Source: Thermoanaerobacteraceae bacterium (GTDB lineage: Bacteria; Bacillota; Thermoanaerobacteria; Thermoanaerobacterales; UBA4877). Taken from it: 44,047 bases of DNA. Position numbers and translations under genes: made by a program. Below, in pieces: positions 1 to 44,047 of the stretch. Under the pieces are notes generated by a model that saw nothing but the letters and a program-made list of their open reading frames with translations, made no database searches and was not told the origin of the DNA. Each line of letters opens with the position of its first letter. Positions within the stretch are counted from its first letter, which is position 1. The stretch covers positions 1 to 44,047 of the forward strand of contig JASEJQ010000015.1 in the NCBI GenBank assembly GCA_030016635.1. Reading direction: 5' to 3'.

Positions 1-343
1 CTGTTGTTACACAAAAATATGAATTAGTCCATATCTTGCCCCTTGCCTTTAATTCAGGAAACTGCTTTGATATTCTAAATCCTGTTACACCTTTTATTTT
101 ATTCATCAATTCAGCAGGGCTATATTGTGGAATTGCACTAATTTGCAAGTGTATGTGATCTGGCATTATTTCCATCGCAAGTATATCATAATTGTATTTT
201 TCGCTTAATTCTATTATTGTATTTTTTATTAAATCAACAACTTTAGGATCATCTAATATTTTTCTCCTGTATTTTGGTATCCAAACAAAATGATAGTTGA
301 TTAAAAACTTAGCATGTCTTGTTGTTTTATATTGCATATTCAT
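1..343 (-). CDS. tnpA: IS200/IS605 family Y1 transposase TnpA (3' end outside window)
   Basis: Reading the minus strand from the ATG at 343 gives a continuous frame beginning MNMQYKTTRHAKF that runs off the left edge, so about 114 residues are visible. It matches the TnpA family of IS200/IS605: an N-terminal region with HFVWIPKYRR and the HUH metal-binding motif in PDHIHLQI. The catalytic tyrosine lies near the C-terminus in this family and is outside the window. TnpA of this type moves single-stranded DNA by recognising hairpins at the element ends, and such a hairpin lies directly upstream. A second in-frame ATG at 337 is an alternative start. Whether a tnpB partner exists cannot be seen. 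Confidence 0.9.
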   Translation of the reverse strand, partial: MNMQYKTTRHAKFLINYHFVWIPKYRRKILDDPKVVDLIKNTIIELSEKYNYDILAMEIMPDHIHLQISAIPQYSPAELMNKIKGVTGFRISKQFPELKARGKIWTNSYFCVTT

Positions 344-363
344 CCCCGTCACAAGTAACGGGG
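344..363. repeat. IS200/IS605 subterminal hairpin
   Basis: An imperfect palindrome (CCCCGT, 8-base loop, ACGGGG) sits directly upstream of the tnpA start, where IS200/IS605 elements carry the left-end hairpin bound by TnpA. The right arm also resembles a ribosome binding site on the minus strand (GACGGGG before ATG). The element border should lie between here and the cotJA promoter region (roughly 364-450); the exact cleavage site cannot be fixed from sequence alone. Confidence 0.6.
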
Positions 364-464
364 CTTTCTGCTAAGCTTCAGGTAAAGCGACCCCTTCATA
401 ACCTGTAACCTAAACAGTATTTATGAATAGTATGTAATAGAAGTATGATAAGAGGTGATGTTTG

Positions 465-656
465 ATGACGAACTATTACCCCGGATACCCCTATGAAGAT
501 AAATTCGGTAGGCCGGAACTCACCGAGGCCTATGTTCTTCCGCAGATATTCTGCCAAATGTATAGCCTTGAAGAGGGCCTGAGAGAAGGTACAATCTTCC
601 CCGAACTCAACAGGCCATATAAGAAGGGGGGACCCATATGGAAGAGAGCAGAATAA
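465..656 (+). CDS. cotJA: Spore coat associated protein CotJA
   Basis: A 63-residue protein rich in Tyr and Pro (MTNYYPGYPYEDKFG at the N-terminus), with the CotJA core around AYVLPQIFCQMYSLEEGL. CotJA is a small component of the inner spore coat, made in the mother cell, and is needed with CotJB and CotJC for coat assembly. The ATG at 465 is preferred over the TTG at 462 because AGAGGTGA ends about 7 bases upstream. It is the first gene of a cotJABC operon; its end overlaps cotJB by 19 bases, which suggests translational coupling. The 364-460 stretch must hold its promoter, but I could not identify a convincing SigE or SigK site. Confidence 0.9.
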   Translation: MTNYYPGYPYEDKFGRPELTEAYVLPQIFCQMYSLEEGLREGTIFPELNRPYKKGGPIWKRAE

Positions 657-892
657 ATATATTAAAGTCATTGCAAGAGGTAGGTTTTGCCGTGATAGAG
701 CTTGAGCTCTATTTGGATACCCATCCTGATGATATGAACGCCCTCGCAGCATATAACAACCTGGTGACACAGCAGCAAAATATTATGATGAACTATGAAA
801 GAATGTATGGCCCTTTAAGAAATAACAGCACCCAGAGCTGCTATCCATGGCAGTGGATAAATGACCCGTGGCCCTGGGAAATAAAGTATTAG
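638..892 (+). CDS. cotJB: Spore coat protein CotJB
   Basis: An 84-residue acidic protein with the typical CotJB pattern: a helical N-terminal half (LQEVGFAVIELELYLDTHPD) and a Trp/Pro-rich C-terminus (YPWQWINDPWPWEIKY). It belongs to the spore coat JB family. The start lies inside cotJA, with AAGGGGGGA just upstream at about 624-632. It is followed after 12 bases by cotJC. Function is known by family as a coat assembly factor; no catalytic residues are evident. Confidence 0.9.
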   Translation: MEESRINILKSLQEVGFAVIELELYLDTHPDDMNALAAYNNLVTQQQNIMMNYERMYGPLRNNSTQSCYPWQWINDPWPWEIKY

Positions 893-904
893 GAGGGATG
901 GGAA

Positions 905-1477
905 GTGTGGGTCTATGAAAAGAAACTGGAATACCCGGCAGACGTTGAAAGGATAAACCCAAGGCTTGCAAAAGAAATTATAGCGCAGTATGGAGGCCCT
1001 GATGGTGAGTTAGGTGCATCACTGCGGTACCTAACTCAGCGATTCACCATGCCGTCCAATTACGGCAAGGCTCTTTTGACAGACATAGGCACAGAGGAAC
1101 TGGCTCATCTGGAGATTATTGCGGCTCTGGTATATAAGCTGACAGATGGTGCTTCCATGGAAGAGCTTAAAAAATATGGATTTGACGACTTTTATGCCAT
1201 AAGGGATAAAGCCATATTCTACACAGACCCTACAGGAAATCCATGGACTGCCGCATACATCCAGGCCCATGGCGACCCGGTGGCAGACCTTCATGAAGAC
1301 CTGGCAGCAGAGCAAAAGGCCAGAGCAACCTATGAGCACCTTATGGACCTTACCGATGATAAAAAGGTGTGGAATACCTTGGCATTCTTAAGAGAAAGGG
1401 AGGTCATACATTTCCAGAGATTCGGAGAGGCCCTGGATAAAATACAGGACGAATTAAAATGTAAAAAAGTATTTTAA
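905..1477 (+). CDS. cotJC: CotJC, manganese-catalase family spore coat protein
   Basis: A 190-residue protein with the four-helix ferritin-like fold of manganese catalases. Metal-ligand motifs are visible in the first half (GTEELAHLEII) and in the second half (DLAAEQKARATYEHL and REREVIHFQRFGE). The family sits in the inner coat and may disproportionate hydrogen peroxide. The GTG start at 905 is chosen because AGGAGGG at 892-898 is well placed and the family begins with MWVYEKKLEYP. Length matches the usual 190 or so residues. It is the last gene of cotJABC, with a hairpin just downstream. Confidence 0.93.
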   Translation: MWVYEKKLEYPADVERINPRLAKEIIAQYGGPDGELGASLRYLTQRFTMPSNYGKALLTDIGTEELAHLEIIAALVYKLTDGASMEELKKYGFDDFYAIRDKAIFYTDPTGNPWTAAYIQAHGDPVADLHEDLAAEQKARATYEHLMDLTDDKKVWNTLAFLREREVIHFQRFGEALDKIQDELKCKKVF

Positions 1478-1484
1478 ATAAGCT

Positions 1485-1507
1485 CCCCGGGAATAATAAA
1501 CCCGGGG
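1485..1507 (+). promoter_or_regulatory. Hairpin sequestering the ribosome binding site of the next gene
   Basis: CCCCGGG at 1485-1491 pairs with CCCGGGG at 1501-1507 across a 9-base loop. There is no T-tract, so it is a poor intrinsic terminator. The right arm overlaps the GGGGTGA ribosome binding site of the lipoprotein gene starting at 1517, so the folded RNA would hide that site. It may reduce translation of the downstream gene or stabilise the 3' end of the cotJ transcript. Confidence 0.55.
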
Positions 1508-1516
1508 TGATTTAGT

Positions 1517-2428
1517 GTGAAGAGAAAAATAGCGGCTTTTTTGATGATATCCATACTCATATTGTCTTTGACATCCTGTTCTACATTAAAGCGTATAAGC
1601 GGTGGTGAGAAGAGCAAGGAGCAGACGCAGAACCTTGATAACGGTCCCCCTCCGGCTTTATTAAACCTGGAAAAAGATCTGGACAAGATGATGACTAAGG
1701 TAGAGGAGCAGGTATTAAAAACCCCAGAAGAGCAACCTCCGCAGCAAGATCAAGGGCAGCAACAGGGCAAACAGTCAGGCGGCGGGCAAGGTGGACAATC
1801 GCAACAGGGCAGCGGAAAGGCAGGTAAATCAGATCAGCAAGGTGATGGCGGGGGAAGCCAGCAAGAAAGCGGCCAGGCCAACTCCCAGCAGAATCCGAAT
1901 GATATATCCAAAATGCTCCCAGAACTTGAAAGAGAAATACAGAACATACACAAGACATGGAACGGTCTTCAACCTGAACTTCTAAAAAGGGGAGTAGACA
2001 AGACAACCATTGGCAGTGCCTCTGAAACATTGAACAAGGCCACCACTGTAATGGATACCAAGGATGGCCTGGCCTTCCTCAAAGCAATCAATGAGTTCTA
2101 CAGGTTCATGCCAGACATAGAAGAAAAGGTAAAGTCTCAGACCGTTCCAGGCCTAAAAAGACTCACATACTACACCAGAGACATACTGTACTCCACCTTC
2201 AGCGGAGAGCTAAAAACAGCAGTCAGTGATATATCTATGATAACGGACGAATGGAAGGCTGTAAAACCGCAACTCAAAAAAGGCAGTGAAAATGAGACAA
2301 ATAAACTGGAGACATCCATAGATGAACTCAAAAACTCCTTAGACGAGAAAAACAAGAACCTAATAAAAATTAAGTCAAAGATCGTATTAGAAGACATAAA
2401 AGCGTTGGAAGAAAAACAAAAAAAATAA
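1517..2428 (+). CDS. Lipoprotein with Gln/Gly-rich spacer, function unknown
   Basis: A 303-residue protein. Residues 1-21 form a lipoprotein signal ending in the lipobox LTSC, so it is likely anchored to the outer face of the membrane or to the forespore envelope. Residues 75-130 are a low-complexity Gln/Gly/Ser stretch, probably a flexible spacer. Residues 130-303 are predicted helical, with a Lys/Glu-rich C-terminus (LDEKNKNLIKIKSKI). The GTG start at 1517 is supported by GGGGTGA upstream. I do not recognise a named domain. It lies directly after cotJC and before a LysM/ferritin-like gene, so a role in the spore envelope is possible but is only inferred from position. Confidence 0.75.
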   Translation: MKRKIAAFLMISILILSLTSCSTLKRISGGEKSKEQTQNLDNGPPPALLNLEKDLDKMMTKVEEQVLKTPEEQPPQQDQGQQQGKQSGGGQGGQSQQGSGKAGKSDQQGDGGGSQQESGQANSQQNPNDISKMLPELEREIQNIHKTWNGLQPELLKRGVDKTTIGSASETLNKATTVMDTKDGLAFLKAINEFYRFMPDIEEKVKSQTVPGLKRLTYYTRDILYSTFSGELKTAVSDISMITDEWKAVKPQLKKGSENETNKLETSIDELKNSLDEKNKNLIKIKSKIVLEDIKALEEKQKK

Positions 2429-2480
2429 TTCAGGTGTCACCCCCATATATACTCTCATAGAATATATGGAGGTGATATAT

Positions 2481-3199
2481 ATGAGCTTTCCATTACCTGA
2501 AACCTGCAGCGGTTTCTTATATGAAGTAATGCCTGGCGACACAATGTATGACATTGCCAAAAATTCGGGGTGGACCTGCGCACCCTTATAAGGTCCAATC
2601 CACAGGTGGATGACCCTGATGTAATATATCCCGGCCAGATTATATGCATACCAGAACAGAGCGAGGCTGTGAGGGAATATCACATGTCCAGTTCACCATC
2701 CCCACGTATTGTACTGCCAAACCATGGCCCAATCAACGTAACAAGGCCGGATAACAGGCTCCTTCCCATGCTTTTTGACCTTTTTGCCGGGCCTAAGAGC
2801 GAGCTCACACTAACACTGCAGGAGCACAATCATCACATGCACTATATGGTCTTTGAGCCCAAGGAGGTAGGCCCTTACCTTGAGGCAATAGGTGATACAG
2901 ATATGCACCATATGCATGAGCTGGGTCAGATAATATTAAAGATGGGCTATGAGATTCCTTATGAATACCCCTGTGATTCCGGCTGGAAATACTGGAGTTC
3001 TGACCATGTATATGTTGGTACCGGCCTGAGAGACAGACTGCAGTCCGATATAGAAATTAAAAGGGCGGGTGTGGATGCGTATAACAAAATCCTGGCTATG
3101 AATCCAGAACAGTCAATACGGGATGTAATAATCCATATAAGGGATGAGGAACTGCTTCATATCGATGTATTAAATAAGCTCATAAGAAAGTATGCATAA
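2481..3199 (+). pseudogene. LysM plus ferritin-like protein, split by a -1 nt frameshift
   Basis: From the ATG at 2481 (ribosome binding site GGAGGTGA at 2468-2475) the first frame encodes the first half of a LysM domain (YEVMPGDTMYDIAKN) and then stops. The rest of the LysM domain (DLRTLIRSNPQVDDP) continues from about 2570 in another frame to the stop at 3199. Inserting one A in the five-A run at 2559-2563 restores a continuous protein of about 240 residues. After the LysM domain comes a ferritin-like helical domain with metal-ligand-like motifs (HNHHMHY, MHHMHELG, DEELLH). The family would bind peptidoglycan through LysM and two metals through the helical bundle. Its place after cotJC, itself a ferritin-like protein, suggests a spore-envelope role. 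A sequencing error is as likely as true loss of function. Confidence 0.75.
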
Positions 3200-3388
3200 A
3201 ACCCGGGCAATAATCCCCAGGCTTTTATCCTCTTTCACCTCTTCTGGCCATAAGTCTCAAACTTTTCCATCATCATCTCCATCTCATCGTCCGGAAGGAC
3301 TGCAGGCTTACCGATACACTTTGTCCTGTAATAGATCTCTGCACAAAACTCAACCTTTTCTGCAGTATTAAAGGCCGAGGGTAAAATC
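3134..3388. repeat. Direct repeat copy 1 flanking the toxin-antitoxin cassette
   Basis: About 255 bp matching 4096-4346 at roughly 90 percent identity by eye. It covers the last 66 bp of the LysM/ferritin-like gene, the intergenic terminator and the last part of fucA. In this copy the ferritin-like 3' end is the functional one. The terminator stem has decayed (CCCGGG opposite CCCCAGG), and the fucA part is an orphan fragment. Confidence 0.9.
3235..3388 (-). pseudogene. Orphan C-terminal fragment of fuculose-phosphate aldolase
   Basis: Minus-strand translation gives the last 50 or so residues of a FucA-like protein (AEKVEFCAEIYYRTKCIG and ending FETYGQKR) with its own stop codon at 3235-3237, but no upstream part. 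It differs from the intact gene at 4194-4838 mostly by conservative substitutions (EI to KV, VVLS to AVLP, LMME to MMME, KK to KR), and the frame is kept. This suggests the fragment came from a functional, diverged relative and was not a decaying local copy. Position 3381-3388 marks the end of similarity. Confidence 0.85.
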
Positions 3389-3450
3389 TAATTTCCATGT
3401 CAGTTTATCTTGCCACTCACATCAATCTATAAAATACGGACCACATATAA

Positions 3451-3479
3451 TTGATATTACACAAGAATTATCATATAAT
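3451..3479 (+). promoter_or_regulatory. Sigma-A promoter of the toxin-antitoxin operon
   Basis: TTGATA at 3451-3456 and TATAAT at 3474-3479 are separated by exactly 17 bases. The predicted start site is near 3486, about 29 bases before the antitoxin ATG. Confidence 0.7.
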
Positions 3480-3492
3480 AATACAAGAATAA
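3461..3492 (+). promoter_or_regulatory. Direct repeats overlapping the toxin-antitoxin promoter (candidate operator)
   Basis: ACAAGAATTA at 3461-3470 recurs as ACAAGAATAA at 3483-3492, a period of 22 bases (about two helical turns). One copy is in the promoter spacer and the other covers the predicted start site. Antitoxins of the Phd/YefM family repress their own promoters, so this is a plausible operator. The assignment is an inference. Confidence 0.4.
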
Positions 3493-3514
3493 TTTATTTT
3501 TTGAGGTGATTACT

Positions 3515-3787
3515 ATGATTATTAAGTCTTCTACAACCCTTAGAAATAATTACGGTTTAATTTCTTCCCTCGCACATGAGGTGGATGAGCCGATTTACAT
3601 TACTAAAAATGGGGAGGGTGACCTTGTGGTAATGAGCATTGAGGCATTTGAGAAAAGGGAGCAGTTAATTCGACTTCGTTCCAAACTGATGGCTGCAGAA
3701 CAGTCTCGACTATCCGGCGAACCAACAGTTTCTTTAGACGAGGCAAAGAGACGGCTTGAGGAGAAATACAACAATGCAGAAGTATAG
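3515..3787 (+). CDS. Type II antitoxin, Phd/YefM family
   Basis: A 90-residue protein starting MIIKSSTTLRNNYG, with the conserved Phd/YefM segment EPIYITKNGEGDLVVMS in the N-terminal DNA-binding half and a charged helical C-terminus that would wrap the toxin. It should neutralise the toxin encoded next and repress the operon. The ATG at 3515 is preferred over the GTG at 3506, because the GTG lies inside the ribosome binding site GAGGTGAT. It overlaps the toxin gene by 14 bases, the usual coupled arrangement. The pair lies between two ~250 bp direct repeats and has no other cargo. Confidence 0.92.
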   Translation: MIIKSSTTLRNNYGLISSLAHEVDEPIYITKNGEGDLVVMSIEAFEKREQLIRLRSKLMAAEQSRLSGEPTVSLDEAKRRLEEKYNNAEV

Positions 3788-4088
3788 TGTTGAAATCCTG
3801 CCACCAGCGTGGATAGAGCTTGATGAAATTGCGGAGTATCATCTCCACACCGTTGGTATTAATTCCGCAAAAAAAGTTACCGATAATATTATCTCAGCCC
3901 TTGAACGACTTAAGCAGTATCCACTGTCATGTCCCTATGTCCCCGATGAAGAATTAAGGATGCAGGAATACCGGATGCTTGTATGTGACAAATATGTTTG
4001 CTTTTACAAGCTGATTGGCAATACGGTTTATGTCTATCACATCGTCCATGGCTCAAAGGAGTATTCAGCCTTGTTTAAAACAAAATAA
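3774..4088 (+). CDS. Type II toxin, RelE/ParE superfamily
   Basis: A 104-residue basic protein starting MQKYSVEILPPAWIELDEIAEY. It shows the RelE/ParE layout: an N-terminal strand, two helices (the segment around SALERLKQYPLSCPYV), and the C-terminal strands EYRMLVCDKYVCFYK and VYVYHIVHGSKEY. RelE members cleave mRNA on the ribosome and ParE members poison gyrase; sequence alone does not separate them here, although the HGSKEY ending is more RelE/YoeB-like. GAGGAG at 3758-3763 supports the ATG at 3774. The protein is full length. Confidence 0.9.
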   Translation: MQKYSVEILPPAWIELDEIAEYHLHTVGINSAKKVTDNIISALERLKQYPLSCPYVPDEELRMQEYRMLVCDKYVCFYKLIGNTVYVYHIVHGSKEYSALFKTK

Positions 4089-4095
4089 CCAGTTT

Positions 4096-4346
4096 CATAT
4101 AAGAGATGAAAAACTGCTTCATATCGATGTATTAAATAAGCTCATAAGAAAGTATGCATAAAACCCGGGCAATACCCGGGCTTTTGTTCCCTTTCATTTT
4201 TTCTGACCGTAAGTCTTAAACTTTTCCATCATCAGCTCCATCTCATCGTCCGAAAGGACCACAGGCTCACCGATACACTTTGTCCTGTAATAGATCTCTG
4301 CACAAAACTCAATCTCTTCTGCAGTATTAAAGGCCGAGGGTAAATC
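4096..4346. repeat. Direct repeat copy 2 flanking the toxin-antitoxin cassette
   Basis: Second copy of the segment at 3134-3388. Here the fucA 3' end and the terminator are intact, while the ferritin-like part is a fragment of about 20 codons beginning in the middle of the last helix. In that fragment the metal-ligand Glu of the ExxH motif is changed to Lys (DEKLLH instead of DEELLH), as expected for a copy no longer under selection. Confidence 0.9.
4160..4186. terminator. Bidirectional terminator at the fucA end
   Basis: AACCCGGG and CCCGGGCTT form a stem around a CAATA loop. It is flanked by AAAA on the left and TTTT on the right, so it can end transcription in both directions. The equivalent site in repeat copy 1 has a broken stem. 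Confidence 0.7.
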
Positions 4347-4838
4347 AGGACCAACTGTTAAAAGACCATGGTTGGCAAGCAGGACGGCGTTTCTATCCTT
4401 CATTCCTTCAAAGGCATTTTCAGCAATCTCTCTTGTACCAAATGTGGCATACTCTGCGCATCTCACGTCCTTACCTGCGAAGGCTACCAGATAATGTACC
4501 GCTGGGATTGTCCATCTGAGACAGGAAATAACTGTAGAATAAGTAGAGTGTGTATGAACCACAGCTCCAACGTCTTCCCTCTTTCTGTAAAATATCCTGT
4601 GCATCTCATACTCACTGGATGGCTTTCTTGTTCCGTCTACTATCTTTCCCTCAAGGTCCATTATGACAACGTCCTCCGGCTTTGTCTCAAAGTAGTCAAT
4701 CCCGCTTGGGCTTATCGCCATAAGGCCCTCTTTCTTATTAAAGATACTGAGATTGCCACCTGTGCCGGTTGTAAGATTATGTGTTATAAGGTTCTTTCCA
4801 TACGCAACAATTAAATTCCTCTCTTCTTCAAGTAGCAT
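4194..4838 (-). CDS. fucA: L-fuculose-phosphate aldolase family (class II aldolase)
   Basis: A 214-residue class II aldolase/adducin-family protein, the usual length for FucA. Motifs in order: the phosphate-binding TGTGGNLS (residues 24-31) and SPSGIDY, Glu76 in SSEYEMH, the zinc ligands His95 and His97 in VVHTHS, and a third His in LLANHGLL. It should cleave L-fuculose-1-phosphate, or a related sugar phosphate, to dihydroxyacetone phosphate and an aldehyde; paralogues act on 5-deoxyribulose-1-phosphate or rhamnulose-1-phosphate. The ATG at 4838 is chosen because GAGGAGG (4848-4854) precedes it by 9 bases. It is monocistronic, and no other sugar-catabolic gene is visible. A diverged copy of its 3' end lies at 3235-3388. 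Confidence 0.88.
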   Translation of the reverse strand: MLLEEERNLIVAYGKNLITHNLTTGTGGNLSIFNKKEGLMAISPSGIDYFETKPEDVVIMDLEGKIVDGTRKPSSEYEMHRIFYRKREDVGAVVHTHSTYSTVISCLRWTIPAVHYLVAFAGKDVRCAEYATFGTREIAENAFEGMKDRNAVLLANHGLLTVGPDLPSAFNTAEEIEFCAEIYYRTKCIGEPVVLSDDEMELMMEKFKTYGQKK

Positions 4839-4928
4839 AAACCAAACCCTCCTCAAGTTTTTAAGTTAAATTAAATAACCTCATTCTGGTGCAGTTTATA
4901 ATATTTTTTGTATTTACGCCTTTCCCTC

Positions 4929-4957
4929 AATAAACCATAATCTTCAATACCTGTCAA
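4929..4957 (-). promoter_or_regulatory. Candidate sigma-A promoter of fucA
   Basis: On the minus strand TTGACA (4957-4952) is followed after 17 bases by TTTATT (4934-4929). The -35 box is perfect and the -10 box is weak. The predicted leader before the fucA start is about 80 bases. Confidence 0.45.
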
Positions 4958-5088
4958 GTACTTGTCTATAACCTATGTTATTTATAAATTTGGATATATA
5001 ATGAAATTTATATCGTCCGCCAAATTTTTAACCAATTTTTAACCTTTTCCCTCAATATTAAATGCTATAATGTATCCAGGTGGTAACA

Positions 5089-5721
5089 ATGAAGAAAATA
5101 CTGTCAATTGTCATTATAGTGATTGCCCTTATACTGCTTTATCTCTATGCTGCACCCTTTAAATACCTGGATAAGGATAACGTCACCGTATTCATGTGGG
5201 ACCATGGATTTTGGGCGAAGTGTATGGATGGTGCAGAGTATGTTTCTGATGGACTTATGAAAGACATAACGACGGATGGGGATTATATCTACTACATAAC
5301 GGGTGGGAGAAAAGGTAAATACGGAGATACACTGCATATATTTGATTTAGACAACCGGGCAGAGCTCAAGGAGATACATATGCCTGACAGGATGCCGTGG
5401 AAGATAGACAGCGGCGATGTAGACGGGGATGGGAAAACCGATATTTTAGTGCTCATGTATAAAAAGACGCTCTTCGACCCGGTCCTGGATAACAGACCAT
5501 TTGTGTATACCTTCGATGGTCATCTTTATGCCAAATGGCTTGGCTCCAGGCTTTCCCATCCCATGCGGGGCGCCTACTTTTGGGATGTAGATGGGAATGG
5601 TGTCGATGAGCTGGTTTCGTTGGAATACGGCAGGGACGGGAAAAGAATAAGTGGTGTATATGAGTGGGACTCCTTCGGCTTCGTGTTGAAAAATGTTAAA
5701 GAAATGGGGTATTTTAAATGA
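5089..5721 (+). CDS. Membrane-anchored FG-GAP/VCBS-like protein
   Basis: A 210-residue protein with one N-terminal hydrophobic segment (residues 3-22, KILSIVIIVIALILLYLYAA), then an extracytoplasmic domain. Two calcium-binding-like loops of the FG-GAP/EF-hand-like type are visible, DVDGDGKTDILV and DVDGNGVDELV, about 60 residues apart. The rest looks like short beta-propeller repeats. The ATG at 5089 follows CCAGGTGG at a proper distance. The stop overlaps the next start (ATGA), so the two products are probably made together. A role at the cell surface is inferred and the substrate is unknown. Confidence 0.75.
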   Translation: MKKILSIVIIVIALILLYLYAAPFKYLDKDNVTVFMWDHGFWAKCMDGAEYVSDGLMKDITTDGDYIYYITGGRKGKYGDTLHIFDLDNRAELKEIHMPDRMPWKIDSGDVDGDGKTDILVLMYKKTLFDPVLDNRPFVYTFDGHLYAKWLGSRLSHPMRGAYFWDVDGNGVDELVSLEYGRDGKRISGVYEWDSFGFVLKNVKEMGYFK

Positions 5722-7862
5722 AAAGACTCATATCATTGATCCTTTTGCTTGCTCTATTGCTCACGGCCTGCGCCTCTGGAGGTGCACCTTCGGAGAATGC
5801 TGAAAAACAAGAGCCGGTTGATGTCAAACCAGAAGGGGCTTCATTTACTATTGATAGGACATATGCTCCTGTTGCTGTAAACCCGGTAAATCAGGATTAT
5901 GCGATTGAGAAACTGGATGACATTGTAAACCTTCCCCAGTTCGGTGATTTTACGGAGAACCAGAAAAGGAGGCTTCTTAATGACTATTTCTTTATAGCAC
6001 CATCTGACAAGGAACAGCTTTTTTATACCTATGAGCTTAACAGCTATAACAATATCCCCAGCTTTATAACCTCCGACAGCATCCTGCATTCCTTCCATAT
6101 GTTTTATGACTACACCCTGAGGACACTGGAGAGCGAGCACCTTGCCGCCCTGCTGGAAGACATGACATCCAGGATGTATCAGGATTCAGTAAGGTTATAT
6201 GGCGAGGTTAAAGACCAGGAGTTAAAGGCGGCCGCCGGTAAGAATATAGCCTATTTTGCCGTGGCCATGAACCTGTTGGCCCCAGATAAGGATATAGTCC
6301 TTCCAAAGGAAATTCAGACAATGGTGGAAAAAGAGCTGGAAAAGGTGAATGCCGCAGAGGGTAGGGGCCCCTCCGACATATTCAACTTCGACCTGGACTA
6401 TACCCAGTTTAAACCCCGTGGCCACTATACCCGCTCTGACAAACTGCAGAGGTATTTTAAGGCATTTATGTGGTATGGGACCGTACCATTCCCCTTTGAA
6501 ATAAACGAGGCACCGGCATATGATTCCATACGCCAGGCCGCTATGATGGCCATAAGCACAATAAATGACCCTGAGGCCTATAAAGACTACAAAGAGCTGT
6601 ATGATATAACCAGCTTTATGGTGGGGCGTACCGACGACCTTAATATCTACGACTACGAAAAGCTTTTAAAGGCAGCCATGGGGGATGATATGAGGGTTGA
6701 GAGGCTCAGCGACACATCGATACTGGACAGCATAACAGCAGAAGCAAAGAAATTGCCGCCTCCAATGATTCAGCAGGACCTTTTGAATATCCCGGGCGGA
6801 ATCCAGTTTAGATTTATGGGTCAGAGGTATATACCAGACTCACGGATTTTACAGGAACTCACGCATTTTAAATACAGGCCGTTCCCCAAGGGCCTGGATG
6901 TTATGGGCATACTGGGTTCAGATAAGGCACACAGCCTTCTCTTTGACTACTACAATGAGGATGAAAAATGGGGTAAATATGCAGAAAACTATGATAAGAT
7001 GGACGCCGAATTTAATTCACTCAGCGATGAGGAATGGCGTGATAACATATACTCTGGCTGGCTGTGGTCATTAAAGGTACTGTTTGAAAAAAGTGACTCC
7101 AGCCCTTCATTCATGAAGAAGGAAAGCTGGAACAGCAAGCAGCTTATAACGGGCCTATCAAGCTGGGCCGAGCTAAGGCATGACACCATCCTCTATGGTA
7201 AACAGTCTGGTGCAGAGAGAGGTGATGGCTACAGCGGATATACTCCTACAGGGTATGTGGAACCTGTGCCTGAATTCTACAACAGGCTGCTCTGGGTTAA
7301 CGACACCCTGAAGGCATACGTTGAATATATTGGAAATGCCGGAGAAAACGATAGGATTCAAAGACTATCAGAAGGTCTTAATCAAATGGGTGACACACTT
7401 AAGAGCCTGCGTGATATATCCACAAAAGAGCTGGAGGGGAAAGAGCTTACCCAGGATGAGTGGTACTTTATATATGACTATGGTGCCCTCTTAGAGGCCT
7501 TAGCCTCATCCACCATAGAGGGTGAGGGAGGCCAGCCTGTACGCTGGTTTGAGATAACCTCAGAGACAGACAGAAACATGGCATGTGTGGCTGATGTCCA
7601 TACCTCCTATAATGAATGTCTGGAAGAGGGGGTCGGCCAGGCCAATGAGATATATGTGGCTGTGCCTATAATGGGAAAGATATACTTAACCCGCGGTGCC
7701 TCATTCTCATACTATGAGTTTACATGGCCAACAGATGACCGCCTCACCGATGAGAAGTGGCAGGATCTTTTAAAGGATGGCCAGGCCCCTACAGTGCCTG
7801 ACTGGGAAAAGGCACTCATAAGTGACGAGAAATCTGAGATACCGCCGGCAGAGATAGAGTGA
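5718..7862 (+). CDS. DUF3160 domain lipoprotein
   Basis: A 714-residue protein with a lipoprotein signal (lipobox LLTAC, Cys18) and a large extracytoplasmic region. I recognise the DUF3160 family from the segments around LDDIVNLPQFGDFTENQ, SFITSDSILHSFHMFYDY and AYFAVAMNLL, and the C-terminal part with ADVHTSYNECLEEGVGQ and PIMGKIYLTRGASFSYYEF. The family is typically 600-800 residues, mostly helical and of unknown function. Its ATG overlaps the stop of the preceding FG-GAP-like gene, so the two form one operon. The downstream neighbour, zur, is convergent; I saw no strong hairpin in the 77-base gap. Confidence 0.85.
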   Translation: MKRLISLILLLALLLTACASGGAPSENAEKQEPVDVKPEGASFTIDRTYAPVAVNPVNQDYAIEKLDDIVNLPQFGDFTENQKRRLLNDYFFIAPSDKEQLFYTYELNSYNNIPSFITSDSILHSFHMFYDYTLRTLESEHLAALLEDMTSRMYQDSVRLYGEVKDQELKAAAGKNIAYFAVAMNLLAPDKDIVLPKEIQTMVEKELEKVNAAEGRGPSDIFNFDLDYTQFKPRGHYTRSDKLQRYFKAFMWYGTVPFPFEINEAPAYDSIRQAAMMAISTINDPEAYKDYKELYDITSFMVGRTDDLNIYDYEKLLKAAMGDDMRVERLSDTSILDSITAEAKKLPPPMIQQDLLNIPGGIQFRFMGQRYIPDSRILQELTHFKYRPFPKGLDVMGILGSDKAHSLLFDYYNEDEKWGKYAENYDKMDAEFNSLSDEEWRDNIYSGWLWSLKVLFEKSDSSPSFMKKESWNSKQLITGLSSWAELRHDTILYGKQSGAERGDGYSGYTPTGYVEPVPEFYNRLLWVNDTLKAYVEYIGNAGENDRIQRLSEGLNQMGDTLKSLRDISTKELEGKELTQDEWYFIYDYGALLEALASSTIEGEGGQPVRWFEITSETDRNMACVADVHTSYNECLEEGVGQANEIYVAVPIMGKIYLTRGASFSYYEFTWPTDDRLTDEKWQDLLKDGQAPTVPDWEKALISDEKSEIPPAEIE

Positions 7863-7939
7863 GGTAAACTGTCCAAAGTAGGCAAAGTCGGCATGTAAAG
7901 GCTGGAGGCACCTTAAAGTTAGGAATCAAAAATAATTTA

Positions 7940-8359
7940 TTATAACCTGTCTTTCCGGCACTCCTTGCAGTACCCATATACCTCAAACCGGTGACCTGTA
8001 GGCATAAAACCTGTTTCATCAAGCACCTGCTTTAGTTCAATCAGGGGGCAGAAGTCAAAGGATATGGTCTTTCCACAGTTTTTGCATACTAAGTGGTGGT
8101 GGTGCTCCTCCTCATCCCTGTATGCAAAGAGGGTGTTACCTGTCCCATCCGTCATCTCGCATATAAGCCCTACGGACTTTAGCGTCTCAATATTCCTGTA
8201 TATTGTGGAAAAGTTGATGTGAGGCCAGGCCATGCTGGCCTCTTTATAAAGCTCCTGGGCTGTCATGGCCCTATGTGCATCTCTCAATGTATCTATGAGT
8301 ACCCTCCTCTGATGTGTCAGCCTTACACCCTTTTCTCTGAAACTCTTCTCAATGTCCAT
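7940..8359 (-). CDS. zur: Fur-family zinc uptake regulator (Zur-like)
   Basis: A 139-residue Fur-family repressor. An N-terminal winged helix (LTHQRRVLIDTLRDAHRAM and NFSTIYRNIETLKSVGLI) precedes a metal-sensing region with EEHHHHLVCKNCGK and a second CxxC in GYCKECRK, which form the structural zinc site. Its position as last gene of the znu operon makes Zur the best subtype, although Fur and PerR cannot be excluded from sequence alone. The ATG at 8359 overlaps the znuB stop (TAATG). It would bind the 7-1-7 palindrome upstream of znuA and so control its own expression. Confidence 0.88.
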   Translation of the reverse strand: MDIEKSFREKGVRLTHQRRVLIDTLRDAHRAMTAQELYKEASMAWPHINFSTIYRNIETLKSVGLICEMTDGTGNTLFAYRDEEEHHHHLVCKNCGKTISFDFCPLIELKQVLDETGFMPTGHRFEVYGYCKECRKDRL

Positions 8360-9159
8360 TATTCCCTGCCCCTCTTCCAAAGCAGTACAACTACTAAGAT
8401 AAGCACAGATGTTATGACTATAGTACCTCCAGGGGCTAAGTTCCATATAAAGGAGGCTATGAGACCCACTATCACAGACACCAGGGCAACAATTATGGAG
8501 ATGGCCATGGTAGCCTTAAAACTCTTGCCTATCTGTATGCCCACCGCTGCCGGTATCACCATGAGCGAGGACACCAGAAGGGTGCCCACCACCCTGATGG
8601 AGAGTGCCACTGTAAGTGCAGTCAGTATTGTAAAGAATATGTTTATTGCCCCTGTATTCACCCCCGAAAACTTAGCTGCGTCCTCATCAAAGGTCATGTA
8701 GAAGAGCCGCCTGTATATATATATCATGGATAGAAGTATGAATATCCCTACGGCCAGTATGAGCCAAAGGTCTGCTGGGGTCACCGCTACAATAGAACCA
8801 AACAGATAGCTGAAAATGTCCACGTTGAATGCCCTGCCAAGACTTATCAGGATGGTGGCCAGGCCTATCCCTCCGGACATTACCACAGCTAAGGATATCT
8901 CGGCATATTTCTTAAAATAATTCCTTAGAAATTCAATAAACAATGCCGCCAGTGCCGACATAACAAGAGCGCCTAAGAAGGGATAAAATCCCAGAAGCAT
9001 CCCTGCTGCCACGCCGGAGAGTGACACATGGGACAGAGCGTCCCCTATCATGGACATCCTCCTTAAGACTATAAAGGTACCTATTATGGAGCATATTATG
9101 GCAATCATTATCCCTGCTGCAAAGGCCCTCTGCATGAAGGCATAGCTCAATATATCCAT
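8359..9159 (-). CDS. znuB: Zinc/manganese ABC transporter permease
   Basis: A 266-residue integral membrane protein of the ABC-3 (ZnuB/MntB) family with about eight hydrophobic segments. Family marks include the N-terminal MQRAFAAGIMIAIICSIIGTFIVLRRMSMIGDALSH region (in two parts, with the conserved GDALSH) and the C-terminal VGTLLVSSLMVIPAAV. It forms the membrane channel for the zinc ion delivered by ZnuA. The order znuA-znuC-znuB-zur, with gaps of 1-6 bases, points to one transcript. Confidence 0.92.
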   Translation of the reverse strand: MDILSYAFMQRAFAAGIMIAIICSIIGTFIVLRRMSMIGDALSHVSLSGVAAGMLLGFYPFLGALVMSALAALFIEFLRNYFKKYAEISLAVVMSGGIGLATILISLGRAFNVDIFSYLFGSIVAVTPADLWLILAVGIFILLSMIYIYRRLFYMTFDEDAAKFSGVNTGAINIFFTILTALTVALSIRVVGTLLVSSLMVIPAAVGIQIGKSFKATMAISIIVALVSVIVGLIASFIWNLAPGGTIVITSVLILVVVLLWKRGRE

Positions 9160-9165
9160 CCTGCA

Positions 9166-9894
9166 TCACTCCTCATCATAGATTCTATAGCCGAACACCT
9201 CTGCCAGATGTTCCTGGGTAAGATCCGGCGTGTTGTGGACATGCACCTTCCTGTTGCCTACACAGGCCACCTTAGTTGCCCTCTTTAAAATAGCATTTAT
9301 ATCATGACTCACCATGACAATGGTAAGGTTATATACCTTCTGCGTATCATCCAAGAGCTCATAAAATTCTGCCTCTGCTATGGCATCCACTCCGGTTGTG
9401 GGTTCGTCCATGAAGATTATCTCCGGTGACCCTATGAGGAGCCTGGCTAAAAACACCCTCTGCCTCTGCCCACCAGAGAGCTCACCTATAAGCTTATGCT
9501 TTACACTGCCCATTCCCACCATGTCCAGCACATTCTCAGCCCGGCGGTGCAGCTTGCCACCTCCTATCGGCCTCAGCCATTCCCTCATTCCTGTCATCAC
9601 TATTTCTTCCACTGTTGCAGGAAATGCTGTATTGATGTGAGCGGCGTACTGTGAGAGATAACCTACTCTCCCCCAGTCGTTAAACCTCCTTATATCTTCA
9701 CCAAAGAGCCTTACCGTGCCCTTCCAAGGCGTAAGCTCCCCTAAAGCTATCTTCATCAAAGTAGACTTCGCAGCACCATTTGGGCCTATAATGGCCATAT
9801 AGTCTCCCCTCTCCACCTCGAAGTTCACATCTTCCAGGACGGGGACGCTGGTATATCCAAACGTCACATCTTTTAACTCCAGAATCTTTTCCAT
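9166..9894 (-). CDS. znuC: Zinc ABC transporter ATP-binding protein
   Basis: A 242-residue ABC ATPase. Walker A is GPNGAAKST, the signature is LSGGQRQRVF, Walker B is IIFMDEPTTG, and the H-loop is in VMVSHDI. The second-last Walker A glycine is replaced by Ala (GAAKST where GAGKST is usual). To my knowledge this variant occurs in several Firmicute zinc/manganese transporters, so the protein is probably active. It energises ZnuB and sits between the binding protein and the permease genes. Confidence 0.92.
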   Translation of the reverse strand: MEKILELKDVTFGYTSVPVLEDVNFEVERGDYMAIIGPNGAAKSTLMKIALGELTPWKGTVRLFGEDIRRFNDWGRVGYLSQYAAHINTAFPATVEEIVMTGMREWLRPIGGGKLHRRAENVLDMVGMGSVKHKLIGELSGGQRQRVFLARLLIGSPEIIFMDEPTTGVDAIAEAEFYELLDDTQKVYNLTIVMVSHDINAILKRATKVACVGNRKVHVHNTPDLTQEHLAEVFGYRIYDEE

Positions 9895-9895
9895 A

Positions 9896-10768
9896 CTACT
9901 TCACCAACGCTTTCTTTAAATTCTCCAGGTTCTCTTCCATAAGGGAGAAATAGTCCTCGCCCCTGGCCTTTTGCTCATCCGTAAGCCCCTCTACAGGATC
10001 TAACACCAGTTTTTCTATACCGGTCTCATTTGCTATAGTGTCCGCCAGCCTCGGAGTGGTAAGGGGTTCAAAGAATACATATCCGATGTTGTTATCTTTA
10101 ATAAATTTGATTATCTCTGCCATCCTCCCGGGAGATGGCTCTGAACCAGGGGAAACTCCAGTTATAGACACCTGGTTGAGGTCATAATCCTCGCAGAGAT
10201 ATGCAAAGGCGGCATGAGTTGTAATAATGTCACGATACGTAGCCTTTGACAGCGTCTCCCGGTATTTTCTATCCAGGTCATCAAACCTCTTTTCCAGCGC
10301 CTTATAGTTTTCCGTATAATAGTCGGCATTTTCAGGGTCATCCTTTATCAGGGCCTTATAGATCTTCTCTGCCTGCTGCTTTGCCCTGACAGGACTTAAC
10401 CATATATGAGGGTCATTGTTTTTGGCTATCCCCTCTCCGGTATTTACCACCAGCACACCTTCATTGCTCAGTGAATCCTCTACCCTCTCAGCCCAGGCCT
10501 CCAGTCCACCTCCATTGAATACGAAAACATCGCTTCGTTCCAGTTCTGCCATGAGGTGTGGAGACGGTTCATACTCATGGGCATCTACTCCTGTTGGTAT
10601 TATCTGGGTAGCGTTTATGCAGTCTCCAGCTATCTTCATTGTAAAATCATACAGAGGGTATGTTGTGATATACACATTGAGTTTCTCATTCTCTGTCCTG
10701 GGTTTAGTGGTTGCACAGCCTGTCATCAGCATGAGAACAGCAATTAATATAATAGTTATTCGTTTCAT
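9896..10768 (-). CDS. znuA: Zinc ABC transporter substrate-binding lipoprotein
   Basis: A 290-residue cluster A-I metal-binding protein. The lipobox is LMTGC (Cys18). Metal ligands visible in order are His in GVDAHEYEPSP, His in DPHIWLSP, His in ITTHAAFAYL and an acidic residue in LVLDPVEG. The His/Asp-rich loop of many ZnuA proteins is absent, so zinc versus manganese preference is argued from the Zur-type operator and regulator in the operon. It is the first gene of znuA-znuC-znuB-zur and sits behind a strong promoter and a perfect palindrome. Confidence 0.92.
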   Translation of the reverse strand: MKRITIILIAVLMLMTGCATTKPRTENEKLNVYITTYPLYDFTMKIAGDCINATQIIPTGVDAHEYEPSPHLMAELERSDVFVFNGGGLEAWAERVEDSLSNEGVLVVNTGEGIAKNNDPHIWLSPVRAKQQAEKIYKALIKDDPENADYYTENYKALEKRFDDLDRKYRETLSKATYRDIITTHAAFAYLCEDYDLNQVSITGVSPGSEPSPGRMAEIIKFIKDNNIGYVFFEPLTTPRLADTIANETGIEKLVLDPVEGLTDEQKARGEDYFSLMEENLENLKKALVK

Positions 10769-10783
10769 ATATTCACCTCCAGT

Positions 10784-10798
10784 TGCAAATTATTTGCA
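10784..10798. promoter_or_regulatory. Zur-type 7-1-7 operator
   Basis: TGCAAAT, one base, ATTTGCA forms a perfect 7-1-7 inverted repeat, the geometry of Fur-family boxes. It lies between the znuA promoter and its start codon, so bound repressor would block transcription. A half-site (TGCAAAT) recurs at 10819-10825 in the promoter spacer. Confidence 0.75.
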
Positions 10799-10809
10799 TC
10801 TACACAAAT

Positions 10810-10839
10810 ATTATACCATGCAAATATTACCAGTGTCAA
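10810..10839 (-). promoter_or_regulatory. Sigma-A promoter of the znu operon
   Basis: On the minus strand a perfect TTGACA (10839-10834) and a perfect TATAAT (10815-10810) are separated by 18 bases. The predicted start is near 10803, just before the 7-1-7 operator. Confidence 0.8.
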
Positions 10840-10844
10840 ATCAA

Positions 10845-10869
10845 CAAAAAAGCCGGATTACTCCGGCTT
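10845..10869 (-). terminator. Intrinsic terminator of the ccdA-tlpA unit
   Basis: On the minus strand AGCCGGA and TCCGGCT pair across a GTAA loop, followed by seven T. The stem overlaps the stop codon of the thioredoxin gene and lies just upstream of the znu promoter. Confidence 0.85.
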
Positions 10870-11472
10870 ATCCATGTTCTCTAAATATGCAACCATCTGG
10901 TCATAATTCATGGCTGAGTTTACCACGGCCTTTATTACACCATTTTCATCAATAAACATGCTCTCAGGTATGAAGTATATGTTATAGACGTAGCCCACCG
11001 CCAGATCACTGTCCATGAGTATGGGGAAATCCAGCTTATTCTCTGAGATAAACTGCTTTACCTTTTCGGTGTCCTCTCCTAAATTGATTCCGTATATTAA
11101 TATCTTATCCCCATATTCCTTGTAAAACCTGTTTATCTCCGGCATCTCCATGCGGCAGTATGGGCACTCTGTGGTCCAGAAGTTTAAAAATACCTTTTTG
11201 CCCTTAAGCTTGCTTAATGTTACCTCGTTGCCGTTCAAATCTTTGAGTGTAAAATCCGGAGCGATATTCCCCACATTAATCCCCACCTCAGGGGCAGCTA
11301 AGTCACTCTCCTCCGGCGTTACCTCACGTGTATCGCTGTTGTCCTGTCCTGCCTCTACTGCCTGTTCCTCCTTCGGTGGAGCAGTGTTATCTTTACTGTT
11401 TGCAGAGCCACATGCTGAAGCTAACATCATGGCAAATACTATGAGAAAAACTAATAAAATATTCTTTTTCAT
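10858..11472 (-). CDS. TlpA/ResA-like thiol-disulfide oxidoreductase lipoprotein
   Basis: A 204-residue protein with a lipobox (LASAC, Cys21), an acidic linker to about residue 60, then an AhpC/TlpA thioredoxin fold. The active site is CPYC at residues 103-106 (FWTTECPYCRMEMPEI), with the cis-Pro region near YFIPESMFID. It should reduce disulfides outside the membrane, using electrons from the CcdA-like protein encoded 12 bases upstream. Target proteins are unknown; no cytochrome c biogenesis genes are visible in the window. Confidence 0.9.
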   Translation of the reverse strand: MKKNILLVFLIVFAMMLASACGSANSKDNTAPPKEEQAVEAGQDNSDTREVTPEESDLAAPEVGINVGNIAPDFTLKDLNGNEVTLSKLKGKKVFLNFWTTECPYCRMEMPEINRFYKEYGDKILIYGINLGEDTEKVKQFISENKLDFPILMDSDLAVGYVYNIYFIPESMFIDENGVIKAVVNSAMNYDQMVAYLENMDKPE

Positions 11473-11484
11473 AAGACACCTCCA

Positions 11485-12123
11485 TTATAGAAAATAACTG
11501 CTCACCCTTATAATAAGACCGGTATAGATGAGTATGCCAAATATAATGAGGATGATACCACTGGCAATCTTTATATAAGGGAGATATCTGTTAATACTTT
11601 TGTAGATGTCGAAAAATCTGTCTATGGCCAGGCCAAGGGAGTATATACTCAGCAGCCATATACCCATCCATATAGTATTGCTCATCCCTGCATATATCAA
11701 TATGGAGCCAAGTATAGGTCCCATACAGGGTGTCCACCCTGCAGCAAAGGAAAGCCCCAGCAGGAATGAGGAAATCAGCCCTGTATTCTCTCCCGGCTCA
11801 AAGGCCTTATATTCACGAGATAAGAAATACGACTGTATAAGGCCGGTCTGGTATATCCCAAAGAGTATAACTATCACTCCGCCTATCTTCCTGAAAATGA
11901 GCATATTGCCTCTTAAAAATCCCCCTATCAGCGTGGCCGAGGCACCAAGTGATATAAAAACTATGGAAAAACCCAGTACAAAACTTATAAGCCCCCAGAG
12001 CCTTTTTTCTTTCTCTCCACCTGCCACATAGGATACATAGCCCGGCAGAAGCGGTACAATGCATGGTGAAAAAAAAGAAAATAACCCTGCTGTGAATGAA
12101 GCTATAACTGAAACCTCTCCCAT
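11485..12123 (-). CDS. ccdA: CcdA/DsbD-type transmembrane electron transporter
   Basis: A 212-residue membrane protein of the DsbD/CcdA family. The two redox cysteines lie in FFSPCIVPLLPGY and GWTPCMGPILG. It passes electrons from cytoplasmic thioredoxin across the membrane to the TlpA-like protein encoded next. The ATG at 12123 follows GGAGGGG and is preferred over the GTG at 12129. Compared with the usual CcdA pattern, the stretch after YSLGLAI goes straight to DRFFDIYKSINRYLPY; relatives normally have about ten hydrophobic residues there, so part of a membrane segment may be missing. Confidence 0.88.
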   Translation of the reverse strand: MGEVSVIASFTAGLFSFFSPCIVPLLPGYVSYVAGGEKEKRLWGLISFVLGFSIVFISLGASATLIGGFLRGNMLIFRKIGGVIVILFGIYQTGLIQSYFLSREYKAFEPGENTGLISSFLLGLSFAAGWTPCMGPILGSILIYAGMSNTIWMGIWLLSIYSLGLAIDRFFDIYKSINRYLPYIKIASGIILIIFGILIYTGLIIRVSSYFL

Positions 12124-12201
12124 AAACACCCCTCCCCCATAGGGCTTTTATTTTTAGTATACCATATGATTCGCCAAATACAAAAAATAATCTTATCTTT
12201 T

Positions 12202-12348
12202 CTTCTTATAATACCTCAGCCTGTAAGAAGGATAGAAATACCCAAACCAGATGGAGGAATAAGACTGATAGGCATACCCACAGTAGTAGATAGACTAATA
12301 CAGCAGGCCATAGCCCAGACACTATCAGGAAAAAGTTGGTTGGTGTAG
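12202..12348 (+). pseudogene. N-terminal fragment of a group II intron reverse transcriptase
   Basis: Plus-strand translation gives PQPVRRIEIPKPDGG followed by IRLIGIPTVVDRLIQQAIAQ, the RT0/RT1 region of bacterial group II intron reverse transcriptase-maturases. The reading ends with unrelated residues and a stop at 12348, so only about 40 residues of the enzyme remain. The matching C-terminal part lies at 16177-16320 on the same strand, 3.8 kb away. No intron 5' end (GTGYG) is recognisable between ccdA and this point. Confidence 0.88.
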
Positions 12349-12470
12349 CTATTGCTTGTTGAAAAAAGTTCTATTAATTTATCAAAGAACAGTTTATTTG
12401 AAGGTTTAATATTTCCTGTTTAAGGCCTTAAACCTTAACTGGAAATTCTCTATAAATCATATTATACGAG

Positions 12471-12617
12471 GGGATAGAAAAGGGCATAGAAAAAGGAATA
12501 GAGAAAGGTGCAAAAGAGCGCAATATAGAAATTGCAAAAAAATTACTTAAAAAAGGTATGAGTATAGATAAAATCGCAGAACTTTCAAAAGAGAAAATAG
12601 CAAAGTTGATTAATTAA
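12471..12617 (+). pseudogene. C-terminal fragment of an Rpn-family nuclease
   Basis: A frame of 48 codons ending in TAA encodes repeated GIEKGIEKG units followed by EIAKKLLKKGMSIDKIAEL and a Lys-rich end. This is the typical tail of Rpn (recombination-promoting nuclease, formerly transposase_31) proteins. The PD-(D/E)xK nuclease domain is absent, and 12349-12470 shows no open frame of interest. It is a mobile-element remnant inside the disrupted intron. Confidence 0.75.
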
Positions 12618-12626
12618 TTACCAATA

Positions 12627-12667
12627 AAAAAACACCCCACCTTGATAAAAAGGTGGAGTGTTTTTTG
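12627..12667. terminator. Bidirectional terminator
   Basis: AACACCCCACCTT (12631-12643) and AAGGTGGAGTGTT (12650-12662) form a 13-bp stem with one mismatch. It is flanked by A-runs on the left and T-runs on the right. On the minus strand it would end the osmC transcript directly after its stop codon. Confidence 0.85.
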
Positions 12668-12670
12668 CGC

Positions 12671-13114
12671 TTATTCAATAATTGTATCTGTCAAAACTAA
12701 TTTAACTTCATTTGCAATAGAATCGCCTACAGGGCAGGTTTTTTCTATAAATTTTACAAATTCTTCTACTTTTTCTTTTGGCGAGTCTGTTTTTATGTGC
12801 ATTTTAAATCTTATCTCTTGAAATCCTGGCCTTACATCAGCTTTACCCATGAATCCGTCCAAATCAATGTCTCCTTCTAATTCAACCCAAAAACCTTGAA
12901 GGTTTATGCCTTTTGCTTTTGCAAAAGCTGCTGCTACAATTGATTGGCATGACCCAAAAGCACAAAGAAGAGCCTCTACAGGATTCATTCCTTTATCCGT
13001 ACCGCCTAATTCTTTAGGTTCGTCTAAGATTATTTTAAAACCTCTTACCTCACTTTCAACTGCCAAACCCTCTGGCAATTTTCTTGAAACTGCTTTAAAG
13101 GTTTCAATTGCCAT
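12671..13114 (-). CDS. OsmC/Ohr-family peroxiredoxin
   Basis: A 147-residue OsmC-family protein. The conserved cysteines are Cys56 in AFGSCQSIV and Cys127 in KTCPVGDS, the peroxidatic and resolving pair of the family; a further Cys51 lies one turn before. OsmC/Ohr enzymes reduce organic hydroperoxides, and several are known to be re-reduced by lipoylated proteins with dihydrolipoamide dehydrogenase. That is notable because the next gene is a lipoyl-Lpd fusion and the one after it is a lipoate ligase. AAAGGAGG supports the start. Codons are more AT-rich than in genes outside 12.1-16.4 kb. Confidence 0.9.
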   Translation of the reverse strand: MAIETFKAVSRKLPEGLAVESEVRGFKIILDEPKELGGTDKGMNPVEALLCAFGSCQSIVAAAFAKAKGINLQGFWVELEGDIDLDGFMGKADVRPGFQEIRFKMHIKTDSPKEKVEEFVKFIEKTCPVGDSIANEVKLVLTDTIIE

Positions 13115-13203
13115 TTTAAACTCCTCCTTTTATTTTTCAAAATTTATATATTTTGAAAGCTCCATAAGAGCTTCGAAAGCATATAGATAAATGGCGCTAA
13201 AAA

Positions 13204-14859
13204 TTACACTTTGTGTATAGACTCTCCAAAGATGTCTTTAACAGCTTCCATAATAGTTTCACTTCGGGTAGGATGAGAATAAACCGCTTTCTTCAAAGCT
13301 TCTGCATCCACGCCTTCCTGGCAGGCTGTTGAAAGTATATGGATAAGTTCAGAAGCTCCACTACCTACCACCCACGCGCCGACTACTTCTCCTTTTTCGT
13401 TTGAAATTACTTTTGCAAAACCTTCCGTCTCTCCATATGTCTTGGCTCTTCCATTGTGTTCAAAATTAAATCTTCCTACTTTTATGTCTTTAAACTTCTT
13501 TCTCGCTTCCTCTTCAGTATAGCCAAAATACCCAATCTCAGGCTCTGTAAATACTGCTGCAGGTATCTTCATATAGTCTAAAGCATTTGATTCACCGAAA
13601 ATGTTGTCAACTGCTACTTCCCCTTGTGCTGATGCAACATGTGCCAACATCATTTTTCCTGTGACATCACCTATGGCATAAACGCCTTCTACATTTGTCC
13701 TCATGTGCTCATCAACTTTAATTGATCTTCCTTCAAATTCTAATAATTCTGCAATTGGACCAATATCTGTATTTAACTTTCTCCCTATTGATACAAACAC
13801 TTTATCTGCGTATATATGTTTTATATTTTCACCATTTTTAACAGATACTATGCTTCCGCCGTTTTCTTCTTCATCTATTCTATCAACTGTTGAAGAAGTG
13901 TATATCTTAATTCCTCTTCTTTGAGCCACAGTCCTAATAAAAGAACTTATCTCTTTATCAAGTGTAGGAAGAATGTCTGGCATCATTTCTACAACAAACA
14001 CTTTCACACCAAATTGATTCATTATAAAGGCGAATTCCATGCCTATTACTCCGCCACCTATAATGCACAAGCTTTGAGGCAAAGAAGTCATTTCAAGAAT
14101 AGTATCGCTATTCATGACATTTTTGGAATTAATGCCTTCAATAGGAAGTTCAGCAGGTGATGACCCGGTTGCAATGATAATATTTTTCGCTTTAATTTTG
14201 TTTTCTCCAAACAATACATTCTTTTCTTTGTCAACCTTTGCTTCATCGTAAAACAAATCCACTCCATTTGCTTTAAGCAAAGCATTTATGCCCTCTATAA
14301 GCTCTCCTACAATGTCATCTTTTCTTTTTACATTTTTAGCATAATCAAAAGAATTCACTTTCACATCAAATCCAAATTCCCCTGCTCGTTTTAAAATGTC
14401 ATACACTTCAGCTATTCTCGCATAAGCTTTTGTGGGTATACACCCTCTGTTTAAACAGGTCCCCCCTAATTTATCCTTCTCAAACAAAGCGACTTTTGCA
14501 CCTTTTTTAGCAGCTTTAATAGCAGCCACATACCCACCCGGTCCTGCCCCTATGGCAGCTAAATCATATTCTTTGTATTCATACTTAATTTCTTTTTGTG
14601 TGGCAGAAGGCTTGACTTCTTCAGACTGTGTAATAATTGCAATGACATCCCCCGGCTCAACTGTGCTTCCAGCAGAACAAACAATTTTTGAAATAATACC
14701 TTCGTAATCACTATACACTTCAAAACTCATTTTGTTTACTGCTACATCACACAAACAAGCCCCTTTTTCTATGTATTGTCCTTCTTCTACATACCATTTT
14801 GTAATTCGCCCGCTTTTCATTGTATCTGACAAAGCAGGTACTTTTATCTCTATTTCCAT
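13204..14859 (-). CDS. lpdA: Lipoyl domain fused to dihydrolipoamide dehydrogenase
   Basis: A 551-residue protein. Residues 1-75 are a biotinyl/lipoyl domain with the modifiable lysine at position 43 (AVNKMSFEV). After a short linker, residues 97-551 form dihydrolipoamide dehydrogenase: FAD site AAIGAGPGGYVAA, redox disulfide Cys135/Cys140 in GGTCLNRGCIPTK, a second dinucleotide site in CIIGGGVIGMEFA, and the C-terminal His-Glu pair in SHPTRSE. The enzyme oxidises dihydrolipoyl groups with NAD; the fused domain offers a built-in lipoyl substrate. The ATG at 14859 follows GGAGG and gives the natural lipoyl-domain start (MEIEIKVPALSDTM); the frame stays open further upstream without a start signal. 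No 2-oxoacid dehydrogenase E1/E2 genes are near. Confidence 0.95.
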   Translation of the reverse strand: MEIEIKVPALSDTMKSGRITKWYVEEGQYIEKGACLCDVAVNKMSFEVYSDYEGIISKIVCSAGSTVEPGDVIAIITQSEEVKPSATQKEIKYEYKEYDLAAIGAGPGGYVAAIKAAKKGAKVALFEKDKLGGTCLNRGCIPTKAYARIAEVYDILKRAGEFGFDVKVNSFDYAKNVKRKDDIVGELIEGINALLKANGVDLFYDEAKVDKEKNVLFGENKIKAKNIIIATGSSPAELPIEGINSKNVMNSDTILEMTSLPQSLCIIGGGVIGMEFAFIMNQFGVKVFVVEMMPDILPTLDKEISSFIRTVAQRRGIKIYTSSTVDRIDEEENGGSIVSVKNGENIKHIYADKVFVSIGRKLNTDIGPIAELLEFEGRSIKVDEHMRTNVEGVYAIGDVTGKMMLAHVASAQGEVAVDNIFGESNALDYMKIPAAVFTEPEIGYFGYTEEEARKKFKDIKVGRFNFEHNGRAKTYGETEGFAKVISNEKGEVVGAWVVGSGASELIHILSTACQEGVDAEALKKAVYSHPTRSETIMEAVKDIFGESIHKV

Positions 14860-15052
14860 CAATATACCTCCAATTCCGTCTCTCTTAGCAATTTTGCCCA
14901 CCAACAATATCTCATTTAACAGACCCCACCTTGGTGGAAGGGGGCCGAATTTGATAAAATAAAAACGATGATTATTTAACAATTTTTCTTATATATATCT
15001 TATCACTTTGTCGTTAGAAATTCAACAACCTAAAAATATTTTTTAAACCCTA

Positions 15053-16033
15053 TCAAAACATCACTTCGATTAAATTGTCAACAGTTATGTTAGCAAAATA
15101 ATCGTTTATATCAATATTTGAAAGCACTTTTCTTATCTCTTCCTCTGAATGTTTTACACCTTTTAGAAGATTTTCTAATTCTGACACATCGTATTTCCCA
15201 AAAAAATCTCCATAAATTTTTATATCTTTTATTGTCCCTTTTCCAACGTTTAAATTTACTTCCACAGTGCCACTGACAAATTTCTTTTCATTTTTAAAGC
15301 TGTAATCAGGGGATGTTCCAAAATTCCATTCCCATGTACTGTATTTTTCTCTAACCAATTTTTCTATCTTTTCCAAATCCTCTTGTGTAAATTCATACAA
15401 TTCGTTGCCACCACTTTGCTTTCTAATATGATTCATAATAAGGTCTATAAATTGTTCTATTGTAATAGGCTCTTTTAAATGCTCGCTTATATTTGTAACT
15501 CTTTTAGATACAGACTTTACGCCTTTATCTTCAAATTTAACTGGCCTTACTTTCAGTGCCGCTGACAAATCGGTAATACTTGAAGAAAACAAAAGGGTTC
15601 CATGATGTAATATCTTATTTTTATAGTAATACTGTGCATTTCCTGAAAATTTTTTGCCGTCAATTGTTAAATCGTTTCTCCCTGAAAACTCAGCATTTAC
15701 TGAAAGTTTTTTGAGCACATCTATTATTGGCTGTGTAAATCTTTTAAAATCGCTAAAACTGTTGACATCATCGTTTACTATAAAAGTAAAATTTAAGTTA
15801 CCAAGGTCGTGAAAAACTGCTCCTCCTCCTGACAATCTTCTGACAACTGGAATTTTATGTTCTCTCACATAATCTAAATTTATTTCCGCTAAGGTGTTTT
15901 GATTTTTGCCTACTATAATGCTGGGTTCATTTCGCCACAGCATAAAACACTCTTCTTCAAATTCTTTTAAAACATATTCTTCTGCTGCTAAATTAAAATA
16001 GGGACTTGTGTTTTTATTGTAAATATATAACAT
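15053..16033 (-). CDS. lplA: Lipoate-protein ligase A
   Basis: A 326-residue protein of the LplA family. It has an N-terminal catalytic domain with NLAAEEYVL, the lipoate-binding RRLSGGGAVFHDLGN and the lysine region GKKFSGNAQ, followed by a C-terminal accessory domain (FGTSPDYSFKNEKKF). It activates lipoate with ATP and attaches it to lipoyl domains, here most likely Lys43 of the neighbouring LpdA. The ATG at 16033 fits AGGAGA better than the GTG at 16039. It is the first gene of lplA-lpdA-osmC on the minus strand, AT-rich and bounded by group II intron remnants. Confidence 0.93.
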   Translation of the reverse strand: MLYIYNKNTSPYFNLAAEEYVLKEFEEECFMLWRNEPSIIVGKNQNTLAEINLDYVREHKIPVVRRLSGGGAVFHDLGNLNFTFIVNDDVNSFSDFKRFTQPIIDVLKKLSVNAEFSGRNDLTIDGKKFSGNAQYYYKNKILHHGTLLFSSSITDLSAALKVRPVKFEDKGVKSVSKRVTNISEHLKEPITIEQFIDLIMNHIRKQSGGNELYEFTQEDLEKIEKLVREKYSTWEWNFGTSPDYSFKNEKKFVSGTVEVNLNVGKGTIKDIKIYGDFFGKYDVSELENLLKGVKHSEEEIRKVLSNIDINDYFANITVDNLIEVMF

Positions 16034-16176
16034 ACCCACTTCTCCTTGTCTTGATTTTAACGATTATTGACTATTAAGACGAGTAGTAACCAAAAGGTTC
16101 TACAGGGGGAAGCAAGAGCTTCCGAGCCATTGTTAAGGCTTATATAACAATTATACCAGAGGATACACCTAAAGTT

Positions 16177-16320
16177 AATATAGGGCCAAATAAACAGGAT
16201 ACTACAACCACAAATTCTCTCAATAGTCCCATAATACCCAAGGCCCTCAACAATAAATACCTTGAGGGCCTTGGGTACGTAACTCTTACAAGCATGTATC
16301 AGAAAGTGCATAATTTCTAA
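16177..16320 (+). pseudogene. C-terminal fragment of the group II intron reverse transcriptase
   Basis: Plus-strand frame ending TAA at 16318-16320 translates to NSPIIPKALNNKYLEGLG followed by YVTLTSMYQKVHNF, the usual C-terminal end of group II intron reverse transcriptase-maturases. The stop is followed directly by the intron's domain V, as in intact introns. Upstream of about 16177 similarity is lost. With the N-terminal fragment at 12202-12348 it brackets the osmC-lpdA-lplA block. Confidence 0.85.
16235..16277. repeat. Perfect 16-bp inverted repeat with 11-base loop
   Basis: TACCCAAGGCCCTCAA at 16235-16250 is exactly complementary to TTGAGGGCCTTGGGTA at 16262-16277. It lies inside the coding remnant of the reverse transcriptase C-terminus (residues PKALNNKYLEGLGY). 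It has no T-tract. It may be a chance of the codons used or a structural part of intron domain IV. Confidence 0.8.
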
Positions 16321-16321
16321 C

Positions 16322-16395
16322 GAACCCCGTATGCCGAACGGCACGTACGGTGGTGTGAGAGGGGATAGATGAGTTAATCATCTATCCCCTCCTCG
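16322..16395 (+). ncRNA. 3' end of a group II intron (domains V and VI)
   Basis: GAACCCCGTATGCCG pairs with CGGCACGTACGGTGG around an AA-containing tip, the form of group II intron domain V. It is followed by GTGTGAGAGG and a 14-bp hairpin (GAGGGGATAGATGA with its complement) ending CCTCCTCGATT, matching the usual domain VI and 3' end. The intron end touches the stop codon of the minus-strand gene at 16397. The 5' half of the intron is missing or unrecognisable, so self-splicing is not expected. The hairpin could also serve as a 3' structure for the minus-strand transcript. Confidence 0.8.
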
Positions 16396-16396
16396 A

Positions 16397-18499
16397 TTAC
16401 ATATTCTTCATGGCGTTATAAACTGCAGCACAGAAATCTGAAAATGTCATCGTGTCATCCGCTTTAAACTCACCATTATCTGCATCCATGACCTTCAATG
16501 ACGTTACGATGGCTATGCTGTTTTTGACCTCTTTGCTTAGGCCATCAATATCCTTTGCTGTAGAGGTAAAACCTATGTCAGAGTTTATAAGCTTCTGATA
16601 TCCCGTTGCCCTGGCAAGCCATAGGGCAAGCTGGGTTCTTGTCACTGTATCCGATGGTTTTACATCCTCCTTTATTACACCATAGTCCTTCAACGCCTCC
16701 AGAGCATTACCCTCAGGGCTGACGTCCGCTGCACCTTCCATCATTGGCTTTGCATAGTAGCCCGGAGTAAACACCTTGAAAAGAACCTGTGCGGCCTGAC
16801 CTACTGTTACCTTTTCAGCCGGTGCAGGTACAGGCTGCGGCATGATACCCGTATCAATGAATATCTTTAGAACCCTCTCGTTCTTATCTCCTCTTACCAC
16901 CGTGTATGGGTCAAATTCCTCTTTTACAGGGACTGGATTTACTGAATTATCATATCCTATAAACTCGCCAGTCTTAGCGTCGACACCATATCCATTAATA
17001 TATGATAACTGATACACAGGGATTGGGTCTCCCTTGGGGCTGCCTGTATACTGGTCCCTTGGTATCGCAAAGGAAAGCTGCAGTTTCTGATACTTTGAAA
17101 GCAGATCTTTGGCCTTTTCCATAGTTATTATGCCAGAGGTATCAGCCTTTTCAGTATCATTGTAGTTTATGTTAAATCCTATTATCTCACCTTCATTATT
17201 GATGTTCACATTAATTGTATTCATCGGATAGAGGACGCCATCCTCATACATAATGAAATTTACTGTATAGTTATAGTCTTTACCGGATACCATAAGGAGA
17301 TTTTCAAAGGGAAGCTTTACCTTTGATACATAATCCTTAGCAATACCTATGGCTTTGTCCACACCAATGCCCTTGTTATCCGCCTGAGGATTTCCTGGTT
17401 TATTTCCCCATTCTCCATAGTTGAGGTTTAATATCTTACCGGTCTCAGAGTCGATGACAGCGCCGAAATTAATACTGCCGTTTTCATCCCAGTAATTGCC
17501 ATAAATATTATATACCTTCAAATTTTTATCATTGTATAGATAGCCATCATTGATGTTGATATTTAGCTGAATCTTTGCCGGATCTTTGCCCATATCCTTG
17601 ATATATTTCTCAGCAAAATCCCGCGCTTTTTTTTCATCCATCTTCCCCAATGGTGTCAATAGATTGGTGTTGCTGACCCTGTATTCCTCTTTCTTCCCTA
17701 TTTCAAATGTATCCCCGTTATAGTTTACGGGTCCGCCTGTCTTAGCATTTATGCCCATGGGAAGAGGATATATACCGGCGTTATTTGCAGGAGTATAGAC
17801 GAGTTTTTTCTCTGGGGACTTACCCTCTCTCCAGATCTGCTGAACAACTAAATATGTCCCTATCACCTCGTCCAGTCTCTTTGATGCCTCATCCTCGCTC
17901 AGCAAACCTTTCATATCAATCTTGTCAATGTCCATCCAGTTGAGGTTGAAGTTAGATACCTTACCGGTTGTAGCATCTACACTTACGTCTATTCCCTGAT
18001 TTAGGTCATTAAACTGGTCTAAATTCCTCTTGAAGTGGTAGAAATAACTGGTTGGCCCGCCATTATAGTTGTAGTAGCCATACTGGTAATCGGGGTCCTT
18101 ATCTATCTGGTCGTATTTTTCTTGTGCATACTTATTAATAAACTCCAGGGCGGTGTCTTTGAGTTCATCCCTTGTATGGTTGGGAACATTACTATTCTTG
18201 CTCCCCGGATAATAGTTCTGATAATATCCGTAGTTTACAAGCTCGCCTGTGGTGGCATCCACCATGGCATTAATATTTATAACCTGATCATAGTAGTAGA
18301 GGTTCCAGGCCTGGCCAGGCGCATCATACCTCTGACCCAGGTTGGCATTGATCTTATCTGCATCAATGCCCGAAATCTGTGAAATGAACTTCTTAGCCTG
18401 GTCTGCTGAATACGACGGTCCTTCTTCTGCAAATACCGGCATGACCGTCATACTTAAAATCATTGCAACTGACAGGACAAAAGATAATATTTTCTTCAT
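16397..18499 (-). CDS. Secreted YcdB/YcdC-domain protein with SLH-like C-terminus
   Basis: A 700-residue protein with a signal peptide ending near MPVFAEE. The middle has several repeats of the YcdB/YcdC type related to PepSY domains, seen as recurring DATTGELVNYGY, DATTGKVSNFNL, DSETGKILNLNY and DAKTGEFIGYD units. The last 170 residues (from VTVGQAAQVLFKVF) resemble S-layer homology repeats (VTRTQLALWLARATGY and TMTFSDFCAAVYNAM), so attachment to the cell wall is likely. The family's function is unknown; PepSY relatives can inhibit proteases. The stop codon abuts a group II intron 3' end. A GGAGGGAT site precedes the ATG. Confidence 0.8.
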   Translation of the reverse strand: MKKILSFVLSVAMILSMTVMPVFAEEGPSYSADQAKKFISQISGIDADKINANLGQRYDAPGQAWNLYYYDQVININAMVDATTGELVNYGYYQNYYPGSKNSNVPNHTRDELKDTALEFINKYAQEKYDQIDKDPDYQYGYYNYNGGPTSYFYHFKRNLDQFNDLNQGIDVSVDATTGKVSNFNLNWMDIDKIDMKGLLSEDEASKRLDEVIGTYLVVQQIWREGKSPEKKLVYTPANNAGIYPLPMGINAKTGGPVNYNGDTFEIGKKEEYRVSNTNLLTPLGKMDEKKARDFAEKYIKDMGKDPAKIQLNININDGYLYNDKNLKVYNIYGNYWDENGSINFGAVIDSETGKILNLNYGEWGNKPGNPQADNKGIGVDKAIGIAKDYVSKVKLPFENLLMVSGKDYNYTVNFIMYEDGVLYPMNTINVNINNEGEIIGFNINYNDTEKADTSGIITMEKAKDLLSKYQKLQLSFAIPRDQYTGSPKGDPIPVYQLSYINGYGVDAKTGEFIGYDNSVNPVPVKEEFDPYTVVRGDKNERVLKIFIDTGIMPQPVPAPAEKVTVGQAAQVLFKVFTPGYYAKPMMEGAADVSPEGNALEALKDYGVIKEDVKPSDTVTRTQLALWLARATGYQKLINSDIGFTSTAKDIDGLSKEVKNSIAIVTSLKVMDADNGEFKADDTMTFSDFCAAVYNAMKNM

Positions 18500-18620
18500 T
18501 ATATTTTTATCCCTCCTTCTTTTAATCTACCTGTCTTAATTATATCATGAGCATATACGGATAATGCATTCGTTAACTAAATTTAATATTTTTGTAAAGA
18601 ATATGTAATAATCCATAAAT

Positions 18621-18647
18621 AAAAACCGGGCCTAAGCCCGGCTTTTA
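18621..18647 (-). terminator. Intrinsic terminator of pepV
   Basis: On the minus strand GCCGGGC and GCCCGGT pair across a TTAG loop, followed by TTTTTA. It starts directly after the pepV stop codon. Confidence 0.85.
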
Positions 18648-18648
18648 T

Positions 18649-20061
18649 TTATTTAGCTAACTCATATATTGCATTTCCGTATATCTTTGCAAGCTCAACC
18701 AGATGGTCTATAGCTATATATTCATCAGTCTGATGGTCAAGTTCCTGCTGGCCCGGGAAGTTGGGTCCAAATGCCACCATGTTCTTCATTTCTTTGGCAT
18801 ATGTCCCGCCACCTATGGCCAGAAGCACAGGCTCATTACCTGTTACCTCCCGATATACCCTTGAGAGCGTCTGAATAAGGGGGTGGTCCTTGGGAAAATA
18901 CAGTGGGGCCTGGGCAGTCATGTTTTTAATCACTATCCCTGTACCCTCAATCTTCTTATTGAAGGGCTTTATAAAGTCATCATAGGTGTATGTGACAGGA
19001 TATCTGACATTTAATCCAAGCCTGCCCTCATTTTCATCCACCTTTACGGTACCCACATTGAATGTTAGCTCTCCCGTGTCATCCTTGAGATACACGCCAA
19101 AGGTCTTGCCGTCGGTCTCCATGCCCACATTCTCAGCAAAGAAGTGGATGAATCTTTTAACATCAGTGTCACCCAGGTCTAAGGTATCCAAGAACAGGAA
19201 GAGCTGCATTATGGCATTTTTACCCTGTTCCGGTGTGGCACCATGGGCTGCAACCCCTACTGATGTAATAGTTAGCCTGCTGCCATCAGCCTCACACCTC
19301 AAATCAATACCTTTCTCCTTCTTATAGTTTTCTGCAGCCTCAGCCACCTGTTTAACTAAGCTTTCACTGTCCACCTCTAAGACGGCCTTTGCCACCCTGG
19401 GCACCATGTTCTTTACCTCGCCGCCTGTTATGCTCACTACCTTTATGCCTGATGTCGCTTTTTTATCAAACCTCATAACCACATCAAACAGGGTAAGGCC
19501 CTTTTCCGCATATATCACGGTGAAGTTGGCATCGGGTGTAAACCCTATGGTAGGTACCTCATCGTGCTCAAGGTAATACTCTATCTCATTGGAGCCGGAT
19601 TCCTCGTTGGAACCATAGAGTACTCTTACCCTCTTTGAAATAGGTAAGCCAAGCTCTTTTATGGCCTTAAGCCCAATTAAAGCCGCCATGGTCGGGCCCT
19701 TGTCGTCTATGGTGCCCCTGCCAAATATCTTATTATCATGTATCTCAGCCCCATAGGGAGGATATGTCCAGCCGTCGCCTTCCGGCACGACGTCCAGATG
19801 GCCGAGTATACCTACCATCTCATTGCCCTCGCCATACTCAGCATAGCCAACATAGTTATCTACATTCTTTGTCTTGAAACCCAGCCTCTCTGAAATCTCA
19901 AGAGCAGTCTCTATAGCCTTAGCAGGCCCCTCTCCAAAAGGTTTTCCCGGCTGCGCAGGGCCCAGGACGCTTTTTACCCTCACTATCTCCTGTGTAGCCT
20001 TGATAAGGTCATCTTTAAGTTCGTCAACCTTTTTGTTTATAAGTTCCCTTACATTATCCAC
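18649..20061 (-). CDS. pepV: Dipeptidase PepV (M20 family)
   Basis: A 470-residue metallopeptidase, the usual PepV length. Metal and catalytic motifs are GHLDVVPEGDGW, RGTIDDKGP (bridging Asp) and GSNEESGS (general base Glu), with further ligands in TPDANF and near the C-terminal GGGTYAKEM. It hydrolyses dipeptides with a broad range in the cytoplasm using two zinc ions, supplying amino acids for fermentation. The GTG start at 20061 is supported by GGAGGG five bases upstream. It is monocistronic, with its own promoter and terminator. Confidence 0.92.
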   Translation of the reverse strand: MDNVRELINKKVDELKDDLIKATQEIVRVKSVLGPAQPGKPFGEGPAKAIETALEISERLGFKTKNVDNYVGYAEYGEGNEMVGILGHLDVVPEGDGWTYPPYGAEIHDNKIFGRGTIDDKGPTMAALIGLKAIKELGLPISKRVRVLYGSNEESGSNEIEYYLEHDEVPTIGFTPDANFTVIYAEKGLTLFDVVMRFDKKATSGIKVVSITGGEVKNMVPRVAKAVLEVDSESLVKQVAEAAENYKKEKGIDLRCEADGSRLTITSVGVAAHGATPEQGKNAIMQLFLFLDTLDLGDTDVKRFIHFFAENVGMETDGKTFGVYLKDDTGELTFNVGTVKVDENEGRLGLNVRYPVTYTYDDFIKPFNKKIEGTGIVIKNMTAQAPLYFPKDHPLIQTLSRVYREVTGNEPVLLAIGGGTYAKEMKNMVAFGPNFPGQQELDHQTDEYIAIDHLVELAKIYGNAIYELAK

Positions 20062-20093
20062 AATATCCCTCCACTCTATGTAAATTCATCTAT

Positions 20094-20122
20094 ATTATAG
20101 TTTAGTATAATAGAGATTGCAA
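20094..20122 (-). promoter_or_regulatory. Sigma-A promoter of pepV
   Basis: On the minus strand TTGCAA (20122-20117) and a perfect TATAAT (20099-20094) are separated by 17 bases. The start of transcription would be about 25 bases before the GTG start. Confidence 0.65.
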
Positions 20123-20160
20123 TCTTCTCAAACATTTACATATTTTTGCATAAAAATTTA

Positions 20161-20183
20161 AAAGACCGGGATTCCCGGTCTTT
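20161..20183. terminator. Intrinsic terminator of the CstA-family gene
   Basis: AAAGACCGGGA and TCCCGGTCTTT form a near-perfect stem of about 10-11 bp with a minimal loop. On the minus strand it is followed by TTTAAATTTTT. It begins six bases after the stop codon. Confidence 0.85.
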
Positions 20184-20188
20184 GCTGT

Positions 20189-21607
20189 CTATTCTTCGTA
20201 TACTGGCTGTGATACCATTCTGTATGTGCTCACCATGAAGATGATGAAGGCTATACACGCTACGGCCAGGCCGACTGGATATGCAATGGATGTAGATAGT
20301 TTTAATCCTTCCGGTGCCATCAGTATATATGTTATACTTACAGCAGTCATAAATGTAGCAGGAATTGTGGCTATCCAGTGGAATTTCTTTTCTCTCGCCA
20401 AGTAAGCAGCACCTGTCCAGAGCATTATCATGGCAAGGGTCTGGTTTGACCATGCGAAATATCTCCATATTATAGAGAAGTTTATCTGCGTCAAAGTAAA
20501 TCCAATTATAAAGAGTGGTACCGCTATCATATATCTTTTTAAGGGCTTTATCTGATCCATGTTCAGGATCTCTGCAATGGTAAGTCTGGCCCCCCTGAAT
20601 GCTGTATCTCCCGAAGTAATCGGCAGGACAACTACACCAAGGACAGTCAGTGTTCCTCCAATAGGTCCTAAGAGCTTCATTGACACTTCTTTTACTACGC
20701 CAGATGGCCCTGCCGGACTTGCCAGGGCAGCGCCGAGGCCCGGTGTTCCGCCATAGAAGGACATTGCCGCTGCGGCCCATATCATGGCGATTATGGACTC
20801 AGCAATCATCATTCCGTAAAATATGAACCTTCCCTCTTTCTCATTCTTCGTACAGCGTGCCACAAGCGGAGACTGAGTGGCATGGAAGCCCGAAATGGCA
20901 CCGCATGCAATGGTCACAAATAGCAGCGGCCATATGGGTGCTCCTGTTGGATTGAGATTTGCCAACGTTATTTCAGGTATCGGGTAGCCGTTATACACCA
21001 TAGCTATACCAACACCCAGGGCCATCACTATTAAGAGTGCACCAAAGAATGGATATATCCTGCCTATAATTTTATCTATAGGTAAGATAGTGGCAAGAAA
21101 ATAATAGGCAATTATTATAAGTACCCACACGGTAAGTGACAGCGGTGTTATGGAAGCCAAAAGGCTTGCGGGTCCAGTGGTAAAGGTTGCCCCCACAAGT
21201 ATGAGCAGCAATATGGAAAATATGTTTACAAATTTCTGCATACCTTTTCCCAAATACCTGCCCACCATGGCAGGCACATTGGCACCGTTATTCCTGATAG
21301 AAATCATTCCTGAGAGGTAATCATGCACTCCGCCGGCAAATATTCCACCAAGAACAATCCATATAAATGCCCATGGTCCCCAAAGAGCGCCCTGTATGGC
21401 ACCATATATAGGTCCAAGCCCTGCTATGTTCAGAAGCTGTATAAGACTGTTGTTTTTCCAGTCCATGGGTACATAGTCGACCCCGTCCTGCTTTGTGTAT
21501 GCCGGTGTCGTTCTGTTCTCATCTACTCCAAAAATCTTTTCTACCAAACTACCGTAAATAAAGTATCCCAGAATAAGTATAATAATTGAGGCAAAAAACG
21601 TTATCAT
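20189..21607 (-). CDS. CstA-family transporter, likely pyruvate or peptide uptake
   Basis: A 472-residue integral membrane protein with about 13 hydrophobic segments. The CstA signature is clear: GVDYVPMDWKNNSLIQLLNI, AGLGPIYGAIQGALWGP, the GGVHDYLSGMISIRNNG segment, and GFHATQSPLVARC. It is shorter than the 700-residue enterobacterial CstA/BtsT proteins and matches the short Firmicute form. E. coli BtsT takes up pyruvate under control of a LytS/LytTR system, and a LytS/LytTR pair is encoded directly upstream here, with a matching direct repeat before this gene. Pyruvate uptake is therefore the leading guess and peptide uptake is the alternative. Confidence 0.9.
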   Translation of the reverse strand: MITFFASIIILILGYFIYGSLVEKIFGVDENRTTPAYTKQDGVDYVPMDWKNNSLIQLLNIAGLGPIYGAIQGALWGPWAFIWIVLGGIFAGGVHDYLSGMISIRNNGANVPAMVGRYLGKGMQKFVNIFSILLLILVGATFTTGPASLLASITPLSLTVWVLIIIAYYFLATILPIDKIIGRIYPFFGALLIVMALGVGIAMVYNGYPIPEITLANLNPTGAPIWPLLFVTIACGAISGFHATQSPLVARCTKNEKEGRFIFYGMMIAESIIAMIWAAAAMSFYGGTPGLGAALASPAGPSGVVKEVSMKLLGPIGGTLTVLGVVVLPITSGDTAFRGARLTIAEILNMDQIKPLKRYMIAVPLFIIGFTLTQINFSIIWRYFAWSNQTLAMIMLWTGAAYLAREKKFHWIATIPATFMTAVSITYILMAPEGLKLSTSIAYPVGLAVACIAFIIFMVSTYRMVSQPVYEE

Positions 21608-21705
21608 TATGAATCCCTCCCTGCATTGTTTTATTTATCACAGCATATGTCACTGTAATGATACCTTAATTTTATGCGTGTAGACATGCTAAGGAAAGGT
21701 TTTCA

Positions 21706-21738
21706 GTATAAAATGCAAAAAACACTGTATAAAATGCA
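21706..21738 (-). promoter_or_regulatory. LytTR-type direct repeat upstream of cstA
   Basis: On the minus strand TGCATTTTATAC occurs twice (21738-21727 and 21717-21706), with start positions 21 bases apart. LytTR regulators bind two direct repeats about 21 bases apart, and the E. coli YpdB site is described as repeated GGCATTTCAT with an 11-base gap, which is very similar. The repeats lie 100-130 bases before the cstA start and just after the regulator gene. Confidence 0.7.
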
Positions 21739-21753
21739 TGGGCAGGGTATGAT

Positions 21754-22446
21754 TTACATATAGAAACGTGCCTTCATTTCTTTTACATAGCTCCGGCTGA
21801 CCGGTATCTCATCGGAGATATCCTTAAGATGAAGCATATATGTGCCGTCAAACCATGGGATAATCTCTTTTATTCTGTCTATATTTACAAGATATGCCTT
21901 GTGTGTCCTTAAGAGTTGGTTATGAAACCTTTGTGCCAATTCTTTCAGCGTAGCTGAAACCTCATATTCACCATCTATGGTCTTGACAATATTCTCCCTG
22001 CCATCTGCGTAAATATAATATACGTCCCTTATATTAATCAGATAAAATCTTCCATCCTTCTGCACAGTTATTTTGTCTGTATGATATACCTGAAGTTTTT
22101 GTTGTATTCTCCGGAGTGTAATATCCAGCCTTTCCGAAGAAAACGGCTTTAATATATAATCTTCAGCCTGTACTTCAAACGCCGACACCGCATATCTGTC
22201 ATAAGCAGTAACAAAAACAATGTAGGGCGGGTATTGGCTCCGCCTGATCCTGGCTGCTATATCCATTCCGCTTTTCCCGCCCAGCTCTATATCCAGGAAA
22301 ACAACATCCGGCTTTAACTCGCCAATCTTTTTTATGGCTTCGTTATACGAGGCAGCCTCACCGATGACCTCCACATCCCTCTCTTTTAGCAAAAACCGCA
22401 GTTCATCCCTGGCAGGCTTTTCATCATCAACCAGCAACACTTTCAA
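21754..22446 (-). CDS. LytTR-family response regulator
   Basis: A 230-residue two-domain regulator. Residues 1-120 are a receiver domain with the acidic pair in LLVDDEKP, the phosphorylated Asp in VVFLDIELGG and the Lys in YILKPFS. Residues 130-230 are a LytTR DNA-binding domain (FYLINIRDVYYIYADGREN, LLRTHKAYLVNIDRI, EIPVSRSYVKEMK). The start is TTG at 22446, since GGAGGTG lies 7 bases upstream and the family begins with KVLLVDDE. It overlaps the sensor gene by 20 bases. It should bind the TGCATTTTATAC repeats upstream of cstA. Confidence 0.93.
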   Translation of the reverse strand: MKVLLVDDEKPARDELRFLLKERDVEVIGEAASYNEAIKKIGELKPDVVFLDIELGGKSGMDIAARIRRSQYPPYIVFVTAYDRYAVSAFEVQAEDYILKPFSSERLDITLRRIQQKLQVYHTDKITVQKDGRFYLINIRDVYYIYADGRENIVKTIDGEYEVSATLKELAQRFHNQLLRTHKAYLVNIDRIKEIIPWFDGTYMLHLKDISDEIPVSRSYVKEMKARFYM

Positions 22447-24124
22447 CCTTATTCACCTCCAAATAAGGTACATTAAACCTTATAATGGTACCTTTTCCCC
22501 TTGTACTTGTTATATGAAGACCACACTCATCCCCAAACATGCTCTTCAGCCTTGAGTCTACATTGTACAATCCTACGTGTTCGGGATGATGTATACTCAT
22601 GTCAAAGGTCTCATCCATTCCTACACCATCGTCTTCTACACTTATCCCTGCATAGCTGCCGCTATTCACCACAACTATCTTCACAATTCCTCCCTCGTCC
22701 TTTGGCAGAATCCCATGCATAATGGCATTCTCCACCAACGGCTGAAGTGTCAGGATCGGTAAATATATACCATCCGTATCATCTGCATTTATTTCCACCT
22801 TTATCCTGTCGCCAAACCTTGCTTCCTCTATGGCTACAAATGCCCTTACATGTTCCAGCTCCTTAGATAACGGTATTTTTTCCTCATCAATCTCCAGATT
22901 GCGCCTGAAAAATGTGGCAAGGTCTAAAAGCAGCTCCCTTGATTTTTCAGGCTCTATGCGAGATATTGATATTATCGTATTTATGGAATTGAAGAGAAAA
23001 TGAGGGTTTATCTGCGCCTGAAGTGCCTTAAACCTTGCTTCCTCTAAGAGTTTATTCTGCAGTTCCAGTTCGGTTAACTCCAGCTGCGTGGACATGAGGT
23101 TTGCCAGGCCCTTTGCCAGATTGATATCTGTCTCCGTAATGGCATTTTCTTTTCCCCTGTAAAGCTTAAGTGTCCCGATAACCATACCTTTTTTATAGAG
23201 AGGTGCTACCACTGCCGACTTTAAAGGGCAGTCATTGTTAGTGCACTCTATACCCTCCGCATACATTGCCACCCTTATCTCCCCCATTTGCAACACCTCT
23301 CTGGTGAGCATGGTAAGGATCGGGTCACCTGCCACATGATGGTCACTTCCATAGCCAACATGAGCTAAAATTTTTTCCCGGTCCGTAAATGCTACCGCAT
23401 CAATATCAGTCATGTCATGGATGATTTTTGCTACATTATAGGCGGCATTAAAGTCAAACTTTCCCCTAAAATATGGTAGCGTCTTTTCAGCTATGTCCAT
23501 GGCAAGTTGGGCCTGGCCGGCCTTCAGCCTTTCCTGCTCCTTGTAAATGATGTCCAGCATCATCACAAATATGGCTATACCTGCTGAGTTAATGATACTC
23601 ATGGGAATCCATATGATACGTACCAGGTCTATGGCGTCTGATAGCGGCCTGGCCAAGAGGAGTATTATACCCATCTGCATGGTTTCACATAACACCCCTA
23701 TCAGAAATGCAGAGGCAAACTTATTTTTAGAGTTTGCATACCTTTTAGACAGCATGCCGGATACAAGCCCCTCCGTAATGGTAGAAACTGCGCAGGCCAC
23801 TGCTGTAAAGCCTCCAATATCTATGCCCCACCTGTGAAGTCCGGCAATAATTCCGGCACCCAGGCCCACCCATGGTCCGCCCAAAAGTCCGGCAATGATC
23901 ACACCTACCGCTCTGGAATTGGCCAGAGCCCCGTTTATCGGCACTCCTGTATATGTCCCAAGTATACCAAATGCTCCAAAAATAGCTACCATCAAAATCT
24001 TAGAACCCTTATTTATATCCCGTCCAAGTATGATCCTTTTAAACATATCCAGCCTTGAAAGAATAAAGGCAATGGTTACAATTATACCCAGCCTATTCAC
24101 CATACCTATGAATATGGAGTTCAT
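22427..24124 (-). CDS. LytS-type sensor histidine kinase
   Basis: A 565-residue membrane kinase. Residues 1-190 form the 5TM-5TMR_LYT sensor (GTYTGVPINGALANSRAVGV, LLGGPWVGLGAGIIAGLHRW). A GAF-like domain follows (about 215-350, with the cysteine-bearing IECTNNDCPLKSAVVAPLY), then the His_kinase dimerisation box with the phospho-accepting His in QINPHFLFNSINTI, and an ATPase domain (LVENAIMHGI, DDGVGM, HVGLYNVDSRL). The ATG at 24124 follows GAGGTGG. In E. coli, kinases of this type (BtsS, YpdA) sense external pyruvate. The Cys pair in the GAF part could add redox or metal input, but that is only a guess. Confidence 0.93.
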   Translation of the reverse strand: MNSIFIGMVNRLGIIVTIAFILSRLDMFKRIILGRDINKGSKILMVAIFGAFGILGTYTGVPINGALANSRAVGVIIAGLLGGPWVGLGAGIIAGLHRWGIDIGGFTAVACAVSTITEGLVSGMLSKRYANSKNKFASAFLIGVLCETMQMGIILLLARPLSDAIDLVRIIWIPMSIINSAGIAIFVMMLDIIYKEQERLKAGQAQLAMDIAEKTLPYFRGKFDFNAAYNVAKIIHDMTDIDAVAFTDREKILAHVGYGSDHHVAGDPILTMLTREVLQMGEIRVAMYAEGIECTNNDCPLKSAVVAPLYKKGMVIGTLKLYRGKENAITETDINLAKGLANLMSTQLELTELELQNKLLEEARFKALQAQINPHFLFNSINTIISISRIEPEKSRELLLDLATFFRRNLEIDEEKIPLSKELEHVRAFVAIEEARFGDRIKVEINADDTDGIYLPILTLQPLVENAIMHGILPKDEGGIVKIVVVNSGSYAGISVEDDGVGMDETFDMSIHHPEHVGLYNVDSRLKSMFGDECGLHITSTRGKGTIIRFNVPYLEVNKVESVAG

Positions 24125-24247
24125 ATGAACCACCTCACTCAAAATCAATTATACATCATTAATGCTGAATATCACCAATGCAAATCATGTAAATTTCTAT
24201 AAATATGATATAATAATATAAAACATCTGCAGCGGAGGGTTATCTGT

Positions 24248-24943
24248 ATGCTTGAAGAGCAAGAAGAGAGGAAAGATTATGCCGGTATAAGATCAGCCAT
24301 ACCGATAGTAATAGGCTATATACCCATAGGGTTTGCATACGGCGTGCTGGGGATAACCAGCGGCCTTAGCATCATTGAGGTCATATCCCTGTCCTTATTT
24401 GTATATGCAGGCAGTGCCCAGTTTATAGCAGTAAGCCTGCTCTCTACGGGTGTGGATATTGTCACCATTGTCTCCACCATATTCATAGTAAACCTGAGGC
24501 ATTTTCTATACAGCACATCCCTCTCCCGGTACATGAAGGAGATTGGTAGACATCACATACCCCTTTTATCTTTTTTCATAACGGATGAGACATACGCTGT
24601 ATCCATAACAGACCTTCAAAATGGTCAAAAGCCGGATGAGAGTTACTTTTACCAGCTTTTCCTTACATCATACATAACATGGGTACTGTCATCACTGGTT
24701 GGTGCCTTATCAGGAAGTCTTTTAAAAACATCAGGGCTCAACTGGGGACTAGATTACGCCCTACCGGCCATGTATATAGCACTGTTGTTTATGCAGCTTG
24801 CCGATTTTAAGAAGTTCATTGTAGCCGTATTTTCCGGGGCACTTTCCATAGCACTCATATATCTCATCCCAGGAAACTTCAATGTAATAATTGCCGCCTT
24901 ATGCGGGGCGTCCCTGGGGGTGGTTTTAGAAAGATGGATATAA
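24248..24943 (+). CDS. azlC: AzlC-family branched-chain amino acid exporter subunit
   Basis: A 231-residue membrane protein of the AzlC family. It has the N-terminal IPIVIGYIPIGFAYGVLG, the FVYAGSAQFIAVSLL segment and the conserved NLRHFLYSTSLSRY region. AzlC and AzlD together export branched-chain amino acids or their analogues in Bacillus. The last 10 bases overlap azlD. A TATGATATAAT-like -10 box lies about 35 bases upstream, after 24200. In an amino-acid fermenter such a pair may balance amino acid pools. Confidence 0.9.
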   Translation: MLEEQEERKDYAGIRSAIPIVIGYIPIGFAYGVLGITSGLSIIEVISLSLFVYAGSAQFIAVSLLSTGVDIVTIVSTIFIVNLRHFLYSTSLSRYMKEIGRHHIPLLSFFITDETYAVSITDLQNGQKPDESYFYQLFLTSYITWVLSSLVGALSGSLLKTSGLNWGLDYALPAMYIALLFMQLADFKKFIVAVFSGALSIALIYLIPGNFNVIIAALCGASLGVVLERWI

Positions 24944-25257
24944 AATTTATATTTGTACTTATAGGCATGGCCCTTGTCACATATATACCCAGGATAATAC
25001 CTGCCCTTGGTCTATCCAGAGTCAATCTGCCCGACTGGGCCTTGAGATTCTTAGACTATATACCTGTGGCGGTGCTTTCGGCGCTGCTCTTTCCCAGCAT
25101 AATGATGACAAAAGGCAGGCTTGATATTGCCCTGTCTAATCCATACCTGATAGCCTCTATTCCTACGGTGATAGCAGCATATTTTTCGCGTAATCTTTTT
25201 ATACCTGTCATAGTGGGCATAGTGAGTTATATAGGCTTAACAATTTTATATGTTTAG
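24934..25257 (+). CDS. azlD: AzlD-family branched-chain amino acid exporter subunit
   Basis: A 107-residue protein with four hydrophobic segments and the AzlD marks GMALVTYIPRIIPAL and LRFLDYIPVAVLSALL. The ATG at 24934 lies inside the azlC coding end, preserving translational coupling; the longer frame from 24901 has no support. It pairs with AzlC. Confidence 0.9.
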   Translation: MDIKFIFVLIGMALVTYIPRIIPALGLSRVNLPDWALRFLDYIPVAVLSALLFPSIMMTKGRLDIALSNPYLIASIPTVIAAYFSRNLFIPVIVGIVSYIGLTILYV

Positions 25258-25273
25258 CAGAATAGGTGATATC

Positions 25274-25339
25274 ATGAATTATATGAGAATATGGTGGAAA
25301 GCGGCCAGGCCGATCGTAAATAATAATACAGAGGGGTGA
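25274..25339 (+). CDS. Possible 21-residue peptide after azlD
   Basis: An ATG at 25274 with AGGTGAT six bases upstream opens a frame for a 21-residue peptide starting MNYMRIWWKAARP and ending in TEG. It lies between azlD and a strong terminator, so it would be on the azlCD mRNA. A tandem Trp in such a short frame recalls leader peptides, but no gene follows on this strand for it to control. I do not recognise it, and it may be non-functional. Confidence 0.3.
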   Translation: MNYMRIWWKAARPIVNNNTEG

Positions 25340-25348
25340 TATTCTGAA

Positions 25349-25376
25349 GGCACCCGTTCCAGGGTGCCCTTTTTAT
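25349..25376 (+). terminator. Intrinsic terminator of azlCD
   Basis: GGCACCC (25349-25355) and GGGTGCC (25362-25368) pair across a GTTCCA loop, followed by CTTTTTATT. Confidence 0.9.
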
Positions 25377-25480
25377 TATATTATAGTGCTCTTACCACAT
25401 GGATATTTGCTACTCCTCACATTCTCCAAGTCAACATAAAAAAGGTATATTAATCCTACCACGGAAACTGAAAACACAGT

Positions 25481-26836
25481 CTAATTAATACCCAAACTTC
25501 CCTTCATCAGCAGCAGTGCCTCCTGCGGAAACTCCCCTGTCATGACGCCTGCCGCTGCCATGATATAGTCCCTGTCTATAAGTATGCTGGCATCGGTTGT
25601 AGGCAGGAGCCTTTTCCCTTTTCTCTCCTCCCGCAGGCTCGAAAGTATCTCTGGGCCGTGGGAAAGTCTTGTGAGAGCTCCACCTGTGCCGATGATCCAT
25701 TTGACCTTCGTGAGGTCCTTGCCCTGAGCTATTGCATATCTCCCTGTAGGACCGTACAGGTACTTTATCTCGCCGGCATGGCGCATTACGGCAGTCTTGC
25801 AGGCAACCTTAGTGAGGTATTCTGCGAGTCTTATCTCATCCTCAGAGGCGGGTATTGGTGGAAGGCCATCAATAACCCTCTGCACATCCATAGACAGTGC
25901 CTTTACAGCTTCATCAATACCTACGCAGTCCAGGACATGGTATCTGTTTATATATATACCAAGGTCTCCCTCCACTGTCCGCTTTTCCTCAGGTTCCGGA
26001 GCAATAAGCATTTTGGCTATCTCATCTGAGTCCTGTGTAACAGAGTGCACATCTGTTGTAGCTCCGCCTACATCCATCACCATCAGGTCGCCGATATCCT
26101 CTTTAAGGAGCCTCGCTGCATTCATCACAGCCCCCGGTGTCGGGATTATACGTCCATCTACCATAGTACGTATCTTTTCCATCCCCGGCGCTGTAACTAT
26201 GTGCTTTTCAAATACCTCCTGTATAACCCTCCTGGTAGGTTCTATATTCAGTTCGTCTATCCTGGGGTATACATTGTCCACGAAGAACACTGGATTTTTG
26301 CCGTCAAATATCTCCTTGATTTCATCTCTGGCCGCAATATTTCCTGCGTATACCACAGGGGTACCCATGCCAAGGTTTGCTATCTCTCTGCCATTGTTTA
26401 TAACTGTATCCTTTTCCCCATAGTCAACCCCTCCAGCCAGAAGGATTATATTGGGTTTTATCTCTCTTATTTTGTTTAAATCAGCATGACTGAGCCTCCC
26501 TGCCGTGACAAGATGCAGCACGGCGCCGGCCCCTAGGGCTGCCTCTTTCGCAGCTTTTGCAGTCATATCATACACCAGGCCATGCACAGTCATCTTAAGC
26601 CCACCTGCAGCGCTGCTGGAGGCCATCATCCTCTCCCATTTTATTTTATCCCCCAGTTTATCCTCCAGCATCTTAACGGCCTTTTCAAGACCGATTGTCA
26701 CATCACCATCTAAAACTGTGGTTGGGGCATAGCCCTGGCCAATTAGTTTTGGCTTAGAGCTGCCCATATCACCAAAGGCATTTACCACAGTGGTGGTGCT
26801 CCCTATTTCTGCTACTATAAGGTCTATGTGCAACAT
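25481..26836 (-). CDS. GlmL/MutL-like protein of the ornithine aminomutase cluster
   Basis: A 451-residue member of the GlmL family (formerly MutL), with an actin-like ATPase fold. Visible marks are the phosphate-binding AEIGSTTTVVNAF at the N-terminus, ILLAGGVDYGEKD, VMDVGGATTDVHSV and IGTGGALTRL. GlmL proteins accompany B12-dependent aminomutases and glutamate mutase, and are thought to act as reactivating chaperones that exchange damaged cobalamin. Here it is the last gene of the ord-ortA-ortB-oraS-oraE transcript, 31 bases after oraE. The partner is therefore most likely the D-ornithine aminomutase. The function is inferred from the family and position. Confidence 0.85.
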   Translation of the reverse strand: MLHIDLIVAEIGSTTTVVNAFGDMGSSKPKLIGQGYAPTTVLDGDVTIGLEKAVKMLEDKLGDKIKWERMMASSSAAGGLKMTVHGLVYDMTAKAAKEAALGAGAVLHLVTAGRLSHADLNKIREIKPNIILLAGGVDYGEKDTVINNGREIANLGMGTPVVYAGNIAARDEIKEIFDGKNPVFFVDNVYPRIDELNIEPTRRVIQEVFEKHIVTAPGMEKIRTMVDGRIIPTPGAVMNAARLLKEDIGDLMVMDVGGATTDVHSVTQDSDEIAKMLIAPEPEEKRTVEGDLGIYINRYHVLDCVGIDEAVKALSMDVQRVIDGLPPIPASEDEIRLAEYLTKVACKTAVMRHAGEIKYLYGPTGRYAIAQGKDLTKVKWIIGTGGALTRLSHGPEILSSLREERKGKRLLPTTDASILIDRDYIMAAAGVMTGEFPQEALLLMKGSLGIN

Positions 26837-26867
26837 TATGAGTACCCCCAGATTATTTTCTACAAAC

Positions 26868-29057
26868 TTAAATCTTCTCCTTCAATGCCTTCACAAGGAA
26901 ACTTGCCACATGTATCCCTTTGGTGCCTCTACCAAATCCTGCGTCTAAACCGCACTCCTTTGCCATCTCATCTGTAACCTGAGTACCTCCGCTTACCAGT
27001 ATTACCCTGTCCCTTATGCCCTTTTCCACACACAGTTCATGGAGTTTTCTCATGTTTATCCTGTGGATATCGGCATGAGTTATTATTGTGCTTATGAGTA
27101 TGGCATCCGCATCAATCTCTATGGCTGCATTTACTACCTTTTCTATGGGTACGGAGGTGCCGAGGTAATGACACTCTATGCCAAAGCCCTCCAACCCACC
27201 ATGCTTTATGTCTATTATCTCCCTCATGCCCACAGAGTGTTCGTCCTCTCCAACTGTTGCCGCTACAATCTTTACAGGGTATTCCTTTATAAAGCTCCTT
27301 ATGTCCTCCTCTGTCATAACCTCAGGCTTCTTAGGTATGACAAGTTTGGAAGGGTCTATGGCAAAGGGTACCTTCCCTTTTAGCTCTATATATGTCCCCT
27401 CGGCAGGCTGCATTATCTCCTTGTGAATAACCTCAACATCAGTAAGGCCCATCTTTCTGGCCATCTCCATAGCTGCAAACTCTGCCACCCTCTCCTCAGC
27501 AGGGATGAACAGATTCATGGAAACATATCCGTCTGCAAACCACTCCACCTCAGGCTTTAGAAGATTATTTTCACGTATCTCCTTGGTTTCCTCCAAGCGT
27601 GCGTATACGTTGTCCCTCTCATCCAGTTCGTCTACATAGGCAATCTTACCCGGATTACATAGGGTACAGCCGTCTATCAGGCCGCACGGCTTTGATATCC
27701 AGTCTGGCAGGTTGTTGTATCCAAAGTGCTCACATACAGGGGCCATGTAGTCTTTATCTCTCTCCACAACCGTTCCTGCACCTACGCCACCATCTATCTT
27801 CCTGAATATGCCGTCGCCGTTCCTCTCCGGGTACATCCCTGAATCCACAAAGAAGCCTTCCTCCACTGCCTTGAAATAGCCACCAACCTCTAATATTTCC
27901 TCTAAGAACAGCACTGCCCTCTCCTTGAGTTCACGCACCTTATCCCCAAGAGGGCCGTCCCTCTTTATCTCCACCATCTCTCTAAGGCCATCCATACCGA
28001 CAAGTGCCTGTTTGGCTGTATCCACCGCCTGCACGTTGAAATAGTGCCAGGGTACATTCCTGCCCTCGTCAGGGGTTATCGTGCTCTGAATGTCCGCACT
28101 GGTGAGGCGGGATATGAGCATGTTGAGGACGTGGGTGACTGTGGCCTCCCTGGTGCTGGACTCTATATACTTGGTGTTCATCTGGGCCCTCATCTTAAAT
28201 CCCTTAAAGAGCTCCCTGAGAGCCACAGCATATGGCAGGTCTATCCTCAATGCCGGTGCCGGCGGTGCAGTAGGTGGCACAGTGGAGAGGCATATGTTCT
28301 CCTTCTTCATGCCTACCTTTACTGAATACATGGCGTTTATGGCATGCTGCACCATTAGCTCAGGCATGACCTTCCAGGCCTGCCTGGCCGTGGCGTTGGC
28401 GTTATGCGCCCCGTCTATCTGAGCCATGTCAGCCCAGGCCATTATCTTCTTGGCTACGGCCGCATCCACAAAGGACCTCACCATGTTGACATTTCTGTAG
28501 AGTACATTATACTGAGGGTCCTGATGGGCACCGTTTACCCCCTCCTCGGCAAACAGGACGGCCACCTCCGGGCCAGCCACGCCGCTGACATAGGAATGGA
28601 AGTTTATTGGCCTGCCCACCTCATCCTCTATGGCATCCAATGCCTTCCTGGTGGCCCTGAGCTGCTTTCTGGTTATCGGAACTCCTCCTATGCCCTCAGG
28701 AGTCCCCTCTATGAGGCCGTCAAAGTGGCTCTGCCCGGCTGTCCTTATGACCATTATGTGGTCTGCTCCATGCCAGGCCGCCATCCTCATCCTCCTTATG
28801 TCATCCTCAAAACGCCCGGAGGCTATCTCTGTGGTGATGACGCAGTCCGGTTGAGGGTCAATGCCTTCAAAATACTTCGCTGCAGGAAGCGGTATGCTGT
28901 TTTCCAGGCACTTTGAGGTCTCATGATACTCAAACTGGCCCAGCTTCTGATTTTCAACCTTTTCCCGCCAGTGCCACCCGTGCCTCCTGGGCCTGTAGTG
29001 CTCCAGGTCGTTTAATATTTCATCAATATCCAGCTTCTTATTCTTCTCAAGCCTCAT
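26868..29057 (-). CDS. oraE: D-ornithine 4,5-aminomutase, large subunit
   Basis: A 729-residue protein. The N-terminal two thirds is a TIM-barrel-like catalytic region; the C-terminal part is the B12-binding Rossmann domain with the DxHxxG motif in GEDEHSVGMRE (His607) and the lysine 11 residues later (IDIKHGG, Lys618). The same spacing holds for His618 and Lys629 of the characterised clostridial enzyme, where they bind cobalt and PLP. It converts D-ornithine to 2,4-diaminopentanoate with adenosylcobalamin and PLP. Start and oraS stop overlap (ATGA). Length agrees with known OraE. Confidence 0.97.
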   Translation of the reverse strand: MRLEKNKKLDIDEILNDLEHYRPRRHGWHWREKVENQKLGQFEYHETSKCLENSIPLPAAKYFEGIDPQPDCVITTEIASGRFEDDIRRMRMAAWHGADHIMVIRTAGQSHFDGLIEGTPEGIGGVPITRKQLRATRKALDAIEDEVGRPINFHSYVSGVAGPEVAVLFAEEGVNGAHQDPQYNVLYRNVNMVRSFVDAAVAKKIMAWADMAQIDGAHNANATARQAWKVMPELMVQHAINAMYSVKVGMKKENICLSTVPPTAPPAPALRIDLPYAVALRELFKGFKMRAQMNTKYIESSTREATVTHVLNMLISRLTSADIQSTITPDEGRNVPWHYFNVQAVDTAKQALVGMDGLREMVEIKRDGPLGDKVRELKERAVLFLEEILEVGGYFKAVEEGFFVDSGMYPERNGDGIFRKIDGGVGAGTVVERDKDYMAPVCEHFGYNNLPDWISKPCGLIDGCTLCNPGKIAYVDELDERDNVYARLEETKEIRENNLLKPEVEWFADGYVSMNLFIPAEERVAEFAAMEMARKMGLTDVEVIHKEIMQPAEGTYIELKGKVPFAIDPSKLVIPKKPEVMTEEDIRSFIKEYPVKIVAATVGEDEHSVGMREIIDIKHGGLEGFGIECHYLGTSVPIEKVVNAAIEIDADAILISTIITHADIHRINMRKLHELCVEKGIRDRVILVSGGTQVTDEMAKECGLDAGFGRGTKGIHVASFLVKALKEKI

Positions 29058-29464
29058 ATTGCCTCACCCCCGGCAGTTGTTATCGCCCTTATGGCCTCCT
29101 CTGTTATGTCCGCGGCCATGGCCTCATCTAATCTGTCCCAACCCTCACCTCTGGCCAGTTCCTCACCGGCCTCCTTTAGCGAGATTTGCCTGTATATAGC
29201 ATATTTTAGCACCACGTGCCCTGCACCCTTGCCCAGAAGGCCCTTCTCGCTCACTTTATCCACAATGGCCTTGCATGCGAGGCTGTCAAACCCCATGCGC
29301 AACAGGACAGAACGCTCAATAGATGGCGATGTGTGATTGTATGCCAGGTCTATAAGTGGGTCTACTATCTTCTCTGTAAGCTCCCAGAACCTTTTCTCCA
29401 GTTCCTCCTCAGTGAGAGAGGCAAGGTGTTTGCGCCTTATCTCAAAGTCATCAATTCTCTGCAT
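29054..29464 (-). CDS. oraS: D-ornithine 4,5-aminomutase, small subunit
   Basis: A 136-residue protein beginning MQRIDDFEIRRKHLASL, with LTEKIVDPLIDLAYNHTSPS and a C-terminal helical part. This is the OraS subunit that packs against OraE. It has no cofactor motif of its own. The ATG overlaps the ortB stop by one base (TAATG), and its stop overlaps the oraE start, so the two subunits are translated in tandem. Confidence 0.96.
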   Translation of the reverse strand: MQRIDDFEIRRKHLASLTEEELEKRFWELTEKIVDPLIDLAYNHTSPSIERSVLLRMGFDSLACKAIVDKVSEKGLLGKGAGHVVLKYAIYRQISLKEAGEELARGEGWDRLDEAMAADITEEAIRAITTAGGEAI

Positions 29465-30879
29465 TAGATTACCCCCAAATTATCTATAATCCTCTCGACT
29501 GTCTCTTCATCCAACCTGGTCTCCTCAGCCAAGAATCCTATATCCTGTGCTGATAACTTCTCCAAATGGCTGTTTTCAAGGCAGTTTTTGATATACGACC
29601 TCTTAAGCTGCATCAGGTCTACATCCTTAACTTTTATCTGAGATGGATGCTCTGGTATAACAATCCTCTCTCCCGGCTTATTCTCCGATGGGTCGCTGCG
29701 GTACACCTTTATACCCATCTCCTTAGCAAAGGTAAGCTGCGCTGAAGGCAGTTTCCCTGCCCCTGTGTACTCTGTCTCCTGGACGACCAGTATCTGGTCT
29801 CTATTCATTTCCCTGGCAATAGCAAAGGCTGCAGCCAGCGAGGTATTGCCGGCCGGTCCCCTCTCCATACCCTCCAGTTGGGATAATGCCTCTGTCATAT
29901 AGAATACCTCTCCCTGGGTTACAAGCACGTACCTATCCAGATAGCGGAGTGGCCTGGCCGCATTTCTCGGCACATCCGACCTGTCCGGCCATGTGGCAAA
30001 TGGCACCCCAAAACCAGTATGCCCTGTTGTAAAGGACTTTCTGTTAAAGTCATTGTCACTGGCCATGCGAAGCCCTGTGAGGTCCACACTGGCACCTATA
30101 ATCTTTGTATTCTTGCAGCCTGCCTTTAAAAGCCCGCGGGCCGTACCCGTCACATTGCCGCCGCCTGCATGGGTAATAACCACAGCGTCCGGGTCTTTAC
30201 CCGTCCTCTCCCTCACCTGATGGGCCAGCTCATATCCCAGTGTCTCTATCCCGGCTATCCCGAATGGGGTGTATAGGGAGGCATTGAAAAACCTGGTTTC
30301 CTCTAAAAGGCATAGGAATTCATAGAAGAGCTCAGGCCCTACAGTAAGCTGCACCACCTCGGCCCCAAAGGCCTCGCACTTGCGGCCTTTTTCCAGTATC
30401 TCAGGCTGGCCGCGTTCCATGCTGTCGAAGACTTCCTGCACCACTATGCACTTTAGTCCCCTCATGGCAGCCTGAGAAGCCACCGCAGCGCCGTAGTTGC
30501 CGCTGGTAGCCGATATTATCCCTTTATAGCCCTGGGTCTTGGCCCGGTATGCTGAGACTGAAGCCCTTCTGTCTTTAAAGCTGCCCGATGGGTTGGCTGC
30601 CTCGTCTTTTACAAATATGCGGGCTCCTTTGCCTGAAGGAGATACGGCCCTTACCAGCTCGGTGATATTTTTAAGCTCTATCAGTGGTGTGTTTCCTACG
30701 CTGGTCTCTGACTGTATCCTTGTTATGTCTTCGATACTGTAGCCTACCTCTCTCATCATCTTCTCATAGTCAAAGGCCAGGCCTCCCATCTCAAACTCAT
30801 TATAGTCAATGCCCACAGCCATTTTCATTATCTCGTTTTTTCTTGCCATAACGGCCTCGTAGCTCATATCCCTATTCAT
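29464..30879 (-). CDS. ortB: 2-amino-4-ketopentanoate thiolase, beta subunit
   Basis: A 471-residue PLP enzyme of the threonine synthase/tryptophan synthase-beta fold. The PLP lysine is in NPSGSFKDRRASVSAY, and the substrate-binding loop is ATSGNYGAAVASQ. With OrtA it splits 2-amino-4-ketopentanoate with CoA into acetyl-CoA and D-alanine. The ATG at 30879 overlaps the ortA stop by 8 bases and has GAAGGTGA upstream; the GTG at 30888 is less likely. The order ortA-ortB-oraS-oraE matches ornithine-fermenting clostridia. Confidence 0.96.
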   Translation of the reverse strand: MNRDMSYEAVMARKNEIMKMAVGIDYNEFEMGGLAFDYEKMMREVGYSIEDITRIQSETSVGNTPLIELKNITELVRAVSPSGKGARIFVKDEAANPSGSFKDRRASVSAYRAKTQGYKGIISATSGNYGAAVASQAAMRGLKCIVVQEVFDSMERGQPEILEKGRKCEAFGAEVVQLTVGPELFYEFLCLLEETRFFNASLYTPFGIAGIETLGYELAHQVRERTGKDPDAVVITHAGGGNVTGTARGLLKAGCKNTKIIGASVDLTGLRMASDNDFNRKSFTTGHTGFGVPFATWPDRSDVPRNAARPLRYLDRYVLVTQGEVFYMTEALSQLEGMERGPAGNTSLAAAFAIAREMNRDQILVVQETEYTGAGKLPSAQLTFAKEMGIKVYRSDPSENKPGERIVIPEHPSQIKVKDVDLMQLKRSYIKNCLENSHLEKLSAQDIGFLAEETRLDEETVERIIDNLGVI

Positions 30880-31177
30880 GGCCTTCACCTTCTAAAATCT
30901 TTCTAAGTTCCATGCCTATGTTCAAAAGCTCCGGCACAGGCTCACCAAAGTTATGCTCATACACCGGATTCACCTTTACCAGTATCCCCTTAGCCCTTCT
31001 GCCGATGACCGTCTCTATCTCCACCTCATCCCCTACATTGGCATCATGGAGTATGAACCCCTTCTCCCACATCTCTAAGGGCACCCTCTTTGTATCCTCT
31101 GGTAGATGTGATGCCCTTTCCTCTGGCTTTAAGATTATGCTGTGTATCTGCACCCAGTCCCCCTTCTTTGCATCCAT
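30872..31177 (-). CDS. ortA: 2-amino-4-ketopentanoate thiolase, alpha subunit
   Basis: A 101-residue protein beginning MDAKKGDWVQIHSIILKPEERA, typical OrtA in length and sequence (LPEDTKRVPLEMWEKGF). It is the small subunit of the thiolase and lacks a PLP site. The ATG at 31177 shares one base with the ord stop (TGATG) and follows AGAGGTG, so translation is coupled to ord. Confidence 0.95.
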   Translation of the reverse strand: MDAKKGDWVQIHSIILKPEERASHLPEDTKRVPLEMWEKGFILHDANVGDEVEIETVIGRRAKGILVKVNPVYEHNFGEPVPELLNIGMELRKILEGEGHE

Positions 31178-32223
31178 CAGCAGCACCTCTCATTTATAAG
31201 TTTTCTCACGTCATCCATCAGGGCTGCAGGTACCGGAAGGTCCTTCATGCTCACAAGGCCAGGCCCTGCATTGATGACATGGGGTATCATGTTCACAGCC
31301 ATGGCCATCGTCCCTATACCTCCCGGTATCTCAGGCTTTATGGCTAAGTTTATGTTCGGCGTACCCTCTATGTTGATATAGTCACCGGTGTCCACATTCT
31401 CCAGTTCTGGGTGTATCTGCTGCGGGTGCTCTAATACTATCACCGGCTCACCCTTCCTGTATCCTATCCCTATATGCCTGCAGCCAGCCACCTGGCCAGG
31501 CTCCACCTTCACATACTGCGTCTCCCTGTACGTATTGGAAATGATGGGCTCGCGGGTCTGACTTATCTCATCTATGCCCAGGCCCAGTGCCTCTGAAATC
31601 ATAGTGATGGACTCATTAAAGCCAATGTGTCCCACTATGCTCCCATCTTCAAGGCCCTTGTTAAACTCAGCCACAGTTGTACCTACCCCCTGGGTCTTCA
31701 TGACGGTTGATCCAAAGGGTGAAAGGTCGTTTACCCTGCGTGCTGTTATCTTCTTTATGTCCATACATACGCCGCTCAGGGCTATGATCAGGGTATCCAG
31801 CACAAACCCCGGATTTATCCCTGTACCCAGCACCGTAACCATACCCTCCCTGGCAAGTCTGTCAATCTCTGCCGCTATCTCAGACTCACCATACCACGGA
31901 TAGGCCATCTCCTCTGCGGTGGTTATGACGTTTTTGCCGCTTTCTATTATTTTACGGATCTGAGGGTATACCTCCCTGGTAAATGAGGAAGTCGCCAGCA
32001 GGACTATGTCTGCATCCCTCCTTAATACCTCATCCGCATCGTTGGAAACAATGATCCCGGTCTTTTTGTTGAGCTCTAAGACGTCGCCTATGTCCTTGCC
32101 GCTCCTCTCCGGCCTGGCCTCTATGGCTCCCACAATCCTGAACCCCTTTTTATTTAATATCATTCTTGCCATGCCTGTACCCATGGCACCCAGACCCCAT
32201 ATGATAACCCTTATATCTTCCAT
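31177..32223 (-). CDS. ord: 2,4-diaminopentanoate dehydrogenase
   Basis: A 348-residue NAD(P)-dependent enzyme. The dinucleotide motif is GLGAMGTGMA at residues 10-19. Later motifs typical of the dihydrodipicolinate reductase-like fold include TSSFTREVYPQI, the TAEEMAYPW loop and LGTGINPGFVLDT. It deaminates 2,4-diaminopentanoate to 2-amino-4-ketopentanoate. It is the first gene of the six-gene transcript, starts 42 or so bases after a predicted sigma-54 transcription start, and has GAGAGGAG as its ribosome binding site. Confidence 0.95.
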   Translation of the reverse strand: MEDIRVIIWGLGAMGTGMARMILNKKGFRIVGAIEARPERSGKDIGDVLELNKKTGIIVSNDADEVLRRDADIVLLATSSFTREVYPQIRKIIESGKNVITTAEEMAYPWYGESEIAAEIDRLAREGMVTVLGTGINPGFVLDTLIIALSGVCMDIKKITARRVNDLSPFGSTVMKTQGVGTTVAEFNKGLEDGSIVGHIGFNESITMISEALGLGIDEISQTREPIISNTYRETQYVKVEPGQVAGCRHIGIGYRKGEPVIVLEHPQQIHPELENVDTGDYINIEGTPNINLAIKPEIPGGIGTMAMAVNMIPHVINAGPGLVSMKDLPVPAALMDDVRKLINERCC

Positions 32224-32275
32224 ATCCTATCTCCTCTCACGATTTAGATTAAACAAATATATCCGTAATACTATT

Positions 32276-32291
32276 AGCAAACTTCATGCCA
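32276..32291 (-). promoter_or_regulatory. Sigma-54 promoter of the ord operon
   Basis: On the minus strand TGGCATGAAGTTTGCT matches the -24/-12 consensus TGGCACG-N4-TTGCW, with the GG and GC elements at the correct 12-base distance. The -12 GC is 54 bases before the ord start codon. The same sequence with two changes precedes orr. Confidence 0.85.
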
Positions 32292-32334
32292 CGCCATCAT
32301 GCAGCTAAATCACTGCTTTACAGGGCACTGCATG

Positions 32335-32350
32335 TGCAAAAAATTTTGCT
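32335..32350. promoter_or_regulatory. Palindromic site 1 upstream of ord (candidate activator site)
   Basis: TGCAAAAAATTTTGCT contains the inverted arms GCAAAA and TTTTGC. It lies about 45 bases upstream of the -24 element. It resembles sites at 32408-32423 and 33992-34007, and is a candidate binding site of the sigma-54 activator encoded at 34048. Confidence 0.6.
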
Positions 32351-32407
32351 CTTATTCATCTGTTTTTTAACCCATCCTCCCATTTTCGTAATGATAGCCC
32401 AATTATA

Positions 32408-32423
32408 TGCAAGTTTTTTGGCA
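32408..32423. promoter_or_regulatory. Palindromic site 2 upstream of ord (candidate activator site)
   Basis: TGCAAGTTTTTTGGCA is a 16-base near-palindrome. Its centre is 73 bases, about seven helical turns, from the centre of site 1, which puts both on the same face of the DNA. Read on the minus strand it also mimics a weak sigma-54 promoter, but the site at 32276-32291 is better. Confidence 0.5.
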
Positions 32424-32436
32424 TCAGGTTTACCAT

Positions 32437-32468
32437 ATAAAAAATCCAGGCTAATCTCAGCCTGGATT
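32437..32468 (-). terminator. Intrinsic terminator of the orr transcript
   Basis: On the minus strand ATCCAGGCT and AGCCTGGAT pair across a GAGATT loop, followed by TTTTTTAT. It separates the orr/small-gene transcript from the ord promoter. Confidence 0.9.
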
Positions 32469-32534
32469 CACTATTGTTTGGTTGAATTTATGTCACTTTT
32501 TATTCACACTATCTTTTCTTAGCCTGCAGCGGAA

Positions 32535-32771
32535 TCAGCATCTTTCAAAAAAGCCATCTCCATACATTTCCATAAGATTTTCCCTTGGGTTTCTAACCAT
32601 AAGACTGCTGCTCATCCTTTCAACTTTATTTCTGCCATAGATGATGACCCTATCATAATAATACCTTGTGAATTTTGCCAGTGATTGATTGCTTTCTATT
32701 TCGTCTATTCTATAACCAAAAAGTGGCAGACTATAATAATTGGTATGAGTCTTAATGGACTCCGAGATCAT
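32535..32771 (-). CDS. 78-residue protein in the ornithine cluster, function unknown
   Basis: A small basic protein starting MISESIKTHTNYYSLPLFGY and ending DGFFERC, with a Tyr-rich middle and a C-terminal segment rich in Met, Arg and Glu. No signal peptide or membrane segment is seen. It starts 28 bases after the orr stop, with a weak AAGG site, and is followed by a terminator, so it is cotranscribed with ornithine racemase under the sigma-54 promoter. I do not recognise the family. A regulatory or assembly role for the pathway is possible from position only. Confidence 0.55.
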   Translation of the reverse strand: MISESIKTHTNYYSLPLFGYRIDEIESNQSLAKFTRYYYDRVIIYGRNKVERMSSSLMVRNPRENLMEMYGDGFFERC

Positions 32772-32799
32772 ATACCTTATATTCTATCCTTTCCTCAGT

Positions 32800-33873
32800 C
32801 TATACCTGCGGTCTATCTAAAGATACCTCCACATATTTTGATGTCATCAGGCTGAGCATGGCACTGTACGACATGCTAAAGTCTATGATATCGCCAACCT
32901 TTACGTCTCCCGTCTCTGTGACATCGAGTAGCATGTGGTCGCTGCTCGCTCCAAGTATTTCAATCCCTTCTTGTTTTGGTATAAGTCCTTCTATGCGGCA
33001 GTCCTGCTTCCCCAGGGCAACTATAGCCCGTTTTCTAAGACCCCTGTCTTTAAATACCGGTACATTTCCAAAGGAGTCTTTACCTATCTTTCCTATGGGT
33101 ACAGAGGGTTTCACCTTTACCTCTATGACCTCGGTCTTTAAAACCATGGTGTCCTGAGAGAGATATGCTATAGCTTCGTCATTGGTAGAGTCGGTACCAA
33201 GGAGTATCCCCTCTCCAATCCTTAGTTGGTTTACCCCCCTGGCCAGGCTATCTTCACTCATAAGCTTAAGTGTGGCCGTACTGCCACCAGATATGGTATT
33301 CATCTTTATACCATAGACCTTTTCAATTTCATCAGTAATCTCTACAAGCAGTTTTGTATTCTCATAGGTTGGCAGCACTCCTCCATAGCATCCCATGTTA
33401 GTGCCTATTCCTTCAAGCTCTATACCCGGCAGGTCTATGATTTCGCCCACTGTGTCCAGCACATCCTCCGGCATTACTCCCTCCCTCAAGTCTCCCACAT
33501 CCACCATGAGTATCACCCTATGTGTCTTACCTCTTGCATTAGCTTCTTCTGATATGGCTTTTATGACGGACACCTCGGAGTTCAGGCTGCCATCTGCCAG
33601 ATCTACCAGCTCGGGTATTTCCGAAATCATTGGTATCCTTATGAGATAAATAGGTACATTAAAGCCAGCCTCTCTAATCGCACTTATGTTTAAAAGCCTG
33701 GAATCCCCAAGTTTTTTTACCCCGCCGTCTAACATTGCCTTAACTATATCGGGTATGGCACAAACGCCCTTTGTAACTCCCATGACCTCTATACCTTTTT
33801 CTCCGCATAGTTTTACAACAATACCAGCGTTCTCCCTTATATGGTCCAAATGTACTTCTATTTTTGGATACAT
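32800..33873 (-). CDS. orr: Ornithine racemase
   Basis: A 357-residue PLP enzyme of the alanine racemase N-terminal (YggS-like/type III) fold. The PLP lysine is in VMGVTKGVCAIP (Lys35). Other marks are KLGDSRLLNI, LMVDVGDLREGV, GIGTNMGCYGG and the phosphate-binding ISGGSTATLKL. It converts L-ornithine to D-ornithine, the substrate of OraS/OraE. The start has GGGAGGAAG upstream. It has its own sigma-54 promoter, matching that of ord. Confidence 0.93.
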   Translation of the reverse strand: MYPKIEVHLDHIRENAGIVVKLCGEKGIEVMGVTKGVCAIPDIVKAMLDGGVKKLGDSRLLNISAIREAGFNVPIYLIRIPMISEIPELVDLADGSLNSEVSVIKAISEEANARGKTHRVILMVDVGDLREGVMPEDVLDTVGEIIDLPGIELEGIGTNMGCYGGVLPTYENTKLLVEITDEIEKVYGIKMNTISGGSTATLKLMSEDSLARGVNQLRIGEGILLGTDSTNDEAIAYLSQDTMVLKTEVIEVKVKPSVPIGKIGKDSFGNVPVFKDRGLRKRAIVALGKQDCRIEGLIPKQEGIEILGASSDHMLLDVTETGDVKVGDIIDFSMSYSAMLSLMTSKYVEVSLDRPQV

Positions 33874-33911
33874 TGTTCTTCCTCCCGGTATAAATATCGC
33901 CTTACCTAAGT

Positions 33912-33927
33912 AGCAATTTTCATGCCA
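33912..33927 (-). promoter_or_regulatory. Sigma-54 promoter of orr
   Basis: On the minus strand TGGCATGAAAATTGCT matches the -24/-12 consensus with correct spacing. It is nearly identical to the ord promoter. The predicted transcription start is about 28 bases before the orr ATG. Confidence 0.85.
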
Positions 33928-33991
33928 GGTATGGAGAAAGCCCTATACTGTCATGTGGATATATCTACACTGGGGTAGTACCAGTGATAAA

Positions 33992-34007
33992 TGCAAATTT
34001 TTTTGCA
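33992..34007. promoter_or_regulatory. Palindromic site upstream of orr (candidate activator site)
   Basis: TGCAAATTTTTTTGCA has perfect 6-base arms (TGCAAA and TTTGCA) around TTTT. It lies about 65 bases upstream of the orr -24 element and 41 bases after the activator gene. It is the best copy of the motif also found twice before ord. Confidence 0.65.
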
Positions 34008-34047
34008 CCAATCTGAGGTAGATATAAAAATGTGGTGACATTGCTTT

Positions 34048-35478
34048 TTACATAGAAAGCCCGTATTTTTTCATCTTGTACTGGAGTGTCTGCCTCTTTA
34101 TATTTAGTTTTTCAGCCGATCTTGTTATATTGCCGCTGCATGTCTTCAGGGTATCTATAATAATCTCTTTTTCCATCTCCTCCAGCATCTTATCCAGAGA
34201 TACATCCCCTTTGTAATCTCGGTATACGGGCATTGGGGTTTCATATTCGTCCTCATTGATTTCACCAGCAGACCTCATGTAGTCCTCAAGTATATATGCC
34301 GGAAGATGACCTACATCTATTAATTCATCACTTATGACATTCATAGCCCCCTCTATGGCATTTTCCAGCTCGCGCACGTTGCCCGGCCAGTCATAATTCA
34401 TGAACAGTTTCTTTACACCCCTGGACACCCCGCGGACGTTTTTACCCAGTTTGATGTTCAGTTTATTTATGAAGTGCCTGGTCAGTACCGGTATATCTTC
34501 TTTCCTCTCCCTTAGTGGCGGTATCCTTATATACACCACGCTCAACCGGTAAAACAGGTCTTTCCTGAGGATTCCTTTCTCCATGCTTTCCATGGGATTT
34601 TCATTGGCTGTGGCTATCACCCTGACATCCACCGGTATTACTCCAGTGTCTCCTATCCTCCTTACCAGTCCCTCCTGCAGCACCCTCAAAAGCTTGGCCT
34701 GCAGATTAGTCCCCATGGAGTTTATCTCATCTAAGAGAAGCGTACCGCCGTCGGCCAGTTCAAACAGGCCTGGCCTGTCCACTGCTCCGGTAAACCCACC
34801 CTTCACCGTACCAAACAGAATACCCTCCAGCAGGCTTTCTGGCAGTGCCGCACAGTTTTGAGTAATAAAAGCCTTTCCACCCCTGCGGCTGGCCTGATGA
34901 ATGCTTTGGGCAAACAGCTCCTTGCCGGTGCCAGTCTCACCATAGATCAGAACAGAAGATGACGTTTGAGCCGCCTTCTTCGCTATCTCAACTGCGCTCC
35001 TTATGCTTCTGCTCTCACCAATTATATCCGAAAAGCTGTACCTGGTAAGCTGCCTGTCTTGTTTTGAGGATTTATTTTTTGCGCTCTTATGGGTATATGA
35101 AACTTTCTCAGAGAGCTCCTTGAGCTTGGTGATATCCCTGGCTATCTCCACGGCCCCCACTATCCTATTATTTTTGATCAAAGGGCATGTGGTGTTGATG
35201 GTGGTTATCTCCTGACCGCGGCAATTAAAATATGTCTGCACCTTATCCACAATAGTCTCTCCCGTCTGAAGCACATGGAGCAGGGTACTGCTTCCGCGGT
35301 TTAACGATGGGAAGACCTCCATCAGATTTTTACCTATCACATTGGATGGCTCCATCATTTCAAGGCGTCCCATAGCAGCGTTATAAAACACTGTATTCCC
35401 TTTTGCATCCACAATATGAATTCCCATGTCTATCATTTCTAAGATATCCTGGGAAAAATTTTTTATCAATTTATCCAC
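34048..35478 (-). CDS. PAS-domain sigma-54-dependent transcriptional activator
   Basis: A 476-residue enhancer-binding protein. Residues 10-115 form a PAS sensor (GIHIVDAKGNTVFYNAAMG). The AAA+ domain runs about 155-385, with Walker A GETGTGKE, Walker B GGTLLLDEIN, and a Fis-type helix-turn-helix at the end (GNITRSAEKLNIKRQTLQY). The sigma-54 contact loop reads GGFTGA where GAFTGA is canonical. GTG at 35478 is chosen because GAGGAG lies 8 bases before it; the frame is open to 35487. It adjoins two sigma-54 promoters of the ornithine genes and is their likely activator, perhaps sensing ornithine or a related amino acid. Confidence 0.92.
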   Translation of the reverse strand: MDKLIKNFSQDILEMIDMGIHIVDAKGNTVFYNAAMGRLEMMEPSNVIGKNLMEVFPSLNRGSSTLLHVLQTGETIVDKVQTYFNCRGQEITTINTTCPLIKNNRIVGAVEIARDITKLKELSEKVSYTHKSAKNKSSKQDRQLTRYSFSDIIGESRSIRSAVEIAKKAAQTSSSVLIYGETGTGKELFAQSIHQASRRGGKAFITQNCAALPESLLEGILFGTVKGGFTGAVDRPGLFELADGGTLLLDEINSMGTNLQAKLLRVLQEGLVRRIGDTGVIPVDVRVIATANENPMESMEKGILRKDLFYRLSVVYIRIPPLRERKEDIPVLTRHFINKLNIKLGKNVRGVSRGVKKLFMNYDWPGNVRELENAIEGAMNVISDELIDVGHLPAYILEDYMRSAGEINEDEYETPMPVYRDYKGDVSLDKMLEEMEKEIIIDTLKTCSGNITRSAEKLNIKRQTLQYKMKKYGLSM

Positions 35479-35681
35479 ATAGCCCACTCCTCAAAACAGA
35501 TATATCTAAGTACATTATACTATAAGGAAAACGATTATATAATATATTCTTCTATGTCGCTTGTAATGAGGGCCTGAATACACCTCTACACAACCTACAT
35601 ATAAATTAATATTTACATTCATACTGTACAGGTTTATAATCAAATTACGATATCGAATAACGATAATTAAGAAAGTTTTTT

Positions 35682-35842
35682 ATGGGTATGGCCGCTTCTA
35701 TAATACTTTTCATTATAGGTCTTGGGCTCGTAATGTACTTTGCAGAAAAATTAACTTTATGGCTGCTAAAAAGGTGGGTAGGCTTACCGGAATTGTGTTT
35801 GTCGCCTCACATCTGATATTCCTGATTGGCAGTTTTATATAA
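35682..35842 (+). pseudogene. Small membrane protein gene, split by a -1 nt frameshift
   Basis: An ATG at 35682 opens a hydrophobic frame (MGMAASIILFIIGLGLVMYFAEK). It goes out of phase after the five-A run at 35755-35759. With one more A it would continue as AAKKVGRLTGIVFVASHL and end IFLIGSFI at the stop in 35840-35842, giving a protein of about 54 residues with two membrane segments. The two halves fit well together. No strong ribosome binding site is visible. The 35488-35681 stretch before it shows only AT-rich sequence. This is the second frameshift at an A5 run in the window, so an assembly error is a real possibility. Confidence 0.55.
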
Positions 35843-35847
35843 GTTAA

Positions 35848-35877
35848 ATGGGTCTGCCGGATTTTTGGCAGACCCAT
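35848..35877. terminator. Terminator between convergent small genes
   Basis: ATGGGTCTGCC and GGCAGACCCAT form a perfect 11-bp stem with an 8-base loop rich in T. It overlaps the stop codon of the minus-strand coiled-coil gene. A clear T-tract is missing on either side, so efficiency is uncertain. Confidence 0.6.
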
Positions 35878-36281
35878 TATTCCATACCTACCTTGTTTTT
35901 TATAGAAAAGATATCCTTCTCATCTTCAAACAATCTATACCTGACAAACATCATATCATTTGCAATCTTATTGAGCTTTTTGGAGTTGTGTTTTAGTGCC
36001 AGTTCTATCACACCTGTCCTATTATCTATTGTTTCCATAAGTTCTTTATGCTCTCTCGCGTGGGCTTCCTGATACGACTTCTGTACCTCTGTCAATATCT
36101 CAATATCCTTCCTCGTCTTCTCCTGGCTTATCTCTACCTTAACAAGACGTTTCTCCAGCCTCTTCTGACCATCCTTAAGCTCTGATACATCCTGCTTTAG
36201 GCCGCTGACATCATCTTTGAGCCCTTTAATATCGCCCTGCATACCCTCTAAGATGGAGAGTATTTTCTCTTCATTTGTCAT
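35877..36281 (-). CDS. Coiled-coil protein, function unknown
   Basis: A 134-residue, highly charged protein with no signal peptide. Residues 1-90 are heptad-rich (MQGDIKGLKDDVSGLKQDVS and RLEKRLVKVEISQEKTRKDI), a typical long coiled coil. The C-terminal part (LALKHNSKKLNKIANDMMFV) is also helical. Short coiled-coil proteins of this type are common next to unrelated genes in Firmicutes and no function is assigned. AAGGGGGCATAAT precedes the ATG. Confidence 0.75.
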   Translation of the reverse strand: MTNEEKILSILEGMQGDIKGLKDDVSGLKQDVSELKDGQKRLEKRLVKVEISQEKTRKDIEILTEVQKSYQEAHAREHKELMETIDNRTGVIELALKHNSKKLNKIANDMMFVRYRLFEDEKDIFSIKNKVGME

Positions 36282-36403
36282 ATTATGCCCCCTTAATTTT
36301 TATAATTAGTCGCATAATTCTCCGAATCTACATACGGATAAATTTATTATAACATATCGGGGATAATTTTTGATAAAAGTTTTTATCATACTCATTATCG
36401 AAT

Positions 36404-36443
36404 AAATGAAAGAAGAGCAGGAAAACCTGCCCTCTTTTCATTT
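36404..36443 (-). terminator. Hairpin terminator of the small membrane protein gene
   Basis: AAATGAAAGAAGAGCAGG and CCTGCCCTCTTTTCATTT form a long stem with a few mismatches around an AAAA loop. It lies 17 bases after the stop of the minus-strand gene at 36460. Confidence 0.65.
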
Positions 36444-36459
36444 ATCTATTAGTAATGTA

Positions 36460-36753
36460 TTATTTAGCCTCAGCCTTGGTTTGACTCTTGGCAATCAGAT
36501 ACCAGATGTAACCCACTACTATTGCTCCGATGAAACCTGCGATTACATTGAAGCCATATGCCATCCAGCCCCAGTTGCCCAGGATCGCATCACCGATCCA
36601 TGCGCCTATGATATGAGCTATTAGTGCTGCCCAGTATGTGCCATAAATCCTGTTTAGCTTTTCTGCATAGGTGCTGCCAGCCTTATTATTGAATATGGGA
36701 TGGAATACCAGGCTGGAGATTATGCCAACGATGAGAAGCATTACAGTATACAT
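36460..36753 (-). CDS. Small integral membrane protein
   Basis: A 97-residue protein with three hydrophobic segments (YTVMLLIVGIISSLVFHPIF, WAALIAHIIGAWIGDAILG and AGFIGAIVVGYIWYLI) and a Lys/Glu-rich tail. Glycine-rich membrane segments recall the GlsB/YeaQ/YmgE stress membrane proteins, which often accompany Asp23 family genes; an Asp23 gene lies 230 bases upstream. The ATG at 36753 follows AAAGGAGA. The match is loose, so the family remains uncertain. Confidence 0.7.
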   Translation of the reverse strand: MYTVMLLIVGIISSLVFHPIFNNKAGSTYAEKLNRIYGTYWAALIAHIIGAWIGDAILGNWGWMAYGFNVIAGFIGAIVVGYIWYLIAKSQTKAEAK

Positions 36754-36941
36754 ACTATCATCTCCTTTCATTGGCTTTATTTATCTTTTCACCTATAATT
36801 TTACTCTATACGGTGTGAAAAACAAACCTATTTTTTGACCTTTTTTGACCAATTATTGCTCCTTAAAAACCCTTGGAACCATTTTCTTTTAGTTTCTAAT
36901 TTTTTCTCTTATAATCTGACCTTTTCAAGGTATTTGTTGGC

Positions 36942-36980
36942 AAAAAAATACATGGCAGCAGGTATGCCACCATGTATTTT
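36942..36980 (-). terminator. Intrinsic terminator of the Asp23 gene
   Basis: On the minus strand ATACATGG and CCATGTAT pair (with further pairing of TGGC inside), followed by a run of T. Confidence 0.8.
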
Positions 36981-36985
36981 GTGGT

Positions 36986-37399
36986 CTATATCTCTAAAGT
37001 AGGCTCTATTACATCCTGTAGAGTGCTGTCATTAACTCCCGTTTTTGGCTCACCGGGCTGGTTTATCCCTACCACGTGGATGTTTACTCCAACCACATTG
37101 AGGCCTGTATACTTTTCCACGTCTCCCTTTATCTTTTTCTGTATGTTTTCTGATATATCAGATATGCTGTCACCATAATTCACTATTATGTTTGCGTCGA
37201 TGGTCACGTCCTTTTCATTAGACTTTACCCTTATACCTTTAGCCAAATTCTTCCTGCCGATTACTTCTGTTATGCCATCGACTACTCCGCCGCTCATGCT
37301 TGCAACACCCTTAACCTCCATAGTCGACAGACCTGCTATTGCAGCTATAACGTCATCAGCTATTTCCACCATACCTAATTCCTTTGTGTATACTGCCAC
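36986..37399 (-). CDS. Asp23/Gls24 family envelope stress protein
   Basis: A 137-residue protein with the Asp23 fold: GMVEIADDVIAAIAGLSTMEVKGVASM, read in two parts, and then VTIDANIIVNYGDSISDIS and VGVNIHVVGI. Asp23 proteins lie under the membrane, bound through the anchor AmaP, and respond to cell envelope stress. An AmaP-like gene is found at 40738. The GTG start has GGAGGA 7-8 bases upstream. The 36782-36941 stretch downstream holds only a tandem TTTTTTGACC repeat and AT-rich sequence. Confidence 0.92.
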   Translation of the reverse strand: MAVYTKELGMVEIADDVIAAIAGLSTMEVKGVASMSGGVVDGITEVIGRKNLAKGIRVKSNEKDVTIDANIIVNYGDSISDISENIQKKIKGDVEKYTGLNVVGVNIHVVGINQPGEPKTGVNDSTLQDVIEPTLEI

Positions 37400-37458
37400 A
37401 GCAATCCTCCTCTCTTTTTTATCATTTTAGCATATTTAAACAATTAAAGCAACTTTTC

Positions 37459-37530
37459 TTACTTCTCATCCTCTACGAGTTTGCGTCTCTCTTCCTCAGT
37501 ATCTTCAAGCTCCCGAACCGTTATTTGAAC
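37459..37530 (-). pseudogene. C-terminal remnant of an unknown gene
   Basis: A minus-strand frame ending in TAA at 37459-37461 reads VRELEDTEEERRKLVEDEK at its end, a Glu/Lys-rich tail that looks like real coding sequence. Upstream it is cut by a hairpin of insertion-sequence type. No source gene is recognisable. Confidence 0.35.
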
Positions 37531-37532
37531 CT

Positions 37533-37552
37533 CTCATGACTGAAGTCACGAG
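37533..37552. repeat. IS605-like end hairpin (solo remnant)
   Basis: CTCATGACT and AGTCACGAG form a hairpin with one mismatch and a two-base GA loop. Hairpins of this sequence type mark ends of IS200/IS605/IS1341 elements in Firmicutes. No transposase gene is attached here, so it would be a leftover. The identification is by resemblance only. Confidence 0.4.
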
Positions 37553-37594
37553 TGTGCGGCCAGCCACTCATCAACGGTATATCCAATCTATGTA

Positions 37595-39097
37595 CTAAGT
37601 CAGTTTATATATCTCCTTTTCTAATTCTGTCATTGAAAATGGCCTGCAGAAAACCACATCCGGTCCATGTATGGAGCTTATATTTTTGTCATTCGTTAGG
37701 TAAATAATCTTTCTACCCATGTCTTCTCTTTTTAACCCTTCCAGTATGACTCGACCATTTACATCGATGGGTATATCATTTATTAAAATGAGGCAAGAGC
37801 CATATTCCTTTAAAAGGTTAATATCCCTCGGTGAGATTAGAATTACATTTGTATCATGTAAAGTACGCTTTAAAATTCCTGCTAATTCCCCTCCGCTGTC
37901 AATAACTACGATATTATTACCTTTTCCACTTTCATACACCTCTATCCTGCCCCTGCCTGAATGTTTTGCAATATACATGGCATCATCCGCCATTTCTAAA
38001 ATCTCTTCACATGAGGCTATGCCATTGTCCATCTCTTTAATCCCAATGCTAAAAGATATGTCACATTCAGTCTTAAGCCCTGATACTGACTCTTTGATTC
38101 TTTCCGCTGCCCTCTCTGCACTCTTACCGTCTGTATCAGGCATGAGGATAACAAATTCATCACCACCATATCTGCAAAATACATCACTGCCCCTCAGTGA
38201 AGAGATGATTGCTGAGGAAAATTCTTTAAGTACCTTGTCACCGAAAACATGACCATATGTATCATTGATATCCTTAAATCCATCCAGGTCCAAAAACATT
38301 ATGGAGAATGGCTGTCTGCTTCTATTAAACTGAGTGAATTCCTGGTGCAGCCTTTCAAGAAAATATGGTTTGGTGTAAGCGCCTGTGAGCTGGTCTTTCA
38401 AGCATTGGTTTTTAAAAAATTTATGTCTTTCCAGATCAAGACCTATCCGGCACGTAATCTCCAGGGGATTAAACGGCTTTATTATATAGTCCAATATTTG
38501 TAGTCTAATGTCTTTTTTAATTATTTCCAGGTAGTCTTCATCAGCAATAGCAATTAACGGTACATCGTGCCAGTTATAGCTTGATATCTTAGAAAGTTTT
38601 TCATCATCAAAACCGATGATATTAAGGTCCAGCAGCAGCACATCCGGCCAGGCCCTGTCTATTATATACAACAATTCATCAAAATCATCCACATATCCCG
38701 TAGCAAAGCCGTTTTCGCCCAAAATTTCCAGCAGAAGTGTAGCCATAATATTGTCATTGCTGGCAATTAACGTTGTACTTCCTTCCTGACTAAAATATAT
38801 CCTTTTATTTATGAATAGGATGTCTTTTAATTCATTTAATATATCCTTCAACTCATCAATGTCAAAAATATCATTTTTCAAAATACCTTCCAATCTTGCA
38901 AGATTATTAACTATGTAACTCTCTCCCAGAGTGATGCCCATTATTTTATTTTTCTTTAACTCTTTCAGTATTTCTTCTTTTTCACAATTCTGGCTGTCTA
39001 TTAATTTATATATTCTATATATAAGTTTCCTCAGGTCCGTGCAGTACCTCCACGATATTCTGGATAAAGTTTCTCCAAACCTTTCATATCCAACCAT
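37595..39097 (-). CDS. Diguanylate cyclase with receiver domain(s)
   Basis: A 500-residue cytoplasmic protein. Residues 1-105 are helical. Residues 110-225 form a receiver-like domain with the phospho-Asp in VLLLDLNIIGF and the Lys in DYIIKPFNPL. Residues 235-390 are a GGDEF domain with an intact active site (CRYGGDEFVIL) and an inhibitory site RGSD five residues before it. The last 105 residues (NIVVIDSGGELAGIL onward) look like a second, degenerate receiver (CRPFSM in place of the usual KPF). It should make cyclic di-GMP with product inhibition. The ATG at 39097 is preferred over the TTG at 39106. Confidence 0.9.
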   Translation of the reverse strand: MVGYERFGETLSRISWRYCTDLRKLIYRIYKLIDSQNCEKEEILKELKKNKIMGITLGESYIVNNLARLEGILKNDIFDIDELKDILNELKDILFINKRIYFSQEGSTTLIASNDNIMATLLLEILGENGFATGYVDDFDELLYIIDRAWPDVLLLDLNIIGFDDEKLSKISSYNWHDVPLIAIADEDYLEIIKKDIRLQILDYIIKPFNPLEITCRIGLDLERHKFFKNQCLKDQLTGAYTKPYFLERLHQEFTQFNRSRQPFSIMFLDLDGFKDINDTYGHVFGDKVLKEFSSAIISSLRGSDVFCRYGGDEFVILMPDTDGKSAERAAERIKESVSGLKTECDISFSIGIKEMDNGIASCEEILEMADDAMYIAKHSGRGRIEVYESGKGNNIVVIDSGGELAGILKRTLHDTNVILISPRDINLLKEYGSCLILINDIPIDVNGRVILEGLKREDMGRKIIYLTNDKNISSIHGPDVVFCRPFSMTELEKEIYKLT

Positions 39098-39106
39098 TAC
39101 ACCCAA

Positions 39107-39446
39107 CCCCCAATTTGTCTGCGAACCTATTTTATTTAATTATATCATTTTTTCTTTTTGCTACAAATTGTATTATAATTTCTACCCTCTTTTTGTAATT
39201 CTTCCGGTCGTATCCGTTTAGTCTCAAGATTCCTTATCATCCTTTAACTTTTCTTAGATGATCAGCAGCACTATTGCGTCCATCTATCCTGCTTCATATC
39301 CCTATTTAAAGTATAGTGATAAGTAATCCAGTAGGAGTCCCTCTCTTTATACCCTATTATGGGCCTATAATATATCTTATAAATCTTCATTGATATTGTG
39401 AAACGGGTGTATAATATTCTTAGCACTGTAATCTGGAGGAACAATA
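39107..39446. other. Intergenic region between divergent diguanylate cyclase and hflX
   Basis: About 340 bases, AT-rich, with no firm gene. TATAAT at 39411-39416, 30 bases before the hflX start, is a likely -10 box; a TTGATA at 39391-39396 is too close to be a normal -35. A 39-codon minus-strand frame at 39271-39390 (MKIYKIYYRPIIGYKERDSY at its start) has local-looking codon use but no ribosome binding site, and may be a remnant. Confidence 0.4.
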
Positions 39447-40676
39447 ATGATAAATGGTACAGAGGATAAGACAAAGGCAATCTTAGTGGGTGTGGTTAAT
39501 AGCGCAGAGGATCAGGAGTCCTTAGATGAGCTGGCACTTTTGGCCGAGGCGGCAGGTGTGTCAGTGGCGGGCAAAGTCACGCAGAGGAAGGATAGGATAG
39601 ACCCTGCGTATTATATAGGCAGGGGCAAGGTGCAGGAGATAAAGCTGATGGCTGACGAGCTGGGCGCCAATACTGTCATATTCGATGATGAGCTGTCACC
39701 CATGCAAAAGAGAAACCTTGAAAATATGATAGGCATACAGATAATAGATAGGACCATGCTCATACTGGACATATTTGCTCAGAGGGCACGTTCCATGGAG
39801 GGCAAGATACAGGTAGAGCTGGCCCAGCTTCAATACCTGCTTCCCAGGCTAACAGGAAAGGGGATAGAACTTTCCAGGGAGGGCGGCGGCATAGGTACAA
39901 GAGGGCTAGGGGAGACAAAACTGGAGACTGACAGGAGGCATATACGTAGGAGGATTTCCTGTCTCAAAAGGGAGCTGGAGGAGGTCAAGAAAAACAGGGG
40001 GCTCATAAGGAAGGCCAGAAAATTTCCTGTCGTCAGCCTTGTTGGATATACCAATGCAGGTAAATCCACACTTTTAAATGTCCTCACTGGCTCTAATGTG
40101 TCATCTAACAATAGACTCTTCGATACCCTGGACACAACCACCCGTGGCCTTGTGCTGCCAGATGGAAGGACTGTCCTCGTCTCAGATACCGTGGGGTTTA
40201 TAAAGAAACTCCCCCATCAGCTTGTCGAGGCTTTTAAGGCCACCCTTGATGAGGTGAGAGAGGCCGACCTTTTGATCCATGTGGTTGACGGATCCAGCCC
40301 AAGGATGGATGAGGAAATCGCTACTGTAAATGAGGTTTTAAAAGAGATTGGTGCATCAGGTAGGCCGACCATAAATGCAATTAATAAGATTGATAAAATA
40401 TCCGGTGATTTTACAATTGGTTCACGCAGTATGGTGAAAATATCTGCTTTAAAAGGGATAAATATAGATACGCTTATAAATATGATTGCGGAATTTCTGC
40501 CATCTGAGAGGGAAAGGGCCCATCTTGTCATCCCCTATACAGAAGCAGGAATACTGGATGAGGTACATAAACATGGGGTTATAACCAGGGAGGAATATAC
40601 TCCGGGTGGAATAAAGATTGTTGGCGAGATTGATATGGCTCTGCTGGGAAGGTTGAAGAAATATGAGAGAGATTGA
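39447..40676 (+). CDS. hflX: GTPase HflX
   Basis: A 409-residue GTPase. The N-terminal HflX domain has RIDPAYYIGRGKVQEI and VIFDDELSPMQKRNLE. A linker with ARSMEGKIQVELAQLQYLLP and GGGIGTRGLGETKLE follows. The G domain holds GYTNAGKST (G1), the switch segment TLDTTTRGL, DTVGF (G3) and NKID (G4). HflX binds ribosomes and rescues or splits stalled 70S particles under stress. The ATG is preceded by GGAGGA. It is a single gene followed by a terminator. Confidence 0.96.
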   Translation: MINGTEDKTKAILVGVVNSAEDQESLDELALLAEAAGVSVAGKVTQRKDRIDPAYYIGRGKVQEIKLMADELGANTVIFDDELSPMQKRNLENMIGIQIIDRTMLILDIFAQRARSMEGKIQVELAQLQYLLPRLTGKGIELSREGGGIGTRGLGETKLETDRRHIRRRISCLKRELEEVKKNRGLIRKARKFPVVSLVGYTNAGKSTLLNVLTGSNVSSNNRLFDTLDTTTRGLVLPDGRTVLVSDTVGFIKKLPHQLVEAFKATLDEVREADLLIHVVDGSSPRMDEEIATVNEVLKEIGASGRPTINAINKIDKISGDFTIGSRSMVKISALKGINIDTLINMIAEFLPSERERAHLVIPYTEAGILDEVHKHGVITREEYTPGGIKIVGEIDMALLGRLKKYERD

Positions 40677-40690
40677 CTAAATTAGGGTAT

Positions 40691-40725
40691 AAAAATATGG
40701 TGACCAAGACGGCCACCATAAATTG
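40691..40725. terminator. Bidirectional terminator between hflX and amaP
   Basis: TATGGTG (40696-40702) and CACCATA (40714-40720) form the stem. The minus strand carries TTTTTATAC after it, so it mainly ends the amaP transcript; the plus strand has only AATT. Confidence 0.65.
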
Positions 40726-40737
40726 TGATGTTGTTAA

Positions 40738-41355
40738 TTAACCTTGAAAACTGTCAGCTCTTTTCCTGTATGTGCTTGTTATATTATACACATTTACCTC
40801 AATATCACCTATGCTCAGCGATACTGTATTTTCAAGATACTCCCTTACCGTCTTCTGCAGCCTCTCCACCGTCTCGGGTATGTTCAGGTCTGGTGCCGCT
40901 ATGACATCTATAACCAGATAAACATTGTCCTCTTTTTTCCCTACGTTTATACCGGTAGTCTTTAATTCCTCAACGGATATGGCTGCTCTCTCTACCAGGT
41001 TTCTTACTGTCTCATATGATACCTTTATATCGCCATAACTTGCAGGTATAGTAATAAACTCATTGTTTGTCTGTCTTCTTGTGCCGGAAGTCGGCCTGGT
41101 CATGTAGGATATGCTCCCCGTTGACGCCGATTTTGGCACCTGGCCGCTCTTAGAAAATGCCATGATGAGGGCAATGCCTCCCACCACTATGACGACTATG
41201 CCTACTATGATTATAGTCATTGACCACTGGGGACTGCTTAAAATGCTCAAGGCATCTGCGCTCACGGCCCCGCTGCCAAGTACCAGCAAGGCTATTGCCG
41301 CCACCACAGCAACAACCGCTAGGATAAACATTAAAAACTTATTGAAGGTTCCCAT
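40738..41355 (-). CDS. amaP: Alkaline shock response membrane anchor protein AmaP
   Basis: A 205-residue protein with two N-terminal membrane segments (residues 7-30 and 47-67), a short Ser/Thr-rich linker, and a C-terminal Asp23-like soluble domain (GDIKVSYETVRNLVERAAI, VYLVIDVIAAPDLNIPETV). AmaP holds Asp23 at the membrane. The partner Asp23 gene here is 3.3 kb away, in a separate transcript. GGGGGATATAC precedes the ATG. Confidence 0.9.
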   Translation of the reverse strand: MGTFNKFLMFILAVVAVVAAIALLVLGSGAVSADALSILSSPQWSMTIIIVGIVVIVVGGIALIMAFSKSGQVPKSASTGSISYMTRPTSGTRRQTNNEFITIPASYGDIKVSYETVRNLVERAAISVEELKTTGINVGKKEDNVYLVIDVIAAPDLNIPETVERLQKTVREYLENTVSLSIGDIEVNVYNITSTYRKRADSFQG

Positions 41356-41429
41356 TTGTATATCCCCCTTCCATATCGTTTACCTCTTTATTCCATTATA
41401 CCTTACGGAGGGAGATAACACAAATATTA

Positions 41430-41756
41430 TCATATATCCCTTCTGTTAAATACCCTAACAGTCATCCCCACAATGAGTATAATATATACGACGCTGTACA
41501 CCACCATCCATATGGAAGGCTCCGATGCAGATCCGCCAATGGGAGACATGCTGAGCATATTCATGGGACCGAGGTCAAACATAGAGGTTATCATCTTGCG
41601 GTACATAGAGTCAGTCGGCATGACAAGACTGGATATTATACCAATATTTACCAGACTGTCATTCTTGAGCATGATGCCAAACTGCTCCAGCATACCCCCC
41701 CACAGAGGCCAAGCCTGCTCACCCTGAGTACATTTAAAAACTCTTGAGCAACAGCC
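41430..41756 (-). pseudogene. C-terminal remnant of an ABC-2 type permease
   Basis: An 87-residue frame (41430-41693) gives SLVNIGIISSLVMPTDSMYR, a short loop and one membrane segment (WMVVYSVVYIILIVGMTVRV) with the end NRRDI, the usual C-terminus of ABC-2 permeases. Upstream codons to about 41756 read as coding in this and a second frame (EQAWPLWGGMLEQF and AVAQEFLNVLRVSRLGL), interrupted at a seven-G run. The N-terminal membrane segments and the ATPase gene are missing. The remnant directly follows a truncated sigma-factor gene. Confidence 0.7.
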
Positions 41757-42179
41757 TTAACCGGTGGGAATGTAGAGGACATCCCTGTCCCTCTTATTCA
41801 GCTTACTGAGCGCCTTCCTTACCTCCAACCTCTCTATCACCCTCAATGCTACCTCATCTATAGATACGGCATTGTCAATCAGTGTCCTCTCCTCCCTCCT
41901 CGTCCTTGCTGCATCTGACCTGATATGGTTTTTAGCAAGATTTACCGCTACCTTTGTTACCCAGGCGCCGGGATTACTCATATCCTTTGGTGGGGTATTA
42001 TAGAGTTTTACGAATGCCTCCTGGGCTATATCCTCGGCATCCGGCCCGGCCAGCATGTAGACTGCCCTGTATACCTTTTTATAGTATGCATCATATATGT
42101 CCTTGAATATCTCCTCGTCTATCTGCCCCACCTCCTTGCTTTCATATAATAAACACACCTGAAATGTATTTTGTGACAA
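41757..42179 (-). pseudogene. Truncated ECF sigma factor
   Basis: Region 2 of an ECF sigma factor is intact (YYKKVYRAVYMLAGPDAEDI, AQEAFVKLYN, NPGAWVTKVAVNLAKNHIRS). The linker and the start of region 4 follow (VRKALSKLNKRDRDVLYI), then the frame ends in PTG and a stop. The helix-turn-helix of region 4 that reads the -35 box is missing. A strong AAGGAGGTG site is followed 8 bases later by ATA (42122-42120) where a start codon is expected; the open frame begins only at a TTG at 42179 without a site. Both points suggest an inactive gene fused by deletion to the permease remnant. Confidence 0.75.
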
Positions 42180-42263
42180 AAAATAAAATGGATTTATGTA
42201 AATATAAGTGTTAGTATATTAGTAGGCAATAACCTTCAATATTATACCTGCAGGGGGATAACA

Positions 42264-43526
42264 ATGAAACGTGTATTATTTATCATCCTAATCCTTTCAA
42301 TTATATTGACAGGCAGTTTCTCCTCAACGGCCTTTGCTCAAGGGCAGCAGGAAATCTCCGTCCTGATTGACGGACTGCCGGTTGCCTTTGACGTGTACCC
42401 GGTTATTCAGAATGGACGCACCCTGGTCCCATTCAAGCCCATAGCAGAGGCGCTGAATGTAAAAGTCACCTGGGATGGAGCTGCTCAAACGGTAAACGCA
42501 ACCGACGATAAAACATCCATCCGCCTACAGATTGGCAGCAAGACAGCATATCGCAATGAAACCCCTATCACGCTGGATGTACCTCCGCAGATACTTAATG
42601 GCAGGACATTGATACCCCTGCGGTTCTTCAGTGAAGCCTTCAACTGCAAGGTGGTGTGGGATAACTCCATAGGCCAGGTGCTGATTACATCCCCTCCAAA
42701 GCAGATGGCCGTAATAGGGTTCTACGCCCTGGGTGACAGCAAGACCAGCAGCTGGACAAATCTCTTTGGGAAACCCTATCCGGAACATTCAGCGGGAAAT
42801 ACCGATGTGGTAGGCGAACTGGCTCTTGGCTGGTACAGCCTGGATAAAGACGGCAACCTCCTGACTAAGAGCAGGACTGGCTGGCAAAGACCTGAAGACT
42901 GGGAAAAGGTATTGGAAACAGCCAAAGGATACAACCTGAAAACCGAAATGGTGGTCCACGTGGCTGATGGAGATGGAACTGTTTCTTCTCTGCTGGCAGA
43001 TGAGACTGCCATGAACAAGGCTGTAAGCAGCATAGCAGATGAGTCAAAGGCTTATCAGGGAGTAAACCTGGACTTTGAGGGTCTGGGCTACAAGGATAAC
43101 GGTGAACAGTTGAAAATGGTGCAGGACAGCTTTACCAGATTCGTCGGTCTTCTTTCCGAAAAACTTAAAGCATCGGGCTTAGATTTGACACTCACGCTTC
43201 ATGCACCCAACAGTGTCTATAAGGGCTATGACTATAAGACATTGGGCGAAGCGGCAGACAGGATCATCATTATGGCCTACGACTACGGTACTAAGCCGGA
43301 GCCGGTAAACCTGGTCAGGCAGGCCGTAGAGATGGCCGCATCCGCCGTCCCTCCAGAGAAGCTGATACTTGGTATCTCTGCCCCCTCGGAAACACCCGAA
43401 AGCATACAGACCAAGGTGGGTATCGCAAAGCGCTACGGCCTTGACGGCATCGCTATATGGCGGTTGGGCCTGGTACCCGGCGAGATGTGGGACGCCTTGC
43501 GGACTACCGTAATACCAGAGAGGTAA
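42264..43526 (+). CDS. Secreted stalk-domain GH18-like glycosidase
   Basis: A 420-residue secreted protein with a signal peptide ending SSTAFAQ. Two copper-amine-oxidase-N-like (stalk) repeats follow (NGRTLVPFKPIAEALNVKV and NGRTLIPLRFFSEAFNCKV). From about residue 150 comes a GH18-type barrel with the strand VIGFYALGD, the catalytic-type motif YQGVNLDFEGLG and IIIMAYDYGTKPEP. Such proteins act on cell-wall glycans, often in spores or daughter cell separation. The first Asp of the DxxDxDxE motif is replaced (QGVNLDFE), but the catalytic Glu is present. GGGGGATAAC precedes the ATG. Confidence 0.88.
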   Translation: MKRVLFIILILSIILTGSFSSTAFAQGQQEISVLIDGLPVAFDVYPVIQNGRTLVPFKPIAEALNVKVTWDGAAQTVNATDDKTSIRLQIGSKTAYRNETPITLDVPPQILNGRTLIPLRFFSEAFNCKVVWDNSIGQVLITSPPKQMAVIGFYALGDSKTSSWTNLFGKPYPEHSAGNTDVVGELALGWYSLDKDGNLLTKSRTGWQRPEDWEKVLETAKGYNLKTEMVVHVADGDGTVSSLLADETAMNKAVSSIADESKAYQGVNLDFEGLGYKDNGEQLKMVQDSFTRFVGLLSEKLKASGLDLTLTLHAPNSVYKGYDYKTLGEAADRIIIMAYDYGTKPEPVNLVRQAVEMAASAVPPEKLILGISAPSETPESIQTKVGIAKRYGLDGIAIWRLGLVPGEMWDALRTTVIPER

Positions 43527-43539
43527 TACCTGCATCCTG

Positions 43540-43799
43540 CTCCATGTTCATTATCAATTCCTGCTGGTTGAGGATTTCTTTCTCTATTTCTCCTATCAGA
43601 CCGCTTATCTGCTTTTGCTGGAAGTCCTCAATCAGCCTGACCCTGAGCACATTCATGTCATAGTATTTGCCGTATGTCCTGCATCCCTTTTAGGACATCC
43701 TTTTCTTCAGGAGCCCCCACAAGGTCTCATGTTTTAATAAACCTCCCCGGGCTTCAAGAATCTTCCTTAAGATTTCATAGACTTTGGGTCTACAGTCCA
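43540..43799 (-). pseudogene. Decayed coding sequence of unknown origin
   Basis: On the minus strand an ATG at 43799 opens MDCRPKVYEILRKILEARGG and soon stops. Shifting frame gives LLKHETLWGLLKKRMS and then, after another break, MNVLRVRLIEDFQQKQISGL and EIEKEILNQQELIMNMEQD. The pieces look like one helical protein of 80 or so residues broken by at least two indels. It points into the GH18 gene's 3' end. The family is not recognised. From 43800 to the right edge I see no gene, only AT-rich sequence. Confidence 0.4.
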
Positions 43800-44047
43800 T
43801 TTTATTTACCTCTCGCTGATAAAATCTCATCCCATATCTTTCCCTCAAAGCAGAAAGCATTTAAGAAGGTGTATCTCACTACCGGTAAGTCTTTGAACCA
43901 ATTCCTCTATTCTTTTATTTGACTATTTATAATTATATCATATGATATGTGATTTAGGTGTAAGAACCATGTTGAGAATGATAGTGAGCATTAAATGCAA
44001 CCTTAAAGAGAGTCTATGATACTCTTGAATTCGTGGTAAGTGCAGCC

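Follow-up and report, generated by a model that had tools for sequence, protein, structure and literature searches.

Lipoic acid is usually explained by the needs of central-carbon enzymes. As regards proteins of the Ohr/OsmC type, Ohr of C. glutamicum takes electrons from LpdA with a kcat of 5.3 per s (PMC4486171), the preferred route in this bacterium passing via AhpD (PMC8945050); OsmC of T. vaginalis receives its electrons via the L and H proteins of glycine decarboxylase (PMC7946386); and lipoylated LpdA alone can act as the reductant of X. fastidiosa Ohr (Cussiol 2010, as cited in PMC8945050). Here, we analyzed a 44,047-nucleotide stretch of DNA from a Thermoanaerobacteraceae bacterium, the host (contig JASEJQ010000015.1 of assembly GCA_030016635.1, positions 1–44,047; hereafter, the window). 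The open reading frames of the window include genes for a lipoate–protein ligase, a dihydrolipoyl dehydrogenase, and an OsmC-family protein, which lie together on one strand between positions 12671 and 16033, as the initial annotation had noted; their order is lplA-lpd-osmC, and the strand is the minus strand (Table 1). A literature search found no description of exactly such a set among the papers covered. The three genes probably specify a small NADH-driven, lipoyl-dependent chain for the detoxification of peroxides.

Table 1. Features of the lplA-lpd-osmC cassette and its flanks (coordinates within the window; LpdA residues numbered from the ATG at 14859; scores in bits).
Feature	Position	Strand	Basis
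Horizontally acquired block	12628..16066	.	85–88% nucleotide identity to Thermoanaerobacter-type loci; GC
Group II intron reverse-transcriptase ORF remnant, downstream flank of the block	12213..12324	+	82% nucleotide identity to the L034/L046 intron ORF; by homology
Hairpin and T-run downstream of osmC, candidate terminator of the unit	12637..12656	.	Consensus match only
osmC, OsmC-family protein, 147 aa, Cys56 and Cys127	12671..13114	-	PF02566 84 (cut-off 27.5)
lpd(A), 551-aa dihydrolipoyl dehydrogenase, lipoyl domain at the N-terminus	13204..14859	-	PF00364 70; TIGR01350 498 (cut-off 408.8)
LpdA redox-active disulfide Cys135–Cys140 (GGTCLNRGC)	14440..14457	-	Alignment
LpdA lipoyl domain, residues 4–76	14632..14850	-	PF00364 match
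Lys43 codon, predicted lipoylation site	14731..14733	-	Domain position and alignment
lplA, 326-aa lipoate–protein ligase of the two-domain form (C-terminal domain present)	15053..16033	-	PF21948 245; PF10437 110; TIGR00545 468 (cut-off 280)
Remnant, 3' end of the same group II intron type, upstream flank of the block	16306..16362	+	88% nucleotide identity to the L034/L046 intron ends

LplA and LpdA score above the cut-offs of their families (Table 1). LplA, encoded next to lpd as described before, has catalytic and C-terminal accessory domains (LplA-B_cat and Lip_prot_lig_C), and LpdA combines the Biotin_lipoyl and Pyr_redox_2/dimer domains of Pfam; its full-length relatives in the order are 72% to 94% identical. 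Alignment confirmed the residues picked out in the initial annotation, Lys43 of LpdA's own lipoyl domain and Cys135/Cys140, alongside which a His-Pro-Thr (HPT) motif with the C-terminal His was found. Each of the 14 fused homologues aligned from the order has kept Lys43, as have 15/15 rows of a second, phylum-wide alignment, and its predicted modification with lipoate rather than biotin is argued for by the adjacent lplA or, in genome G003 and locus L109, by lipB-lipA.

The two cysteines ascribed to OsmC are likewise present, with both Cys56 and Cys127 being invariant in an alignment of 17 homologues. The AF2 model of the protein has the OsmC fold (pLDDT 86.6) and matches OsmC/Ohr structures, the best match in the PDB being M. 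pneumoniae OsmC (1lql). Among NCBIfam subfamilies, the protein lies below every cut-off, including those of the best-scoring NF041052 (75 vs. 95 bits) and of Ohr (TIGR03561, 26 vs. 89). R24 and E47 are invariant in the OsmC sequence alignment, the Glu lying within P-x-E. This P-x-E is presumably one position off the NPE context of Ohr/OsmC, a spacing that we take to be like that of YhfA, a protein of unproven activity. Given the scores below all NCBIfam cut-offs and this YhfA-like spacing, we can only infer a peroxidase activity for the window OsmC. YhfA itself lacks the catalytic pair of Arg and Glu adjacent to the peroxidatic cysteine (PMC8945050).

The cassette was acquired recently, as one block, from a Thermoanaerobacter-like donor. 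The GC content of the block is 34.6%, compared with 44.3% outside, and group II intron remnants lie on both flanks; since Rfam found no match in the window, these remnants rest on nucleotide matches to the intron copies of related genomes, and a 111-base stretch around the upstream remnant occurs just once in the host assembly. The remnants and the foreign GC would also suit a nonfunctional import, that is, a transient acquisition of which nothing is selected in the host, but we consider this very improbable in view of the three intact frames: the genes contain zero internal stops and show dN/dS values of 0.04 to 0.11 against the donors, values that are pairwise and cannot isolate the time after transfer, and osmC is now the sole OsmC-family gene of the genome (its only PF02566 match). 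In donor-type loci, the block adjoins gcvT-gcvH-gcvPA-gcvPB, and the donor Lpd probably doubles as the L protein of this glycine cleavage system.

The donor neighborhood is an argument for another assignment, in which glycine cleavage, or a 2-oxoacid dehydrogenase, has LpdA as its E3 or L protein and LplA as its lipoate ligase. OsmC would then be a mere passenger, and LpdA would now serve the E1/E2 complexes and GcvH of the host. The absence of 2-oxoacid dehydrogenase and glycine cleavage genes, on which the initial annotation had remarked, holds within the window, where there are no E1, E2, or gcv genes, but not in the genome, for which family searches revealed three complete E1/E2 operons and a partial one, a native gcv operon including GcvH, as well as lipB and lipA. 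The GcvH and the three complete E1/E2 operons require an E3, and the host assembly contains no native lpd gene in full. Against this stands the observation that contigs C25 and C87 end within the first codons of native lpd genes, each after an E2 gene, and that the counterpart is complete in genome G001. The possibility that LpdA is the only E3 of the host, raised by the lack of another strong Lpd match, was rejected on these grounds. The presence of the host E1/E2 and gcv operons, LipB, LipA, and native lpd starts, together with the gcv genes adjoining the donor block, led us to give up, for this host, the notion of a self-contained lipoate system needing only scavenged lipoate; a 2-oxoacid dehydrogenase elsewhere in the genome, initially named as a finding that would count against the peroxidase reading, does exist, in the form of the three complete operons. 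The block supplements the ordinary lipoate metabolism of the host rather than making up all of it.

Across the order, 19 genomes encode an OsmC of the window type, and in 18 of them, G001 being the exception, osmC is located inside the lplA/lpd locus, so that the lack of conserved linkage once considered a possible counter-argument was not borne out. The gcv genes accompany the locus in 16 of these 18 genomes, and the linkage could therefore partly reflect an L-protein role. Two genomes speak against such a role as the full explanation. G003 retains lipoyl-Lpd and osmC in a tight lpd-lipB-lipA-osmC operon of overlapping or near-abutting genes, and family searches of this genome found neither GcvH nor E2; LpdA is the only lipoyl protein found, the one other strong biotin/lipoyl-domain protein being a biotin carrier with EAMKM. 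With no competing lipoyl protein found, G003 allows a direct test of the idea. In G015, the lipoyl domain, which is dispensable for E3 or L function, is deleted and osmC is truncated at residue 63, whereas the gcv genes, lplA, and the Lpd core are retained. Two further genomes (G013 and G018) have kept osmC but lost lipoyl-Lpd from the locus, and an AhpD-like gene is present there. Linkage of osmC to lpd is absent from G001, and also from distant relatives, Paenibacillus among them.

Elsewhere in the phylum, we compared 14 lipoyl-fused lpd loci with 22 unfused control loci. The fused gene lies beside an AhpD-like gene (7 loci) or osmC (3 loci) in 10/14 cases, compared to 2/22 among the controls (Fisher test, p = 1.9e-4), with gaps of 23 to 325 nt between lpd and its partner. 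None of these 10 loci is beside E1/E2, whereas 3 of the 14 fused loci (L116, L120, and L121) include E1 and E2. The AhpD-like proteins carry E-x11-C-x2-C-x3-H in all 9 aligned sequences, including the 7 from fused lpd loci, and all four proteins scanned match PF02627; the window contains no AhpD-family gene. Outside the order, a DNA scan of Paenibacillus, Peptococcaceae, and Caldisericia loci detected no window-type OsmC next to lpd, and a broader Lpd search turned up other OsmC–lpd pairs. The linkage of lipoyl-Lpd to osmC or AhpD, independent of E1/E2, is conserved in the phylum, and an E3 or L protein accompanied by a passenger OsmC appears unlikely.

The alternation of OsmC and AhpD-like partners would also fit a general role of lipoyl-Lpd in thiol-disulfide reduction, comparable to that of the thioredoxin system but based on a lipoyl group. 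OsmC would then be one client of several, and it might act on a persulfide or some other thiol compound instead of a peroxide. Lipoylated LpdA reduces DTNB in vitro (PMC3469484), and in related genomes a close Lpd lacking the lipoyl domain is found beside TusA, DsrE, DsrH, a sulfur transporter, and a GcvH-like protein. On the other hand, both of the recurrent partners, OsmC and AhpD, are known from hydroperoxide pathways, and a Pfam-confirmed MarR-type regulator is present in 4 of the 10 osmC- or AhpD-adjoining loci; we regard such a general role as improbable.

In the peroxidase chain that we favor, LplA, or the host LipB and LipA, would place lipoate on Lys43 of LpdA. Electrons would then pass from NADH to FAD, to the Cys135–Cys140 disulfide, and to the lipoyl group on the N-terminal domain of the same protein. 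OsmC, upon reduction of an organic hydroperoxide, would form a Cys56–Cys127 disulfide, to be reduced by the dihydrolipoyl arm of LpdA, and the chain would presumably operate in this way in vivo. AhpF is a disulfide reductase with its own N-terminal redox domain and serves AhpC; LpdA would similarly serve OsmC as a reductase made of a single chain. That lipoyl-Lpd is coupled to OsmC, a conjecture in the initial annotation, gains support from the linkage across the order, the recurrence in the phylum without E1/E2, and the gene set of G003. To a broader proposition we assign an even chance: that the E1/E2-free lipoyl-Lpd is a dedicated peroxidase reductase, the lipoyl counterpart of AhpF, widespread in the phylum, with interchangeable OsmC and AhpD-like partners and frequently encoded together with a dedicated lipoate ligase or with lipB-lipA, and that in at least one species (G003) lipoate is made solely for this chain. 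If so, the recurrence of an operon that combines lipoyl-Lpd with OsmC or AhpD and with genes for lipoate attachment would cast the cofactor chiefly as a redox arm in peroxide defense, explain lipoate genes in bacteria without 2-oxoacid dehydrogenases or glycine cleavage, and lead to the reassignment of many proteins annotated merely as dihydrolipoyl dehydrogenase.

Among known systems, the Ohr/OsmC chain of X. fastidiosa and C. glutamicum, as described in PMC8945050 and PMC4486171, resembles the cassette in pairing a two-cysteine Ohr/OsmC protein with a lipoylated protein as reductant. Its lipoylated partners mostly belong to shared metabolic complexes, and these accounts mention no dedicated operon with lipoate-attachment genes, whereas here, in anaerobes, lpd moves jointly with the lipoate ligase gene and osmC, whose product belongs to a different, uncharacterised subfamily. 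T. vaginalis is, like the cassette lineage, an anaerobe, in which lipoate feeds OsmC via the L and H proteins of glycine cleavage, and the donor osmC lies in a gcv neighborhood; the lipoyl group of T. vaginalis is, however, carried by a separate H protein, whereas in the cassette the lipoyl domain forms part of the L protein itself, and the search of G003 yielded no H protein. The AhpC-AhpD-DlaT-Lpd system of M. tuberculosis, as cited in PMC8945050, leads from NADH through Lpd, lipoyl, and a CxxC adaptor to the peroxidase, and AhpD-like genes with the motif of this adaptor adjoin many fused lpd genes; the lipoyl donor in M. tuberculosis is the E2 subunit of a 2-oxoacid dehydrogenase, and OsmC fills the place of the peroxidase in some fused lpd loci. 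E3 proteins of the AcoL or pyruvate dehydrogenase (PDH) type with an N-terminal lipoyl domain, to which the loci L116, L120, and L121 belong, share the domain architecture of LpdA, but their genes lie with E1 and E2, unlike the window cassette and most other fused lpd loci. We judge the cassette to be a recurrent, putative single-chain variant of the known lipoyl-dependent peroxidase.

The cassette (window 12628-16066) carries lplA, lpd and osmC on one strand in that order, as the initial annotation had it; coordinates and matches to Pfam and NCBIfam bear this out (see table), with gaps of 193 nt between lplA and lpd and 89 nt between lpd and osmC. The residues it named were all correct: Lys43, Cys135 and Cys140 of LpdA, the dihydrolipoyl dehydrogenase with an N-terminal lipoyl domain, and Cys56 and Cys127 of OsmC. 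Directly downstream of the cassette, on the native side of an intron remnant, lie genes for a ResA/TlpA-like thiol oxidoreductase and a CcdA/DsbD-type membrane protein, and ~4 kb from osmC, a Fur/PerR-family regulator gene adjoins a zinc/manganese-type ABC transporter.

Features of the cassette, its surroundings and related host loci (window positions unless a contig or locus of the host assembly, G000, is named)
Feature	Position	Strand	Evidence
lplA	15053-16033	minus	Pfam and NCBIfam, well over cut-offs
lpd, from ATG	13204-14859	minus	Pfam and NCBIfam, well over cut-offs
osmC	12671-13114	minus	Pfam
Hairpin with T-run	3' of osmC
Group II intron remnants, both sides of block	12213-12324 and 16306-16362
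ResA/TlpA-like and CcdA/DsbD-type genes	10858-12129
Fur/PerR-family regulator	7940-8446
Native lpd start, contig end	G000:C25:37781-37817 (L028 end)
Native lpd start, contig end	G000:C87:7591-7627 (L030 end)
lipB copy without its middle	L030:1405-1800 (G000:C87)

The GC content of the block is 34.6%, against 44% for the contig, and its DNA is 85-88% identical to loci of Thermoanaerobacter type, from another family of the same order. Its LpdA and that of Thermoanaerobacter-type genomes share as much as 94% identity, whereas for the host's own gcv proteins the figure is only ~52-63%. Together with the flanking intron remnants, horizontal acquisition of the cassette is therefore well supported. 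The genes are intact, with dN/dS of 0.04-0.11, pairwise values that do not isolate the time since transfer. In Thermoanaerobacter-type genomes, lplA-lpd-osmC and gcvT-gcvH-gcvPA-gcvPB are placed back to back, and the g3 genus also has the two sets side by side; donor-type lpd probably doubles as the L protein of glycine cleavage. Glycine cleavage genes are absent near the cassette because the transfer took only half of the donor locus.

The reported absence of E1, E2 and gcv genes holds for the window, where none was found, but not for the genome, which has three E1a-E1b-E2 operons (contigs C25, C81 and C87), a partial E2 on C106, and gcvT, gcvH, gcvPA and gcvPB with a further ligase-family gene on C103. 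LipB and LipA are encoded on C106; a second lipB copy, on C87, lacks its middle. Contigs C25 and C87 break off after the same 12 opening codons of a native lpd, VDYDVIVVGGGP. Genome G001 has this gene in full, behind a nearly identical E2 gene, with a score of 549 bits for dihydrolipoyl dehydrogenase; the host copies are probably identical repeats collapsed or lost in the draft assembly. The proposal that the cassette is the sole lipoate system of this organism, dependent on scavenged lipoate, is therefore wrong.

The linkage of osmC to lipoyl-Lpd is conserved within the order and recurs, without E1/E2, across the phylum. Among the 19 genomes of the order having this OsmC, 18 carry its gene within the lplA/lpd locus, the exception being G001; OsmC without linked lpd also occurs in Paenibacillus and others. 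G003 has the order lpd-lipB-lipA-osmC, with lpd and lipB close together, a 4-nt overlap of lipB with lipA, and the start of osmC within lipA. Searches of this genome (99% complete) found neither GcvH nor E2; apart from LpdA, the one strong biotin/lipoyl-domain protein is a biotin carrier with EAMKM, which leaves LpdA as the sole apparent lipoyl acceptor that we could find. G015 has lost the lipoyl domain, and its osmC breaks off at residue 63, but gcv, lplA and the Lpd core are still there. Against the linkage, G013 and G018 have kept osmC, with an AhpD-like gene, and lost the fused lpd from the locus.

AhpD is a lipoyl-dependent adaptor. From a sample of 398 genomes across the phylum, 14 more lipoyl-fused lpd loci were read. 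Three of them also hold E1 and E2, and in seven an AhpD-like gene stands immediately upstream; osmC is the neighbour in three (once as osmC-lpd-lipB-lipA, once adjoining lpd-lplA), and one is ambiguous. Of 22 unfused lpd loci, two contain an OsmC-family gene, both next to a GcvH-like gene. Fisher's exact test for an OsmC or AhpD partner (14 fused versus 22 unfused loci) gave p = 1.9e-4, to be read knowing that the AhpD partner had already been noticed when the test was designed, that the AhpD and OsmC profiles derive partly from the loci tested, and that the control set includes shorter loci and the genomes include relatives. The E-x11-C-x2-C-x3-H motif is present in all nine aligned AhpD-like proteins, and the four scanned belong to PF02627. 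MarR-type regulators occur at 4/10 OsmC/AhpD loci (L110, L112, L115 and L119, L110 and L115 being closely related), and L114 has one of ArsR type.

At loci L133 and L141, unfused Lpd, an OsmC-family protein and a GcvH-like protein occur together, with no GcvT or GcvP match at either locus; these sets are possibly a two-piece version of the lipoyl-Lpd/OsmC chain. In related genomes, loci L041, L042, L046 and L104 (G018, G013, G012 and G009) encode a second Lpd that lacks the lipoyl domain and has 78-92% identity to the window LpdA; its operon also holds TusA, a YeeE-type sulfur transporter, DsrE proteins, DsrH and a GcvH-like protein, and may constitute a lipoyl-dependent sulfur-transfer module. 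In Smithellaceae/Syntrophaceae bins (L087-L089), distant OsmC relatives have genes for cytochrome bd-type oxidase and rubrerythrin-like proteins nearby, named by eye from their sequence.

The window OsmC has the right fold (AF2 model, pLDDT 86.6) and both cysteines, and falls below every NCBIfam subfamily cut-off. Its Glu sits in a P-x-E context resembling that of YhfA, a protein of unproven activity. The best PDB matches of the model are OsmC-like proteins, the nearest being from M. pneumoniae. In the same genus, the M. genitalium OsmC MG427 was demonstrated to act as a hydroperoxide peroxidase (PMC9262362). The M. pneumoniae protein is presumably the counterpart of MG427.

Four independent lines, namely the linkage in the order (18/19), the G003 operon, the joint loss in G015 and the loci across the phylum, argue that OsmC belongs with lipoyl-Lpd, and the proposed LpdA-OsmC coupling is, as a general idea, well supported by this comparative genomic evidence. 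A lipoyl arm fused to Lpd would offer a natural route to a stand-alone reductase for OsmC/AhpD partners; LpdA would be lipoylated at Lys43 and pass electrons to OsmC, with a peroxide as the putative substrate. In other bacteria, lipoylated proteins are reductants of Ohr and OsmC (PMC8945050, PMC4486171); in C. glutamicum, Ohr is supported by LpdA with a kcat of 5.3 per second (PMC4486171), and OsmC is regenerated preferentially via AhpD (PMC8945050). The likeness to these chains is a lipoylated protein feeding an Ohr/OsmC-type partner, predicted here from the genes.
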